Part shown: positions 1-64,000 of the stretch, one piece after another
Numbering within the stretch: the stretch's first letter is position 1
Layout of the letters: each line of letters opens with the position of its first letter
DNA from: Limnochorda sp. LNt
GTDB lineage: Bacteria; Bacillota; Limnochordia; Limnochordales; Geochordaceae
Reading direction: 5' to 3'
Assembly (NCBI RefSeq): GCF_035593265.1
Contig: NZ_CP141614.1
Location: 1,364,001-1,428,000 of the forward strand
DNA: 64,000 nucleotides
Translations under genes and position numbers: made by a program
The notes under the pieces: model-generated
Seen by the model: only the letters and a program-made list of their open reading frames with translations
Told to the model about the DNA's origin: nothing
The model's database searches: none

Positions 1-60
1 GACGTCCCCCTCTCGCTCTAAGAGCTCGCGGAGCAAGACGTCGTAAGGTTTGCTATCCAT
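1..60 (-). CDS. Partial hypothetical protein running off the left edge
   Basis: A minus-strand reading frame starts at an ATG at position 60 and stays open to the window edge (20 codons, beginning MDSKPYDVLLRELLERE). A GGGGATG stretch lies shortly upstream and could serve as a ribosome binding site. It lies just outside the left end of the IS3 element. I do not recognise it; the opening is vaguely like Rpn/PD-(D/E)XK-type proteins, but 20 residues cannot decide this. Confidence 0.3.
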   Translation of the reverse strand, partial: MDSKPYDVLLRELLEREGDV

Positions 61-422
61 CCGTACATCCCCAGCCTTGATGATTGCTGTATCGTTCAGG
101 CTCTTGATCGTCTGCGCGAACGGCTGACTTAAGGGTGTAGTGGTCTTGCTCCGATTCTGTGAACAGCCTGCGGCTGGTGGCCGTAGCGGCGAGGCGCCAC
201 CTCCTCGCGAACTCCTCTGAACTCAAGTAGCCCAGGGCCGAATCGCGGCGGCGATTGTAGGGGGCCTCAATGTACTCGAAGATGGCCGTCTTCAGGGCCT
301 GACGGGTGGGCCAGGGCTCCCGATTCAGCAACTGCGTCCGTAGCGTGACAAAGAGGATCTCGGCCACCGCATGGTCGAGCGCATCCCCCACCGAGTCCAT
401 GGCGACCGGGATCCCCGCTGCC

Positions 423-428
423 TCTAGT
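423..428. repeat. Target-site duplication TCTAGT, left copy
   Basis: TCTAGT lies immediately left of the IS1634-type element, and an identical copy lies immediately right of it at 2269-2274. The duplication falls inside the IS3 OrfB reading frame and shows where the element landed. Confidence 0.85.
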
Positions 429-2268
429 CGGAAGTTCAGCAACCCCGATATCCCTCAAATCACGGCAATGACGCCAACGGAGTGGGATTCAAGCGTTCAG
501 GCTTCTGGCTACGCCAGGGGAACCCCCAGCAACTGGAAGAGCCGCTGGTGCAGCGGCTCAGGCTCGCCGAGCATCTGGATTTCCTGACCGGCCACCTCGA
601 CCGTGTGGCGCTGCAGCGTCTCCAGCTGCATCATCAGCCCCTCGAAGGACCGCCGGGGGTCCTCCGCCAGCAGGGGCTCAAGCGCCCGCTCCATGTGCCA
701 GCGCACATACAACGCCAGCATGCACAAAAAGGCGTGGGCCCGCACCCGGTCCTCCAGCCGGTGGTAGACCGGACGCAGGTCCAGGGCGCTTTTCATCGTG
801 CGGAAGTTTTGCTCCAGGGCCCGCAACGATTTGTACGTGGCCTGCACCTTCGGGGCGTCCATCCGGTCGACGGGCACGTTGGTGCGCAGCACGTAAAACC
901 CGTCCAGCTCCGCCTCCCGGGCGATGGAGGCCTCCTTGCGCCGGAAGGCGAAGTGGCCGTCGCGGATCTCCAGCTGGAAGTGCTTGCCCACCTTCCAGCG
1001 GCCCAACACCTTGCCCACGGCCACCCCGATCTCGTCGGCCGTCAGGGGCTTGCGGCGGCGACGCCGCACCCGGGCTTCGATTTTGGCCAGCTCCCGCTCC
1101 GTGGCCGAAAGCAGCGCCTCGCGCTTTTGCCGGCGCTCCTCGGCCACCAGCGGATTGTAGCAGACCACCAGCCGCTCCCCGGGCCGCTCGGGGTCGGCGA
1201 TCTCCGCCAGGTCCCGCCGGTCGAACAGGCCCGGCTGAAAGAACCCTTCATCCCGCAGCTTCTGGATCTCCGGCGCCCGTAGGGCCGTGATCCACCCGAA
1301 GCCCACCGCCTCCAAATCGCTCAATCGGGCCTTGACGATCATGCCCCGGTCGCCGACGAACACGACGTACTCAATGCCGAACCGAGCCCGGACCCGGGCA
1401 ATCTGGGCCTGCAGCGTCTCGGGATCCCCCACGTCGCCGGGAACACCTCCACGGCCACGGGACAGCCCTCGTCGTTGGTGAGCAGCCCCACGCAAAACTG
1501 TTTTTTGCCCCGCTTCTTGTCCCGGTTGTACCCGAAGCGGGCCAACGGGCAGGTCTTGCCCTCCAGATAGACGCTCGTCAGGTCGTACAAGACGAGGGCG
1601 TTGGCCGTCAGGTGCCGGCGCGCCAGCTTCGCCTCGATAGCGGCCTGACGGGCCAGCAGCTCGTCCATGGCCCGGTAGACGTCGTTGACGTCCTCGCCAT
1701 TGTGCGGCAACCGCAGAAGCTGCGGCAACGTGGTGGTCGTCCACCACAAAGTCCCGCCCAGCTTGGAGGAGGGCCGCAGGATGCGCATGACGACGACGGC
1801 CAGGGCCAAGCGCACCCAGTCGGCCGAGCGGGAGTAGAGCACCTGGTCCAGGCCCAGCTGGCGGATCATGCCCACGACGGCGGCGACGGCCCCGTGCTGG
1901 CGGGACTGGCGAATCTTTACCGTCTGCGGCACCGGCGCCACCGGCTCGCCCCGCAGGGCTCGCCGGACCAGCTCCAGGACGGCTTCCGGCAGGTGGGAGA
2001 GGTTGGCCAGGGTCCGGTGCTTCACCTTGCCGCCTTCCCGGTAGGTCTGGCGCAGCAGGTGGTAGGTGTAGACCTTGTCGCCCTGCCGGCGGCGGATGGT
2101 CTCGATGTGCATGGCACTGGATACGCACCTCATGGCTCAATGGTAGCACATGACAACTGTCAAGGCAATACCTTAGGGCCATACTCTTGGCTACATTGGC
2201 ACGCGTTCAACCGGTTTGAATGCCCACCGCTATGCGGGTCCTGCCCGCTACCAGCCCCTGAACTTCCG
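429..2268 (-). mobile_element. IS1634-type insertion sequence nested in IS3 OrfB
   Basis: The element is 1840 bp. It begins with CGGAAGTTCAG (429-439) and ends with the exact reverse complement CTGAACTTCCG (2258-2268), giving perfect 11-bp terminal inverted repeats. It is flanked by TCTAGT direct repeats (423-428 and 2269-2274). Its only gene is a minus-strand transposase with one frameshift. The C-terminal part of IS3 OrfB lies to the left and the rest to the right, which confirms insertion into a pre-existing IS3 copy. Confidence 0.9.
509..2112 (-). pseudogene. IS1634/IS4-superfamily transposase with a single frameshift
   Basis: The start is the ATG at 2112 (MHIETIRRRQGDKVYTYHL). The first DDE Asp is in LVLYDLTSVYLEG, the second in VVFVGDRGMI, and the C-terminal region around RALEQNFRTMKSALDLRPVY carries the usual Glu. 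Near 1440 the frame slips: the N-terminal frame reads VEVFPATWGI, but the expected continuation GDVGDPETL lies one frame over, consistent with loss of one base. Without that slip the protein would be about 535 residues, normal for the family. Because the element still has perfect ends and a clean target duplication, the lesion looks recent, or could be a programmed shift or a sequencing error. Confidence 0.85.
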
Positions 2269-2274
2269 TCTAGT
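2269..2274. repeat. Target-site duplication TCTAGT, right copy
   Basis: This is identical to 423-428 and directly follows the right inverted repeat of the nested IS1634-type element. Confidence 0.85.
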
Positions 2275-2814
2275 GCCCGCTGAAGGCCAGGGACGTGTAC
2301 TGCGCGCCGTGGTCGGCATGATGGATCAGCTCCCCGCGGGGGCGCCGATTCCAGACGGCCATGTTCAGGGCATCGATGACCCGTTCGGCCGTCGGCCGCT
2401 CCCCCATGGCCCAGCCCACCACCCGGCGGGAGAAGCCGTAGAAGACGGTCGCCAGATACCGCCACCCCTCGCCGGTGAGGTGCTGGGTGAGGTGGGCCAC
2501 CCGGAGCCGGTTAGGGGCATCGGGGGCGAAGACGCGTTGCACGCGATCCGGGAAGACGGTTCGACGGGGGTCCCGCCGGGTGAGACCCCGGCTCTTGCGT
2601 CGATGCCCGCCCTGCAGGCCCAGCTGGCGCATTAGCCGGGCCACCCGCTTGCGAGAGCAGGCAATGCCATGAGCCATCCGAAGCTCCGCCCAGACGCGTG
2701 GTGCCCCGTAGGTGCCCCGGCTGGCCGCGTAAATGGCCCCGATACGCTCCATGAGCTGCAGGTCCTCCTGCGCCCGAGGCGACGGGGGCCGGCGGCGCCA
2801 TGCGTACTACCCGC

Positions 2815-3197
2815 TGGAGGAGACCGTCCAGCACCCGGCACAGCATGGCGACGGAATGTTCGGCCTTCTGCTGCTCCGCGAACCGGAACACCGCTACCGG
2901 GTCCGGTCGGTCTCCCGAGCAAAGAAGGCCGCGGCTTTTCGCAGGATCTTCCGCTCTTTCCCGGAGGATGCGGTTGTCTCGGCGCAGGCGCCGCAGCTCT
3001 TCCCGCTCGGCGCTGGTCAGGCCCTCGCGCTCGCCGGCGTCAATCTGGGCCTGGCGTACCCACTTGCGCAGGGACTCGGTGGAGACGCCGAGGTCAGCCG
3101 CTATCTCCTTCAGGGTCTTGCCGGAGGTGCGGACCAGCCGTACGGCCTGGGCCCGAAACTCCGGCGGGTAGGGGGGCGGGTTGGGGGCATAGGACAC
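2815..3197 (-). pseudogene. IS3-family OrfA (helix-turn-helix subunit), frameshifted
   Basis: From a GTG at 3197 the minus strand encodes a typical IS3 OrfA: YPPEFRAQAVRLVR, a helix-turn-helix (KTLKEIAADLGVSTESLRKW), and a leucine-rich RREELRRLRRDNRILRE segment. The usual EILKKAAAFF segment is then scrambled by a frameshift. The start of OrfB (AEHSVAMLCRVL) appears in the OrfA frame and is lost again near 2815. Several frameshifts mean this copy cannot supply transposase. Confidence 0.75.
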
Positions 3198-3277
3198 CCT
3201 CCTCGTTGGGGTGACATCCCAAGTCTGTAGGTTCCACCAGATTCGGATCACCCATGGTCCCCGTCAAGAGCCTGCCC

Positions 3278-4456
3278 TCAAGCAGCGGCTTGCAGATCCA
3301 GCGGCCCCTCTTTACGGCCCTGCTTGACCGCGTACGGGTTGCGGTCGAGTATCTGGTCGAGCCGTTCGGCCAGCCAGGTCAGGACCTGGATCGTGGGATA
3401 GGGCGCTGCGTGGCGGTCAAGCACGGAAAGCTTGGCGGCGTAAAGCTCGGGACGGATGCCCGCAAACAATCGGCCCGTGCGCCACATGGCCCAGGCGATC
3501 CGAGCCAGCTTGGCCGCCAGCGCCACTACCGCCACTTGATGGCCCTTCTTCACCCGCAGTCGCTCGTAAAACGCGCGCAGGGCCGGAGGCCCGTGATGAG
3601 CCACGCTGCTGGCGGCCTCGACCAGAGTCCATCGCAGCACCGGCGGGCCTTCCTTCGTGATGGGTCCCCGCCGGTCGGTGGTGCCGGACTGGTAAACGCG
3701 CGGCACCAGGCCCGTGTAGCTGGCCACGTGCTTGTCGCTGGGAAAACGGAGCGGGTCGCCAATGTAGGCGTAATACGTGGCCGCCGTGATGACGCTAAAG
3801 CCCGGCAGGGAGAGCAGCAACCGCACCGGCGGGCAATTCTTCACCCGCTGGCCGATCTCCCGCTCCACCGTCTGCAGGTGGGTGTTGGTCGAGCGCACCT
3901 GGTCCAACGCCACCCCCAGCGCCACCCGGTCGGCCGGGGGCAGATCCAGCTCCCACAGGGCTTGCAGGTGCCGGCGCGCTTGCCAGAGGTTGCGCGGCGT
4001 CCGATAGCCGTGCCGTTGAAGGAGGCTGCGCATTTGATTCTTCCACGGGGCCCGCTGTTCGACCAGCTGGCGGCGCAAATTCACCAGCGCCCGCAGCTGC
4101 CGAATGGGTTTCGGCGGCACCCAGACGCCCGGCAGCGTCCCCAACGCCAACCGCTCGGCCAAAAGCTTCGCATCGTCGTGGTCGGTCTTGCGCTTGCGCG
4201 AGCCGAGGCGCCGCATGACACGAGGGTCCACGGCAACCACTTGCCCGGCCCGGTCCGCCAGCGTGTCGTAGAGGCGGAAGGTGCCCCCGCTTACCTCGAT
4301 GGCCACGGCGTCGTGGGGGCCGAGCTCCTCGACAAAGCCGGCCCAATCTTCCGCCGCGTTGGGGAAGCGTCGGCGCCTTCCCTCTTTTTGCCCGCTCTCC
4401 AGCAGGTAGGCATAGCAGTAGTCTCGGTGCACGTCCAGCCCGATGTAGCGTCGCAC
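3278..4456 (-). CDS. IS110-family transposase (DEDD plus Tnp_20 type)
   Basis: This 392-residue protein starts at a GTG (4456) seven bases after GGGAG. The RuvC-like DEDD domain at the N-terminus shows YIGLDVHRDY, then IEVSGGTFRLYDTL and KTDHDDAKLLAERL. The C-terminal Tnp_20 domain shows LLSLPGFSVITAATY and ASYTGLVPRVYQSG. The length is normal and the frame is intact, so this is the best candidate for an active transposase in this half of the cluster besides IS630. IS110 enzymes use an RNA-guided recombination mechanism with a bridge RNA encoded in the element; the roughly 250 bp upstream of this gene is where the IS110 group would carry it. Confidence 0.92.
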   Translation of the reverse strand: MRRYIGLDVHRDYCYAYLLESGQKEGRRRRFPNAAEDWAGFVEELGPHDAVAIEVSGGTFRLYDTLADRAGQVVAVDPRVMRRLGSRKRKTDHDDAKLLAERLALGTLPGVWVPPKPIRQLRALVNLRRQLVEQRAPWKNQMRSLLQRHGYRTPRNLWQARRHLQALWELDLPPADRVALGVALDQVRSTNTHLQTVEREIGQRVKNCPPVRLLLSLPGFSVITAATYYAYIGDPLRFPSDKHVASYTGLVPRVYQSGTTDRRGPITKEGPPVLRWTLVEAASSVAHHGPPALRAFYERLRVKKGHQVAVVALAAKLARIAWAMWRTGRLFAGIRPELYAAKLSVLDRHAAPYPTIQVLTWLAERLDQILDRNPYAVKQGRKEGPLDLQAAA

Positions 4457-4728
4457 CCTCAAGCTCCCTTCACGGTTCTTGCAAGCGCAGGTGCGGTGGG
4501 ATGGCCAAACGGCATACACCCATTCGGGCTTGCCGGCAACGCCGGGCCCAGTTGGGCGGTTGGCGCAGGACGGGTCCGAATCCAAACACGTGAACGGGCT
4601 CGAAGCCCAGTAGCTCTGGCGGACCCGCCCTGCCCTGCGCCTGCGCCAGCCATCCCGACCAACGACGGGGCATCTTGGCAATCTCACAAGGAGACTCCTG
4701 CCCGTGAGGGCTACCGGGCGTCGGGATT
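4457..4728 (-). other. Non-coding leader of the IS110 element; possible bridge-RNA locus
   Basis: About 270 bp separate the IS110 start codon from the first recognisable codons of the neighbouring transposase relic. I see no convincing gene in it. In IS110-group elements the left-end non-coding region, upstream of the transposase, is transcribed as the bridge RNA, so this segment on the minus strand is the expected place. I could not fold it to confirm the two target/donor loops. Confidence 0.4.
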
Positions 4729-4992
4729 ATACCGACGAGACGCTGTGGCGGGTGGAGCGGGGCTTCCTGGAGCTGAAGAGCGCCCTCGAGGTCCGGCCCG
4801 TGTAGGTGTGCACTGGCGAGTACGTGCGGGGCCATCTGGCGATCTGCTTCCTCGGCTTCGTCCTGGAGTCGTGCGTGAGCCACAAGCTGGGCGAGACGGT
4901 CCCCTACCGCCAGGCGCTGGCCGATCTGGGGAAACTGAAGGCCGTGCCCCGTGCAGATCAAGAGCCAGCGCTACCTGTTGCGCACGGAGCTA

Positions 4993-6134
4993 GTGTTGCG
5001 TAACCCAATTCACTTGTTTGCCAGTCCTGGCTTGTGATACCATGGGCTCATGAAGTACGCACCGCCCATCGAACTGACCGACGAGGAGCGAAGCACTTTG
5101 GAGCAGACCGTCCGGACGCGAACAGCTCCACAGCGGGACCTGTTGCGAGCCCGCATCATCCTGGCCGCGGCGGAAGGGAAGATGAACCGGGAGATCGCCG
5201 CGGCGCTGGGCTGCTCGCTGCCGACGGTGGGCCTGTGGCGCACGCGCTTTGCGAAGCATCGGCTGGAGGGTCTGAAGGAGGCCCCTCGTTCGGGCCGCCC
5301 GCGGACCTACGGCCCTGACAAGGTGAGCGCCATCGTGGCCCAGACGCTGACGCCCCCGGAGCCCCGCACCCACTGGAGCACGCGGCGGCTGGCTCAGGCC
5401 CAGGGCGTCAGCCACATGACCGTCCATCGCATCTGGCGTCGCTACCAGCTGCAACCGCATCGGGTCGAGACCTTCAAGTACAGCCGGGACCCGGAGCTGG
5501 AAGCCAAGGTGGTCGACATCGTCGGGCTGTACCTGCACCCTCCCGGAAATGCTCTGGTGCTCTGCGTGGACGAGAAGAGCCAGATCCAAGCCATCAACCG
5601 CACGCAACCCCTGCTGCCGCTGCGGCCTGGCCAGGTGGAACGACGCAGCCATGACTACGAGCGCCACGGCACCGTCACCCTCTTTGCCGCCCTGAACCTC
5701 GCCACCGGTGAGGTCGAGGGCGAGTGCTACCGGCGCCATCGCCACCAGGAGTTCCTCCGCTTCCTGCGACGCCTGGACAAGACCCACCCCGACGGCGAGA
5801 TGCATCTGATCCTCGACAACTACGCCACCCACAAGCACCCGACGGTCAAGCGGTGGCTTCAGCGTCATCCCCGCTTCACGCTGCACTTCACGCCGACGGG
5901 CGCCTCCTGGCTCAACCTGGTGGAGATTTGGTTCGGGATCCTGCAGAGCCAGGCTTTGCGCCGGGGCAACTTTTACGACGTCGACATGCTGGTCGCCACC
6001 ATCCGGCGATTCATCGAAGCCTGGAAGGAGGATGCCAAGCCCTTTGTCTGGGTCAAGACCCCCGACCAAATCCTGGCCAAAGCCAGGCCTCGAGAGCGGT
6101 GATTGGAAGTAAACACAATTGCGTTACGCGACAC
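4993..6134 (+). mobile_element. IS630-family insertion sequence (TA target duplication)
   Basis: The element is 1142 bp. Its left end is GTGTTGCGTAACCCAATT (4993-5010). The reverse complement of its right end is GTGTCGCGTAACGCAATT, identical at 16 of 18 positions. TA dinucleotides flank it at 4991-4992 and 6135-6136, the signature of IS630/Tc1-mariner insertion. It interrupts a transposase relic whose frame is restored when the element is removed. Its single gene is intact. Confidence 0.93.
5050..6102 (+). CDS. IS630-family transposase
   Basis: This 350-residue transposase has an N-terminal helix-turn-helix region (MNREIAAALGCSLPTVGLW), a second DNA-binding segment (TRRLAQAQGVSHMTVHRIW) and a DDE catalytic core. 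The first Asp is in LVLCVDEKSQIQ, the second in LILDNYATHK and the Glu in SWLNLVEIWF. The reading frame is full length with no lesions and is bounded by well-conserved inverted repeats, so this element appears potentially active. It reads in the same direction as the relic it interrupts. Confidence 0.95.
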   Translation: MKYAPPIELTDEERSTLEQTVRTRTAPQRDLLRARIILAAAEGKMNREIAAALGCSLPTVGLWRTRFAKHRLEGLKEAPRSGRPRTYGPDKVSAIVAQTLTPPEPRTHWSTRRLAQAQGVSHMTVHRIWRRYQLQPHRVETFKYSRDPELEAKVVDIVGLYLHPPGNALVLCVDEKSQIQAINRTQPLLPLRPGQVERRSHDYERHGTVTLFAALNLATGEVEGECYRRHRHQEFLRFLRRLDKTHPDGEMHLILDNYATHKHPTVKRWLQRHPRFTLHFTPTGASWLNLVEIWFGILQSQALRRGNFYDVDMLVATIRRFIEAWKEDAKPFVWVKTPDQILAKARPRER

Positions 6135-6368
6135 TAGAGGGCACCGCCCCGGCCACCTTCCGCGCGCTGGGCATCCGGCCGTCCAATCGGGTCGAAGCGC
6201 TTTCGTCCCCCGGGGCCGCGTAGTGGCACGGCCCTCGCGCGCCTTCTGCAAACCTTGGCATGACGGGGAAGTCGCAAAGTCAGGCGCGGAGATGCCCCGG
6301 GCGTCCGTCTCCGGCCGGACCGGGGAAGAGGCAGTGTCAAGGCAGCCTCTGTACTTTCGCATGGCTAC

Positions 6369-6395
6369 TAAAGCCAAACCTATCCTTGCCGATAC
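6369..6395 (+). promoter_or_regulatory. Sigma-28 (SigD/FliA) promoter for flagellin
   Basis: TAAA at 6369-6372 is followed by exactly 15 bases and then GCCGATAC at 6388-6395. This matches the TAAA-N15-GCCGATAA consensus of flagellar sigma-28 at all but the last position. It is the only such site I see ahead of the flagellin gene and implies late-class flagellar control. Confidence 0.9.
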
Positions 6396-6445
6396 AGTTG
6401 CTGACCGGGGCGTGACACGCCTCGAGCAGGCGTGAAAGAAAAGGG

Positions 6446-6477
6446 GTGGCAATCGGCTGGAGGCACGTGGCAATCGG
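6446..6477 (+). repeat. 11-bp direct repeat in the flagellin leader, 21-bp period
   Basis: GTGGCAATCGG occurs at 6446-6456 and again at 6467-6477. The 21-bp period corresponds to two helical turns, and the copies lie in the transcribed leader downstream of the sigma-28 promoter. Its role is unknown; it could bind a regulatory protein at DNA or RNA level, or be incidental. Confidence 0.55.
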
Positions 6478-6545
6478 GGATGGGTGATGTTCTCTGTTCG
6501 AGGGCCCGCAGGGAAGCGGGCGGCTATCACTAGGGAGGGGTTACG

Positions 6546-7496
6546 GTGCGAATCGTCAACAACGTGATGGCCCTCAACAGCTGGCGGAACCTGACGGTAA
6601 CGTCGGGCAACCTCGCCAAAACCCTTGAGCGTCTGTCGTCTGGGCTTCGAATCAATCGCGCTGCGGATGACGCGGCTGGGCTCGCCATCTCTGAGAAGAT
6701 GCGGGGCCAGATTCGGGGGCTGAATCAGGCGGTACGCAACGCCCAGGATGGGATCTCGTTAATCCAGACGGCCGAGGGCGCCCTCAACGAGACGCACGCG
6801 ATTCTCCAGCGCATGCGAGAGTTGGCAGTCCAGGCTACAAACGATACCTTGACCGAGAGCGACCGGGAGCAAATCCAGAAGGAGATCAATCAGCTTACGG
6901 CCGAGGTGCAGCGTATCTCCATATACACCGAATTCAACACCCAGCGTCTCCTCGACGGCACTTACACTAATAAGCAGTTCCACATCGGTGCTAATCAGAG
7001 CCAGGTGATCCAATTCAGCATCGCGAACATGGGCGTCGGAGAATTCACTAGCTCTGGGGTGGCGGTCGGCGCTCTCGCGCTTGTTCAGACCGGTGCAGTA
7101 ACCAATTCAGCGGGCACAACGGTCAACGAATTCACGTTCGTCTATTATTCCGGTACAGGGACCCTTGCGCAGCTGACTAGCACGGTTGGCTACGCACTGA
7201 GCGTGATGAGTACAAGCTCGGCTGAGCTGGCGATTAGCAAGTTCAATAACGCTATCGAGTCAGTCTCGTTCGAGCGGTCCAAGCTGGGAGCTCTGCAGAA
7301 TCGCCTGGAGCACACCATCAACAACCTGAGTGTGGCGGCGGAGAACCTGACAGCGGCCGAGTCCCGCATCCGCGACGCCGACATGGCGCAGGAGATGATG
7401 AACTTCGTCCGCAATCAGATCCTGCTGCAGAGCGGTACCGCCATGCTAGCCCAGGCTAACGCGGTACCTCAGTCGGTGCTGCAGCTCCTGGCGTGA
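6546..7496 (+). CDS. fliC: Flagellin (filament subunit)
   Basis: This 316-residue flagellin is exported by the flagellar type III system and forms the filament. The N-terminal D0/D1 region (residues 1 to about 140) is classical: MRIVNNVMALNSWRNL, LSSGLRINRAADDAAGLAIS, QDGISLIQTAEGAL. The C-terminal D1/D0 (from about 225) is also clear, with RIRDADMAQEMMNF and ending NAVPQSVLQLLA. The central variable domain is short, about 80 residues, rich in Ser, Thr and Gly with an FTFVYYSGTG stretch. The start is the GTG at 6546 after a strong GGGAGGGG site. Codon use is less GC-extreme than in the genes to the right. Confidence 0.97.
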   Translation: MRIVNNVMALNSWRNLTVTSGNLAKTLERLSSGLRINRAADDAAGLAISEKMRGQIRGLNQAVRNAQDGISLIQTAEGALNETHAILQRMRELAVQATNDTLTESDREQIQKEINQLTAEVQRISIYTEFNTQRLLDGTYTNKQFHIGANQSQVIQFSIANMGVGEFTSSGVAVGALALVQTGAVTNSAGTTVNEFTFVYYSGTGTLAQLTSTVGYALSVMSTSSAELAISKFNNAIESVSFERSKLGALQNRLEHTINNLSVAAENLTAAESRIRDADMAQEMMNFVRNQILLQSGTAMLAQANAVPQSVLQLLA

Positions 7497-7516
7497 GCGG
7501 CTACGTCGCCCGGTTG

Positions 7517-7539
7517 GGGGGAGAGCCAGCCTCTCCCCC
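7517..7539 (+). terminator. Hairpin after flagellin
   Basis: GGGGGAGAG (7517-7525) pairs perfectly with CTCTCCCCC (7531-7539) across a CCAGC loop, 20 bp after the flagellin stop. No T-run follows, so it may be a processing or stabilising structure, or a weak terminator separating flagellin from the downstream genes. Confidence 0.5.
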
Positions 7540-7577
7540 GCACCGTTCCGTGAATTCGTTGCGGGGTGGGAGCTCCC

Positions 7578-9692
7578 ATGAGCGTCCGGCGCCCGTCGAT
7601 CTCCGCTTGTCTCATCGTACGCGACGAAGAGGCCTTTATCGGCCGGTGCCTCTCCAGCCTGGAAGGCGCCGTGGATGAGGTCGTCGTCGTGGACACGGGC
7701 TCGATAGACCGCACGCCGCAAATCGCCCGGCAACACGGCGCCAGAGTCGTGGCGCGGACGTGGCCGGACGACTTCTCGCTGGCCCGCAACTGGGCGCTGG
7801 AAGAGGCGGGCGGCGACTGGGTGTTCGTCATCGACGCAGATGAGGAGCTCGTGAAGGACGACGCGGGCAAGCTCCGGCGGCTCGCTGCGTCGGGCTTGGC
7901 CGACGGCTACCTCGTCAACGTCCACCACTTCCCGGACAACCCGGACCAGCACCTCATCACCCAGCACGTGGCCCTTTTCCGCAACGACCCTCGCTTCCGC
8001 TACAAGGGGGCCATCCACGAGCAGGTGGGCAGCCAGATCGCCGAAGCGGGCGGGCGCCTGGCGGCCACGGACGTGCGCGTCATCCACCGGGGCTACGAGG
8101 CGTCGGTTATCGCGGCCAAGCGCAAGCACGAGCGCAACCTGTCGCTACTGCAGCGGGAGGCCGAGCGCAACCCGATCGACCCCGTCTGGCACTACTACCT
8201 CGGCCAGGAGTACTACGGCCTGGGGCGCCTGGATGAGGCGGCGCGCGAGTACGAGCAGGCGTTTACCCTGGCGGGGCCGGACTGGAAGTCTCCACACGCG
8301 GTGCCGGGTGTCATCCGCTACAGCCTAGTGCTGGGCGGGCTGCGCCGGTGGGGCAAAGCCTTCGAGCTCCTGGAGCGGTACCGGGCCCTATATCCCAGGA
8401 GCAGCGACCTCCACTACATCCAGGCCATGCTGGCGTCGCAGGTGGGCGACCCCGCTGCCGCCGCGGGCCTGCTGACCCAGGCCCTTGCTTACGGCGACCC
8501 GCCTCCGGGCATGTTCGAGCTGACGCTGCGGGGGACGGGCTCTTTCAAGGCGTGGTTTGAGATGGGGCAGGCGTACGAGCGCCTGCACCAGAAGGAGAAG
8601 GCGGCAGGAGCCTACCTGGAATCGCTGCGGTCCGAGCCGCGGTACGGCAAGGCCGCGCGAGCCCTGACCTCGCTTCTGCTGGAGACGGATGACCCGGAAC
8701 GTGTCGTCACCTTCATGCTGGAGCGAGTCGCCGCCCGCGAGCTCGGCCCCATCGACGGCGTCTGGGAGGCGCTGCTCAACGCCCGGGCTTACCGTCAGGC
8801 CCTGGAGGTGCTGGACCAGCTCGACGGCCAGCTGGTGGGTGAGCGTGACCTGCGCCAGGGCATCACCCTTCTGGCCATGGGAGACAAGGCCTCGGCTCTC
8901 GAGAAGCTGGGGGCGGCGCTGGAGCACGAGGGTACCCGGGACCTGGCGGCCATCGACGGCGTCATCGGGGCGGTGGCGGCCGGGCAGCCGGCGCTGGCGC
9001 GGCGCTTCCTCGAGCAGGTGAACGCCGACAAGTTCCCGGCGGCGGCCGAGATCCTCACGGCGCTGGTGGCCGGTGCCCCCAACGGCGGGCCGAGCATGAA
9101 CGGCGCGCCGCCGGGGGCAGCCCGGGAGATGACGGACGAGACCGCAGCCGAGTTGGTCCGCTACGGGTCCCTGATGGCGGCTACCTGGGTTGACCCGCTC
9201 ACCATGCGCATAACGGGATGGCACGTCGTGCAGCGGGCGCTGGCCTTCGGGTGCCTTGAGGTCGTCGACGCGGTGGTGCAGTACATGGTCGACCGGGGGC
9301 TTCCGGCGGCCGAGGCTGCCTTGGCGCTGGGCAAGATGCTGCACGCGCAGGGGTACCGGGAGACGGGCCTCGAGCTCCTGCTCAAGGCCACCCGCGATGG
9401 GCTTTACGACGTGGGGGCGCTGATAACCCTGGCCAGGGCAGCTCTCGATCAGCATGACCAGGAGGCGGCCGAGGTGCTGCTCCGCAAGGCCGTGGAGGTA
9501 TCGGGCAAGCACCCCGCCCCTGTCATGGCCCTGGCCGCCCTGCTGGCGGAGACCGGGAGGCGGAAGGCCGCCGTTGCCGTCCTGGACGACGCCTTGGAGA
9601 CCAACCCGTACGCGGGTGTGCTGGCCGTCCACCGGGAGCGTCTCCTTCACGGGGCGCACTCGGATGTGGGTGAGTGGGAGGCGGTGCGATGA
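7578..9692 (+). CDS. GT2-family glycosyltransferase with long TPR-type C-terminal region; probable flagellin glycosylation
   Basis: This protein of about 704 residues starts at an ATG (7578) preceded by GGGTGGGAG. Residues 1-220 are a family 2 glycosyltransferase: SACLIVRDEEAFIGRCL, VVVDTGSIDRT, then WVFVIDADEE, which carries the DxD nucleotide-sugar site. The remainder is a helical repeat region of TPR type, with LGQEYYGLGRLDEAAREYEQ as the clearest unit. Lying between flagellin and fliD, it most likely modifies flagellin, as similar GT-TPR proteins do in other Firmicutes. That role is inferred from position. It overlaps fliD by 4 bp (ATGA). Confidence 0.85.
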   Translation: MSVRRPSISACLIVRDEEAFIGRCLSSLEGAVDEVVVVDTGSIDRTPQIARQHGARVVARTWPDDFSLARNWALEEAGGDWVFVIDADEELVKDDAGKLRRLAASGLADGYLVNVHHFPDNPDQHLITQHVALFRNDPRFRYKGAIHEQVGSQIAEAGGRLAATDVRVIHRGYEASVIAAKRKHERNLSLLQREAERNPIDPVWHYYLGQEYYGLGRLDEAAREYEQAFTLAGPDWKSPHAVPGVIRYSLVLGGLRRWGKAFELLERYRALYPRSSDLHYIQAMLASQVGDPAAAAGLLTQALAYGDPPPGMFELTLRGTGSFKAWFEMGQAYERLHQKEKAAGAYLESLRSEPRYGKAARALTSLLLETDDPERVVTFMLERVAARELGPIDGVWEALLNARAYRQALEVLDQLDGQLVGERDLRQGITLLAMGDKASALEKLGAALEHEGTRDLAAIDGVIGAVAAGQPALARRFLEQVNADKFPAAAEILTALVAGAPNGGPSMNGAPPGAAREMTDETAAELVRYGSLMAATWVDPLTMRITGWHVVQRALAFGCLEVVDAVVQYMVDRGLPAAEAALALGKMLHAQGYRETGLELLLKATRDGLYDVGALITLARAALDQHDQEAAEVLLRKAVEVSGKHPAPVMALAALLAETGRRKAAVAVLDDALETNPYAGVLAVHRERLLHGAHSDVGEWEAVR

Positions 9693-11242
9693 GCGTCGAT
9701 CCGGTCAGCTTCGCGGGCAACCGCCTGCGCTTCTTCGGGTTCGCATCGGGGCTCGATATCGACCAGATCGTGTCGAAGCTGATGCAGGCGGAGCGGATTC
9801 CGCTCGACCGGCTGGAGCAGCGGCGCCAGATCCTGGTCTGGACGAAGGAGGACTACCTGAGGATCAGCAGCCTGATGGATGAGCTACGGCAGGCCCTCAC
9901 GCCCCTCAAGCTCAACTCCACCTTCCAGGCTCGCACGGCCTCCTCCTCGGACGGCGGGGTGGTGAGTGCCACCGCCGCGCCAGGCACTCCTGCGGGGACG
10001 CACGAGATCACGGTGACCCAGCTGGCGAAGGGAATTCAACTCGCCAGCTCGGGGGCCATCTCTCGCACCTCGGACCGCCGCACCCTGTGGACTCAGTTTG
10101 GCATCGACCCCAACGCTTCGCCCAGCTTCACCTTGAACCTGCAGGTCACCGACAGCCGGGGGCCCAGGTCGGCCAGCCTCACCTTCAGCGTCACCGACCC
10201 GTCCAGGGACGACATCGGTGACCTCGTCGCGGCCATCAACAACAGCGGACTGGGGCTGACGGCCGTCTACGACGCCACTCTGGACCGGCTCTTCATCACC
10301 AGCCAGGAGACGGGCGGATCGGTGAGCCTGACGGTCGGCGACGCCACCGTGACGCTCAGCGAAGGCGGCTCGGACACCGTCTGGGAGGGGTTGCTCAAGC
10401 TGGGGAGCACCGCGGCGCCATTCACCGGACAGGACGCCGTGTTCAGCCTCGACGGCGCCAGCGGGCTTCAGGTGTCCACCAACCGCTTCACCATCGGCGG
10501 GGTCACGTACGAGCTCAAGGGGCTGGGCACCGCGACCGTCACGGTCTTCCAGGACACGGACGCCATGGTCCAGGCCATCACGGCCTTCGTGGACAAGTAC
10601 AACGAGGCCCTGGGCGAGATAAACGGCAAGGTCAGCGAGCGACGGCTGTACGATTACCCGCCCCTCACCGAGGCGCAGAAGAAGGACATGACCCAGGACG
10701 AGATCGACGCCTGGCAGAAGAAGGCCAGGCAGGGCCTGCTGCAGGCCAATTCGCTGCTCATCAGCATCGCCTCCCGAATGCGCCTGGACGTGTCCAACCG
10801 GGTGCAGGGGACGGGCTCGGTTTACACGACGCTGGCCTCCATCGGCATCACCACCGGCTCCTACGAAGAGGGCGGCAAGCTCTACGTCGACGAGGCGAAG
10901 CTGCGCGAAGCCCTTCAGACCGACCCGTATGGCGTCGCGGCTTTGTTCACGACCGCTGGCACGTCGTCGGACACCCAGGGGGTCGCCATCCGGCTGGGCA
11001 GCACGCTGGATCTCGCCATCGGACGCATCCGGACCCGAGCGGGCCTGGCCGGCGTGGAGGTGGATGGCAGCGGGCTGGGACGGGAGATCGCCCTCCTCGA
11101 TGACCAGATGGCGCGTATGGAAGAGAGGCTCTCCGCCCTTGAGGAGCGTTACTACCGACAGTTCAGCGTCATGGAAGAGGTGCTTGCCCAGCTCGGTGCC
11201 CAGGCCGCATGGCTGAGCCAGCAGTTCGGCGGAGGTGGCTGA
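9689..11242 (+). CDS. fliD: Flagellar hook-associated protein 2 / filament cap
   Basis: This 517-residue FliD caps the growing filament and assists flagellin polymerisation outside the cell. FliD_N is evident at residues 1-110, with GLDIDQIVSKLMQAER and a long amphipathic helix (RRQILVWTKEDYLRI). The middle is beta-rich and Ser/Thr-rich. FliD_C begins near 290 (DAMVQAITAFVDKYNEAL) and ends in a coiled coil (LDDQMARMEERLSALEERYY). The ATG at 9689 overlaps the upstream stop, indicating translational coupling. Confidence 0.95.
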   Translation: MSVDPVSFAGNRLRFFGFASGLDIDQIVSKLMQAERIPLDRLEQRRQILVWTKEDYLRISSLMDELRQALTPLKLNSTFQARTASSSDGGVVSATAAPGTPAGTHEITVTQLAKGIQLASSGAISRTSDRRTLWTQFGIDPNASPSFTLNLQVTDSRGPRSASLTFSVTDPSRDDIGDLVAAINNSGLGLTAVYDATLDRLFITSQETGGSVSLTVGDATVTLSEGGSDTVWEGLLKLGSTAAPFTGQDAVFSLDGASGLQVSTNRFTIGGVTYELKGLGTATVTVFQDTDAMVQAITAFVDKYNEALGEINGKVSERRLYDYPPLTEAQKKDMTQDEIDAWQKKARQGLLQANSLLISIASRMRLDVSNRVQGTGSVYTTLASIGITTGSYEEGGKLYVDEAKLREALQTDPYGVAALFTTAGTSSDTQGVAIRLGSTLDLAIGRIRTRAGLAGVEVDGSGLGREIALLDDQMARMEERLSALEERYYRQFSVMEEVLAQLGAQAAWLSQQFGGGG

Positions 11243-11625
11243 TGCAGCGAGGGGGTGGTGTGCGAATGGACCTGGCACCCTGGGCCGATGCCCTGCGGGA
11301 CCTCCTCGGTGCGCTGGAGAAGCCGGAAGGGGAACCCGAAACCGTTCGGTTGCTCCTGGGGCGAGTGCAGCGGGCCTATGAGGAGGCCAGGAGTCGCTGG
11401 GCCGCGGAAACGGTGAGCGGCGGGGTCGGCCTTGCCGACAGGCGCGAGGCCGTGGCGCTGCTGGAGCTGCAGCGGGAGTGCGTGGAGCGGGCTCAGCGCA
11501 TCCGAGACCGTAGCGCGTCGAAGCTCCAGGAGATCCGCGCGGGGAAGGAGACGGCCCGAGGGTACCGGCGCGCGCTGGGGACCCTGTCAGGCTCGGCTCC
11601 CACTCCCTATGACTGGCGGATTTAA
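11242..11625 (+). CDS. Small helical protein between fliD and fliS; candidate flagellar chaperone
   Basis: The longest coupled frame begins at an ATG overlapping the fliD stop (TGATG) and encodes 127 residues. Internal starts at 11260 (GTG) or 11266 (ATG), just after GAGGGGG, are also plausible. The protein is mostly helical and charged, and ends with KETARGYRRAL...YDWRI, a tail seen in small unannotated proteins of flagellar clusters. Position and size suggest a FliT-like chaperone, but I see no diagnostic FliT motif. Confidence 0.65.
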   Translation: MQRGGGVRMDLAPWADALRDLLGALEKPEGEPETVRLLLGRVQRAYEEARSRWAAETVSGGVGLADRREAVALLELQRECVERAQRIRDRSASKLQEIRAGKETARGYRRALGTLSGSAPTPYDWRI

Positions 11626-11654
11626 GGGCGTCGAGCCGGAAGGGAAGTCATGCG

Positions 11655-12077
11655 GTGAACGGTGAAGAGGCCGTCCTCGCCTATCGCAGGCAGCAGGTGG
11701 AGACGGCGTCGCCAGCGCAGCTCGTCGTTATGCTCTACGACGGGTGCATCCGGCACTGTCGGGCGGCGCAGGAGGCCATCGCCAGGGAGGGGCGGGACGC
11801 CGCGGCCCGGCACCTCCTCAAAGCGCAGGACATCGTGAGCGAACTGATGGCGTGCCTCAACCTGGACGCCGGCGGCGAGATTGCGACCCGCTTGCTGCGC
11901 CTTTACGAATACATGTATCGGCGCCTGGTCCTGGCCAATGTCAGAAAGGATGCGTCGGCTGTGCGGGAGGTGGAAGGCCTTCTGGTGGGGCTCCGGGATG
12001 CCTGGGCCCAGGTCGCGTCCACTCCGCCCGCGACGATGCAACCGGCATCGGACCGGGGGGCTGGCCCGGTGGCCTGA
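11655..12077 (+). CDS. fliS: Flagellar export chaperone FliS
   Basis: This 140-residue FliS binds the C-terminus of flagellin in the cytoplasm and prevents premature polymerisation. The hallmark N-terminal region is present: AYRRQQVETASPAQLVVMLY followed by DGCIRHCRAAQEAI. It is followed by the four-helix core (ATRLLRLYEYMYRRLVLAN). The start is a GTG at 11655 after GGAAGGGAAG. The last 25 residues are a low-complexity Ala/Pro tail. It is the last gene of the filament locus. Confidence 0.95.
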   Translation: MNGEEAVLAYRRQQVETASPAQLVVMLYDGCIRHCRAAQEAIAREGRDAAARHLLKAQDIVSELMACLNLDAGGEIATRLLRLYEYMYRRLVLANVRKDASAVREVEGLLVGLRDAWAQVASTPPATMQPASDRGAGPVA

Positions 12078-12173
12078 TGTCGCAGGTCTGCGACTGCATC
12101 GGGCTGTTCGCAGCGCTCATATCGACAGGACCCGGAACGCGGACACAGAAAGCTACGCCAGGGGGGACAGGCC

Positions 12174-13211
12174 GTGCTTCTACAGGTGGGCACGCCGGTC
12201 GCCGCAGGCGTGGCGAAGCGGTTGGCTGCGATATGCGAGGCGCTGTCGGAGGCGGCCGACGCCGAGGAGCTCGCGCGTCGGGCGGTGCGGGCCGCCGCGG
12301 AGGTGGCAGGCGCTCGGCGAACCGAGCTGTGGCGGCGCGAGGCCGGGCAGGAGCGCCTGGAGGCCGGGTGGCCCGACGAGACGGAGGCGACTCCGGTCTC
12401 CCCGACGTCGGGCGCGGCCGAGCAGGCGGTCGCCGACGGCCCGTGGGATGAGGACAGAGGGCCCGCCGGGTCCGGGGGCATGCCACCCTCGGCGCAGGCG
12501 GTGCCCGAGCGCGTGGACATCCCCTTGCGCGCCTGTGGCGAGACGCTGGGCCGGCTGGTGGTCATCGAGCCGAGGCGCCCTGGCCCGTGGCTCGAGCTGG
12601 TGGCCGCCCACACCGCGGTCTGCCTGGCGCACCTGGAGGCCCGCCAGAGCCTGCGCCGCACCGTGCTGCAGATGGTCACGGCCTTCTCGGAGCTGGTCGA
12701 GAGCCGTGACCAGTACACCGAGGCCCACTCCCTCCACATCGCCGAGCTCGCCCTGCAGGTGGGGCTGCGGCTGGGCCTGGACCCGGCGCGCTTCGACTCG
12801 CTGATCTACGCCGCCCTGCTGCACGACCTCGGCAAGGTGGGCGTCCCCGACGCCATCCTGCTCAAGCCCGGGGCTCTCTCCGAGGCCGAGTGGGAGACGA
12901 TGCGCCGCCACCCCTCCATCGGACGGCGGGCCCTGGAGCGCATCGATCTCCTGCGCGACGCCGCCGAGATCGTCGAGCAGCACCACGAACGCTTCGACGG
13001 CAACGGATACCCTCACGGGCTGGCGGGGGAGGCCATCCGCATCGAAGCCCGCATCATCGCCGTGGTGGACGCCTTCGACGCCATGACGACGACGCGGCCC
13101 TACCGCCCTGCCCTGAGCCGCGCGCAGGCGCTGGCGGAGCTCCGGCGCTGCGCCGGCAGCCAGTTCGACCCTCGGGTCGTGGAGGCGCTGCTGAGCGTGG
13201 TCGGCCCTTGA
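12174..13211 (+). CDS. HD-GYP domain protein with N-terminal GAF-like region (c-di-GMP phosphodiesterase type)
   Basis: This 345-residue protein starts at a GTG after AGGGGGG. Residues 1-150 resemble a divergent GAF-type sensor with a Pro/Ala/Gly-rich insertion around residues 75-110. A linking helix then leads to an HD-GYP domain (about 165-345): SRDQYTEAHSLHIA, LLHDLGKVGVPD with the HD metal ligands, HHERFDGNGYPHGL with the GYP motif, then VVDAFDAMTTTRPYR. HD-GYP domains commonly hydrolyse c-di-GMP. It opens the apparent operon that continues into the FapA fusion and the stressosome genes. Confidence 0.9.
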   Translation: MLLQVGTPVAAGVAKRLAAICEALSEAADAEELARRAVRAAAEVAGARRTELWRREAGQERLEAGWPDETEATPVSPTSGAAEQAVADGPWDEDRGPAGSGGMPPSAQAVPERVDIPLRACGETLGRLVVIEPRRPGPWLELVAAHTAVCLAHLEARQSLRRTVLQMVTAFSELVESRDQYTEAHSLHIAELALQVGLRLGLDPARFDSLIYAALLHDLGKVGVPDAILLKPGALSEAEWETMRRHPSIGRRALERIDLLRDAAEIVEQHHERFDGNGYPHGLAGEAIRIEARIIAVVDAFDAMTTTRPYRPALSRAQALAELRRCAGSQFDPRVVEALLSVVGP

Positions 13212-13248
13212 GCGTGGTCGGCATCCCGTGACGTGAGGAGCGGCACCC

Positions 13249-15549
13249 ATGCACGCACGCTCCATCGTGGTGGTGCTCCGGGGCGGGGACCGGTCGGTGG
13301 TGGTCGGATGTCGGGGCGCCGCCCGCGACCTGGCCCGGACCGTGGGTTTCGACCCCGCCGACCAGGTCCGCATCGCCACGGCGGTATCGGAGGTGGTGCG
13401 GGTGGCCATCCAGCATGCCGACGGGGCTTCACTGACGCTGCGCCAGGTCCAGCTGCCGGGCCGGCGCGGGCTCGAGGTCGTGGTGGAAGACACCGGCGCC
13501 ACCTTCGCCGACCTCGACCGGGCGCTTCCCAACGGCGGCTCCGCGGCGGAGCCCGAGCCCGGGCTCGTCGCCGCGCTTCGCCTCATGGACGAGTACGAGG
13601 TGCAGCCCCTCGAGCCCCGCGGCGCGCGCGTGCGGGTCTGCAAGTGGCTCCCGGTGCCCCATGGAGCCGCCGACCAAGACGTGCCCGGCCGAGTGGAGGT
13701 GGAGACGGTCCCGCCGGGCCGAGGGGCCCCCGAGGCAGGAGGCCCGGGCCTCGCCGCCCCGCCCGAAGGCGCTGGCCCTCCCGCTGGCGAAGACGGCGCG
13801 CTCGCCGTGCAGCGGGGCCGGGTCATCCTCTACGCGCCCTCGGGCAGCGGGCGCCTGCCCACCCTGCGGCCAGGTCCGCACGTGGCCGTGCGGGTCAACG
13901 GCACCCCGGTCCAGCGCCTGCGGGTGGTGCGCCCCGGGGACCGCATCGAGGTGGAACTGATCCACGACGAGCCGGCGGTGGACCTGCGGGTGGAGGTCTC
14001 GCCCGACGGACTCGAGGCCGTCTTGCACGTCGAGCGCCGACCGGGTCGTCGCTATGCCCTGGCGGATCGACCCCCGAGCGCGGATCTCACGCTGACCGCG
14101 GTGCCCGTCGAGACCCTGCCTCCGCCCCCCGTCAGCCGGGAGACCATCATGACGGCGCTGCAGGCGGCGGGCGTCGTCTACGGCATCGACGAGGCGGCGG
14201 TGCGGGCGGTGCAGGCCTCCGACGAGAGCGGCGCGGTGATCGTCGCGCGGGGCCTGCCGCCCGTGCCGTCCCAGGACGGGCGCACCGAGGTCCACTTCGA
14301 GGACGCCCCCTACGTCCTCGCCGCACCGCCCGACGAGGCGCTCCGGGCCGACCCGCTGGAGCTGTACCGGGTGTCGACGGTGGCGCCGGGCGCCCTGCTG
14401 GCCACCCGCCACCCACCCCGCGCTGGCCACCCGGGCCGCAAGGTGACCGGCGAGGTCATCCCCGTCGCCACCCCCAAGGACGCCCGGCTCCGCATCGGCC
14501 CCGGTGTCCTGAGCGACGAGGAGCACCAGCGGGCCTACGCCGCTCGGGGCGGGCGGCCGACCTTCCACCGCGGCGTGGTGGCGGTGCTGCCCCTGCACAC
14601 CGTCTACGGTGACGTCAGCCCGGAGACGGGGCATGTCGTCTTCGACGGGGATGTGCTGGTGATCGGCGACGTGGGGGAGAGCATGCGGGTCGAGGCTGGC
14701 GGGCGGCTGACGGTGGGGGGCGTCGTCTCGGGCGCGGAGGTGCGGGCCGAGGAGGGGGCGGCCATCGGCCGGGGCATCGTGCGATCCCGGGTCGTGGTGG
14801 GCGGGCAGGCCGCCGCGGCGCTGGAGCTGGCCGCCGCGCTTCGACCGGTCCAGCGCCAGGTCGAGCAGCTGGTGACGGCCGTCCGGTTCTTCAAGCAGCA
14901 GGCGTCGGTCACGGCACGGGTGGCGGCGCTGGGCGACGGTCCCATCGTGCGGGCCTTGGTCGAGCGCAAGTTCGCGGGGCTGCCCCGCCTCGTCGAGGGG
15001 CTGCTGGGCATGGCAAGCCGCGCGGCGCAGGCGGGCGCCGAGGGGTGGGACGAGCTGGTCTCCACCCTCTACCGGGCGGTCACGGGGCCCCCCGGTCGCG
15101 AGGGGGTCGCCGTCGACGACCTGGCTCGGATCGCCAGGCGGCTCGGCGAGCTCGCCGAGAGCCTGGGCGCCAGCCAGGGGCAGCCGGCCGACGTCTTCAC
15201 CCGCTACATCCACAACGCTCTGGTGGAGGCCAGCGGCACCGTGCGCATGCCGTCGGGCGCCTGCCACTACGCCCGGATCCGGGCGGGCCGGGGCTTCGTC
15301 ATGGAGTCGGGGGTCTTTCGGGGCGACGAGATCGTGGTGCAGGCGGGGCGCGTCGTCCTGGACGAGGTCGGCAGCCCCACCGGGTCGAAGGTATGGATTG
15401 CCATCGTCGAGACGGGTGAGGTGGTGGCCCGGCTGGTGCACCCCGGCGTGACGGTGAGCATCGGCGGGCGCCGGCACGACTTCGTGGCGCCGGCCCGGCT
15501 GGTACGGGTGCGGCCCACCGACACCGGCCTCGAGGTGGGGCCGGGCTAG
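13249..15549 (+). CDS. FapA (DUF342) protein with N-terminal degenerate RsbT-like GHKL domain
   Basis: This 766-residue fusion starts at ATG 13249, 37 bp after the HD-GYP gene. Residues 1-135 align by eye with RsbT, next to gene 16875-17318: ADQVRIATAVSEVVR matches VDQVRIATAVSEIAR, and the domain ends VRVCKWLP where RsbT ends VVMRRWKE. The N-box Asn of RsbT is Val52 here and the G1 glycines are incomplete after Asp81 (EDTGATF), so kinase activity is doubtful. A Pro/Gly-rich linker of about 45 residues follows. The remainder, from about residue 300, is FapA/DUF342: RKVTGEVIPVA, RPTFHRGVVAVL, beta-helix repeats (GDVSPETGHVVFDGDVLVIGD in the central part), a coiled-coil insertion and a closing beta-helix. 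I do not know this fusion as a characterised protein. Confidence 0.85.
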   Translation: MHARSIVVVLRGGDRSVVVGCRGAARDLARTVGFDPADQVRIATAVSEVVRVAIQHADGASLTLRQVQLPGRRGLEVVVEDTGATFADLDRALPNGGSAAEPEPGLVAALRLMDEYEVQPLEPRGARVRVCKWLPVPHGAADQDVPGRVEVETVPPGRGAPEAGGPGLAAPPEGAGPPAGEDGALAVQRGRVILYAPSGSGRLPTLRPGPHVAVRVNGTPVQRLRVVRPGDRIEVELIHDEPAVDLRVEVSPDGLEAVLHVERRPGRRYALADRPPSADLTLTAVPVETLPPPPVSRETIMTALQAAGVVYGIDEAAVRAVQASDESGAVIVARGLPPVPSQDGRTEVHFEDAPYVLAAPPDEALRADPLELYRVSTVAPGALLATRHPPRAGHPGRKVTGEVIPVATPKDARLRIGPGVLSDEEHQRAYAARGGRPTFHRGVVAVLPLHTVYGDVSPETGHVVFDGDVLVIGDVGESMRVEAGGRLTVGGVVSGAEVRAEEGAAIGRGIVRSRVVVGGQAAAALELAAALRPVQRQVEQLVTAVRFFKQQASVTARVAALGDGPIVRALVERKFAGLPRLVEGLLGMASRAAQAGAEGWDELVSTLYRAVTGPPGREGVAVDDLARIARRLGELAESLGASQGQPADVFTRYIHNALVEASGTVRMPSGACHYARIRAGRGFVMESGVFRGDEIVVQAGRVVLDEVGSPTGSKVWIAIVETGEVVARLVHPGVTVSIGGRRHDFVAPARLVRVRPTDTGLEVGPG

Positions 15550-15632
15550 ACGACCGCCCGGGGGTGCCCACGGGTGACGGGAGCTGCCATGTGGAAGGCG
15601 AGCGCATGCAAGAGGGGGAGGGGGTCGGCTTG

Positions 15633-16541
15633 ATGGGCGAAGCGTCATCGTGGGATACTGCGGACAGCCTCGGTCGGCTGACCGATGAGGAAGCGGCCGG
15701 GTTGCAGGACGTCCTTGCCATCTTCGAGGCGTCGCGGGAGCGCCTGGAGGCCCGGATGAGGGAGCTGGCCGCCCGGTGGCCCGATGTGCAGGCGCTGCTC
15801 GAGGATGACCCGACCCGAGGGGCACGCTCGCAGCAATCGAGGGCGCTGCTGCGCGAAGGTGTCGAGGCGAGAGACATCGGCGCCTACCTGGCCCGGGCCC
15901 AGCAGGACGCGCGGGAGCTGGCGGGGCGGGGCGTGGCCTTCGCCACGGTGGTGCGATGGCTGACCCGGATGGTGCCGCTGGTCCAGGCCGAACTGGTGGC
16001 GCAACTCGGCGAGGACCAAGAGCGGCTCGTCCGGGGGCTCACGGCCCTGGCGCGGTTGGTGGGGGCGCTGCTGAGCGTCGCCGGGGCGGAGTACGCCGAC
16101 GTCCGAAGAGAGCTGCTGGAGCAGGAGTATCGTCGGGTCCTGCGGGAGCTGTCGGTGCCGGTCGTGCCGGTCTGGCACGGCGTGCTGGTGGTGCCGCTGG
16201 TGGGCGTGCTCGACAGCGCCCGGGCCCGGGAGTTGACACAGACCCTCCTGGAGTCCATCGCCCGGGAGCGGGCCCGGGTGGCCATCCTGGACGTCACCGG
16301 CGTGCCGGCGGTCGACACCCAGGTGGCCGACTACCTGCTCCGTACCGTCAAGGCGGCCCGGCTATTGGGGGCACAGAGCGTGCTGGTGGGCATCCGGCCG
16401 GCCATCGCCCAGACGCTGGTGCGGCTCGGGGTGGATCTGCACGAGGTGGCCACGGAGGCCGATCTGCAGTCGGGTCTGGCCTATGCCCTGCGCCTGATGG
16501 GCCTGCGCATCGTGGAGGATGAGGATGCCGAGGATGGATGA
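15633..16541 (+). CDS. rsbR: Stressosome sensor RsbR-type protein (RsbRD_N-like plus STAS)
   Basis: This 302-residue protein uses ATG 15633, eight bases after AGGGGGAGGGGG; ATG 15606 behind GGAAGG is an alternative. Residues 1-185 are an all-helical N-terminal domain of the RsbRD type, the presumed sensor. The C-terminal STAS domain has both phosphorylatable threonines of RsbR proteins: Thr229 in DVTGVPAVDTQVADYLL and Thr261 in AIAQTLVRLGV, equivalent to Thr171 and Thr205 of B. subtilis RsbRA. RsbR and RsbS co-assemble into the cytoplasmic stressosome and hold RsbT. Only one RsbR paralogue lies in this window. Confidence 0.92.
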   Translation: MGEASSWDTADSLGRLTDEEAAGLQDVLAIFEASRERLEARMRELAARWPDVQALLEDDPTRGARSQQSRALLREGVEARDIGAYLARAQQDARELAGRGVAFATVVRWLTRMVPLVQAELVAQLGEDQERLVRGLTALARLVGALLSVAGAEYADVRRELLEQEYRRVLRELSVPVVPVWHGVLVVPLVGVLDSARARELTQTLLESIARERARVAILDVTGVPAVDTQVADYLLRTVKAARLLGAQSVLVGIRPAIAQTLVRLGVDLHEVATEADLQSGLAYALRLMGLRIVEDEDAEDG

Positions 16542-16932
16542 GACGCCCGAGATCCCGCTGTTGACGCTGCGGGATACCCTCGTCGTCGCCATTCAGGGCG
16601 AGCTGCACGACCGAGCGGCCGAGCGCCTGCAGCGACGGATCCTGGACCGCATCGCCGAGAGCCGGCCCAGGGGGCTGCTCATCGACGTGACGGGCCTGCC
16701 GGTGGTCGACTCGTTTCTCGGGAGGCTCCTGCGCGACACCGCGCTGATGGCGAGGATGATGGGGGTGCCGACGGTCCTGGTGGGGCTCCAGCCGGCCGTG
16801 GCCGTCACGCTGGCGGAGCTGGGGCTGGAGCTGCCGGGCGTTCACACCGATCTGGACCTGGAGCGGGGACTGGCGTGGCTGCAACGACAAGGGAGGCAGA
16901 CGCCGCCGGCGGGGCGCGCTCGGTCACGGTAG
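16525..16932 (+). CDS. rsbS: Stressosome scaffold protein RsbS (STAS)
   Basis: This 135-residue single STAS domain starts at ATG 16525, six bases after GGAGG, overlapping the end of rsbR by 17 bp. The conserved phosphoacceptor is Ser63 in DVTGLPVVDSFLGRLL, matching Ser59 of B. subtilis RsbS, followed by MMGVPTVLVGLQPAVAVTL. RsbT phosphorylates this serine under stress and is then released. It also overlaps the next gene by 58 bp, so RsbR-S-T should be co-translated. Confidence 0.95.
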   Translation: MPRMDETPEIPLLTLRDTLVVAIQGELHDRAAERLQRRILDRIAESRPRGLLIDVTGLPVVDSFLGRLLRDTALMARMMGVPTVLVGLQPAVAVTLAELGLELPGVHTDLDLERGLAWLQRQGRQTPPAGRARSR

Positions 16933-17318
16933 ACGTGGCCGCCTTCGACGAGGAGAGCCTCGTCGCCGCTCGCGGGGCCGCCCGCGAGATGGCCAGGGAG
17001 CTGGGTTTTGGCGTGGTGGACCAGGTGCGCATCGCCACCGCGGTCTCGGAGATCGCCCGCAACATCCTCCTGTACGCCGGGACGGGCACCGTCCGTATCC
17101 GGGAGTGCCGGAGCGGCGACCGCGTGGGGCTCGAGGTCGTCGCCGAGGACCGGGGGCCGGGCATCCCCGACGTGGAGCGGGTATTGCGGGGCGGCTACAG
17201 CACGTCGGGCGGCTTCGGCCGTGGCATCGCCGGGGCACGGGCCCTGATGAGCGAGTTTCACCTGGAGAGCCGCCCGGGGGAGGGGACCCGCGTCGTGATG
17301 CGCCGATGGAAGGAGTAG
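16875..17318 (+). CDS. rsbT: Serine kinase RsbT (stressosome switch kinase)
   Basis: This 147-residue GHKL/HATPase_c_2 protein starts at a GTG (16875) after GGAGCGGGG within rsbS. The ATP site looks intact: N-box Asn63 in AVSEIARNILLYAG, G1 Asp92 in AEDRGPGIPD, and a glycine-rich G2 lid (GGFGRGIAGARALM). In the family it phosphorylates RsbS and RsbR, leaves the complex and activates a partner. In B. subtilis that partner is the phosphatase RsbU, which is not recognisable here. It overlaps the next gene by 13 bp. Confidence 0.95.
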   Translation: MAATTREADAAGGARSVTVDVAAFDEESLVAARGAAREMARELGFGVVDQVRIATAVSEIARNILLYAGTGTVRIRECRSGDRVGLEVVAEDRGPGIPDVERVLRGGYSTSGGFGRGIAGARALMSEFHLESRPGEGTRVVMRRWKE

Positions 17319-18337
17319 GGGGCCCCTCGCTCGCCGTCCGCCTCGAGATCGCCCGGGAGTCCGACATCTACGAGGCACGCTATCAGGCCCGGCAGCTGGC
17401 TCGGGCCACGGGCTTCGACGCGTACGACCAGGCCGCCATCGAGACGGCCGTCGCCGAGCTGGCCACCAACCTCCACCGCCACGCGGGGCGAGGCACGCTG
17501 GCGTTGAGGTCCGCTCCGGTCGGCGATCGCCCCCGGGCGCTCGACGTGGAGGCGACCAATGCTCGGGTCGGCCCGGTGGAGCCCGGGCGCTCCTGCGACC
17601 CGTACCATGAAGGGCTCGGCATCGGGCTGGCCGGGGTGCAGCGGTTGATGGACGAGGTGCAGCTCGACTACGTGGGCGGGCGCTTTCGGGTACGGGCCCG
17701 CAAGTGGCTGCCGGCCTTTCGCCCCGAGCCCGTGCTGGAGACGGCCGGCATCGTGGAGGGGATCGAGCGCTACCGGGTAGACGTGGCCTGCCGGCCCCGC
17801 CAGGCCCACGCCTGCGCCGACACCTACCTCATCGCGGAGGACCACGGGGCGCTGCTGGTGCTGGTGGCCGATGTGCTCGGTCACGGGCGGGAGGCGGCCG
17901 AGGTGGCGCGGGTGCTGCAGGCCGTTGCCCGGCGGCTGGTCTCGGAGAAGGCGTGGACGGCGGGCGCGGGCCGGGTGGTGGAGCAGCTGCACGAGACACT
18001 GCGGGGCAGCCGGGGGGCGTGCGTGCTGGCACTGACCGTCGCCCCCGACGGGCGCCGTGTCGAGTGGGCGGGCGCGGGCAACGTGCGGGGCCGGCTCTGG
18101 CACGCCGGCGAGGGCGGCGCCGTGCCGTTGCTGGTCCCGCCGGGCGTCGCCGGCTACAGCCTCCGTCGGGTGCAGGCGCAGTCGGCCGAGCTGACCCCAC
18201 CGGCCTGCCTGGTCATCGTCAGCGACGGGGTCGACGAGGCCGCCCTCGATCGCCGCCCCGCGGGCACGGCCGAGGCCCTGCTGCGCCGTTGGGCTTCGCC
18301 CCGCGACGACGCCACGGCGGTCCTGGTGCGGTGGTAG
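17306..18337 (+). CDS. RsbT-like ATP-binding domain fused to SpoIIE/RsbX-type PP2C phosphatase
   Basis: This 343-residue protein starts at ATG 17306, inside the end of rsbT. Residues 1-135 are RsbT-like, with N-box Asn55 in AVAELATNLHRHAG and a G2 lid GLGIGLAGVQRLMDE, but the G1 box is altered (VEATNARVGP instead of EDRGPGI). Residues 150-343 are a SpoIIE/PP2C phosphatase with metal-binding acids in LVADVLGHGREAAE, VIVSDGVDEAAL and ASPRDDATAVLV. Such ATP-binding SpoIIE proteins follow rsbRST in many non-Bacillus genomes and probably dephosphorylate RsbS/RsbR, as RsbX does. That role is inferred from architecture and position. Confidence 0.9.
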   Translation: MEGVGGPSLAVRLEIARESDIYEARYQARQLARATGFDAYDQAAIETAVAELATNLHRHAGRGTLALRSAPVGDRPRALDVEATNARVGPVEPGRSCDPYHEGLGIGLAGVQRLMDEVQLDYVGGRFRVRARKWLPAFRPEPVLETAGIVEGIERYRVDVACRPRQAHACADTYLIAEDHGALLVLVADVLGHGREAAEVARVLQAVARRLVSEKAWTAGAGRVVEQLHETLRGSRGACVLALTVAPDGRRVEWAGAGNVRGRLWHAGEGGAVPLLVPPGVAGYSLRRVQAQSAELTPPACLVIVSDGVDEAALDRRPAGTAEALLRRWASPRDDATAVLVRW

Positions 18338-18390
18338 GTCGGCGCCTGCCGCCGGGCGATCTCGGCAGCGACCCGGCTCCGCTGGCGACC

Positions 18391-18420
18391 TTTTCAATGG
18401 CGGCGGGACGGTGATAGAAT
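18391..18420 (+). promoter_or_regulatory. Weak candidate promoter ahead of yebC
   Basis: TTTTCA (18391-18396) and TAGAAT (18415-18420) are separated by 18 bp, about 87 bp ahead of the yebC start, in the only sizeable gap between the stressosome operon and the yebC-ruv run. The -35 match is poor. Confidence 0.35.
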
Positions 18421-18506
18421 CGACCGTGGCGATGCGCCGCCCCCCTGCGGCGGCGCCCGTCGTGTCGCGCGCGACGCACCCGGGGTGCGAGGGCGAGGGT
18501 TCGCAG

Positions 18507-19274
18507 ATGTCGGGTCACTCCAAGTGGGCCAACATCAAGCATACCAAGATGAAGGAAGACTTCCGCCGGGGCCAGCTCTTCGCCAAGTTGACCCGGCAGA
18601 TCATGGTGGCGGCGCGCCAGGGCGGGCCCGATCCCGACGCCAACTTCAAGCTGCGGCTGGCCATCGACAAGGCCCGTGAGGCCAACATGCCCATGGACAA
18701 CATCCAGCGGGCCATCCGCCGGGCGGTGGGCCAGGAGGAGGGCACCGCCTACGAGGAAGCGGTCTTCGAGGGCTACGGCCCGGGCGGGGTGGCCATCCTG
18801 GTCATGGCCATGACCGACAACCGCAACCGCACCTCGGGCGAGATCCGCCACCTCTTCAGCCGCCACGGCGGCAGCATGGCCGAGAGCGGGGCGGTGGCCT
18901 GGCAGTTTGAGCCCAGGGGGCGGCTGGTGGTGGTGCCGGGGGAGGTGGGCGGCTCCGTCGACGAGGAGCAGCTCATCCTGGATGTGGCCGACGCCGGCGG
19001 CGACGACGTGCGGCCCCTCGAGGGCGAGGACGGCTACGAGGTGATCTGCGCCCCGTCGGCCCTCTCCCGGGTGCGGGAGGCCCTGGTCCAGCGGGGCTAC
19101 CGCTGCCAGGAGGCCCAGCTGACCATGGTGCCCAAGACCACCGTCAGCCTGGAGGGCCCCGAGGCCGAGCGGGTGCTGCGGCTGGTCGACGCGCTGGAGA
19201 GCCACGACGACGTGCAGGAGGTCCACGCCAACTTCGACATCCCCGACGAGGTGATGGAGGCCCTGCAGGCTTGA
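18507..19274 (+). CDS. yebC: YebC/PmpR/TACO1-family protein
   Basis: This 255-residue protein starts at ATG 18507 with the family's nearly invariant opening MSGHSKWANIKHTKMKEDFRRG. TAREANMP-like and GYGPGGVAILV segments follow, and the end is DIPDEVMEALQA. Family members act in the cytoplasm as transcription regulators or, for some, as ribosome factors easing translation of difficult sequences. It stands directly before ruvC, a common arrangement. The stop overlaps the ruvC start (TTGA). Confidence 0.95.
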   Translation: MSGHSKWANIKHTKMKEDFRRGQLFAKLTRQIMVAARQGGPDPDANFKLRLAIDKAREANMPMDNIQRAIRRAVGQEEGTAYEEAVFEGYGPGGVAILVMAMTDNRNRTSGEIRHLFSRHGGSMAESGAVAWQFEPRGRLVVVPGEVGGSVDEEQLILDVADAGGDDVRPLEGEDGYEVICAPSALSRVREALVQRGYRCQEAQLTMVPKTTVSLEGPEAERVLRLVDALESHDDVQEVHANFDIPDEVMEALQA

Positions 19275-19768
19275 GCCCATCCCTCGTCATCGCCGGCGTC
19301 GACCCGGGCCTGGCCCGTACGGGCTACGGCATCATCCGGGGGCAAGGCGACGGCTGGCAGGTGCTGGCCTCGGGCACCATCGAGACCGAGGCGGGCGAGC
19401 CCATCGCGCAGCGCATGCTGGCGCTGTACCGGGCGCTGTCGGATCTCTTCGGCCGCCACGGACCCGACGTCGTGGCCGTCGAGCAGCTCTTCCTCAACCG
19501 CAACCGCCGCTCCGCCATCATGGTGGGCGAGGCGCGGGGGATCGTGCTGCTGGCGGCGGCCCAGGCGGCCGCCCGGGTGGTGGAGTTGACCCCCCAGGCC
19601 GTCAAGCTGGCCATCACGGGTCAGGGCCGGGGGGACAAGCACCAGGTCGCCTACATGGTGCGCCACCTGCTCCACCTGCGCCGCCCCCTGGCGCCCGACG
19701 AGGGCGACGCGCTGGCGGTGGCGCTGTGCGCGGGCTACCAGATCGAGGCACCGGTCGTCGGGCCGTGA
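19271..19768 (+). CDS. ruvC: Holliday junction resolvase RuvC
   Basis: This 165-residue endonuclease cleaves Holliday junctions bound by RuvAB. The catalytic acids are visible: Asp in IAGVDPGLARTGYG, Glu in VVAVEQLFLNRN and the C-terminal pair in APDEGDALAVALC. The start appears to be a TTG overlapping the yebC stop, with GGAGG about 10 bases upstream. Length is normal. Confidence 0.95.
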   Translation: MSPSLVIAGVDPGLARTGYGIIRGQGDGWQVLASGTIETEAGEPIAQRMLALYRALSDLFGRHGPDVVAVEQLFLNRNRRSAIMVGEARGIVLLAAAQAAARVVELTPQAVKLAITGQGRGDKHQVAYMVRHLLHLRRPLAPDEGDALAVALCAGYQIEAPVVGP

Positions 19769-19805
19769 GGGCGCGGCGGGGGAGCGGGCGGCGGGGGCGG
19801 CAGGC

Positions 19806-20456
19806 ATGATCCGCAAGCTGCGGGGCCACATCGACACCCTCGATCTGACGGAGGCCATCGTCGACGTGGGCGGCGTGGGCTTTCGCGTAGCCATCCCCCT
19901 CTCCACCCGCCAGGCGCTGGCGCAGGCGCCCCGCCACCAGCCGGTCTGCCTCTGGGTGCACACCCGGGTGCGGGAGGACGCCATCGAGCTCTTCGGCTTC
20001 GCCTCGCTGGAGGAGCTGCGGGCCTTCGAGCTGTTGCTGCAGGCCTCGGGGGTGGGGCCGCGCCTGGCGCTGTCGGCGCTGTCCACCTTGGAGCCAGAGC
20101 GCCTGCTGGGGGCGCTGGCCGCGACCGACACCGACGCCCTCCAGCGGGTGCCAGGGATCGGGCGCCGCACCGCCGAACGCCTCTGCGTCGAGCTGGCCGA
20201 GAAGGCCCGGGACCTGCTGGGCGCCGAGGGCGCCGGCGAGGTGACGGCGGCCGGCGGCCGCGCGGCCCGGCTGGACGGAGCCCGCCACCCAGGCTCGCGG
20301 GACGCGGTGGAGGCCCTCGTCTCCCTGGGCTACTCGCGCCCTGAGGCGCTCAAGGCGGTGCGGACGGCCGTGCGGCGGGTGCCGGCGGATGCGAGCCTGG
20401 AGACGCTGCTCAAGGCCGCGCTGGCCGCGGCCGCCGGCAGCGGCTATGCTGAGTGA
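19806..20456 (+). CDS. ruvA: Holliday junction branch-migration protein RuvA
   Basis: This 216-residue RuvA binds the four-way junction as a tetramer and recruits RuvB. Domain I opens [13 protein letters not shown]. Two helix-hairpin-helix motifs follow ([16 protein letters not shown] and [16 protein letters not shown]). The C-terminal RuvB-binding domain reads [21 protein letters not shown] Gly/Ala-rich linker at about 140-160 is slightly longer than usual. Confidence 0.96.
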
Positions 20457-20497
20457 GACGGGCGCCGCCACCCGGCGCCCGGGCGAAGGGGTCGACG

Positions 20498-21598
<1,101 letters not shown>

Positions 21599-21607
21599 GG
21601 CGAGGCC

Positions 21608-21835
21608 ATGCCGGAGCTGTCGGGCTTCGGCCGGATGCTGATCGTCATGGGGCTGGCCATCGCCGGCCTGGGACTGCTGCTGCTGGTGGTGGGGCGCGGC
21701 TGGCTGCCGGGCCTGGGGCGGCTGCCCGGCGACATCTACGTGGAGCGGGGCAACTTCCGCTTCTACTTCCCCCTGGCCACGTCGCTGCTGTTGAGCCTGC
21801 TGCTCACCATCCTCTTGAGCCTCTTGCGGCGGTAG
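21608..21835 (+). CDS. DUF2905 small membrane protein
   Basis: This 75-residue protein has two hydrophobic helices (MLIVMGLAIAGLGLLLLVVG and ATSLLLSLLLTILLSLL) around a conserved GRLPGDIYVERGNFRFYFP segment, the hallmark of DUF2905. It is probably an inner-membrane hairpin of unknown function. In other Firmicutes it is also found beside ruvB or queA, so the location is typical. Confidence 0.9.
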   Translation: MPELSGFGRMLIVMGLAIAGLGLLLLVVGRGWLPGLGRLPGDIYVERGNFRFYFPLATSLLLSLLLTILLSLLRR

Positions 21836-21845
21836 GTGCGGGGCG

Positions 21846-22724
21846 TTGGGACTCTACCGGGTCGAGGCCCTGGTGCTGAGGGCCCGCCCCATGGGCGAGG
21901 CGGACCGGGTGCTGACGCTCTTCGCCCGGGGCGAGGGCAAGCTGCAGGCGGTGGCGCGGGGCAGCCGCCGTCCCCGCAGCCGCCTCATGGGAGCGACCCA
22001 GCCCCTCTGCCACGGGCGCTACCTCTTGATGTCGGGCCGGGAGCTCGACAGCGTGCAGCAGGCGGAGCTGGTCGATCATGGGCTGCGCCCCCTGCGGGAA
22101 GACTTACGCCGGATGGCGGCGGCCAGCGTGACGGCCGAGCTGGTCGACGCGCTGGTGGAGGCCCGGGAGCCGTCGGAGGCCCTCTTCCGGGCCCTCGAGC
22201 AGACGTGGACGGCCCTGGCCGAGGCGCCGCCGGCGTCGCTGGGACCTGTCGTCTTCTGGTTTTGCATCCACTTGATGGACCGGCTGGGCTACGCGCCGGT
22301 GCTGGATCGCTGCGCCGCCTGCGGCCGGGAGCTGGGAGCGGCGGAGGCGGTGCGGTTCTCCGCCCGGGAGGGCGGGAGCCTGTGCGCAAGCTGCGCCGCC
22401 GAGCGGGATGCCGGCGCGCCCCTGCTCAAGGCCGAGGGCCGGGCGGCGCTGCGCCACCTGCGCCAGCACGACGTGGACGCGGCGCGCCGGCTGATCCTCT
22501 CCCCCGAGGGGGAGCGCCAGGTGCGCCGGGCGTTGTACCATTTCATCGAGTACCGGCTGTCGGCGCCGTCCAGGGCGTGGCAGTTTTGGGAGAGCCTGGA
22601 CGAGCTGGAGCGGGCGGAGATGCCGGCGGCAGCGGGGCCGACCGTCGTCTCCGGGGCGCCCTCCGGGCCGCCGGCGGCCGAGGGGAGCGTGGAGGGTCAT
22701 GGAGGACGAGCTGCGCAAGGTTGA
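21846..22724 (+). CDS. recO: DNA repair protein RecO
   Basis: This 292-residue protein has an N-terminal OB fold (LYRVEALVLRARPMGEADRVL, KLQAVARGSRRPRSRLMG) and a helical C-terminal domain with a zinc finger: CAACGRELG and then CASCAAE about 30 residues later. RecO works with RecR to load RecA onto SSB-coated DNA. The start is a TTG at 21846. The last 35 residues, past the usual family end, are Pro/Ala/Gly-rich and overlap the next gene by 26 bp. Confidence 0.92.
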   Translation: MGLYRVEALVLRARPMGEADRVLTLFARGEGKLQAVARGSRRPRSRLMGATQPLCHGRYLLMSGRELDSVQQAELVDHGLRPLREDLRRMAAASVTAELVDALVEAREPSEALFRALEQTWTALAEAPPASLGPVVFWFCIHLMDRLGYAPVLDRCAACGRELGAAEAVRFSAREGGSLCASCAAERDAGAPLLKAEGRAALRHLRQHDVDAARRLILSPEGERQVRRALYHFIEYRLSAPSRAWQFWESLDELERAEMPAAAGPTVVSGAPSGPPAAEGSVEGHGGRAAQG

Positions 22725-23136
22725 CCTGATCCGGGAGCGCACCCACCTGGGCTACGAGCAGGCCCGCCAGCTCCTGCAGGAGGCGGGGGGCGACGTGGTG
22801 TCGGCCCTGATCCTGTGGGAGCGGCGCCGGGGGCCGGCCCGGCTGGGCGAGGAGGCCGAGGAGGCCGTGGGCCGGGTGCGGGCGCTGTGGGAGAAGGGCA
22901 ACCGCACGATGCTCCGCATCCAGCGGGGCGACCAGACCTACCTGCAGGTGCCGGTCACCGTGGGCGTGGTGGGGGCCGTGCTGGCGCCCTACCTGGCCGC
23001 GGCGGGCGCGGCGGCCTGCCTGCTGACGGGCTGCCGGGTCAGCCTGGAGCGCCAGGGCGGCCGCGAGACGGGGCGGGCCGAGGAGAGCCCGGCCGGCGAC
23101 CTGCGGGCCGCGGATGGCACGGCTTCCGGCGGTTGA
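22699..23136 (+). CDS. DUF4342 protein with N-terminal UBA-like helix bundle
   Basis: This 145-residue protein follows a GGAGGG site. Residues 1-45 form a UBA-like three-helix domain (LIRERTHLGYEQARQLLQEA, GGDVVSALILWERR). DUF4342 follows: RTMLRIQRGDQTYLQVPVTV and a hydrophobic helix near 95-115 (VGVVGAVLAPYLAAAGAAA). It may associate with the membrane. Function is not known. It overlaps recO by 26 bp. Confidence 0.8.
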   Translation: MEDELRKVDLIRERTHLGYEQARQLLQEAGGDVVSALILWERRRGPARLGEEAEEAVGRVRALWEKGNRTMLRIQRGDQTYLQVPVTVGVVGAVLAPYLAAAGAAACLLTGCRVSLERQGGRETGRAEESPAGDLRAADGTASGG

Positions 23137-23162
23137 CAGGCCCGCAAGCCCTGTGGTAGATT
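23133..23162 (+). promoter_or_regulatory. Sigma-A promoter for glyQS
   Basis: A perfect -35 TTGACA (23133-23138) is followed by 18 bp and TAGATT (23157-23162), about 112 bp upstream of the glyQ start codon. No T-box hallmark sequence is visible in the leader. Confidence 0.75.
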
Positions 23163-23274
23163 GCCGGCGGATTGCAGGCGGGCGAGCGTGGTGCGCTGCT
23201 TGCATTTGTGACGCGCGGGACAAAAGCCGTCCAGCTGGGACGCAGCTTGCCGATTGCGATGGGAGACGTCCCGG

Positions 23275-24243
23275 GTGAACTACCAGGAGCTCATCTTCCG
23301 CCTGGAGCGATTCTGGGCCGACCAGGGTTGCATCATCCTCCAGCCCTACGACATGGAGGTCGGCGCCGGCACCATGCACCCCGCCACCTTCCTGCGGGCG
23401 CTGGGCCCCGAGCCGTGGCGGGCCGCCTACGTCCAGCCCTCTCGACGACCTACGGACGGTCGCTATGGTGAAAACCCCAACCGCTTGCAGCGTTACTACC
23501 AGTACCAGGTGCTGCTCAAGCCCGCGCCCGCCGACGTGCTGGAGATCTACCTCGACAGCCTGCGCGCCATCGGCATCCGCCCCGAGGAGCACGACGTGCG
23601 CTTCGTGGAGGATGACTGGGAGTCGCCCACGCTGGGTGCCTGGGGCCTGGGCTGGGAGGTCTGGGTCGACGGCATGGAGGTGACCCAGTTCACCTATTTC
23701 CAGCAGGTGGGCGGGCTGGAGCTGTCGGCCATCCCGGCGGAGATCACCTACGGCCTCGAGCGCCTGGGACTCTACATCCAGAAGAAGGCCTCGGTCTTCG
23801 ACCTGGAGTGGGTCGACGGCATCACCTGGGGCGACGTCTACCACCGCAACGAGGTGGAGCAGTCCCGCTTCAACTTCGAGGCCAGCGACCCGGCCGTGCT
23901 GCGGGACCTGTTCGACACCTGGGAGCGGGAGGCCCGGCGGCTGGTGGAGCAAGAGCTGGTGCTACCGGCCTACGAGCACGTGCTCAAGTGCTCCCACACC
24001 TTCAATTTGCTGGACGCCCGGGGCGCTATCAGCGTGGCCGAGCGCACCGCCTACATCGGGCGGGTGCGCCAGCTGGCCCGCCGGTGCGCCGAGGCGTACC
24101 TGGCCCAGCGGGAGGCCATGGGCTTCCCGCTGCTGCGCCGGGGGGCGCCCATCCGGGAGGCGGAGGCGGGCGACGCCGACGGGGTGGCCGCGTTGGCCAC
24201 GGGCTCGGGTCGAGGGGAGCGCCATGAAGAGCCTGCTCGTTGA
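23275..24243 (+). CDS. glyQ: Glycyl-tRNA synthetase alpha subunit
   Basis: This 322-residue class II catalytic subunit carries [58 protein letters not shown] and [13 protein letters not shown]. The GTG at 23275 follows GGGAG; an upstream TTG at 23254 is less likely. With GlyS it forms the bacterial alpha2beta2 enzyme charging tRNA-Gly. The gene overlaps glyS by 20 bp. Confidence 0.97.
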
Positions 24244-26314
24244 GATCGGCGTGGAGGAGCTCCCCGCCCGGGTCGTCGACGACGCGATGCGCCAGCTGGT
24301 CGACGGGCTGGCCACCGCCCTCGAGCAGGCCCGGCTGGGCAGCGTGCGGCGCCGGGGCTTCGCCACGCCGCGGCGGCTGGCCGCCCTCCTGGACGGCGTG
24401 GCGGAGCGCCAGCAGGAGCGGGAGGTGCGGGTGCGCGGGCCCGCCCGCCGGGTGGCCTTCGACGAGCAGGGGCAGCCGACCCGGGCGGCCCTGGGCTTCG
24501 CCCGCTCCCAGGGGGTGACGCCCGAGTCGCTGGTGGTGGAGCGCACCCCCGAGGGGGAGTACGTCTTCGCCGTCAAGCGCGAGCCGGCGCGCCCCGCCGA
24601 GGAGGTGCTGGCCGAGGTCATCCCGCAGGTGGTGCGGCGGGTAGCCTTCACCCGCTCCATGCGCTGGGGGCCGCCCGAGCTGCGCTTCGCCCGGCCCATC
24701 CGGTGGCTGGTGGTGCTGTGGGGCGATCAGGTGCTGCCGGTCTCCCTCGACGGCCTGCAGGCCGGCCGCGAGAGCCGGGGCCACCGCCTGGCCCATCCCG
24801 GCCCCGTGGCCATCCCCCGGGCCGACGCCTACGAGGTGACGATGGAGTCGGTGGCCGTCATCGCCGACCCCGAGCGGCGCCGCCGCATGGTGGCGGAGGA
24901 GATCGAGGCGGCCGCGGCCCGCAACGCCGGTCACCCCCTGGCCACGCCGGCCCTGCTCGACGAGATCGCCAACCTGGTGGAGTACCCGGTGGCGCTGGTG
25001 GGGCGCTTCGACCCGGGGTACCTGGAGCTGCCCCGGGAGGTGCTGATGACGACCATGGCCGCGCACCAGCGCTACGTGGCCGTGGCCGGCGACGACGGGC
25101 GCCTGCTGCCCGCCTTCGTGGTGGTGGCCAACGGGCCCCACATCCACGAGGCGCTGGTACGCGAGGGCAACGAGCGGGTGCTGGAGGCCCGCCTGGCCGA
25201 TGCCCGCTTCTTCTGGCGGGAAGACCGCAAGCAGCCGCTCGGGTCGCGGGTGGAGCAGCTCCGGGGCGTCGTCTTCCACGAGCGGCTGGGCTCGATGCAC
25301 GACAAGGTGCAGCGTTTGGTGGAGCTGGTGCGCTACCTCTCCGGGCGCTTCGAGCTGGCGCCGGCCGACGCGGCGGCCGCCGAGCGGGCGGCGGCGCTCT
25401 CCAAGGCCGACCTCGTGACCCACATGGTCTACGAGTTTCCCGAGCTGCAGGGCATCATGGGACGGGAGTACGCCCGAGCCAGCGGGGAGCCCGAGGCGGT
25501 GGCGGTGGCCCTGGCGGAGCAGTACCAGCCTCGAGGCGCCGGCGACGAGCTGCCCGCCACGCCGGCCGGCGCGGTGCTGAGCCTGGCCGACCGGCTCGAC
25601 ACGCTGGTGGGTTTCTTCGGCATCGGGCTGGGGCCGACGGGGTCGGAGGACCCCTTCGCCCTGCGGCGCCACGCGCTGGCCCTGGTCCGCATCGTCCTGG
25701 CCCGTTCGTGGCACGGTTCCCTTCGCGAGGCCATCGGGCGGGCGGCCGGCCTCTACGGGGACCGCCTCGACCGGCCCGTGACGGAGCTCGCCGCGGAGCT
25801 GGAGGAGTTCATCCGCCAGCGGCTGCGGGGGCTGCTGGCCGACCAAGGGCTGGCGGCCGACGTGGTGGAGGCGGCGCTGGGCGCGGGCGACGACGACCTG
25901 GCCGCGGTCGCCCATCGGGCCCGGGAGCTGGCGCGGGTCGTCGAGGCGCCCTACTTCGACGACGCGCTGGTCGCCTTCCAGCGGGCCTACAACATCACGC
26001 GCGGCCGCCTGGACGACGGGGAGGTGGAGGCGAGCCTCCTGCAGGAGCCGTCAGAGCGGGCGCTGGTGGAGGCGATGGCGCAGGGGCTGCCGGAGGCGGA
26101 CGAGCGGCTGACGGCCGGCGACGTGGCGGGCGCCGTGCGGCGCCTGGCGGAGCTGCGGCCGGCGGTGGATCGCTTCTTCGACGACGTGCTGGTGATGGCA
26201 GAGGACGAGCGGGTGCGCGCCAACCGGCTGCGGATCCTCTCCCGGCTGGTGCGAGCCTTCGCCCGGATCGCGAATTTCGCCGCGCTGACCGCGCGGGCGG
26301 CGGCGCGAGCGTAG
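24224..26314 (+). CDS. glyS: Glycyl-tRNA synthetase beta subunit
   Basis: This 696-residue subunit begins [20 protein letters not shown], the typical GlyS opening. It includes [31 protein letters not shown], and an HD-like region with [20 protein letters not shown]. The C-terminal anticodon/DALR-type helical domain ends [20 protein letters not shown]. It is required for tRNA binding by GlyQ. Length matches the family. Confidence 0.97.
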
Positions 26315-26326
26315 GGAGGCCAGCGG

Positions 26327-29014
26327 ATGGCATCGGTGGATGGACGGACCAAGTGGGTCTACTTCTTCGGCGCCGGTCAGACCGAGGGCCGGGCGGACAT
26401 GAAGAACCTCTTGGGGGGCAAGGGCGCCAACCTGGCGGAGATGGCCAACCTGGGCATCGAGGTGCCCCCCGGCTTCACCATCACGACGGAGGCGTGCAAC
26501 GAGTTCTACCGCCGGGGCAAGCGGTGGCCGGAGGGCCTGGAGGAGCAGGTCAAGGAGAACCTGCGCAAGCTGGAGCAGGCCATGGGGCGGCGCTTCGGCG
26601 ACCCCGCCAACCCGCTGCTCGTCTCGGTGCGCTCGGGCGCCCGGGTCTCCATGCCGGGCATGATGGACACGGTGCTCAACTTGGGCCTCAACGACGTGAC
26701 GGTCCAGGGGCTGGCCCGGCAGTCCAACAACGAGCGGTTCGCCTACGACTCCTACCGGCGCTTCATCCAGATGTACGGCGACGTGGTGCTGGGCGTGCCC
26801 CGCCACCTCTTCGAGGAGCGGCTCGACGCCAAGAAGAAGGCCCGGGGCGTCACCGAGGATCCGCAGCTGTCGGCCCAGGATCTCCGGGAGCTGGTGGAGG
26901 AGTTCAAGGGGATCGTGCGCCAGCAGAAGGGCCAGGCCTTCCCCGAGGATCCGTGGGAGCAGCTGCGGGGGGCCATCGACGCCGTCTTCAACTCGTGGAA
27001 CAACCCTCGCGCCATCAAGTACCGGGAGATTCACCACATCCCCGGCGACTGGGGCACGGCCGTCAACGTCCAGGCCATGGTCTTCGGCAACATGGGCGAG
27101 GACTCGGGCACGGGCGTGGCCTTCACCCGCAACCCGTCGACGGGCGTCAAGGAGTTTTACGGCGAGATCCTGATCAACGCCCAGGGCGAGGACGTGGTGG
27201 CCGGCATCCGCACGCCGCTGCCGGTGGCCGTCCTCAAGGAGAAGATGCCCCACGTCTACGCTCAGCTCGAGGAGATCAACAAGCGCCTCGAGGCGGCGTA
27301 CCGCGACATGCTGGACATCGAGTTCACCGTCCAGCAGGGCAAGCTCTACATGTTGCAGTGCCGGGTCGGCAAGCGCACGGCCATGGCGGCGGTGCGCATC
27401 GCCGTGGAGATGGCCCAGGAGGGCCTCATCGACCGGCAGACGGCCGTGCTGCGGGTGGCGCCGGAGCAGATCGACCAGCTCCTGCACCCCACCATCGACC
27501 CGAGCGCCAGGGTGGAGGCGGTGGCCAAGGGCCTGCCGGCCTCGCCGGGCGCGGCCGTGGGGCAGCTGGCCTTCTTCGCTGATGACGCCGAGCGCATGGC
27601 CGACGAGGGCAAGAAGGTCGTGCTGATCCGGGCCGAGACGTCGCCCGAGGATATCGGCGGCATGTACAAGGCCCAGGGCATCCTGACCAGCCGGGGCGGC
27701 ATGACGTCGCACGCGGCCGTGGTGGCCCGTGGCATGGGCAAGCCCTGCGTGGTGGGCTGCGGCGCCCTCGACATCGACGAGAAGCGCAAGATCGTCCGGG
27801 TCAACGGCCGGGAGCTCCGCGAGGGCGACTGGATCACCATCGACGGCAGCACGGGCAATGTCTACGTCGGCCAGGTGCCGCTGGTGCAGCCCGAGCTGAG
27901 CGGCTACTTCGCGACCCTGCTGGAGTGGGCCGACGAGTTTCGGGCCCTCGGCGTGCGGGCCAACGCCGATACGCCCACCGACGCCCGCACCGCCCGCCAG
28001 TTCGGCGCGCAGGGCATCGGGCTGTGCCGCACCGAGCACATGTTCTTCGGCGAGGGCCGCATCATCCCCATGCGGGAGATGATCCTCTCCGACACCAAGG
28101 AGGAGCGGGAGCGGGCCCTGGCCAAGCTGCTGCCGCTGCAGCGGGGCGACTTCTACGAGATCTTCAAGGAGATGCTGGGCCACCCGGTCGTCATCCGGCT
28201 GCTGGACCCGCCGCTGCACGAGTTCCTGCCCAAGGAGCCCGGTGCGGTGGCCGAGGTGGCGCGAGAGATGGGCGTCACCCCCGAGGTGATCGAGAGCCGC
28301 TCCCGGGCCCTGGCCGAGGCCAACCCCATGCTGGGTCTGCGGGGCTGCCGGTTGGGCATCGTCTACCCCGAGATCTACGAGATGCAGACGCGGGCCATCT
28401 TCGAGGCCGCCTGCCGGGTGGCCAAGGAGGGCCACGAGATCGAGCCCGAGGTCATGATCCCGCTGGTGGGCACGCCCGGCGAGCTGGCCTTCCTCAAGGA
28501 GCGCTGCCAGAAGGTGGCCGAGCAGGTGATGGCCGAGCAGGGCGTGCGGCTGCCCTACCGCATCGGCACCATGATCGAGGTGCCGCGGGCGGCCCTGGTG
28601 GCCGACGAGATCGCCAGGGAGGCGCAGTTCTTCTCGTTCGGCACCAACGACCTGACGCAGATGACCCTGGGCTTCAGCCGTGACGACGTGGGCAAGTACG
28701 TGCCCACCTACGTCGAGATGGGCCTGCTCAAGGCCGATCCCTTCCAGACCCTGGACGTCGAGGGCGTCGGCCAGCTGGTCAAGATGGGCGTGGAGCGCGG
28801 CAAGCAGGCCAACCCCGATCTGGTGGTGGGCATCTGCGGCGAGCACGGCGGCGACCCGGCGTCGGTCTGGTTCTTCCACGAGGCGGGGCTCGACTACGTC
28901 AGCTGCTCGCCGTACCGGGTGCCGGTGGCGCGGCTGGCGGCGGCGCAGGCCAATTTGAGCAAGCCGCGGGCCGGCGGCAAGGCCCGGGCGGTGGAGGCCC
29001 ACGCGGCCGACTGA
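26327..29014 (+). CDS. ppdK: Pyruvate, phosphate dikinase
   Basis: This 895-residue enzyme interconverts pyruvate, ATP and phosphate with PEP, AMP and PPi. The N-terminal ATP-grasp domain starts near GGKGANLAEMANLGIEVPPG and includes SVRSGARVSMPGMMDTVLN. The phosphorylated His is His462 in GGMTSHAAVVARGMGKP. The C-terminal PEP-binding barrel has GIGLCRTEHMF, FSFGTNDLTQM and Cys837 in GICGEHGGDP. It points to PPi-linked glycolysis/gluconeogenesis, which is relevant to the unusual phosphofructokinase at 57112. Confidence 0.97.
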   Translation: MASVDGRTKWVYFFGAGQTEGRADMKNLLGGKGANLAEMANLGIEVPPGFTITTEACNEFYRRGKRWPEGLEEQVKENLRKLEQAMGRRFGDPANPLLVSVRSGARVSMPGMMDTVLNLGLNDVTVQGLARQSNNERFAYDSYRRFIQMYGDVVLGVPRHLFEERLDAKKKARGVTEDPQLSAQDLRELVEEFKGIVRQQKGQAFPEDPWEQLRGAIDAVFNSWNNPRAIKYREIHHIPGDWGTAVNVQAMVFGNMGEDSGTGVAFTRNPSTGVKEFYGEILINAQGEDVVAGIRTPLPVAVLKEKMPHVYAQLEEINKRLEAAYRDMLDIEFTVQQGKLYMLQCRVGKRTAMAAVRIAVEMAQEGLIDRQTAVLRVAPEQIDQLLHPTIDPSARVEAVAKGLPASPGAAVGQLAFFADDAERMADEGKKVVLIRAETSPEDIGGMYKAQGILTSRGGMTSHAAVVARGMGKPCVVGCGALDIDEKRKIVRVNGRELREGDWITIDGSTGNVYVGQVPLVQPELSGYFATLLEWADEFRALGVRANADTPTDARTARQFGAQGIGLCRTEHMFFGEGRIIPMREMILSDTKEERERALAKLLPLQRGDFYEIFKEMLGHPVVIRLLDPPLHEFLPKEPGAVAEVAREMGVTPEVIESRSRALAEANPMLGLRGCRLGIVYPEIYEMQTRAIFEAACRVAKEGHEIEPEVMIPLVGTPGELAFLKERCQKVAEQVMAEQGVRLPYRIGTMIEVPRAALVADEIAREAQFFSFGTNDLTQMTLGFSRDDVGKYVPTYVEMGLLKADPFQTLDVEGVGQLVKMGVERGKQANPDLVVGICGEHGGDPASVWFFHEAGLDYVSCSPYRVPVARLAAAQANLSKPRAGGKARAVEAHAAD

Positions 29015-29193
29015 TGCCGGGTGGGGCAGGGCCGGCCCGACGACGGAGGCGAGGTGGAGCCCCGGGCGGCGTCCCGGGCTCCCGCGTCCGGCGGGCGCGG
29101 CGGGCGGCGATGCGAGACGGGCGCCCCGGGGCAGGAGCGGGCCCCTCGCGCTTCGAAAGATGGCGGGGCATGCGGGGGAGGGGGGACGATGCC

Positions 29194-31073
29194 ATGGAGA
29201 GCGACCACGCCCGAGCCAGCCAGGGGGCCCTGGGCGCCATCGCCGATCAGGTGCGGGCGCGGGCCGACATCGTCGAGGTCGTCTCCGAGTTCGTGGCGCT
29301 TCGCCCCGCGGGCCGCTCCTACAAGGGGCTTTGCCCCTTCCACCAGGAGAGGACCCCCTCCTTCACCGTGAGCCCCGACCGGCAGCTCTTCTACTGCTTC
29401 GGGTGCGGCGCGGGCGGCAACGTCTTCACCTTCTTGATGCGGCTGCAGGGGCTTCGCTTCCAGGAGGCCGTGCTGCGGGTGGCCGAGCGGGTCGGCATGG
29501 CGGCCGAGGTGGAGCGGGCGCTGCGGGGCGGCCAGGGGCGCGGCGAGCGGCTCGGGGTGCACGAGGGGCTGTGGGAGCTGCAGGCCCGGGCGGCGGCATG
29601 GTTCGCCGAGCGGCTCTGGGACGACCCCGCAGCCGAGGGGGCGAGGCGCTATCTGGCACGGCGGGGCGTGACGGCCCAGGTGGCGCGTGACTTCAGGCTC
29701 GGGTACGCCCCCGACGACTGGCACGCGCTGGAGCGGGCGCTGGGCGGCGATGCGCGGACCGTGACGCGCCTGGTCGAGGCGGGGCTGGTGGTGCGCCGGG
29801 AGGACGGCCGCCACTACGACCGGTTCAGGGGGCGGCTCATCTTCCCCATCACCGACCTGCACGGCCACGTGGTGGGCTTCGGCGGCAGGGCATTGGCGGC
29901 CGGGCAGGAGCCCAAGTACCTCAACTCGCCCGAGTCGCCCGTCTACCGCAAGAGCCGGGTGCTGTACGGGCTGGACCGGGCGCTGGGGGCGGTACGGCGC
30001 ACCGGCCGGGCCGTGGTCGTCGAGGGCTACATGGACGTGCTGGCCATGCACCAGTACGGGCTGGAGGAGGCGGTGGCCACCTGCGGCACCAGCCTGACGG
30101 CCGAGCACGGGCGGCTGCTGGCGCGGCTGGCCTCATACGTGGTGGTCGCCTTCGACGCCGATGCGGCGGGGCAGGGAGGAGCCCTGCGGAGCCTGCAGCA
30201 GCTGCGGGCCGCGGGGCTCGACGTGCGAGTGGCGGTGCTGCCGGCCGGCCACGACCCCGACTCCCTGCTGCGACAGGAGGGGCGGCCGGCCATGGAGGCG
30301 GTCCTCCAGGAGGCCCGGGGCATCTACGAATTCTCTATCGAGCAGGCGCTGGCGGGCGCCGATCTGAGGAGCCCCGCAGGAAAGGCCGCTGCCGTAGCGA
30401 ACGTCCTCCCCATTCTCTTGGAGGTGCCCGGCGCCGTCGAGCAAGAGGCGCTGGTGCAGCAGGTGGCCGGGCGCCTGGGCGTGCCGGCCCGGGCGGTGCG
30501 GCGGGAGATGGAGCGGGCCCGGCGGGCGCGCCGGCAGGTGGCGGCCGCGAGCGACCGAGGCGGGGGACGAGGCGGGGCCAAGGGTGCATATGGGGGCGGC
30601 CCCAGGACGTATAATGATGCGGGTGCCCGCGCCCAGGCGGGCGCCTCGCCCGGCGTGGAGCGCGGGGCGGTCATCGAGCAGGCGCTGCTGCGGCTGCTGG
30701 TGGAGATGCCGGAGCTCGCGCCGCGCCTGAGGGGGCGCCTCACGGGGGCCGACTTTGCAGGGCCCGGACACGGGGCGCTGTTTGACGCGCTCGTCGCCAG
30801 CGGCGAGTCGGCGCTGGCCGACCCGGCCCTGGCCGAGGTGGCGGGGCGGGTGCTGGCCTCGTCGGGGTTGGCGGTCCGGCCCGACGCGGTGGAGGGGTAC
30901 GTCAAGGGCCTGCGGGCGGCGGCCCGCCGGCGGGAACTGGCAGCCATCGAGGCGAAGATCGATGGGGCGGCACGGTCGGATGCGAGCGTGCGGGAGCGCC
31001 TGGCATCCCTCGCCGCTGCTGCCGTATCATACCGGGAGGTGTGGGAGACCCTACGAGCCGACGGGATGGTGCC

Positions 31074-31077
<4 letters not shown>
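29194..31077 (+). CDS. dnaG: DNA primase
   Basis: This 627-residue primase starts at ATG 29194 behind a GGGGAGGGGGG stretch. The CHC2 zinc finger is complete ([12 protein letters not shown] then [14 protein letters not shown]). The RNA polymerase core and TOPRIM domain follow, with [27 protein letters not shown] and [11 protein letters not shown]. The C-terminal helicase-binding domain follows a Gly/Ala-rich linker near residues 450-490. The roughly 180 bp between ppdK and this start stay open in frame but show no conserved sequence. It is coupled to sigA by an ATGA overlap, the classic macromolecular-synthesis arrangement. Confidence 0.96.
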
Positions 31078-32222
<1,145 letters not shown>

Positions 32223-32277
32223 GGCCCGGCATGCCCGCCGCTCTTGATGGCTTTCCCCCTGTCGGTTAACCTGGAGG

Positions 32278-32302
32278 CGTCGGGTCTTTTGCGCGCCCGA
32301 CG
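32278..32302 (+). other. Hairpin between sigA and tRNA
   Basis: CGTCGGG (32278-32284) pairs with CCCGACG (32296-32302), ending 7 bp before the tRNA. It could be a transcript end for sigA or a processing structure for the tRNA precursor; no T-run follows the stem. Confidence 0.35.
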
Positions 32303-32309
32303 TCGGGGT

Positions 32310-32384
32310 GGAGGCTTAGCTCAGCGGCAGAGCAGGGGACTCATAATCCCTCGGTCGCAGGTTCGAATCCTGCAGCCTCCACCA
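32310..32384 (+). tRNA. tRNA with CAT anticodon (Met elongator or Ile2)
   Basis: The cloverleaf is complete: acceptor GGAGGCT (32310-32316) with AGCCTCC (32374-32380), D arm AGCTCAGCGGCAGAGC, anticodon stem GGGGA-CTCATAA-TCCCT, T arm GCAGGTTCGAATCCTGC, and an encoded discriminator A plus CCA (32381-32384). The anticodon CAT fits elongator Met or lysidine-modified Ile2. I cannot separate these by eye; it lacks the initiator-type features. Confidence 0.95.
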
Positions 32385-32407
32385 TAGGCACCCGCAAGCC
32401 GTCCCGG

Positions 32408-33718
32408 GTGGGGTCGGGCATTCAGACACCGCTCTTCACAGGGTCTCCCCGCGATCGCGACGCCCGGTGGCAGGCCGGGTCGTCCACCTTCGTCCACAAC
32501 ATGACGCTCCCCGTTCACCGGTGGTTCCGCTTTCCGGCTGGCTTCTCCGCGCAGTGGGCGCAAGCGGTGGTGGAGGAGCAGCGGCGGGCCGGTGGGGGGC
32601 GGGCCATCACGCTGCTGGATCCCTTCGCGGGGGTCGGCACCGCCATCCTGGCCGCCGAGGCGGCCGGGGTGAGGGCCTACGGGCTGGAGGCGCAGCCCCT
32701 GCTGGCGCGGATCGCCAGGGCCAAGCTCCTATGGGACACCGACGTCGGCGCCTTCCTGGGCTTCGCGAGGCGGGTGCTGGAGGCCGCCCGCGACGGCCAA
32801 CATGGGGCGGCCTCGTACCCGCCCCTGGTCCTCAAGTGCTATCCTCCCGACGTGCTGCAGCAGCTTCACGGTCTGCGGCTGGCCTGGGAGGCCCACCGTG
32901 ACGGCTCGCCCGAGTCCGAACTGACCTGGCTGGCGCTGGTCTCGATCCTGCGTCAGGCTTCGCCGGCGAACACGGCTCCCTGGCAGTATGTCCTCCCGTC
33001 CAAGCGCAAGCGGCGGGCGGCCCCGCCCTACGACGCCTTCGCGGCCCAGGTCGAGCGCATGGCGCAGGACATGGCCCAACGGCAGGCAGCCGGGGTCGCC
33101 CGCGCGGGCAGTATCTTCGCAGCCGACGCCCGGCAGGCCGCTCCCATCGAGGACGGGAGCATCGACCTGGTCGTCACGTCGCCCCCTTACGCCAACAATT
33201 TCGACTACGCGGACGCCACCCGGCTGGAGCTGAGCTTCCTGGGCGCCGTCGAGGGGTGGGGCGACCTGCACGAGGTGGCGAGGCGGCCCCTGGTGCGGTC
33301 GTGCTCGCAGCACGTCTCCGTCGAGGGCACCGACCTGGAGGCGGTGCTGCGGGAGCTGTCGGATGCGCCCTTCTACCGGGACCTGGAGCGGGTCGTCGCG
33401 GCGCTGGCGCAGGAGCGAGAGCGCCATCGCGGCCACAAGCGCTACGACGTGATGATCCCGGCCTACTTCGCCGACATGCGGCAGGTGTGGCGGGCGCTGC
33501 GCCGCGTCTGCCGGCCGGGGGCCCGTGTCTGCTTCGTGGTGGGCGACTCGGCGCCATACGGCGTCCACATCCCCGTGGAGAGGTGGCTGGGGGAGCTGGC
33601 GGTCCAGGCGGGCTTTGGGGGCTACCGCTTCGAGAAGATACGGGACCGCAACGTCAAGTGGAAGAACCGCAAGCACCGGGTCCCCCTCCACGAGGGGCAT
33701 CTGTGGGTGGAGGGGTAG
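32408..33718 (+). CDS. Orphan TSPPY-type DNA methyltransferase (probable N4-cytosine)
   Basis: This 436-residue protein, starting at GTG 32408, has SAM-binding motif I in LLDPFAGVGTAILAAEAAG and catalytic motif IV TSPPYANNFDYADATRLE. This TSPPY form is typical of beta-class m4C methyltransferases. A second SAM-region block reads CRPGARVCFVVGDSAPYG. An N-terminal segment (PVHRWFRFPAGFSAQW) is shared with stand-alone methylases. No restriction endonuclease gene is adjacent, so it may be regulatory, part of a defence system elsewhere, or a mobile leftover beside the tRNA. Confidence 0.85.
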   Translation: MGSGIQTPLFTGSPRDRDARWQAGSSTFVHNMTLPVHRWFRFPAGFSAQWAQAVVEEQRRAGGGRAITLLDPFAGVGTAILAAEAAGVRAYGLEAQPLLARIARAKLLWDTDVGAFLGFARRVLEAARDGQHGAASYPPLVLKCYPPDVLQQLHGLRLAWEAHRDGSPESELTWLALVSILRQASPANTAPWQYVLPSKRKRRAAPPYDAFAAQVERMAQDMAQRQAAGVARAGSIFAADARQAAPIEDGSIDLVVTSPPYANNFDYADATRLELSFLGAVEGWGDLHEVARRPLVRSCSQHVSVEGTDLEAVLRELSDAPFYRDLERVVAALAQERERHRGHKRYDVMIPAYFADMRQVWRALRRVCRPGARVCFVVGDSAPYGVHIPVERWLGELAVQAGFGGYRFEKIRDRNVKWKNRKHRVPLHEGHLWVEG

Positions 33719-33795
33719 GAGCGCCGTTGGATGGTAGCCAAGGCCAGCGCCCTGACGCCCAGGGCCACGAGGGCGAAGTGCCGAAGGCGGCCAGG

Positions 33796-34089
33796 TCAGC
33801 GGGCCGACCGGGGCGACGGCCGCCATGGCGTGGCCGACGCCGGCTTGATCCGGACCCAGCGGACGCCGTCGAGGGCCTGGATGGCCCGCTCGATGGCCGC
33901 GGCCAGCTCGTGCTGGCGGGCCTCGGGCAACGCCTCCAGCCGGAGGGAGACCGCCACCCGGCCCGCGCACTCCGCCACGTTGGGCACCAGGCCCTCGGCG
34001 ACGATGCTGCGGCCGGTGTCGGGGTGCGGGATCGCCTCCAACGCCGCCCAGATCCGGTCTCGCAACCTGACGTGGGTCTCGTCACCCAT
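33796..34089 (-). CDS. DUF59/MIP18-type small protein (iron-sulfur assembly-like)
   Basis: This 97-residue protein starts at an ATG. It follows the DUF59 pattern: an N-terminal helix (VRLRDRIWAALEAIPHPDTG), then RSIVAEGLVPNVAECAGRVAVSLRL split over two strands, and a helix-strand pair (LAAAIERAIQALDGVRWVRI). DUF59 proteins such as SufT or the N-terminus of Mrp help mature iron-sulfur proteins. It lacks the Cys often found in the family. The SUF operon is 6 kb away, so a link is plausible but unproven. Confidence 0.7.
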   Translation of the reverse strand: MGDETHVRLRDRIWAALEAIPHPDTGRSIVAEGLVPNVAECAGRVAVSLRLEALPEARQHELAAAIERAIQALDGVRWVRIKPASATPWRPSPRSAR

Positions 34090-34219
34090 CGTGCTCGGAC
34101 CCCCTACCCGTCGACCCGGCGTGACGCGGCCGCCACCCGCGCCGGGGGCCCTCCCGCAGGGCGCCGTCGGGCATCGGTGCCTGCACCTGGCGGGCCCCCT
34201 GCCGCGCGCACCCCGCGTC

Positions 34220-35503
34220 TCAGGGCTTCACGACCGTCCCCTGGAGACGGGATTGCTCCGCGGCAAAAGCCATGAAGTGGCTGTCGAGCGACTCCTGCAG
34301 CGACGTCAGCGCCTCCTCCGGTACCGTCCCGCTCTTGCGGGCGCGTAGCCGCCGGATGAAGGCGGCCATGAGGCCCTGGTCACCGCCGGCGTGTCGGCCG
34401 TTGCCGCGAACCCGCATCACCTCGTGGACGGGGCCTGCCGCGCCGGTGGTCACGAAGCTCCGGACCTCGATCTCGCCCTTCTCGAGGTGCCCCCGGATCT
34501 CGCCCCGGGTGCCCATCAGCTTGAGGGTGCGGGTGTTCTCCTCGGTGAAGCCGCACATCGTGAAGGCGGCGGTGACGCCACCCTCGAACTCGATGGCCAC
34601 GACCTGGTGGTCGACGACGTCGTTGTCGCAACGGTAGACGCATCGCCCGTAGGGGCCGGTCCGCAGTGCCGCGAGGCGGCCTTCGGGAGAGAAGTCCCGG
34701 GTGATGACCGACACCGGCCAGTCGTTGGAGTCTCGCATCTCTTGCACGTAGAAGCGCACCGCGTCGAAGGGGCACCGGTCGGCGGCAGGGCAGCCGTCCG
34801 TACAGCGCGCGGGCGCCCCCGGCGGGGCGTTTTCAGGGCGGAAGTGGACCAGCGACCCGAAGGAGCTGATCTGCCGCCAGGGCCTTCCGACGAGCCATCG
34901 CAGCATGTCCATGTCGTGGCACGACTTGGCGAGGATCATGGGGCTGGACGTGGCCGTGTTGCGCCAGTTGCCGCGCACGAAGCTGTGTGCGAAGTGCCAG
35001 TACCCCACGTTCTCCGTGTACTGCACCGAGACGAGATCGCCGATGCGCCCGACGTCGAGCAGCCGCTTGATCGTCGAGAAGAACGGAGTGTAGCGCAGCA
35101 CGTGCGCGACGGTGACGCTGCCGCCACCGCCCCGCTCCCGGGAGCGCCGTTCTGCCTCGGCCACCCGGCGGACCCCCTCGGCCGTGGGAGCGATGGGCTT
35201 TTCGAGCAGGATGTCGTAGCCGAGCTCGATGGCCCGCAGGGCTGGTTCCACGTGCAAGCGGTCCGGGGTGGCGATCACCACCGCGTCGGCGAGCCGCGGA
35301 CGCTCGAGGAGCTCCTGCCAGGACGGGTAGCGGTGCTCCGGCGGGATCCCGTGGGCGTCTCCCAGGGCATCCCGCCTGGCGCGATCGGGGTCGGCCACGG
35401 CCACGACCCTAGCCTCGTTGGGATGCTCGAGCGCGTAGCGGGCGTAAACGTCGGCCCCACGGTTGCCGGCGCCGACGATGGCGAGCGTCACGACATCCTG
35501 CAC
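34220..35503 (-). CDS. Gfo/Idh/MocA-family oxidoreductase
   Basis: This 427-residue protein starts at a GTG (35503) eight bases after AAGGAGG. The N-terminal Rossmann domain has LAIVGAGNRGADVYARYA and VVAVADPDRARRDALG, then the family signature DILLEKPIAPT. The C-terminal substrate domain contains ILAKSCHDMDMLRWLVGRP and a Cys-containing insert (CTDGCPAADRCPFDAV) that could bind a metal. Such enzymes oxidise sugars or inositols with NAD(P). It lies downstream of the ABC permeases on the same strand and probably served the same carbohydrate pathway. Confidence 0.9.
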   Translation of the reverse strand: MQDVVTLAIVGAGNRGADVYARYALEHPNEARVVAVADPDRARRDALGDAHGIPPEHRYPSWQELLERPRLADAVVIATPDRLHVEPALRAIELGYDILLEKPIAPTAEGVRRVAEAERRSRERGGGGSVTVAHVLRYTPFFSTIKRLLDVGRIGDLVSVQYTENVGYWHFAHSFVRGNWRNTATSSPMILAKSCHDMDMLRWLVGRPWRQISSFGSLVHFRPENAPPGAPARCTDGCPAADRCPFDAVRFYVQEMRDSNDWPVSVITRDFSPEGRLAALRTGPYGRCVYRCDNDVVDHQVVAIEFEGGVTAAFTMCGFTEENTRTLKLMGTRGEIRGHLEKGEIEVRSFVTTGAAGPVHEVMRVRGNGRHAGGDQGLMAAFIRRLRARKSGTVPEEALTSLQESLDSHFMAFAAEQSRLQGTVVKP

Positions 35504-35588
35504 GACCCGAACCTCCTTCGAATGCCTTGCCCCAGTGAACGGTCACGCACCGGCGAAGGCCGATACGGCCATCGGGACGACGCATGCG

Positions 35589-36422
35589 TTACGATTTGAC
35601 AGCCCCTGCGGTCAGCCCGGAGACGAGGTAGCGCTGCACCAGGGCGAACGCGATGGCAGCCGGGACGACCGCGATCATCGAAGCTGCCATCAGGTGGTGC
35701 CAGAAGACGATGTTGTACCCCGAGAAGTCGTACAGCGCCAGCGGGATGGGGCGCAGTTCGCTCCGGGTGAGGAACGCCAGGGGAAACATGAGCTGGTTCC
35801 ACCCCATGATGAAGGCGTAGATCGCCGCCGCCGCCAGCCCTGGAGCGGCGAGGGGCAGGACCACCCGTACCATGGCCCGGGCTCGGCTGCAGCCGTCGAC
35901 CATGGCCGCCTCTTCGAGCTCCTTGGGGATCGAGGAGAAGTAGCCGTGCAGCAACCAGATGACCATGGGGACGGCGAAGGCGGTGCTCGCGATGATGACG
36001 GAGGTGAGCGTGTTGAGCAGGTGATAGGCCCGCATGGCCTTGTAGAGCGGCACGATGAAGACCACGGGCGAGATCATCTGGGTGGCGAGCACCCCGAACA
36101 TGAAAGCCGAGCTCCCGCGAAACTTGAACCGGTTGGCCCCGTACGCCGCGGGCGCCCCCAGGGCGACCGAGAGCAGGCTCGTGAAGACGGCGATGACGAC
36201 GCTGTTGGTGAAGGCCCGCGAGTACTGGTACCGGCCGCCCCACACCTCGGCGTAGTTTTGCCACTGCGGGCTGCTCGGGAAGAGACGAGGGGGCCACGTG
36301 AACAGCTGGTCCATGCTCTTGAGGCTGGTGCCCAACATCACGACGACCGGGAGCAGCATGGCACCGAGGATGACGATGAGCGCCAGGTGCCTGCCGATGA
36401 GGCCGAGCGCCCGGGCTTTCAT
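35589..36422 (-). CDS. Carbohydrate ABC transporter permease (MalG/CUT1 type)
   Basis: This 277-residue permease starts at ATG 36422, overlapping the stop of the upstream permease (ATGA). It has about six membrane helices, beginning LALIVILGAMLLPVVVMLGT, a Pro-rich periplasmic segment (FTWPPRLFPSSPQWQNYAEV) and the cytoplasmic EAA loop that contacts the ATPase (ELEEAAMVDGCSRARAMVRV). Its partner permease is frameshifted and the binding protein is truncated, so the transporter is probably not functional. Confidence 0.93.
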   Translation of the reverse strand: MKARALGLIGRHLALIVILGAMLLPVVVMLGTSLKSMDQLFTWPPRLFPSSPQWQNYAEVWGGRYQYSRAFTNSVVIAVFTSLLSVALGAPAAYGANRFKFRGSSAFMFGVLATQMISPVVFIVPLYKAMRAYHLLNTLTSVIIASTAFAVPMVIWLLHGYFSSIPKELEEAAMVDGCSRARAMVRVVLPLAAPGLAAAAIYAFIMGWNQLMFPLAFLTRSELRPIPLALYDFSGYNIVFWHHLMAASMIAVVPAAIAFALVQRYLVSGLTAGAVKS

Positions 36423-37358
36423 GCCGCGCTCCCCCCTCGCCGCAGGAGCCGCCAGTACCATATGCTGAAGGCCATGAGGATCAGGAAGATCAGCGAGGAG
36501 TAGGTCGACGCCGTCCCCACGTCGTACATGGCGAACGCTTCCTTGTACGTGCGGATCACCAGGATCTCCGTGGCTCCCACGGGCCCTCCCTTGGTCATCG
36601 TCTGGATGATGTTGAAAGGAGTTGAACGTCCAGACCACCGATAGGTTGGTGGCGACGCCCAGGACGGGCACGAGCAGCGGCAGCGTCACGTGGCGGAACT
36701 GCCGCCACCCGGTCGCGCCGTCGACCGCCGCCGCGTCATAGATGTCGGACGGGATGGACTGGAGCCCCGCCAGGAGCACCACGGCCATGAACGGCACCCC
36801 GAACCAGATGTCGACGACCATCAGCGAGACGAGGGCAGCCGCAGGCGAGCCCAGGAAGATGATGCGCTCCTGGATGGCGCCTGCCATCAGCAGCAGGTAG
36901 TTGAGGTAGCCATGCTGGCTGTCGTACAGCCACTTCCACGCGACGGCCCCTACGACCTGAGGGGTGGCCCAGGGTACGAGCAACAGAACCCGGTAGATGG
37001 CGTTGCCCCGAAACGGGCGCACGAGCAAGAGCGCCAGTACAAGCCCGATGAGCGTCTTGCCGAGCACCGAGCCCACGGTCCAGAGGATGGTGCGCCACAG
37101 CGACAGCCAGAAGACCCGATCCGACAGGACCTGCACGTAGTTGGCGATGCCGACGAAGCGCGCGCCATCCTGAGGCCTCACCAGCGACTCGGCAAAGAAG
37201 GAGCCCCACAAGGTGGTGGCCAGGGGATAGATGACCACGGCTGCCAGGAAGAGCAGCGACGGGGCCACGAAAAGCAAGGCCGAGCGCTCCTCGCGGGTCA
37301 ACCCCCCGAGCGTCTTCTGCCTGTAGGAGACCGGATGTGTCTCAAGCCCGCTTCGCAT
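36419..37358 (-). pseudogene. Carbohydrate ABC transporter permease (MalF/UgpA type), frameshifted
   Basis: Starting from ATG 37358 the protein follows the CUT1 first-permease pattern: LLFVAPSLLFLAAVVIYPLA, VPWATPQVVGAVAWKW, and the EAA loop IYDAAAVDGATGWRQFRHV. Near 36617 the frame reads WTFNSFQHHPDDDQ, while one frame over it would read FNIIQTMTKGGPVGATEIL and run on to WRLLRRGGSAA-stop, overlapping the next gene by ATGA. One extra T in the TTT at 36615-36617 explains this. The intact protein would be about 312 residues. Confidence 0.88.
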
Positions 37359-37380
37359 GCGCGTCCCCCATGGGCGGTCC

Positions 37381-37404
37381 GCCCGGGGGGCGAGGCCCCC
37401 GGGC
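37381..37404 (-). other. Strong intercistronic hairpin between binding protein and permease
   Basis: GCCCGGGGG (37381-37389) and CCCCCGGGC (37396-37404) form a perfect 9-bp GC stem with a 6-base loop, in the 78-bp gap between the binding-protein stop (37437) and the permease start (37358). Such hairpins in sugar ABC operons commonly protect the binding-protein transcript and lower permease expression. Confidence 0.55.
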
Positions 37405-37436
37405 GAAACCGCCAAGCGTGCTGCTTACCAGCTTCG

Positions 37437-38296
37437 CTACTTCCTCTCCGCCGGCACCAGCCCCTTGGCCCGGAGCTCCCGAACGGCCTGTTTTACGGCC
37501 TGCTCTGGCGTCACCAGGCCAAGGGTGGCCGACTGCACCATGTTGACGATGATCTCCTGGAACGGCTCCCACAGCGTCGGTTGCGGCTGCGGGACTCCGT
37601 ACGGCGCCATGTCGATGAAGGTCTTGAAGAATGGGTTCTGGGTGAACTCGGGCCGCGTGGCCATGGTCGGCCCCTGCGGCACCAGCCCGCCGATCAGGTC
37701 CCTTTGCACCTGTTCCTCGGGGGAGGTGATGAAGTCGAGGAAGGTGAGGGCTGCCTCGAGGTTGCGGGTGCCGGCCCAGATGCCCGTGCTGTCGGAGACC
37801 AGCTCGGTCGCGGTGCCTGCAGGCCCCGCAGGCACGGGGGCCGAAGCGTACGGGATCCGGTCGTTGTCCGGCGGCAGCCCGAGGGCGCGGCCGCCCCAGG
37901 GTCCGCTGACGAACATGGCGATCCGCCCGGCCGAGAACAGCTCCGGCAGCTGCTCGCGGTTGTACTCCAGCGGGTTGGGTACGATCTTGTCCTTGCGGTA
38001 GAAGTCCACGTAGCGCTGCAACGCGGCAACGGCCTCGGGGCTGTCCAGCTGGAGCCGGCCCTCCTCGTCGAAGACGCGGCCGCCGTACGAGTACAGGATG
38101 GTGAAGTACTGAGAGAGGGTGCTGACGTGGTTGGCCCCGCCGATGCCGAAGCCGTACATGCCCGGGTGCTCGCTCTGGATCTTCTTGGAGATGGCCACGA
38201 CCTCATCCCAGGTCTTCGGCGGAGCCTCCATCAGGTCGGTGCGGTAGATCAGCGCCTGGGTGCTGTACGCGCGGGGCAGGGCGTAGAGCTTCTGCT
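37437..38296 (-). pseudogene. ABC sugar-binding protein, C-terminal portion only
   Basis: About 285 residues of an extracellular solute-binding protein (family 1) are recognisable: KLYALPRAYSTQALIYRTDL, WDEVVAISKKIQSEHPGMYG, SAGRIAMFVSGPWGGRAL, EAALTFLDFITSPEEQVQRD and FQEIIVNMVQSATLGLVTPE, ending AKGLVPAERK. The signal peptide and first lobe, normally some 120-140 residues more, are missing. The sequence stops matching just before KLYALP near 38290, where an oppositely oriented membrane-protein gene begins. Confidence 0.85.
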
Positions 38297-38297
38297 G

Positions 38298-39062
38298 GTG
38301 CACATGGCCCTGGGGCTGGGCGGCTGGTTCGCGCTGATGGTGGTGGGGGTCTCGTACCGGCTGGTGCCCATCGTGCACGGCGTGCGCATCGCCGACGAGC
38401 GGCGGGGGATGCTCATCGTCTCCCTCCTCGTCTCGAGCGTCGTGCTGCAGGCGACGGGCTCCCTCGTCGCCGCGGCCTGGCCGCTCCGGGCGTCGGTGGT
38501 GGCCGCCTCGCTGGCGGGCCCGCTCTACGTCTGGGAGCTGGTGCACCTGCTGCGCCGCCGGCGACGCAAGAGCCCCGATCTCAACGTCGACCACTGGTGG
38601 GCCCTGTGCGCCGTCACCCTGGCGCTGAGCGCGACGGGGCTGGCCTGGGCGGCCGGCCTCATCGGCACCCGGCCACCGGAGCGGCTGGGGCTGGCGGCGG
38701 GGGCGACGTTCCTGCTGGGGTTCGTGGTGCAGGCCATCCTCGGGCAGCTGTACAAGGTGACGCCCTTCCTGATGTGGTACTACCGGGCCACCGTGCCCGA
38801 CGTGCTGCAGATCCCGCAGCTGCCCACGCTGTACGCACCGCCGGCGGGGCGGGCGGCCTTCTGGCTGACCAACGGGGGCCTGGCCCTGCTGGTGGCGGGC
38901 ATCCTGTCGGGCGCGACATGGGCGGCGCAGGCAGGCGCGTGGCTGTACGGTGCCGGCCTGGTGACGGTGGCGGCGCTGCTGGGGTACGGGTGGCTGCCTG
39001 CCGTGCTGACGCGGCGGGTGCCCTTCCGGTGGCGGGTGGCGGGCCGGCGGGCCGAGGCCTAG
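38298..39062 (+). pseudogene. C-terminal portion of an integral membrane protein (haem-copper-oxidase-I/NnrS-like)
   Basis: About 254 residues with around seven hydrophobic helices run in the opposite direction to the neighbouring ABC genes. The first recognisable codons are already inside a helix: HMALGLGGWFALMVVGVSYR. Later segments include ELVHLLRRRRRK, GFVVQAILGQLYKVTPFLMW and YYRATVP. The spaced His residues and LYKVTPFLMWYYR resemble oxidase-subunit-I-like or NnrS-like proteins of Firmicutes, a tentative reading. No ribosome binding site precedes the GTG at 38298, so I read it as 5'-truncated. Confidence 0.65.
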
Positions 39063-39320
39063 CGGCAGCGGCGAAATGGGCGCCCTGTCCCCAGCAGGGC
39101 CCCGCGGACACATTTCAACATCCGTTGAAGAGGGGCGCGCCCCTTCTCCACACGGCGTAAACGCCCATGCCATGCGGCCTCGGGCCCTCTTTCGGCGCCC
39201 CAGGCCGCCGGGATCCGGCGCGGTCCCGGATGCCGCCATCCGTCGAGTCGCGTCGTGGGTCGCCCGTCTCTCGAGCCCCCGCTACCGCACCCATCCCCGG
39301 GCGTCGCCGTGCCTGCGACT

Positions 39321-39354
39321 TCGGCGTTCGCGCCACCTCGGCGTTCGCGCCACC
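39321..39354 (+). repeat. 17-bp perfect tandem repeat (two copies)
   Basis: TCGGCGTTCGCGCCACC occurs at 39321-39337 and immediately again at 39338-39354. It lies in non-coding DNA and its significance is unknown. Confidence 0.85.
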
Positions 39355-39410
39355 CCTGAGGAGGCCCTGCCACGCGGGGAAGGGATGTCTCCCTTGCGCG
39401 AGAGGCGGTC

Positions 39411-39428
39411 TTTAAAAAGCTTTTTAAA
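39411..39428. other. 18-bp AT-rich perfect palindrome
   Basis: TTTAAAAAGCTTTTTAAA is a perfect palindrome, strikingly AT-rich in a roughly 70% GC neighbourhood, about 210 bp upstream of the SDR gene. It could be an operator, a protein-binding or replication-associated site, or a bidirectional transcript end. Confidence 0.7.
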
Positions 39429-39599
39429 ATCCCCTAGTCGACGAACCCGACATGTCCGCGCCCCCGCGCCTCGTCGCGCCTGCCGCACGCCGTGGGGGCA
39501 TGCGTTGCTGTGCGTGTTTGCGGATGCGGCCGGACACCATCTTCATCCGGGCAGGACCCCCGCGCCCCCGCTCGAATGAGCGGGTGTCCGACCAGACCG

Positions 39600-39627
39600 G
39601 GAGCCTCTCCCTGGCGAGGGAGGCTCC
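39600..39627 (+). other. Hairpin upstream of the SDR gene
   Basis: GGAGCCTC (39600-39607) pairs with GAGGCTCC (39620-39627); the inner bases can extend the stem with a small bulge. It ends 9 bp before the GTG at 39637 and could affect ribosome access. Confidence 0.45.
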
Positions 39628-39636
39628 GGCGCGGGG

Positions 39637-40410
39637 GTGCATGCCGTGAGGGTCGCGGGAGCCGTCGCACTGGTGACCGGCGGGGCGTCGGGGCTGGGAG
39701 AGGCCGCCGTCCGCCGGCTTCACCGACTCGGGGCCCGGGTCGTGGTGGCCGACGTGGCCGTCGCCCGCGGCCAGTCCCTGGCGGCCGAGCTGGGAGAGGG
39801 GGCGCGCTTCGTCGAGGTGGACGTCACCGACGAGGCCGCCGTCTCCCGATCGGTCCAGGCGGCCGTCGGCCTGGGGCCCCTGCGCATCCTGGTCAACGCG
39901 GCCGGCATCGGCGTCGCCCGCCGCATCCTGGGCCGGGAGGGGCCCATGCCGCTCGACGAGTTCGCCCGGGTCATCCAGGTCAACCTCGTCGGCACCTTCA
40001 ACGCGCTGCGCCTGGCCGCGGCCGCGATGGCCGAGGCCCCGCCCGACGAGGAGGGGGAGCGGGGCGTCATCGTCAACACGGCCTCGGTGGCGGCCTTCGA
40101 GGGGCAGATCGGCCAGGCCGCCTACGCGGCCTCCAAGGGGGGCGTGGTGGGGCTGACGCTGCCGGCGGCCCGGGAGCTGGCGCGCTTCGGCATCCGGGTG
40201 GTCACCATCGCGCCGGGCGTCTTCGACACCCCGATGGTGGGGGCGCTACCCGAGCCCGTGCGCACGTCCCTGGAGGCCCAGGTGCCCTTCCCGCCGAGGC
40301 TGGGGCGACCCGACGAGTACGCGGCGCTGGTGCAGCACATCGTCGAAAACCCCATGCTCAACGGCGCCGTCATCCGGCTGGACGGGGCGTTGCGGATGGC
40401 GTCCCGCTGA
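39637..40410 (+). CDS. SDR-family dehydrogenase, 3-hydroxyacyl-CoA dehydrogenase type II-like
   Basis: This 257-residue short-chain dehydrogenase has the NAD site [18 protein letters not shown], the NAG motif [13 protein letters not shown], the catalytic Ser ([13 protein letters not shown]) and YxxxK ([13 protein letters not shown]). The C-terminal [20 protein letters not shown] and [13 protein letters not shown] match the HSD10-like group that oxidises 3-hydroxyacyl-CoA. The start is GTG 39637; GTG 39646 is possible. It may serve fatty-acid or branched-chain degradation. Confidence 0.88.
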
Positions 40411-40467
40411 CCTGGCGAAGACGAGGCCCGACGCGGCGCCCGGGGCCGTCCGACGTCCCGGGGGCGT

Positions 40468-40920
40468 TTACCCCGGCGGCCCCTCGGGGCGGCCGCCCTC
40501 CTCCAGGTGGGCCAGATCCTTGTCGAGCGCCTCCCAGGCCAGCATGGCGCACTTGACCCGCACCGGGAACCGGCTCACCCCGGCCAGCGCCTCGAGGTCG
40601 CCCAGGTCGGCCGCCTCGGGCGTCAGCTCACCTCGCACCATGCGGGCAAAGCGCGCCAGCATCTCCCGGGCCTCGCCCAGCGTCTTGCCCTTGACGGCCT
40701 CGGTCAGCATGGAGGCCGACGCCTGGCTGATGCTGCACCCCTGACCCGTGAAGCGGGCCTCCCGGATGGTCTCGCCCTCGACGGCCAGTGCCAGCGTGAT
40801 CTCGTCGCCGCACAGCGGGTTGTGCAGGTGGACGCTGGCGTGCGCCCCGGCCAGCGGGCCCTTGTTGCGCGGGGACTTGTAGTGATCCAGGATGACCTCC
40901 CGGTAGAGCTCCTCCAGCAC
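40468..40920 (-). CDS. sufU: Iron-sulfur scaffold / sulfur-transfer protein SufU
   Basis: This 150-residue protein starts at GTG 40920. It opens LEELYREVILDHYKSPRNKG and carries the three SufU cysteines: HNPLCGDEITLAL, FTGQGCSISQASASML and RFPVRVKCAMLAWEALDK. SufU binds zinc and accepts sulfur from SufS in Gram-positive bacteria. It is the last gene of the SUF operon, 16 bp after sufS, and converges with the SDR gene. Confidence 0.95.
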   Translation of the reverse strand: MLEELYREVILDHYKSPRNKGPLAGAHASVHLHNPLCGDEITLALAVEGETIREARFTGQGCSISQASASMLTEAVKGKTLGEAREMLARFARMVRGELTPEAADLGDLEALAGVSRFPVRVKCAMLAWEALDKDLAHLEEGGRPEGPPG

Positions 40921-40936
40921 GACGGGTCCGCCACCC

Positions 40937-42175
40937 TCACCGGGGCGTCGCCCCCGCCCCGAAGATGGCCCGCACGGCCTCGAGCGCCCGCACCAGCGCG
41001 TCGACGTCCTCGGGCGTGTTGTACACGTAGAAGCTTGCGCGCACCGTCGCCGCGACGTCAAGCCAGCGCATGAGCGGCTGGGCGCAGTGGTGACCCGCCC
41101 GCACGGCCACGCCCTGCTGGTCGAGGATGGTGGCCACGTCGTGAGGGTGGACGCCCTCCACGTTGAAGCTGACGAGCCCGCCCCGCTCCCGGGGCCCGTA
41201 GATCCGCACGTCGGGCATCTGGCCCAGCCGCTCGAGGGCGTACGCCACCAGCCGCTCCTCGTGGGCGCGCACCCGCTCCATGCCCAGCGACTCCAGGTAC
41301 TCGACCGCTGCCCCCAGCCCCACCGCCTGCGCGATGGGGGGCGTGCCGGCCTCGAACCTGTACGGCACGTCGTTGTAGGTCGACTCGAAGAGGCCGACCT
41401 CCCGGATCATCTCGCCCCCGCCGAACAGGGGCGGCATCGACTCCAGCAGCTCCCGCCGCCCCCACAACACCCCGATGCCCGTGGGTCCCATCATCTTGTG
41501 CCCGGAGAAGGCCAGGAAGTCGCACCCCAGCCGCTCCACGTCGACAGGCTGGTGGGGGACGCTCTGGGCGCCGTCGAGCACCACCACCGCCCCCGCCCGG
41601 TGGGCCCGCTCGGCCATCTCCCGCACCGGGTTGATGGTGCCGAGGACGTTGGACTGGTGCGTGAAGGCCACCACCCGTACCCGGCCGCCCTCCAGCAGCC
41701 GCTCGTAGCTGGGCAGGTCCAGGGTGCCGTCGGGCAGCAGATCGACGTAGCGCAGGCGAGCGCCCGTCGCCTGCGCCACCATCTGCCACGGCACCAGGTT
41801 GGAGTGATGTTCCATGGGGGTCAGCACGATCTCGTCGTCCGGCCCGAGCCTCGGCTGGGCGTAGCTGCGCGCCACCAGGTTGAGGGCCTCGGTGGCGCCT
41901 CGCACGAAGATGACGCACGCCGGGTCCGGCGCCCCGATGAACCGTGCCACCGCCCGGCGCGCCCCCTCGTACGCCTCGGTGGCCCGCTCCGCCAGCGCGT
42001 GCACCCCCCGGTGCACGTTGGCGTTGTCGCGCTGGTAAAAGCGCGCCTCCGCCTCGATGACGCTGCGCGGCTTGTGCGACGTGGCCGCACTATCGAGGTA
42101 GACGAGCGGGTGCCCGCCCGTCACCGTCTGGTGCAATGCCGGAAAGTCCTCTCGGCACGTCTCGATGCAACGCAC
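40937..42175 (-). CDS. sufS: Cysteine desulfurase SufS
   Basis: This 412-residue PLP enzyme has VYLDSAATSHKPRSVIEAE, MEHHSNLVPWQMVA, the PLP lysine region CDFLAFSGHKMMGPTGIGVL, and the catalytic Cys364 in VAVRAGHHCAQPLMRW. It removes sulfur from cysteine as a persulfide and passes it to SufU. The start is GTG 42175 behind GAGG, 27 bp after sufD. Confidence 0.97.
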   Translation of the reverse strand: MRCIETCREDFPALHQTVTGGHPLVYLDSAATSHKPRSVIEAEARFYQRDNANVHRGVHALAERATEAYEGARRAVARFIGAPDPACVIFVRGATEALNLVARSYAQPRLGPDDEIVLTPMEHHSNLVPWQMVAQATGARLRYVDLLPDGTLDLPSYERLLEGGRVRVVAFTHQSNVLGTINPVREMAERAHRAGAVVVLDGAQSVPHQPVDVERLGCDFLAFSGHKMMGPTGIGVLWGRRELLESMPPLFGGGEMIREVGLFESTYNDVPYRFEAGTPPIAQAVGLGAAVEYLESLGMERVRAHEERLVAYALERLGQMPDVRIYGPRERGGLVSFNVEGVHPHDVATILDQQGVAVRAGHHCAQPLMRWLDVAATVRASFYVYNTPEDVDALVRALEAVRAIFGAGATPR

Positions 42176-42202
42176 GCCCTGCCTCGACCTCTTCTCAGGT
42201 GG

Positions 42203-43591
42203 TCAGGCGGCCCCCAGCTTCGCGCTCACGATGCCCCGGATGCGCTCCTGCACGGCCGCCGACGGGATGCGATCCAGCACGGGCCGCAGGAAGCCTTCGA
42301 CGATGAGGGCGATGGCCACCTTCTCCGGGATGCCGCGGCTCATCAGGTAGAAGAGCTGCTCGCGGTCGACCTGTCCCACCGTGGCGGCGTGGCCGGCTCG
42401 CTGGACCTCGCTCTCCTCCACCACGACGCTGGGGTTGGCGTCGGCCCTGGCGTCGGGGCTCAGCACCAGGATGTTGCCCTTCTGGTAGGCGCCGGACTCA
42501 CGGGCGCCGCTGTGGATGTGGGTGACGGCGCGGTAGATGCCCCGGGCCTGTCCGTTGAGCACGCCCCGGGCGGCGATGTCCGATTCGGTGTGGGTGCCCC
42601 GGTGATCCATGCTGTTGAGCAGGTCCAGATGCTGCTGGCCGTCGGCGAAGAAGACCAGCACCGTGTGCGACGAGGCCCCCGACCCCTCCAGCGCCGACTC
42701 GAACTCCCCCCGGGTCAGGCCGCACCCGAACTCGCCCAGGATCCACTCGACCTGGCTGTCCCGATCCTGGACGGCCCGCCGGTTGGTGAAGCTCTGGACG
42801 TGGGTGCCCCAGGTCTGCAGCGCCACGTAGTCGATGCGGGAGCCGGGCCCGGCCACGATCTCGACGGCCCCCGCCACCAGCGGCCGCACGCCTCCGGCGG
42901 TCTCGCCGTCGGCCGACATCTGGGACTCGACCACGGTCACGCGCGCCTCGTCCTCCAGCACGATGAGGGTGTGGGGGAAGAGCAGAGGCCGGGCGGCGTC
43001 CATCCACGTCACGATCTGGATGGGCTGCTCGAGCTGCACGCCGCGCGGCACCAGCAGCACGGTGCCCACGTCCCACGCCGCCCCGTGCAACGCCATGAAC
43101 TTGCCCTGAGAGGCCGGCACGGCCCGGGTCATGAAGTGGGCCCGCACGAGATCGGGCATCCGGGCCACGGCCTCCGACAGGCTCATCAGGCGGACGCCCC
43201 GACGGGCCAGCTCCGGGTCGACCCAACGGGCCGACCGCACCGGCGCCTCGATGCCCGCCGCCACGTGGGCGATGACGGCGCTGCCGGCCGGGATGCCCCG
43301 CAGCTCCTGCACCACGGCGGCCGGCCACGAGCCGTCCACCCCGTCCGGCGAGGCGAGATCGACGACGGGCGCCGCCGCGGGCGCCGACTCCAGGGCCCGG
43401 CGCAGCGCCTGTACGTAGGCCTCCATGTCGAGCCCCGAGAGATCCGTACGGTCCCACCGGGGCATGGGCGTCTCCTCGAAGAGCCGCAGCGCCTCGGCCC
43501 GCCGCTCCACCATCCAGGAGGGCTCGGCCCGGCGGGCGCCGTAGGCCTCGATGACAGAGCGCTCGATCGCCAGCGTGCTCTGCACGTTCAC
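42203..43591 (-). CDS. sufD: Fe-S assembly protein SufD
   Basis: This 462-residue SufBD-fold protein starts at GTG 43591 after AGGAGGGG. The beta-helix core includes LLVPRGVQLEQPIQIVTWMD and FTNRRAVQDRDSQVEW. The C-terminal signature is QRAGHAATVGQVDREQLFYL. The HAATVG form is SufD-like rather than SufB-like. SufD partners with SufB and SufC to build clusters. A sufB gene, usually the last gene of Firmicute suf operons, is not found in this window. Confidence 0.92.
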   Translation of the reverse strand: MNVQSTLAIERSVIEAYGARRAEPSWMVERRAEALRLFEETPMPRWDRTDLSGLDMEAYVQALRRALESAPAAAPVVDLASPDGVDGSWPAAVVQELRGIPAGSAVIAHVAAGIEAPVRSARWVDPELARRGVRLMSLSEAVARMPDLVRAHFMTRAVPASQGKFMALHGAAWDVGTVLLVPRGVQLEQPIQIVTWMDAARPLLFPHTLIVLEDEARVTVVESQMSADGETAGGVRPLVAGAVEIVAGPGSRIDYVALQTWGTHVQSFTNRRAVQDRDSQVEWILGEFGCGLTRGEFESALEGSGASSHTVLVFFADGQQHLDLLNSMDHRGTHTESDIAARGVLNGQARGIYRAVTHIHSGARESGAYQKGNILVLSPDARADANPSVVVEESEVQRAGHAATVGQVDREQLFYLMSRGIPEKVAIALIVEGFLRPVLDRIPSAAVQERIRGIVSAKLGAA

Positions 43592-43604
43592 CGCGCCGCC
43601 CCTC

Positions 43605-44390
<786 letters not shown>

Positions 44391-44459
44391 CGGCCTCTCT
44401 GTGCGAACCTCCTTCGTCTCGGTGAAAGGGTGGGGAGAAGGCCTCCCATTGCCTTCCGC

Positions 44460-44492
44460 AGTATAGCACAGACGAACTTAACTTGCTTAACT
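44460..44492 (-). promoter_or_regulatory. suf operon promoter with overlapping direct repeats
   Basis: On the minus strand TATACT (44465-44460) is a good -10 about 70 bp before sufC. The expected -35 position falls in CTTAACT-TG-CTTAACT (44477-44492), a 7-bp direct repeat with a 9-bp period, in a noticeably AT-rich island. The overlap suggests an operator for an iron or Fe-S responsive regulator; this is inference. Confidence 0.55.
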
Positions 44493-44556
44493 ATTTACCG
44501 GGCGGTAGGGGAGCGCGCCCGGCTGCCGAACAACGCCACGACGCCGCAGAGGGGGG

Positions 44557-45369
44557 ATGGCGATGGGCTCCGCCGAGACGGGCGTAGGAGCTCCCCGAGC
44601 GGGTGGGGCGGCGGCCGCCGACCTGGAGCGGCTGTGGGAGCTCCAGCAGGTCGACGGTGCCATCCGGGCGGCACGGGAGGGCCTCGAGGGGCATCCCGAC
44701 CGGGTCGAGGCGGAGTCGGCCCGCGACGCGGCGGCCCGGCTCGAGGCGGCCTGCCGGTCGCACCAGGAGCGGCTGCGCGAGCTGCGCATGACGGTGCGCC
44801 GCCTGGAGCGCGAGCTGGCCGAGGCGGAGCGGGAGGGCGATCAGCTCCAAGAGCGCCTCTTCGGGGGAGCCGTCACCCACCCCAAGGAGCTGAGCTCGCT
44901 GCAGGCCCGCCTGGAGGCGATCCGGGAGCGAGCCGGCCGCCTGCAGGACGAGGCCCTGGAGCAGATGGAGTCGCTGGAGCAGACCGAGCGGGCCCTGGCG
45001 CAGGCCCGGGAGGACCTGGACCGGGCGCGGGAGCGCCTGGGCCAGGCCGAGCGGCGCTGGGAGGCGACCCGGCGCGACCTGGAGGCCGAGCTGGCCCGCC
45101 TCGAGCGCCGGCGAGCCCAGCTGGTCGCCGCCGTCGCCAACCCCACCCACCTGGCGCGCTACGAGCGCCTGGCCGGGGCCAAGGGCGGGCAGGCCCTGGC
45201 CCTGGTGGACCAGGAGCGGTGCTCGGCCTGCGGCATGCCCCTCTCCAACCTGGTGCTCACCGAGGCCCGGCGCAAGGAGCGCATGATCTTCTGCGAGACG
45301 TGCGGGCGCATCCTCTACTGGCCGCCCGGGCGCCATCTCGGGCTGCCGGGGGCGCCGGCGCCGGCATAG
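44557..45369 (+). CDS. C4-type zinc-ribbon coiled-coil protein (DUF164 type)
   Basis: This 270-residue protein consists of a long coiled coil (about residues 20-200; RRLERELAEAEREGDQLQER is representative) followed by a zinc ribbon: CSACGMPLSNLVL and, about 20 residues later, FCETCGRILYW. It matches the DUF164/CdsZ-like family of putative nucleic-acid-binding proteins. It is divergent from the suf operon and ends just before the rnpB promoter. Confidence 0.88.
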   Translation: MAMGSAETGVGAPRAGGAAAADLERLWELQQVDGAIRAAREGLEGHPDRVEAESARDAAARLEAACRSHQERLRELRMTVRRLERELAEAEREGDQLQERLFGGAVTHPKELSSLQARLEAIRERAGRLQDEALEQMESLEQTERALAQAREDLDRARERLGQAERRWEATRRDLEAELARLERRRAQLVAAVANPTHLARYERLAGAKGGQALALVDQERCSACGMPLSNLVLTEARRKERMIFCETCGRILYWPPGRHLGLPGAPAPA

Positions 45370-45386
45370 AGAGCTGCATCCGGTGC

Positions 45387-45414
45387 TTGACGGGCCCGGC
45401 GGCGCGGCTACAAT
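45387..45414 (+). promoter_or_regulatory. Sigma-A promoter of rnpB
   Basis: TTGACG (45387-45392), a 16-bp spacer and TACAAT (45409-45414) form a near-consensus promoter. Transcription would begin about 7 bp on, at the first bases of the RNase P RNA P1 helix. Confidence 0.88.
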
Positions 45415-45421
45415 AGGGTTC

Positions 45422-45788
45422 GGTCAGTGGGTCGGGAGGCCGCGGGTGGCCGGCCATGCCGGCGACCCGAGGAAAGTCCGGACTCCGCAGGGCAGGGTGC
45501 CGGGTAACGCCCGGCGGGGGCGACCCCAGGGAGAGTGCCACAGAGACCATACCGCCGGCCGGCCCCAGGGGCCGGCTCCGGCAAGGGTGAAAAGGTGAGG
45601 TAAGAGCTCACCAGCGGTCAGGCGACTGGCCGGCTGGGCAAACCCCACCCGGAGCAAGACCGAGTAGGAGGGGCCCCGGAGGTGGCCCGCCTCGATGCCC
45701 CTCGGGTAGGTCGCTGGAGACGGGCGGCGACGTCCGTCCTAGAGGGATGGCCTCCCTCGACAGAATCCGGCTTATAGACCCGCTGGCC
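45422..45788 (+). ncRNA. rnpB: RNase P RNA, type A
   Basis: Universal RNase P core sequences are present: GAGGAAAGTCCGGACTCC near the 5' end, the ACAGAGACCATACCGCC and GGTGAAAAGGTGAGGTAAGAG region, and ACAGAATCCGGCTTATAGAC at the 3' end. Helix P1 pairs 45422-45433 (GGTCAGTGGGTC) with 45777-45788 (GACCCGCTGGCC) allowing G-U pairs. The roughly 367-base length and the P6/P16-like layout fit type A, the ancestral bacterial form, not the Bacillus type B. It processes tRNA 5' ends. Confidence 0.95.
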
Positions 45789-45809
45789 GTTTGTCACATC
45801 GTCGTCCTG

Positions 45810-45883
45810 AGTCCCTACCGCCCCATGGGACCAAAGCGTAGCGGAGCGGGAGCCGGCCCCGTGCCGGTCATTGCGTAGGGACT
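45810..45883. other. Structured repeat-like element downstream of rnpB
   Basis: AGTCCCTAC (45810-45818) and GTAGGGACT (45875-45883) are perfect inverted repeats enclosing about 56 bases, which include a smaller hairpin CCGGC-CCCGT-GCCGG (45853-45867). It could be a small palindromic mobile repeat, part of the rnpB transcript end, or an unknown RNA. Confidence 0.5.
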
Positions 45884-45893
45884 GTACGAGACG

Positions 45894-45932
45894 GGCGAAG
45901 GCGTCCCTTGGGCGAGGGGCGCCTTCGCCTTT
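45894..45932. terminator. Terminator between rnpB and the convergent acdB
   Basis: GGCGAAGGCG (45894-45903) pairs perfectly with CGCCTTCGCC (45920-45929), followed by TTT on the plus strand. It lies between rnpB and the end of the convergent acyl-CoA synthetase genes, so it may serve both directions. The loop is rather large (16 bases). Confidence 0.65.
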
Positions 45933-45969
45933 GCAGGTCGGCTCTCTTCGCCGGGTGCCGTCTCCCGCG

Positions 45970-46626
45970 CTACCCCTGCGAGGGCGCCATCAGCTTGGCG
46001 TCGACGACGACGGCGTCGTGCTCCCGCACGAAGACGGGGTTGAGATCCATCTGGTCCACCCGGTCGGCGTGGGCCAGCACCCAGTCGCTGGCGGCCAGCA
46101 CCACCTCCACCAGCGCCTGCCGGCTGGCGCGCAGCCCCCGGAAGCCCTCGAACAGGGCCCGGCCCCGCAGCTCGTCCAGCATGGCCTCGACGTCGACGGC
46201 GCGCACGGGCAGCCGGCGGAAGGCCACGTCCTGGTACAGCTCGGCCAGGACGCCGCCCACCCCGACCATGACACAGGGGCCGAAGACCGGGTCCCGGAAG
46301 AAGCCCACGATGGCCTCGACGCCGGGCCGCTCCATGGCCTCGACGAGGATGGGATCGTCGGGAAAGCGGGAGCGAAGCTCCGCCACCACCCGCTCGAGCT
46401 CGGCGCCGTCCCGGATGCCGAGGCGCACGGCCCCCGCCTCGGTCTTGTGGAGCAGGGCCGGCGACGAGACCTTGGCGACCACGGGGAAGGCGAAGGGCAG
46501 CGAGCCGGGGACCGGATCACCCGGCAGGAGCAGCCGCGAGGGGGGCACCTTGATGCCCAGTCCCGCCAGGATGGCCTTGAGCTCGTGCTCGGCCGCTGCC
46601 AGGCGGGCCGGGACGCGCGTCGACAC
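45970..46626 (-). CDS. acdB: ADP-forming acetate/acyl-CoA synthetase, beta (ATP-grasp) subunit
   Basis: This 218-residue protein starts at GTG 46626 behind GAGGTG. It is an ATP-grasp_5 domain with FPVVAKVSSPALLHKTEAGA, VEAMERPGVEAIVGFFRDPV, GPCVMVGVGGVLAELYQDVA and MDLNPVFVREHDAVVVDAK. With the alpha subunit 12 bp upstream it converts acetyl- or acyl-CoA, ADP and phosphate to the acid, CoA and ATP. This would capture energy from the products of the neighbouring beta-oxidation genes (inference). Confidence 0.9.
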   Translation of the reverse strand: MSTRVPARLAAAEHELKAILAGLGIKVPPSRLLLPGDPVPGSLPFAFPVVAKVSSPALLHKTEAGAVRLGIRDGAELERVVAELRSRFPDDPILVEAMERPGVEAIVGFFRDPVFGPCVMVGVGGVLAELYQDVAFRRLPVRAVDVEAMLDELRGRALFEGFRGLRASRQALVEVVLAASDWVLAHADRVDQMDLNPVFVREHDAVVVDAKLMAPSQG

Positions 46627-46637
46627 GTCGGATCACC

Positions 46638-48059
46638 TCATCTCGGCACCATGGGCCGGTCGGCGGGGCGGGCCACCGCCGCGGCCACGGCAGGGTAGCG
46701 CAGGATGGCGGCCAGGGAGCGCACGGCCCGCCACAGCGACGGGTAGGTGGGCACGCCCAGGCCGTTGAGGGTGCGGAAGGGCTCCTGGGTATCCTTGACC
46801 CCCACCAGGGCCGCCACCACCGGTTTGCCGTAGCGGCGGGCCTGGCGCGCCACCGCGGGCAGCACCTCGGGGCCCATGAAGGGCAGCTGGAGCACCACGC
46901 TGGCCAGCACGGCGTCGACGCCGGGATCCTCGAGCACCACCTGCAGCGCCTGCTCGTACATGGCGCTGGAGGCCTGACCCGTCAGGTCGACGGGGTTGGC
47001 GACGCTGGCGAAGGAGGGCAGCACCTCGCGCAGCCGCGCCCGCGTGCCCTCCGAGAAGGAGGCCATCGCGAGCCCCACGCCGCGGGTGGTCGACTCGATG
47101 TAGTCGGAGAGCATGACCCCCTGCCCGCCCGCGCAGGTGACGACGGCGACCCGCCGGGCCCCCGGCGCCGGCGCGGGGGCCAGGGCCAGCGCCAGGCACG
47201 TGTCGACCAGCTCCAGGTCGTCGAAGACACGCCAGATGCCGTACTGGCGCAAGACCCCGTCGACCACCTGGTCGGGGCCTGCCATGGAGCCGGTGTGCAG
47301 CGCCGCCGCGCGGGCCCCCGTGGCCGTGCGGCCCGCCTTGAGCAGCACGACCGGCTTGCGCCCCGCCAGCTGCCGGGCCGCCTCCAGGAAGGCGGGGCCG
47401 TCCGCGAAGCTCTCCAGGTAGAGACCGATGACGGCCGTGGGATCCTCGGGGCGGCCCAGGGCTTGCAGGAGCTCCGCCTCGGCGATGTCGAGGCGGTTGC
47501 CCATGCCGACGAAGGCCGACACCCCGACGCCCATGGAGGCTGCCGTCGACAGCAGCGTCGCCCCCACCGCCCCGCTCTGGGAGAGCAGGGCCACGGAGCC
47601 CGCCCCGGGGCGGGGCAGGCGGTCGTCGGGCAGGAAGAGCGTGTCGAGGCCGTAGATGGGGTTGAGCACCCCCAGGGTGTTGGGGCCCAGGATGCGGGTG
47701 CGGCTGCCCTGGACGATGGCGCGCAGTCGCCGCTCCAGCTGGCGCCCCTCCTCGCCGGTCTCGCCGAAGCCGCCGGCGATGGGGATGACCACCTCGACGC
47801 CGCGGCGCACGCACGCCTGCACCAGCTCCGGGACGGTGGCGGCCGGGGTGGCGAGGACAGCCATGTCGACGGGTTCGGGCAGGGCGTCGAGGGAGGGCCA
47901 GACGGGCTGGTCCAGGATGCGGGTGGCGTGCGGGTGGACGGGATAGACCCGAGCTCGGCCCTTGAGCAGGTGACGGAGGATGATGTGCCCAATCTTGTCG
48001 GGGTTGGGAGAGGCGCCCACGATCGCGACGGTGCGCGGGGTCAGAAGCGAGCGGATCAC
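46638..48059 (-). CDS. acdA: ADP-forming acetate/acyl-CoA synthetase, alpha subunit
   Basis: This 473-residue protein starts at GTG 48059, six bases after GGGGGAG. It has a CoA-binding domain (VAIVGASPNPDKIGHIILRH), the ligase domain with VALLSQSGAVGATLL, and the phosphohistidine loop AAALHTGSMAGPDQV. The family conserves SHTGS there, and the His is present. The C-terminal domain includes VVTCAGGQGVML and ASVANPVDLTGQASSA. It is first in a two-gene operon divergent from transketolase. Confidence 0.92.
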   Translation of the reverse strand: MIRSLLTPRTVAIVGASPNPDKIGHIILRHLLKGRARVYPVHPHATRILDQPVWPSLDALPEPVDMAVLATPAATVPELVQACVRRGVEVVIPIAGGFGETGEEGRQLERRLRAIVQGSRTRILGPNTLGVLNPIYGLDTLFLPDDRLPRPGAGSVALLSQSGAVGATLLSTAASMGVGVSAFVGMGNRLDIAEAELLQALGRPEDPTAVIGLYLESFADGPAFLEAARQLAGRKPVVLLKAGRTATGARAAALHTGSMAGPDQVVDGVLRQYGIWRVFDDLELVDTCLALALAPAPAPGARRVAVVTCAGGQGVMLSDYIESTTRGVGLAMASFSEGTRARLREVLPSFASVANPVDLTGQASSAMYEQALQVVLEDPGVDAVLASVVLQLPFMGPEVLPAVARQARRYGKPVVAALVGVKDTQEPFRTLNGLGVPTYPSLWRAVRSLAAILRYPAVAAAVARPADRPMVPR

Positions 48060-48252
48060 GCGATCTCCCCCTTCTCGCTTCTCGCAGCCGAGGGGGGCAA
48101 ACAGCACGCAGTTGCAATAATCTCGCTGCCCGCTCTCATTCTAGCAAAGCGGGCCGCCCGCGCCGAGCCCCGGCCCGCGTCACGTGGGGACGCTGTGCGA
48201 CGGCACCCAGGAGCAGGTGGAGACGGAGGAGGCATCCAGGAGGGTCATGACC

Positions 48253-50268
48253 ATGCGGACGTCGACGACGCTGTTGCAGCGGGTGGCCGACACGGTGCGA
48301 GCCCTGTCGGTCGATGCGGTCGAGCAGGCCCGTTCGGGTCACCCCGGGCTGCCGCTGGGCTGCGCGGAGATCGGGGCGGTGCTCTTCGCCGAGGTGCTGC
48401 GCCACGACCCCGGCTGGCCGGGCTGGCCGGACAGGGATCGGCTGGTGCTGTCGGCCGGCCACGGATCGATGTGGCTGTACAGCCTCCTGCACCTGACGGG
48501 CTACCCGCTGCCGCTGGACGAGTTGCGCCGCTTCCGCCAGCTCGACTCGCTGACGCCGGGTCACCCCGAGCACGGGCGCACCCCCGGCGTGGAGACCACC
48601 ACGGGCCCGCTGGGCCAGGGCTTCGCCAACGCGGTGGGCATGGCCCTGGCCGAGGCCATGCTGTCCGCCACGTACAACCGCCCCGGCTTCCCGGTGGTGG
48701 ACCACCGCACCTGGGTGCTGGCCAGCGATGGCGACATGATGGAGGGCGTCGCCTCGGAGGCCGCCTCCCTGGCGGGCCACCTGCGGCTGGGCAAGCTCAA
48801 GGTGATCTACGATCACAATCAGATCTCCATCGAGGGCTCCACCGAGCTGGCCTTCTCCGAGGACGTGGCGCGGCGCTTCGAGGCGTACGGCTGGCGGGTC
48901 ACCACGGTCGACGGGCACGACATCGAGGCGCTGCGGGCTGCTCTGGCCTGGGCGGTGGCCGACGAGAGCCGCCCGTCGCTGATCGTGGCACGCACGCACC
49001 TGGCCTACAAGAGCCCCAAGCAGGACCAGGCCGAGGCTCACGGCGCCCCGCTGGGCCCCGAGGCGGCCCGGGCCCTCAAGGAGCGCATCGGCTTTCCACC
49101 GGACCGGCCCTTCTGGGTGCCGGAGGAGGTGCGGGCGCTGTTCGCCGAGCGCCGTGCGGCGTGGGAGGAGGCGAGCCGCAGCTGGCAGGCCCTCTGGGAG
49201 AACTGGTCCCGAGCCTTCCCCGAGCTCCGGCGGCGCTGGGACGAGGCCATGGCCGGCCAGTTGCCGGGCGATCTGGCGTCGGCGCTGCCGAGCTGGGACC
49301 CGGCCAGGCCAGTGGCGACCCGAGTGGCCGGCGGGCGGGTGCTGCAGGCCCTGGCCGAGCGGGTGCCCTACCTGGTCGGCGGGTCGGCCGACCTGGCCCC
49401 CTCCACCCACACCTTCATGGAGGGGCTGGGATCGGTGGGGCCGGGGCAGTACAGCGGGCGCAACCTCCACTTCGGGGTGCGCGAGCACGCCATGGGCGCC
49501 ATCCTCAACGGCTTGAGCCTGCATGGCGGCCTGCGGCCCTTCGGCAGCACCTTCCTGGTCTTCTCCGACTACATGCGCCCGCCCATCCGGCTGGCCGCCA
49601 TGATGCGGCTGCCGGTGCTGTACGTCTTCACCCACGACTCCATCTACGTCGGCGAGGACGGCCCCACGCACCAGCCGGTGGAGCACCTGGAGGCGCTGCG
49701 CGCCATCCCGGGTCTCGAGGTCTGGCGGCCGGCCGATGCCGCCGAGACCGGCCTGGCCTGGCTGGCGGCCCTGGAGCGCCGAGACGGACCCTGCGCGCTG
49801 GTGCTGACCCGCCAGGGCGTCCCCGCCGTGCCGGTGGAGGGGTCCGATGGGGCCCAGCGCCAGCGGGAGGGCGTGCGGGCCGGCGCCTACGTGGTGCGAG
49901 GGCTCGACGCGGCGCGCGTCGACGTGACGCTGGTGGCCAGCGGCAGCGAGGTGGCCACGGCCCTGGAGGCGGCCGGGCGCCTGGAGCAGGAGGGACTCCG
50001 GGTGCGGGTGGTCTCGGTGCCGTGCCGGGAGCGGCTGGCCGCGATGCCACCCGAGTTGCGCCGGCGCCTGCTGGCGCATCCCAGCCCCTGCGTCGTGGTC
50101 GAGGCCGGCGTCGGGAGCGGCTGGGGGTGGCTGGTGGGCGAGCGGGCGGAGCTGGTCGGGGTGACCCGCTTCGGCGAGAGCGCGCCGGCGGCCCAGGCCG
50201 CCGCGGCCGTGGGGCTCACGGTCGACCGGGTGGTGGAGGCGGCCCGCCGCCTGGTCGGGCCCCGCTGA
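48253..50268 (+). CDS. tkt: Transketolase
   Basis: This 671-residue protein uses ATG 48253, eight bases after AGGAGGG; ATG 48247 is too close to it. TPP and substrate motifs include [74 protein letters not shown], and in the middle domain [20 protein letters not shown] and [20 protein letters not shown]. It works in the non-oxidative pentose phosphate pathway. It converges with comB, 12 bp away. Confidence 0.97.
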
Positions 50269-50280
50269 GAGCCGCGGCCG

Positions 50281-51054
50281 TCAGGGGGAGCCCCTGCCCG
50301 TCGGGCCCACGGGGCGGTCGGGGACGGTGGCCGGGTAGAGCCGCGCCTCGGGCACCCGGATGGGGCGGATGACCGCCACGTCGCCCACCCTGCGGGCCCG
50401 CAGCGCGAAGTCGAAGAGGTTGTAGGCCAGGCAGAGCGGCACGTCCGACGGGGGAAAGGGCGGGAGCTCCCCCGCCAGCAGCCCCTGCACGCGGCGCGTC
50501 GCCCACAGCTCCCCCAGCCGTTGCGCCGCGGGCCATCGGTCCCCCCGCAGGTGGGCCTCGATGGCCTCGGCGCAGAGCTCGTCCTCCTCGGTGGGCTCTC
50601 GGGCGGCCCGTCCCATGGCCACCAGCGTCACCCGCGCGGGCTCCAACCGGCGGATGGCGAGGGCCGTCGCCACGGCGTTGGCCAGGGAGGCGACGTAGGT
50701 GCGCCTCGCCTTGCGGCTGAAGATGACACCCTGCGTGCCGGCGCCGGTGCGCTGCACGAAGGGCCGGCCCGCCAGGCGCAGCCCACCGGCCACGGCCCTC
50801 AGGAGCTCGCTGGGCGAGTTGCCCATGTCGTAGCCAGGCAACGGCCAGGCGCCGGCCTCGCCCGAGAGGACGGCGTCGGGGTAGCGCTCCCGCAGGGCCC
50901 ATCCGCGCTCCTTCTCGGCCACGGCCAGCACGGGCCGCGCACCCAGCGCCGCCGCGTAGGCCGAGACGCTGAAGGCGCGGAAGACGTCGATGATGACCAC
51001 CACGCCCTCGGCCTCGACGGCACCGGCCAGCAGACGCGTCCGGCGGATCTCCAT
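50281..51054 (-). CDS. comB: 2-phosphosulfolactate phosphatase (ComB family)
   Basis: This 257-residue protein starts at ATG 51054 after GAAGGG. The family core is present: GVVVIIDVFRAFSVSAYAAA, MGNSPSELLRAV, RTGAGTQGVIFSRKA, VASLANAVATAL and TEEDELCAEAIEAHLRGD. ComB hydrolyses 2-phosphosulfolactate in coenzyme M biosynthesis, but in Firmicutes without methanogenesis the physiological role is unclear. A TATAAT (51113-51118 complement) lies upstream with no clear -35. Confidence 0.88.
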   Translation of the reverse strand: MEIRRTRLLAGAVEAEGVVVIIDVFRAFSVSAYAAALGARPVLAVAEKERGWALRERYPDAVLSGEAGAWPLPGYDMGNSPSELLRAVAGGLRLAGRPFVQRTGAGTQGVIFSRKARRTYVASLANAVATALAIRRLEPARVTLVAMGRAAREPTEEDELCAEAIEAHLRGDRWPAAQRLGELWATRRVQGLLAGELPPFPPSDVPLCLAYNLFDFALRARRVGDVAVIRPIRVPEARLYPATVPDRPVGPTGRGSP

Positions 51055-51148
51055 GCCTCGAGCCCTTCTCGCGGGGACCCCTCTCGTGGGGGATGCGCTC
51101 GAAAGCGCCGCCATTATAGCATGCGCCCGGCAGGGGAGAGCCTGTCCC

Positions 51149-51172
51149 GGGGCGAATCATGGGGCGAATAAT
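51149..51172. repeat. 12-bp tandem repeat between comB and fadN
   Basis: GGGGCGAATCAT (51149-51160) is followed directly by GGGGCGAATAAT (51161-51172), one mismatch apart. It lies in the intergenic region between divergent comB and the fad operon, just upstream of the fadN ribosome binding site, and could be an operator. Confidence 0.6.
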
Positions 51173-51200
51173 TGTGATTGCTAGAACGGAGGTGGGTCGG

Positions 51201-53633
51201 GTGGGGCAGACCAGCGCCGGCGGGCGGCTGCGGGTGCGACGGGCGGCCGTCATCGGCGCGGGCGTGATGGGCTCGCAGATCGCCGGCTGGATGGCGAGCC
51301 TGGGTATCGCCTGCGAGCTGCTGGACCTGGCGTCGCCTGGTCCTGACAGAAACCGGTTAGCGGAGCAGGGCCTGCGCCGGCTGGGCCAGATGAAGCCCGC
51401 GCCCCTGACGAGCCCGGCGGCGGCCCGTCTCATCCGGGCGGGCAACATCGAGGACCACAAAGAGCGCTTGCAGGACGTCGACCTGGTCATCGAGGCCATC
51501 GTGGAGGACCTGGGCGCCAAGCAGGCCCTGTGGGCGGAGCTGGAGCCGTGGATCGCGCCGCGGGCCGTCATCGCCACCAACACCTCGGGGCTGTCGGTGA
51601 CCGGGCAGGCCCGGGGCCGGTCGGAGGCCTTCCGCCGGCGCTTCCTGGGCATCCACTTCTTCAACCCGCCGCGCTACCTGCGCCTGGTGGAGGTGATCCC
51701 CACCGCCGAGACGGACCCCGCCGTGGTGGAGGCGGTGCAGATCTGGCTGCGGCGCATCCTGGGCAAGGTGCCCGTGCTGGCGCGGGACACCCCCAACTTC
51801 ATCGGCAACCGCATCGGCGTCTACTCGCTGCAGGTGACCCTGGCGGCGATGCAGCGCCACGGGCTGTCGGTGGAGGCCGTGGACCTGGTGACGGGGCCCG
51901 TCATGGGGCGCCCCAAGAGCGCCACGTTTCGGACGCTGGACCTGGTGGGGCTCGACACCTACCTCCACGTCCTGAGAAGCGGGGCCTCCCGCACGGACGA
52001 CCCCGAGGAGCGAGCCCTGCTGGCGGTGCCGCCCATCGTGGCGGCCATGGTGGAGCGGGGCCTGCTGGGAGAGAAGAGCGGGGGCGGTTTCTACCGGCGT
52101 GCCGGGCGGTCGGGGGAGGAGGGCGGTCGCGCCATCGAGGTGCTGGACTGGGAGAGCCTGACCTACCGGCCTCGCCAGTCCGTGCGCTTCGACTCGGTGG
52201 ACCGCGCCATGGCTGCCCCGCCCGAGCGGCGGCTGTCGACGCTGCTCGCAGGCGACGACGCCGCGGCCGCCTTCGCCCGGGAAGTCGTCTACAGGGTGCT
52301 GGCCTTCGCGGCGGCCAAGGCCCCTTCCATCGCCTACGGCGTGGTGGACGTGGATCGGGCCATGCGCCACGGCTTCTCCTGGGAGCAGGGCCCCTTCGAG
52401 CTCTGGGATCGGCTCGGGCTCGAGCCCCTGGCGGAGGCCATGGCCCGGGAGGGGATCGAGGTGCCGGAGCTGGTGCGGGCGGTGCTGGCCAGCGGCGGCT
52501 CCTCCTTCTACCGGGAGGCAGCGCAGGCCGGGGAGCCGGGGCAGGTGGAGGCGGTGGCCTTCGTCGAGGCGCCGGCTCGAGGGGACGACGGTCCTTCCAT
52601 CGCCTACCGGCCGGTCGTTTTGCCGCCCGAGCACCTGAGCGTGCCGCGGCTGGAGGCACGCGGGGCCACGGTCTGGACGGGGCCCAGCGCGACGCTGCTG
52701 GACCTGGGCGAGGACGTGGCCGGCCTGCGCTGCCATGCGCCCAAGGCGGCCATCGACGACGCCCTGGTGGAGGCGCTGGAGCGCGCCCTGTCGGAGCTGG
52801 GCGGCCGCTTCCGGGGGCTCGTCGTCTTCGCCGACGGCCCCGACTTCTCCGTCGGCGCCAACCTCTTCCACATCCTGGTAGCGGCCCGCCAGGGGGCCTG
52901 GTCGCAGCTGGAGGCGGTGGTGCGGCGCTTCCAGGCGGTCAACATGGCGCTCAAGTACGCGCCGGCCCCCGTGGCGGTGGCCGTCGCCGGCCGCGTGCTG
53001 GGCGGGGGCGCCGAGATGCTCCTGCACGCCCCGGCCGCCCTGGCGGCGGTGGAGAGCTACATCGGCCTGGTGGAGACGGGCGTCGGCCTCATCCCGGCCG
53101 GTGGCGGCACCAAGGAGATGCTGGTGCGCACCCTGGCACGGCTGCCCGAGGGTCGGCCCGTCGACGTGCAGCCGCTGGTGGCATGGGCCTTCGAGGTCAT
53201 CGCCACGGCCAGCGTCGCCACCAGCGCCCACGAGGCCCGGTCGCTGGGCTACCTGCGGCCAGAGGACGCCGTGGTGGCGGACCGTGACGCCCTGCTCTAC
53301 CACGCCCGCCAGCGAGTCATCGAGATGGACGAGGCCGGCTGGATGCCGCCGGCGCCCCCGATCATCGCCGCGCCGGGACGAGACGTCGAGGCGGCGCTGG
53401 TGGCGGGGGTGCTGGACTGGTGGCGTTCGCGGCGCATCACCGACTACGAGGTGACCATCGGCAAGGCTCTGGCCCACGTCCTGTGCGGGGGTGGGGTGCC
53501 GGGCGGCACGGAGCGCACGGAGTGGCAGATCCTGGACCTGGAGCGGGAGGCCTTCCTGCGCCTGCTGGGCCAGGAGAAGACCCGGGCGCGCATCGAGCAC
53601 GTGCTGACGACGGGCCGGCCCCTGCGCAACTAG
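51201..53633 (+). CDS. fadN: 3-hydroxyacyl-CoA dehydrogenase / enoyl-CoA hydratase (FadN type)
   Basis: This 810-residue protein starts at GTG 51201 after GGAGGTGG. The NAD-binding domain opens AAVIGAGVMGSQIAGWMASL and is followed by TNTSGLSVTGQ, FFNPPRYLRLVEVIPTAET and FIGNRIGVYSLQ. A second HAD domain follows at about 340-440. The crotonase-type domain (about 510-720) has PDFSVGANLFHILV and VLGGGAEMLLHAP with VETGVGLIPAGGGTKEML. The order, dehydrogenase before hydratase, matches Bacillus FadN. It carries out the hydration and second oxidation steps of beta-oxidation. Confidence 0.94.
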   Translation: MGQTSAGGRLRVRRAAVIGAGVMGSQIAGWMASLGIACELLDLASPGPDRNRLAEQGLRRLGQMKPAPLTSPAAARLIRAGNIEDHKERLQDVDLVIEAIVEDLGAKQALWAELEPWIAPRAVIATNTSGLSVTGQARGRSEAFRRRFLGIHFFNPPRYLRLVEVIPTAETDPAVVEAVQIWLRRILGKVPVLARDTPNFIGNRIGVYSLQVTLAAMQRHGLSVEAVDLVTGPVMGRPKSATFRTLDLVGLDTYLHVLRSGASRTDDPEERALLAVPPIVAAMVERGLLGEKSGGGFYRRAGRSGEEGGRAIEVLDWESLTYRPRQSVRFDSVDRAMAAPPERRLSTLLAGDDAAAAFAREVVYRVLAFAAAKAPSIAYGVVDVDRAMRHGFSWEQGPFELWDRLGLEPLAEAMAREGIEVPELVRAVLASGGSSFYREAAQAGEPGQVEAVAFVEAPARGDDGPSIAYRPVVLPPEHLSVPRLEARGATVWTGPSATLLDLGEDVAGLRCHAPKAAIDDALVEALERALSELGGRFRGLVVFADGPDFSVGANLFHILVAARQGAWSQLEAVVRRFQAVNMALKYAPAPVAVAVAGRVLGGGAEMLLHAPAALAAVESYIGLVETGVGLIPAGGGTKEMLVRTLARLPEGRPVDVQPLVAWAFEVIATASVATSAHEARSLGYLRPEDAVVADRDALLYHARQRVIEMDEAGWMPPAPPIIAAPGRDVEAALVAGVLDWWRSRRITDYEVTIGKALAHVLCGGGVPGGTERTEWQILDLEREAFLRLLGQEKTRARIEHVLTTGRPLRN

Positions 53634-53666
53634 TACCAGGGCCCGATCGAGAGGGGGGCGCTCGAG

Positions 53667-54809
53667 ATGCAGGACGCGGTGATCGTGGCCGCCGTGCGCA
53701 CGCCGGTGGGCAAGGCCCGCAAGGGATCCCTGGCGCACGTGCGTGCCGACGACCTGGCGGCCGTGGCCATCCGGGCCGCCGTGGAGCGGGTGCCCGGGCT
53801 GGACCCGGCCGAGATCGACGACGTAATCCTGGGCTGCGCCATGCCCGAGGCGGACCAGGGCATGAACGTGGCGCGCATCGCGGCCCTGCGGGCGGGGCTG
53901 CCGGCGGAGGTGCCGGCGGTCACCATCAACCGGTTTTGCTCGTCGGGGCTGCAGTCCATCGCCATGGCCGCCGAGCGCATCATGGTGGGCCAGGCCGACG
54001 TCATCGTGGCCGGCGGCGTCGAGAGCATGAGCCGGGTGCCCATGATGGGCTTCAAGCCCTCGCCCAACCCCTACCTGGTCGATCACCGACCCGAGGTCTA
54101 CATGGCCATGGGCCACACCGCCGAGGAGGTGGCGCGCCGCTACGACGTCCGCCGCGAGGACCAGGACGCCTTCGCGCTGGAGAGCCACCGGCGGGCCGCG
54201 GCGGCCATCGACGCCGGCCGCTTCCGGGAGGAGACGGTGCCCGTGCCGCTGGAGGACGGCCGCCTCTTCGAGGTCGACGAGGGGGTGCGGCGCGACACCT
54301 CCATGGAGGCGCTGGCAGCCCTGCGCCCGGCCTTCATGGAGGGCGGGACCGTGACGGCCGGCAACTCGTCGCAGATGAGCGACGGGGCGGCGGCGGCCGT
54401 AGTGATGTCGGCCCGGCGGGCCGAGGCGCTGGGCCTGCGCCCGCTGGCGCTCTACCGGGGCTTCGCCGTGGCGGGCGTCGCGCCGGAGATCATGGGCATC
54501 GGGCCGGTGGAGGCGGTGCCCAGGCTGCTGCGCCGGGCGGGCGTGCGGCTGGAGGACGTGGAGCTGGTGGAGCTCAACGAGGCCTTCGCCGCCCAGGCTC
54601 TGGCCGTCATCCGCGGGCTCGAGCTGGATCCGGCCCGCGTCAACGTCAACGGCGGCGCCATCGCCCTGGGCCACCCCCTGGGGGCCACCGGCGCCAAGCT
54701 GACGGCGACGCTGCTGCACGAGATGAGGCGCCGGGGCGCCCGCTACGGCGTCGTCACCATGTGCATCGGCGGCGGCATGGGCGCCGCCGGCCTCTTCGAG
54801 GCTGCGTAG
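53667..54809 (+). CDS. fadA: Acetyl-CoA acyltransferase (thiolase)
   Basis: This 380-residue thiolase shows the acyl-accepting Cys91 in [53 protein letters not shown] and the catalytic C-terminal Cys in [16 protein letters not shown]. It cleaves 3-ketoacyl-CoA to acetyl-CoA. It lies 33 bp after fadN and 34 bp before fadE, forming a fadNAE operon as in Bacillus. Confidence 0.96.
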
Positions 54810-54843
54810 ACGGCGCCCTCGGCACCGGAGAGGAGCGCGGAGC

Positions 54844-56598
54844 ATGCCCACGAGCGACTGGTGGGAGCGGGGCGGGGGCTTCCTGGTGGGGGATCCCTCC
54901 CCCGACGACGAGGCCGCGGTAGTGACCCCCGAGCAGGCCCGCGAGGAGGTGGAGCCCATCGCGGCCGTGGCCCGCGACTTCGTCCAGAAAGAGGTGCTGG
55001 CCCGGGGCGATCGCCTGCTGGAGCACGACTACCCGACCCTGCGGGAGCTCCTGGCGAGAGCCGGCGAGCTGGGGCTGCTCGGGGTCGAGGTGGAGGAGGC
55101 CTACGGCGGCTCGGCCCTGGGCCCCGTCTTCGGGGCGGCGGTCACCGAGGAGATCGCCCGGGCGGGCGACTTCGCCGTCACCTTCGGCGCCCACAGCGGC
55201 ATCGGCACCCTGCCCCTGGCCCTCTTCGGCACCCCCGAGCAGAAGGCCCGCTACCTGCCGGATCTGGTCGCGGGCCGCAAGGTGGCGGCCTACGCGCTGA
55301 CCGAGCCCATGGCCGGCTCGGACGCGCTGTCGGCGCGCACTCGCGCCACCCCCGTCGAGGGCGGCTTCGTCCTCGAGGGGCAGAAGCAGTGGATCACCAA
55401 CGCCGGCTTCGCGGATCTCTTCGTGGTCTACGCCCGGGTGGACGGCGAGCGCTTCACGGCCTTCCTGGTGGAGGCCGGCTCGCCCGGCTTGAGCCTGGGC
55501 CCCGAGGAGGACAAGCTGGGCATCCGGGGCTCGTCGACCCGGGCGGTCTTCCTGGACCGGGTGCGGGTGCCGGCCGATCACGTCCTGGGCGAGGTCGGCC
55601 GGGGCCACGTGGTGGCCTTCGGCGTGCTCAACATCGGCCGCTTCAAGCTGGCGGCCGGCTCGCTGGGCTCCGGCAAGGCGGCGATGGCGGTCGCGACGGC
55701 CTACGCCGAGAGCCGCCAGCAGTTCGGCCGGCCCATCGCCGACTTCGGGCTGGTGCAGGAGAAGCTGGCCCGCATGGCGGTGCGGCTGTACGCACTGGAG
55801 AGCATGGTCTACCGGACGGCGGGCCTGATGCACCGGCGGGGGCTGGCCGACGGGCACGCGTCGGCGGTCGGGGAGATGGCGGTGGAGTGCTCGGCCAACA
55901 AGGTGTACGGGAGCGAGGCCCTCTCGTCCATCGTCGACGAGGCCCTGCAGATCCACGGCGGCTACGGCTTCATGAACGACTACCCCGTCGCCCGCATGTA
56001 CCGGGACGCCCGCATCAACCGCATCTTCGAGGGCACCAACGAGATCAACCGCCTGCTGATCCCCGACGCCCTGCTGCGGCGGGCCATGCGGGCCGGCCTG
56101 CCGCTGCTGCAGTCCATGGCCGAGGCCCGGCAGGCGGTGGAGTCGCGGGACGGGGCGACGGCGGGCGAATGGCACGGCGACGGGGGGCCCCTGCCCGACG
56201 CCGCCTGGATGGCGGGCATGCGACGGGCGCTGCTGTACGCGGCGTCGCGGATGGTGGAGCGCCACGGCACGGCCCTCGAGTCGGAGCAGGAGCAGCTCGG
56301 CCGGCTGGCCGACATGGTGATCGGCTACTTCGCCGCGCAGAGCGCCTGGATCCGGGCGCGCCGGGCAGCCGAACGGGACGGGCGCGACGCGCCCCTGCAC
56401 GCGGCGCTGGCGGCGCTGGTCATCGACGAGGCCACCCGCCAGATGGAGCAGGCCGGGCGGGACCTGGCGGGCGACGCCGAGGCCGTCGACCGGATGGCCG
56501 CGCTGCTGCGGCGACCGCCCATCGGCATCATCGCCCTGCAGCGGCAGGTCGCCGCCGCCGTGCGCTCGGCAGGAGGCTACCCCCTGGGGCCGCGATGA
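54844..56598 (+). CDS. fadE: Acyl-CoA dehydrogenase (FadE type)
   Basis: This 584-residue flavoprotein has the FAD/acyl-CoA signatures YALTEPMAGSDALSARTRAT, LEGQKQWITNAGFADLFVVY, DKLGIRGSSTRAVFLDRVRV, ESRQQFGRPIADFGLVQEKL and IHGGYGFMNDYPVARMYRDA. It is longer than medium-chain enzymes because of a C-terminal helical domain of about 180 residues, as in Bacillus FadE. It catalyses the first oxidation step of fatty-acid degradation. Confidence 0.95.
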   Translation: MPTSDWWERGGGFLVGDPSPDDEAAVVTPEQAREEVEPIAAVARDFVQKEVLARGDRLLEHDYPTLRELLARAGELGLLGVEVEEAYGGSALGPVFGAAVTEEIARAGDFAVTFGAHSGIGTLPLALFGTPEQKARYLPDLVAGRKVAAYALTEPMAGSDALSARTRATPVEGGFVLEGQKQWITNAGFADLFVVYARVDGERFTAFLVEAGSPGLSLGPEEDKLGIRGSSTRAVFLDRVRVPADHVLGEVGRGHVVAFGVLNIGRFKLAAGSLGSGKAAMAVATAYAESRQQFGRPIADFGLVQEKLARMAVRLYALESMVYRTAGLMHRRGLADGHASAVGEMAVECSANKVYGSEALSSIVDEALQIHGGYGFMNDYPVARMYRDARINRIFEGTNEINRLLIPDALLRRAMRAGLPLLQSMAEARQAVESRDGATAGEWHGDGGPLPDAAWMAGMRRALLYAASRMVERHGTALESEQEQLGRLADMVIGYFAAQSAWIRARRAAERDGRDAPLHAALAALVIDEATRQMEQAGRDLAGDAEAVDRMAALLRRPPIGIIALQRQVAAAVRSAGGYPLGPR

Positions 56599-56653
56599 GG
56601 CCCGGGGCCCCTCGCGCCGACGAGGGGCCCTCTCCCACGCCGGCGGTCAGCTG

Positions 56654-56959
56654 TCAGGACCCGTCGTCGGCGGGCTGCCCGGGCCGTCGCTCCCGGGCCA
56701 GGGTCTCCTTGCCGGCCTCCACCAGGCGGCGCACCATCTGGCCGCCGATCTTGCCGGCCTCCCGCACCGTCAGCTGATCGGGGTCTCGCAGGTCGTCGGC
56801 CAGCCCCAGATCCTCGGCCACCTCCTCCTTGAGGCCCTCGGTCGTCTCGCGGCCCGCCCCGGCCAGGCCGGCCCCTTGCACGGCCGTCCGGTCTCGATTA
56901 TCTTGGGGGCGGCGCACTCGGAAGCGCTTGGCTCGTGGCGCGCGTGGCGTCTCCGTCAT
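56654..56959 (-). CDS. Alpha/beta-type small acid-soluble spore protein
   Basis: This 101-residue basic protein starts at ATG 56959 with GGGAGGTC upstream. The C-terminal half matches the SASP family: LKEEVAEDLGLADDL and then LTVREAGKIGGQMVRRLVEA, the GxxGGxMV DNA-binding segment. SASPs coat and protect spore DNA and are degraded by the Gpr protease at germination. The N-terminal 40 residues (Arg-rich) are longer than usual. It is the clearest evidence in the window that the organism makes, or once made, endospores. Confidence 0.88.
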   Translation of the reverse strand: MTETPRAPRAKRFRVRRPQDNRDRTAVQGAGLAGAGRETTEGLKEEVAEDLGLADDLRDPDQLTVREAGKIGGQMVRRLVEAGKETLARERRPGQPADDGS

Positions 56960-57111
56960 GCGGGCATGACCTCCCGGTCAAAGAGCATGCGCCCGCCTGC
57001 GTCCGCCCATGTGGTGGGCCGATGGCAGGCGAGCGCGGACAAGGCGGGGCGGCCGACGGGCAAGCTTCGTGGGGGAGCGACGACAACGTGCCAGGGAAGA
57101 GGGCCTCGTCG

Positions 57112-58083
57112 ATGAAGCGCATCGCCGTTCTCACCAGCGGGGGCGACGCCCCCGGCATGAACGCGGCCATCCGCTCGGTCGTACGGGTGGGCATCGCGGA
57201 GGGCCTCGAGGTCTACGGGGTCGAGCAGGGCTACGCCGGGCTCATCGCGGGCCGCTTCGTGCCGATGACCGTGCGCAGCGTGGGCGGCATCATCGGGCTG
57301 GGCGGCACCGTGCTGGGCAGCGCCCGCTGCCCCGAGTTCCGTACCGAGGAGGGCCGCCGCAAGGCCATCGAGCAGATGCAGGCCCACGGCATCGACGGGC
57401 TGGTGGTCATCGGCGGGGGCGGCTCGCAGACGGGCAGCCTCCTGCTGCACCGGATGGGCTTTCCGGTGGCGGGGGTCGCCTCCACCATCGACAACGACCT
57501 CTACGGCTTCGACCTGACGCTGGGGGTCGACACGGCCCTCAACACCGCCCTGGAGTCGCTGGATCGGATCCGCTCGACGGCTTCGTCCCATCACCGGGCC
57601 TTCCTGGTGGAGGTGATGGGGCGAGACTGCGGCTACCTGGCCCTGATGACGGCGCTGGCCGGGGGTGCCGAGGTCGTGGTGGTGCCCGAGGTGGACGTGG
57701 ACCCCGACGCCGTGGCGCGGGAGTTGCGGGAGGCGTACGAGCGCGGCAAGTCGCACGCGATCGTGGTGGTGGCCGAGGGCGCCCGCTACAACGCGGCGGC
57801 CATGGCGGAGCACTTCCGCGAGCGGCGGGACGAGGTGGGCTTCGAGCTGCGCATGACGGTGCTGGGGCACGTGCAGCGGGGCGGTACGCCCACGGCCTTC
57901 GACCGGCTGCTGGGCACCCGGGCCGGCGCCATGGCCGTCAAGCTGCTGGTGGAGGGCCGCCACGGCCACATCGCCGGCTGGCTGGAGGGCAAGGTGCAGG
58001 CGCTGCCCCTCGAGGAGGTCGTCGGCAAGAAGCGGCCCCTGGAGCCGGATCTCTTGAGCCTGGCCGAGGTGCTGGCCCAGTAG
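57112..58083 (+). CDS. pfkA: 6-phosphofructokinase with atypical nucleotide-site residues
   Basis: This 323-residue PfkA-family protein starts at ATG 57112. Its numbering follows Bacillus PFK: TSGGDAPGMNAAIRSVV, GSARCPEFRTEEGR, the catalytic segment TIDNDLYGFD with Asp127, VEVMGRDCGYLAL and LGHVQRGGTPTAFDRLLGTR. Two key positions differ. The magnesium-ligand motif GGDGS is GGGGS (Asp103 to Gly), and the residue before TIDND is Ser124 instead of the usual Gly (ATP enzymes) or Lys (PPi enzymes). Phosphoryl donor and activity are therefore uncertain. A HIT gene follows on the same strand. Confidence 0.93.
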   Translation: MKRIAVLTSGGDAPGMNAAIRSVVRVGIAEGLEVYGVEQGYAGLIAGRFVPMTVRSVGGIIGLGGTVLGSARCPEFRTEEGRRKAIEQMQAHGIDGLVVIGGGGSQTGSLLLHRMGFPVAGVASTIDNDLYGFDLTLGVDTALNTALESLDRIRSTASSHHRAFLVEVMGRDCGYLALMTALAGGAEVVVVPEVDVDPDAVARELREAYERGKSHAIVVVAEGARYNAAAMAEHFRERRDEVGFELRMTVLGHVQRGGTPTAFDRLLGTRAGAMAVKLLVEGRHGHIAGWLEGKVQALPLEEVVGKKRPLEPDLLSLAEVLAQ

Positions 58084-58121
58084 CGCGGGGCGGCGCCCGG
58101 CACCCGGAGGGTGGGGTGGCG

Positions 58122-58562
58122 ATGGCCGAGCCCGAGGCATCGTGCATCTTCTGCCGCATCGTGCGGGGTGAGGCCCCGGGGCATCTCGTCTGGCAGGACG
58201 GGATGGTCGCGGCCTTCATGGACATCTACCCCTCCAGCCGCGGCCACGTGCTGGTGGTGCCCCGCCGCCACGCCGTCACCGTGTGGGATCTGACGGCCCA
58301 GGAGGCCGGGGCCGTGATGCAGGCGGCCTGGCGCATCGCGCACGCCCTGCGCCGGGTGCTGCAGCCGGCAGGCCTCAACCTGCTGCAGTCCAACGGGGCC
58401 GTGGCCGGCCAGCAGGTCTTCCACTTCCACCTGCACCTGATCCCCCGCTACGGCGGGGAGGAGGGGCTGCGCTTCCGCCTGCGGGGACCCGATGCCGAGA
58501 CGCCCTCGGCCGACGCGCTGGCCGAGCTGGCGGCCCGCCTGCGGGGAGCCCTGGAGGCTTAG
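58122..58562 (+). CDS. HIT-family nucleotide hydrolase/transferase
   Basis: This 146-residue protein starts at ATG 58122. It has a Cys pair in CIFCRIVRGEAPGHLVW, LVVPRRHAVTVWDL and the histidine triad in QQVFHFHLHLIPRYGG. HIT proteins (Hint type) hydrolyse nucleoside phosphoramidates and related adenylated compounds. It lies 38 bp after pfkA in the same direction, so the two are probably co-transcribed. Confidence 0.95.
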   Translation: MAEPEASCIFCRIVRGEAPGHLVWQDGMVAAFMDIYPSSRGHVLVVPRRHAVTVWDLTAQEAGAVMQAAWRIAHALRRVLQPAGLNLLQSNGAVAGQQVFHFHLHLIPRYGGEEGLRFRLRGPDAETPSADALAELAARLRGALEA

Positions 58563-58607
58563 CGCCCACGACTCCCCCGGGCCGTCGGGGCCTCCCGCTC
58601 CGACCCT

Positions 58608-59645
58608 TCACCGGAGCTCCGCGAGGATGCGACGGTAGACCGCCTCGTACCCGTCGACCATGCGCTCGACGGTGAAGCGCGCCTCGACCCACCGCCGGCA
58701 GGCGGCGCGGTCGATCGCGTGGAGGTGCCGCACCGCCTCCACGGCCTCCTCCAGGGTGTGCACGACCCACCCCGTCTCGCCGTGGCGCACCACCTCGGGC
58801 ACGCTGCCCAGCGCCATGCCGATGACCGGCGTGCCGCACGCCTGGGCCTCCACCAGCGCCAGCCCGAAGGGCTCGGGGACCGTGCACAGGTGCAACAGCG
58901 CCAGGGCCTGGCCCAGAAACCGGTCTCGATCGAGCGGGCCCAGCTCGCCCACGTAGGCGACGCGGTCGCCGTCCAGGTGGGGCTCGATCTCCCGCCGGAA
59001 GAAGTCGCGCTCATCGGGCGGGATGATGGCGGCCATCCGCAGGGGCAGGCCCGTACGCCTGGCAACCTCCACGGCCAGGTGGGCGCCTTTCTTGGCCGAC
59101 ATGCGCCCCAGGAAGGCCAGGTAGCGCCCGGGCTCGGGCCGGAAGGTGAACTGCGACAGATCCACCCCGTTGTAGACGGTGGCCACGTAGCGCAGCTCGG
59201 GCAGGCCGGCCCGCTCGGCGTCGCTGATGGAGACGTAGGGCAGGTGGGCCCATCGGCGGTAGACGGGCCGGGTCGCCGGCTCCAGCAGGGCCGAGCCGTG
59301 CAGCGTGGTGACGATGGGCACGTCCACCAGGTCGGCGAAGGCCAGCGGGTAGCAGTTGAGGTGGTTGTGCAGCACGTCTACGGCTCCGGCCCGGGCGTGG
59401 CGCAGCGCCTCGGCGATGTGCAGGTACTCGTAGATCTTGGGGTCCAGATCGGGCGACTCCCCCAGCGGACGGGGGCAGACGGCCACAAGCCGGGCGGAGG
59501 TCACGCTGTCGCCCGTCGCGAACAGCGTCACCTCGTGGCCGCGCCGCACCAGGCCCTCGGCCAGGTGGGCGACCACCTGCTCCCACGGGCCGTACCGGCG
59601 CGGCGGCGTCCTCCACGTGATGGGCCCCAGCAAGCCGATCCGCAC
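58608..59645 (-). CDS. GT4-family glycosyltransferase
   Basis: This 345-residue GT-B enzyme starts at GTG 59645, eight bases after AGGAGGGGG. N-terminal features are IGLLGPITWRTPPRRYGPWE and LVRRGHEVTLFATGDS. The C-terminal nucleotide-sugar domain has VYNGVDLSQF, YLAFLGRMSAKKGAHLAVEV and the EX7E region EPFGLALVEAQACGTPVI. Sugar donor and acceptor cannot be read from sequence. It is monocistronic and divergent from the dcw cluster. Confidence 0.92.
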   Translation of the reverse strand: MRIGLLGPITWRTPPRRYGPWEQVVAHLAEGLVRRGHEVTLFATGDSVTSARLVAVCPRPLGESPDLDPKIYEYLHIAEALRHARAGAVDVLHNHLNCYPLAFADLVDVPIVTTLHGSALLEPATRPVYRRWAHLPYVSISDAERAGLPELRYVATVYNGVDLSQFTFRPEPGRYLAFLGRMSAKKGAHLAVEVARRTGLPLRMAAIIPPDERDFFRREIEPHLDGDRVAYVGELGPLDRDRFLGQALALLHLCTVPEPFGLALVEAQACGTPVIGMALGSVPEVVRHGETGWVVHTLEEAVEAVRHLHAIDRAACRRWVEARFTVERMVDGYEAVYRRILAELR

Positions 59646-59737
59646 GATGGCATCCCCCTCCTCTTGTAGGATCCTGCAAATCTCGTCGCACCAGCCAGCA
59701 GGAAACGTGCCCGGCGCGGCGAATGCGAAGGGCGCGG

Positions 59738-59762
59738 AGTGGGGGAAAGTGGTGCGAAGTGG
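59738..59762 (+). promoter_or_regulatory. MraZ box (three AGTGG repeats)
   Basis: AGTGG occurs at 59738-59742, 59748-59752 and 59758-59762, exactly one helical turn apart. This triple, evenly spaced GTGG-type repeat ahead of mraZ is the known autoregulatory operator pattern of MraZ. It marks the dcw operon promoter region. Confidence 0.82.
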
Positions 59763-59876
59763 AGGACCCCCGCCAAGCGGCCGGGCTGGGGAGCCTGCGG
59801 CCCACGGCGCACCGTTTCCCCCACAAAGCATCTTTCGGGGCCCGACACTCCGGGGGACGGGACCGGTTCGCTGGCC

Positions 59877-60311
59877 GTGGCCTTCATGGGCGAGTACCAG
59901 CACCAGCTGGACGAGAAGGGCCGGCTCATCATCCCTGCTCGCTTTCGCGAGGAGCTGGGCAGCCCCTTCGTGGTGACGCGGGGGCTGGATCGGTGTCTGT
60001 TCGCCTTCCCGGTCGCCGAGTGGGCCAACGTGGAGGCCAAGCTCCGGTCGCTGCCGCTGACGCAGGCCGACGCGCGTGCCTTCGTCCGGCTGCTGATGGC
60101 GGGCGCCTCCCCCGTGGAGCTGGATCGAGCCGGCCGGGCGCTGGTGCCACCGCACCTGCGCCAGTACGCGGGCCTGCAGCGAGACGTCGTGGTGCTCGGT
60201 GTGGGGAGCCGGGTGGAGATATGGGATCAGGGTGCGTGGGAGTCCTACGCCGCCCAGGCCCAGGGCTCGTTCGAGGCCATCGCCGAGAAGATCGTGGGGC
60301 TGGGGCTGTAG
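59877..60311 (+). CDS. mraZ: Transcriptional regulator MraZ
   Basis: This 144-residue protein with two AbrB-like SpoVT folds uses GTG 59877 (MAFMGEYQHQ...), which matches the usual family start; ATG 59886 is the alternative. Each fold has the DxxxR signature: GEYQHQLDEKGRLIIPARFR and VELDRAGRALVPPHLRQYAG. MraZ controls its own operon through the repeats at 59738-59762. It is the first gene of the division and cell-wall cluster. Confidence 0.95.
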   Translation: MAFMGEYQHQLDEKGRLIIPARFREELGSPFVVTRGLDRCLFAFPVAEWANVEAKLRSLPLTQADARAFVRLLMAGASPVELDRAGRALVPPHLRQYAGLQRDVVVLGVGSRVEIWDQGAWESYAAQAQGSFEAIAEKIVGLGL

Positions 60312-60316
60312 GGACG

Positions 60317-61264
60317 TTGCAGGAGCACGAGGCGCCGCACCGGCCCGTCATGGTGCGGCAGGTGGTGGAGCTGCTCGGGCCGCGCCCGGGCGGGGTCTAC
60401 GTCGACGCCACGGTGGGTGCCGGCGGGCATGCGCGCGCCTTGCTGGAGCGAGAGCCCTCGGTACGGATCGTCGGCCTCGACCGGGATCCCGAGGCGCTGG
60501 CCGTCGCCGCCAGGCGGCTCGAGGCATGGCGAGATCGGGTCGTGCTCTTGCGCGCTGATTTTTCTGAACTCGAGGCAAAGCTTCGTGATTTGGGGCTCCA
60601 ACGCGTCGACGGGATCCTCTTCGACCTGGGCGTCTCGTCGCTGCAGCTCGACACGCCCGGTCGGGGCTTCACCTACCAGGTGGACGAGGCGCCCCTCGAC
60701 ATGCGCATGGATCCGGCACTGCCGCTCACGGCGGCCGATCTGCTAAACCGGTTGCCGAAAGAGCGGCTGGCGCGGATCTTCCGCGAATACGGCGAGGAGC
60801 GGTGGGCGTCGCGCATCGCCGCCTTCGTCGTGGAGGCGCGGCGGCGCCAGCCCCTGGAGCGGGCGGGCGACCTGGTCGCCTGCATCAAGGCGGCCGTGCC
60901 CGCGGCTGCCCGGCGCACCGGGGGCCATCCCGCCCGGCGGGTCTTCCAGGCGCTCCGCATCGCCGTCAACGACGAGCTGGGCCAGCTGGAGCGCGCCCTG
61001 CCCCAGGCCATGAGGGCCCTGAGGGAGGGCGGGCGGCTGGTGGTCATCAGCTTTCACTCGTTGGAGGATCGCCGGGTCAAGGAGGCCCTGCGCCGCGCCC
61101 AGAGCGCTGGCGAGCCCGTGCCGATGCGGGTGTTGACCCGCAAGCCGTTGACGCCCGACGCCGCCGAGGCCGCCCGAAACCCCCGGGCCCGGAGCGCCCG
61201 GCTGCGAGCCGCGGAGCGACTGGCCGGACCGGACCGCGCGGCCTCGACGAAGGGAGTCCGATGA
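60317..61264 (+). CDS. rsmH: 16S rRNA m4C1402 methyltransferase RsmH (MraW)
   Basis: This 315-residue protein probably starts at TTG 60317; ATG 60350 would cut into the conserved HRPVMVRQVVELL. It has SAM motifs YVDATVGAGGHARALL, IVGLDRDPEALAVAARRL and ILFDLGVSSLQLDTPGRGFT, plus RVFQALRIAVNDELGQLERA and VISFHSLEDRRVKEALRR. It methylates the ribosomal decoding centre. Its stop overlaps ftsL by ATGA. Confidence 0.96.
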   Translation: MQEHEAPHRPVMVRQVVELLGPRPGGVYVDATVGAGGHARALLEREPSVRIVGLDRDPEALAVAARRLEAWRDRVVLLRADFSELEAKLRDLGLQRVDGILFDLGVSSLQLDTPGRGFTYQVDEAPLDMRMDPALPLTAADLLNRLPKERLARIFREYGEERWASRIAAFVVEARRRQPLERAGDLVACIKAAVPAAARRTGGHPARRVFQALRIAVNDELGQLERALPQAMRALREGGRLVVISFHSLEDRRVKEALRRAQSAGEPVPMRVLTRKPLTPDAAEAARNPRARSARLRAAERLAGPDRAASTKGVR

Positions 61265-61800
61265 CCATGGCGACGCCGGCCTGGGCGCTCGTGCCAGCCG
61301 AACCTCGGACGAGATCCTCCCATCGAGAGGGGGAGGGGGCAGCCCGGGCCGTGGCGGTGGCCGGCCCCCTGGCCCGGCCCCATCGGGTCGTGGCGGGCTG
61401 GCTGGTCGCCGTCGTGCTGGTGGTGGCGGGTTCGACGGCCTACCTGAGCCTGCTCGTGCATATGGCGATCATGGGGCGTCAGGTGGCCCGGCTCCAGGCG
61501 GAGCTGGCCATGGAGCGGCGCCGGGGTGAGGCCCTGGAGGTGGCGCTGGCGCGGGAGACGTCGCCGGCGCACACCGAGCGGATGGCGCGCACGGTGCTGG
61601 CCATGGAGAGGCCCGACCGGGTCCGGGTGCTGGTGCTGGACGGGCCTGCCGCCTCGGGCGTGGCGGTGGCGAGCCGCACGACCGTCGAGCCGGCGCCGGC
61701 CCCGGATGCGCCGGGATGGGCCGAGCGGCTGGGTGCGGCGCTGGCGGCGCTGCTGCAGAAGCCGGTGGCCCTGGCCCGGCAGCTGCCCGCGTGGCCGTGA
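61261..61800 (+). CDS. ftsL: Cell division protein FtsL (FtsL-like)
   Basis: This 179-residue single-pass membrane protein has a basic N-terminal cytoplasmic region, a hydrophobic helix (WLVAVVLVVAGSTAYLSLLV, residues about 60-80) and a coiled coil (RQVARLQAELAMERRRGEAL). A Pro/Ala-rich tail follows, longer than in most FtsL proteins. Identification rests on topology and position between rsmH and the PBP gene. It would join DivIC/FtsB and PBP2B at the septum. Confidence 0.8.
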   Translation: MTMATPAWALVPAEPRTRSSHREGEGAARAVAVAGPLARPHRVVAGWLVAVVLVVAGSTAYLSLLVHMAIMGRQVARLQAELAMERRRGEALEVALARETSPAHTERMARTVLAMERPDRVRVLVLDGPAASGVAVASRTTVEPAPAPDAPGWAERLGAALAALLQKPVALARQLPAWP

Positions 61801-61830
61801 CGAGGCGCCCCGGGAGGAGTCGAGGCGCGG

Positions 61831-63972
61831 TTGCTGGCCCCCACCTCGCCCCTCGTCATTCAGCGACGGATCGCCTGGCTGCTGGTGGGTACCGCCCTGG
61901 GCGCCCTGGTGCTGGCAGGGCGCCTCTTCTACCTGCAGGTGGTGCGCCACGGGGAGCTGAGCCGGCTCGCCCTGGAGCAGCGGCTGCGGCCGCTGCCGGT
62001 GGACCCGCGACGCGGCACCATCGTGGATCGAAACGGCAACAAGCTGGCCATCAGCGTCAGCGCCGACGCGGTCTACGCCATCCCCAGCGAGGTCGAGGAC
62101 CCTGCCGCCACCGCCCAGGCACTGGCCGGGGTGCTGGGGATGCCGGCCGACGAGATCGAGGAGCGCCTGCGCAGCCGCCAGGCGGCGGTCTGGATCGCGC
62201 GCCGCCTGGACACCGAGACGGCCCGGCGGGTGCGGGCGCTGCGCCTGCCCGGCATCGGGCTGGTCGAGCGTCCGCAGCGGGTCTACCCCAACGGTTCGCT
62301 GGCGGCCCAGGTGCTGGGCATCACCGGTATCGACAACCAGGGGCTCGAGGGGCTCGAGTTCTACTACGAGGCGCACCTGCGGGGGGTGCCCGGGCGGGTC
62401 GAGGCGGAGCGGGACGCGGCGGGCCGGGAGATCCCGGGCGGCATCAGCCGCTACGTGCCCGCCCAGGACGGGCACGAGCTGGTGCTGACCATCGACCAGG
62501 TGATCCAGTACCGGGCCGAGCGGGAGCTGGAGCGGGTGGTCCGGGAGACCCAGGCGGAGCTGGGCATCTTCATCGGCATCGACCCGCAGACGGGCGAGAT
62601 CCTGGCCATGGCCCAGTATCCCACCTTCGACCCCAACCGCTACGCCGACTACCCGCCCGAGCTCCGGCGCAACCGGGCCATCGCCGACCAGTTCGAGCCG
62701 GGCTCCACCTTCAAGATCGTGACGGGCGCCGCCGCCCTGGAGGCGGGCGTCGTGCGACCCGACGAGCGCTTCTTCGACCCGGGCTTCGTGGCCATCGGGG
62801 GCGGGCGGGTGAGCTGCTGGCTGCCTGGCGGCCACGGCAGCCAGACCTTCGTCGAGGCCACCGAGAACTCGTGCAACCCCGTCTTCGCCATCATCGGGGC
62901 CCAGCGGCTGGGCCCCGAGACCTTCTATCGCTTCGCCCGGGCCTTCGGCTTCGGTCAGCCGCTGGGGCTCGACTTCCCCGGCGAGGCCAGCGGCTTCCTG
63001 CCGGCACCGGGCACCATCCAGCACGGCGAGCTGTTGCGCTGGGCCAACATCGGCTTCGGCCAGGGCGTGGCCGTCACGCCGCTGCAGCTGGCCATGGCCG
63101 CTGCCACCATCGCCAACGGCGGCGTGCTGATGAAGCCGCACCTGGTCAAGGAGATCCGCACCGCCGACGGCGAGGTGCTGGAGCGGGTACGCCCCGTGGC
63201 CCTGCGTCGGGTGCTCTCGCCGGGGACGGCGGCCGAGTTCGCTCGGATCCTGCGAAGTGTGGTGGTGAACGGGTCGGGCACCCGGGCGGAGATCCCCGGC
63301 TACCGGGTCGCGGGCAAGACCGGCACGGCGCAGGTGCCCAATCCGGGTGGGGGCTACGGTGACGACGCGATGGCGTCGTTCGTCGGCTTCGCCCCGGTGG
63401 ACGGCGCGCGCCTGGTGGGGCTCGTCATGATCTACAAGCTCGGCGTGCAGCCCCGGTGGGGCGGACTGTGGGCGGCCCCGGTCTTCCGGGCTATCATGGG
63501 AGATGCCCTGAGCTACCTGCGGGTGCCCCGCCGCGAGGAGACGCCACCGCAGCCGGGCACGGGCGAGGACGGCCGGCCGCTGGCGCTGGTGCCCAACGTG
63601 CTCTTCATGGAGGCGGCGCAGGCCGCGGCGAGGCTGGAGCAGGCCAGCCTGAGCGTGAGCGTCGAGGGCAGCGGCACGCTGGTGGCCGACCAGATCCCCC
63701 GGGGCGGGGCCCAGGTGCCGCAGGGCACCCGGGTGCGCCTGGTGCTGGACCAGGAGCTGCCCCGACCGTCGGCGCCCGAGGTGGAGGTGCCGTCGGTGCT
63801 GGGCAAGAGCCTGGCCGAGGCGGCCGCGATCCTGGCCGGGCGCGGCCTGTTGCTCAACGTGGAGGGGTCGGGCTTCGCGGTCTTCCAGTCGCCGGCGCCG
63901 GGCGAGCGGGTGCCGGCCGGGTCGGCGGTGGAGGTGCGCTTCGCCTTGCAGCGGGATGGAGGACGGCCATGA
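61831..63972 (+). CDS. ftsI: Class B penicillin-binding protein with two PASTA domains (PBP2B/FtsI type)
   Basis: This 713-residue protein starts at TTG 61831 behind GGGAGGAG. It has an N-terminal membrane anchor (IAWLLVGTALGALVLAGRLF), the PBP dimer domain (RRGTIVDRNGNKLA, PNGSLAAQVLGITGIDNQGL) and a transpeptidase domain: Ser292-xx-Lys295 in FEPGSTFKIVTG, SxN in ENSCNPVFAI, Lys496-Thr-Gly in VAGKTGTAQ. Two PASTA domains follow (about 590-650 and 652-710). The two-PASTA form and ftsL-murE context favour PBP2B; the sporulation paralogue SpoVD usually has one. Confidence 0.93.
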   Translation: MLAPTSPLVIQRRIAWLLVGTALGALVLAGRLFYLQVVRHGELSRLALEQRLRPLPVDPRRGTIVDRNGNKLAISVSADAVYAIPSEVEDPAATAQALAGVLGMPADEIEERLRSRQAAVWIARRLDTETARRVRALRLPGIGLVERPQRVYPNGSLAAQVLGITGIDNQGLEGLEFYYEAHLRGVPGRVEAERDAAGREIPGGISRYVPAQDGHELVLTIDQVIQYRAERELERVVRETQAELGIFIGIDPQTGEILAMAQYPTFDPNRYADYPPELRRNRAIADQFEPGSTFKIVTGAAALEAGVVRPDERFFDPGFVAIGGGRVSCWLPGGHGSQTFVEATENSCNPVFAIIGAQRLGPETFYRFARAFGFGQPLGLDFPGEASGFLPAPGTIQHGELLRWANIGFGQGVAVTPLQLAMAAATIANGGVLMKPHLVKEIRTADGEVLERVRPVALRRVLSPGTAAEFARILRSVVVNGSGTRAEIPGYRVAGKTGTAQVPNPGGGYGDDAMASFVGFAPVDGARLVGLVMIYKLGVQPRWGGLWAAPVFRAIMGDALSYLRVPRREETPPQPGTGEDGRPLALVPNVLFMEAAQAAARLEQASLSVSVEGSGTLVADQIPRGGAQVPQGTRVRLVLDQELPRPSAPEVEVPSVLGKSLAEAAAILAGRGLLLNVEGSGFAVFQSPAPGERVPAGSAVEVRFALQRDGGRP

Positions 63973-64000
63973 CGGTGCAGGAGCTGGCCGATGCCCTGGG
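63969..64000 (+). CDS. murE: Start of murE (UDP-MurNAc-tripeptide synthetase), cut by window edge
   Basis: An ATG overlaps the PBP stop (ATGA) and reads MTVQELADAL before the window ends. This is the usual opening of MurE, and the position after the PBP gene in the dcw cluster agrees. Only 10 codons are visible. Confidence 0.7.
   Translation, partial: MTVQELADAL

Follow-up and report, generated by a model that had tools for sequence, protein, structure and literature searches.

A FapA (DUF342) protein carrying a degenerate RsbT-like domain in an rsbRST operon of Limnochorda sp. LNt

Flagellar and stressosome genes around the fusion gene

The window, i.e. the whole 64,000-nucleotide stretch of Limnochorda sp. 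LNt that was analysed (contig NZ_CP141614.1, positions 1,364,001 to 1,428,000), carries a series of genes in the order fliC, a glycosyltransferase gene, fliD, a small ORF, fliS, an HD-GYP gene, the fusion gene considered here, rsbR, rsbS, rsbT, a HATPase-SpoIIE gene, yebC and ruvC-ruvA-ruvB. The flagellar group (fliC, the glycosyltransferase-TPR gene, fliD, a 138-aa ORF and fliS; 6546..12077, + strand) was recognized from Flagellin_N (E 1.7e-48) and FliS (E 3.6e-41), fliD being named from its sequence. About 150 bp 5' of fliC lies a sigma28-type promoter (6369..6394, + strand), exact to the pattern TAAA-N16-CCGATA (0.01 expected by chance), which is possibly the head of a transcription unit. 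A transposase gene of the IS630 family (5050-6102) is located directly upstream of this promoter region.

The product of the HD-GYP gene (12174..13211, + strand; start codon uncertain) displays an HD_5 domain (E 4.5e-41) with HDLGK and GYP motifs and is presumed to be a c-di-GMP phosphodiesterase. Beyond the fusion gene lie genes encoding an RsbR-like stressosome sensor/scaffold (15564..16541, + strand; STAS E 3e-16; start uncertain), in which the two threonines of RsbR are present in VTGVPAVDT and GIRPAIAQT, the STAS scaffold RsbS (16519..16932, + strand; STAS E 3e-13), which carries the phospho-Ser position in DVTGLPVVDS, and RsbT, an intact GHKL serine kinase (16875..17318, + strand; HATPase_c E 2.6e-11; N-box, G1 and G2 intact). 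The position of RsbX is held by a HATPase_c_2 domain fused to a SpoIIE phosphatase (17306..18337, + strand; SpoIIE E 4e-16; HATPase_c_2 E 7.8e-08). Contiguous rsbR, rsbS and rsbT genes, with intact phosphosite residues and a PP2C-type phosphatase, correspond to an rsbRST stressosome operon. The operon genes around the fusion overlap or stand close together, and the + strand showed nothing terminator-like as far as position 18391, where a promoter-like site precedes yebC. The HATPase of the phosphatase has a damaged G1 box of its own (NARVG), and genes of the same size with an RsbT-like HATPase N-terminus follow rsbT in L035, L037, L093 and L085.

The fusion gene itself (13249-15549, + strand) is a single uninterrupted ORF whose translation is 766 aa long. 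Its ATG is immediately preceded by a ribosome-binding site, AGGAG, graded strong, and its codon-position GC is uniform, with no break between domains. Therefore, a frameshift or a mis-called start is unlikely to be the source of the fusion and, the gene being in a single frame, was rejected. Pfam finds HATPase_c_2 at residues 21-132 (E 2.3e-10) and FapA_N (PF20250) at residues 247-440 (E 4.8e-34), followed by the FapA beta-solenoid (PF03961) at residues 449-521 (E 3.6e-19, the match spanning just positions 2-77 of a 272-position profile). Each of these hits passes its curated cut-off; in the full-length model, the solenoid region is made of beta strands.

Three parts can thus be delimited: an RsbT-derived GHKL pseudokinase domain (residues 1-135; 13249..13653, + strand), assigned from HATPase_c_2, identity to RsbT, AlphaFold2 (AF2) and VIA comparisons and lost ATP motifs; a probably disordered linker (residues ~136-180; 13654..13788, + strand); and a FapA part comprising FapA_N, the beta-solenoid, a helical region and a C-terminal beta-domain (13789..15549, + strand), recognized by Pfam, by alignment with 20 FapAs and in a high-confidence model. 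The identity of these parts is held to be practically certain. An earlier note, made from the sequence, had aligned the N-terminus by eye with the RsbT encoded 1.3 kb downstream and ascribed the remainder to FapA/DUF342. Indeed, in a BLASTP comparison, 132 aa align with the local RsbT (16875-17318) at 39% identity (E 1e-22), the DQVRIATAVSE block is identical letter for letter, and the FapA_N and FapA domains account for the rest. The end that the note placed near residue 135 also stands, with the correction that a disordered linker then runs to ~180.

Fold and ATP site of the N-terminal domain

The AF2 model of the N-terminal domain, built from a 27-sequence alignment, has a mean pLDDT of 85.4 and a pTM of 0.81 and is poor only at the ATP-lid region. 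RsbW (6m37, 6m36) and SpoIIAB rank first when this model is submitted to Foldseek, and SpoIIAB and RsbW also come first when the fusion N-terminus is compared with solved structures by sequence profile. VIA-align gives Z 16.2 with RsbW 6m36_C (rmsd 1.4, 102 aligned) and about 15 with SpoIIAB, histidine kinase domains scoring 8.8 at most. The full-length model (mean pLDDT 89, pTM 0.61) displays the GHKL domain, then 39 residues (136-174) with pLDDT below 50, then FapA; its matches to solved structures lie mostly in the GHKL domain, and a sequence search found no solved FapA structure. The N-terminal domain is therefore predicted to have a GHKL (Bergerat) fold of the RsbW/SpoIIAB type. Pfam, AF2, Foldseek and VIA all agree here with the earlier note, which had taken the first 135 residues to be RsbT-like and would have given up its reading had structure prediction returned another fold. 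An origin of the domain from histidine kinases or other GHKL proteins is disfavoured by both the tree (see below) and the structure ranking.

By its motifs, the ATP site of this domain is degenerate. The 25 aligned RsbTs show little or no variation in the N-box Asn, the G1 box DxGPGI and the glycines of G2 and G3. The N-box position of the fusion is Val52, as the earlier note had read it, for an Asn in 25/25 RsbTs. The G1 box is DTGATF instead of DxGPGI: the note had called its glycine pattern broken, which holds for PGI, replaced by ATF, but only in part, since Asp81 and the first glycine, Gly83, remain. The G2 box reads EPEPG versus GFGRG, so that the GxGxG glycines preceding helix 4 are absent; the columns of G103 and G108, invariant in RsbTs, hold Glu and Ala; and Ala126 replaces the Thr of the RsbT G-T pair. 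In RsbT numbering, for which L070 served as guide (it matches the published B. subtilis R19, R23, N24 and D92 letter for letter), the lost or broken elements are therefore N49, G82, the G2 glycines and the G-T pair.

Four residues of interest are kept, R22, R26, E48 and D81, equivalent to RsbT R19, R23, E45 and D78. Glu45 is the proposed catalytic base of RsbT (PMC9237128), and R19 and R23 bind RsbU (PMC12143880). As the arginine pair is known for RsbU binding, its retention argues for partner binding as such and not for RsbS specifically. More globally, 26 of 41 order-invariant residues are kept outside the ATP region versus 11 of 26 within it, a trend that is not significant (Fisher p 0.13). 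Loss of Mg2+/ATP ligands together with a largely kept binding helix is the pattern that a docking pseudokinase should display.

Origin of the fusion and its distribution

In a tree of RsbT and related domains, the fusion domain groups with the RsbTs of Limnochordales (100/99), those of G005 and G008 being nearest, and a repeat tree of 24 rows again places it with the RsbTs of the order (100/98). Its branch is very long, 2.6-3.8 changes per column in the two trees. Topology tests reject neither a grouping with the local RsbT alone (p 0.118) nor a position outside the four RsbTs of the order (p 0.074). Judging from these trees, the domain stems from an RsbT of the order itself, of which it is a retired copy.

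In the FapA tree, the FapA part is sister to the FapA of G013 (97/92), and this relative (L034:5421-7544) bears a Jag_N domain (E 6.8e-14) at the same N-terminal position. Therefore, the RsbT-like domain fills a variable slot; several other FapAs in the alignment with 20 FapAs display Jag_N-like N-termini by eye. The genome of the fusion has another FapA (G000:C1:2346385-2348175), which adjoins cheR and clusters with FapAs from the same family; the fusion is thus a second FapA, and a spare RsbT fills its variable N-terminal slot. No Pfam domain was found in the long N-termini in L031, L032 and L033; in L033, the extension overlaps an HD-GYP frame and probably does not code for protein.

The whole fusion was used as query in 61 relatives, in 73 genomes of the class and in 398 of the phylum, i.e. 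about 455 distinct genomes, the phylum survey scoring the two best stretches per genome among the matches listed: no other FapA match extends into the RsbT-like domain. Nor was a second fusion found in the 14 genomes of the order or in a class of 20 genomes. With the N-terminal domain or RsbT as queries, a frame longer than 640 aa was found only at the fusion, frames of 430-640 aa also occurring elsewhere, and a scan of contigs with one FapA pattern retrieved 10 FapA loci and no fusion. One locus considered as a second fusion, L052 (HR32), which is 57% identical in part, holds only a FapA remnant on a short contig devoid of rsb genes and was rejected. A wide occurrence of the fusion in genomes lacking rsbRST, which the earlier note had named as evidence against its own proposal, was not observed: the survey found no fusion in such genomes. 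The fusion is a new domain architecture built from known parts and found in one genome.

In Limnochordales, 13 of the 14 genomes have flagellin and 7/14 have FapA. The seven genomes with no FapA match all have flagellin, and FapA is therefore not required for flagella in this order; G013 (91% complete) has FapA and no flagellin match.

The operon was also compared with those of relatives. One genome of the same genus (G001) and another of the order (G008) display HD-GYP-rsbR-rsbS-rsbT-(HATPase gene) with no FapA in between, the HD-GYP gene lying directly 5' of rsbR (L036:2844-4547; L037:2949-3899); hence, either LNt acquired the fusion gene or these relatives lost it. G005 has rsbRST with no adjoining HD-GYP gene. 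HD-GYP genes adjoin FapA genes in G005 and G002, and one lies near FapA in G247. This last genome, from another family, carries in succession rsbR-S-T-X, an RsbU_N histidine kinase, REC, REC-PAS-HD-GYP-HATPase, STAS, a SpoIIE phosphatase and an unfused FapA, which supports a functional grouping of such parts elsewhere than in the window. The REC-PAS-HD-GYP protein of this neighbourhood (L090:8053-9954) ends with a C-terminal HATPase_c_2. RsbU_N (PF08673) was found in none of the 14 genomes of the order, the control being positive in B. subtilis; the RsbT client there must therefore be another protein, and the HD-GYP protein encoded beside rsbRST is a candidate.

A possible link between the stressosome and FapA

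The name FapA is also borne by a Pseudomonas amyloid protein, which belongs to a family different from DUF342. In Vibrio, DUF342 FapA is a flagellar protein: dephospho-EIIAGlc is bound by it, and HubP recruits it to the pole (PMC6877527). FapA is also found with sigma28 in flagellar operons (PMC11607428). A FapA carried as regulator-controlled cargo therefore has a precedent in its control by EIIAGlc and HubP. Among the settings that the earlier note had attributed to FapA, the flagellar one agrees with these papers, but no literature support was found for polymyxin resistance or biofilm lipids; CpaM/ZitP was rejected as a case of DUF342 proteins, the paper concerning DUF3426. Kinases of the RsbT/SpoIIAB type bind STAS partners and let them go after phosphorylating them, and phosphorylated core proteins of the stressosome release RsbT (PMC9237128, PMC12154155). 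Stressosomes control motility in Vibrio vulnificus, where c-di-GMP is a proposed link (PMC10014275), and in Listeria (PMC13101537). The literature search found no paper joining DUF342 and the stressosome.

The preferred reading, for which we would claim somewhat less than an even chance, is that, as the earlier note had suggested, the pseudo-RsbT domain docks FapA on RsbS/RsbR or competes there with active RsbT. Having a degenerate ATP site, the domain could neither phosphorylate RsbS/RsbR nor free itself as RsbT does; with its fold and the helix bearing the arginine pair kept, it would most likely still bind the STAS face of RsbS/RsbR, or else compete with active RsbT at this face. The flexible tether would hold the FapA solenoid at the stressosome. 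As a docking domain lacking the ATP site would depend on true RsbT for its release, phosphorylation of the STAS core by RsbT would free FapA together with RsbT, and the freed FapA would act on a flagellar or surface target, the adjoining HD-GYP protein providing a second, c-di-GMP output. The location of the fusion gene inside the rsbRST operon, the intact phosphosites of RsbS and RsbR and the likeness of the domain to RsbT in sequence, fold and tree argue for docking, as do the loss of ATP motifs beside the kept equivalents of R19, R23, E45 and D78 and the clustering of rsbRST, HD-GYP and FapA in a second lineage (G247). However, the fusion is found in one genome, hence no conservation or co-variation speaks for it, and the very long branch of the domain also fits a loss of all function.

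This branch, together with the restriction to one genome and the lack of any match to the fusion gene in the same-genus relative, is what would be expected if the domain were a neutral, decaying relic of a tandem rsbT duplication fused to fapA, which would have no signalling role and leave FapA to work as usual. We nevertheless consider such a relic distinctly unlikely, as the 135-residue domain keeps an open frame, a predicted fold and Pfam significance, still has 26 of the 41 residues that are invariant in the order and lie outside the ATP region, and shows codon-position GC as strong as in the remainder of the gene. Another reading makes the domain mainly a device that stabilises, dimerises or localises FapA independently of RsbS/RsbR, as Jag_N may do elsewhere. 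SpoIIAB-like GHKL domains form dimers, and Jag_N occupies the same position in the nearest FapA relative (G013, 97/92) and, by eye, in several others; but this reading leaves the position inside the rsbRST operon to chance, and the domain derives from the RsbT group of the order, not from any GHKL family. We hold this to be quite improbable.

The kept arginines raise still another possibility, since R22 and R26 correspond to the residues with which RsbT binds its client RsbU (PMC12143880). The pseudo-RsbT might bind an RsbT client, most likely the HD-GYP protein, and couple FapA to c-di-GMP control, either blocking RsbT as a decoy or serving as a constitutive activator. The absence of RsbU_N from all 14 genomes of the order, which calls for another client, agrees with this, as do the HD-GYP genes found before rsbR in G001 and G008, before the fusion here, and beside (G005, G002) or near (G247) FapA genes. 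However, the HD-GYP protein has no RsbU_N domain, the literature search found no contact between RsbT and HD-GYP proteins, and rsbRST of G005 has no neighbouring HD-GYP gene; client binding appears unlikely.

Each part of the fusion can also be compared with its known relatives. The domain resembles RsbT in its GHKL fold, its 38-44% identity to the RsbTs of the order, the DQVRIATAVSE block, the equivalents of R19, R23, E45 and D78 and its location in an rsbRST operon, but differs from it by the loss of the N-box Asn, the PGI of G1 and the G2 glycines, by its fusion to FapA and by the presence of a separate, intact RsbT. The best matches among solved structures (6m36, 6m37, 1th8 and 1til) are anti-sigma kinases of the SpoIIAB/RsbW type, which bind STAS partners; unlike them, the fusion has no separate sigma-factor context and a degenerate ATP site, and identity in the structural alignments is 14-30%. 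Like FapA/DUF342 proteins, it has FapA_N and the beta-solenoid, with ~29-38% identity over ~580 residues to FapAs across the phylum, whereas it is a second paralogue (the usual flagellar FapA adjoins cheR) with an N-terminal GHKL domain seen nowhere else in the survey. The Jag_N-FapA of G013, the nearest by tree, shares an accessory domain in the same N-terminal slot but has Jag_N instead of the RsbT-like domain and, on its 7.7 kb contig, no rsbRST beside the gene.

The fusion, found in one genome, is plausible as a link from the stressosome to FapA. The boldest form of this proposal, which we regard as possible but somewhat unlikely, is that the stressosome carries a non-kinase client, the pseudo-RsbT occupying RsbT sites on RsbS/RsbR with FapA as its cargo, so that stress sensing would directly determine how much of a motility or surface protein is free, with no sigma factor or phosphatase cascade. 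The wiring of stressosome outputs beyond the RsbU-sigma-B route is little known, and a dead RsbT joined to FapA in an rsbRST operon would, if this is true, be a direct physical link between the stressosome and motility or the cell surface. The fusion would also supply a natural RsbT with a dead ATP site, allowing RsbT binding to be separated from RsbT catalysis. Furthermore, the order-wide absence of RsbU_N and the HD-GYP genes beside rsbRST make the identity of the RsbT client in Limnochordales a testable question.
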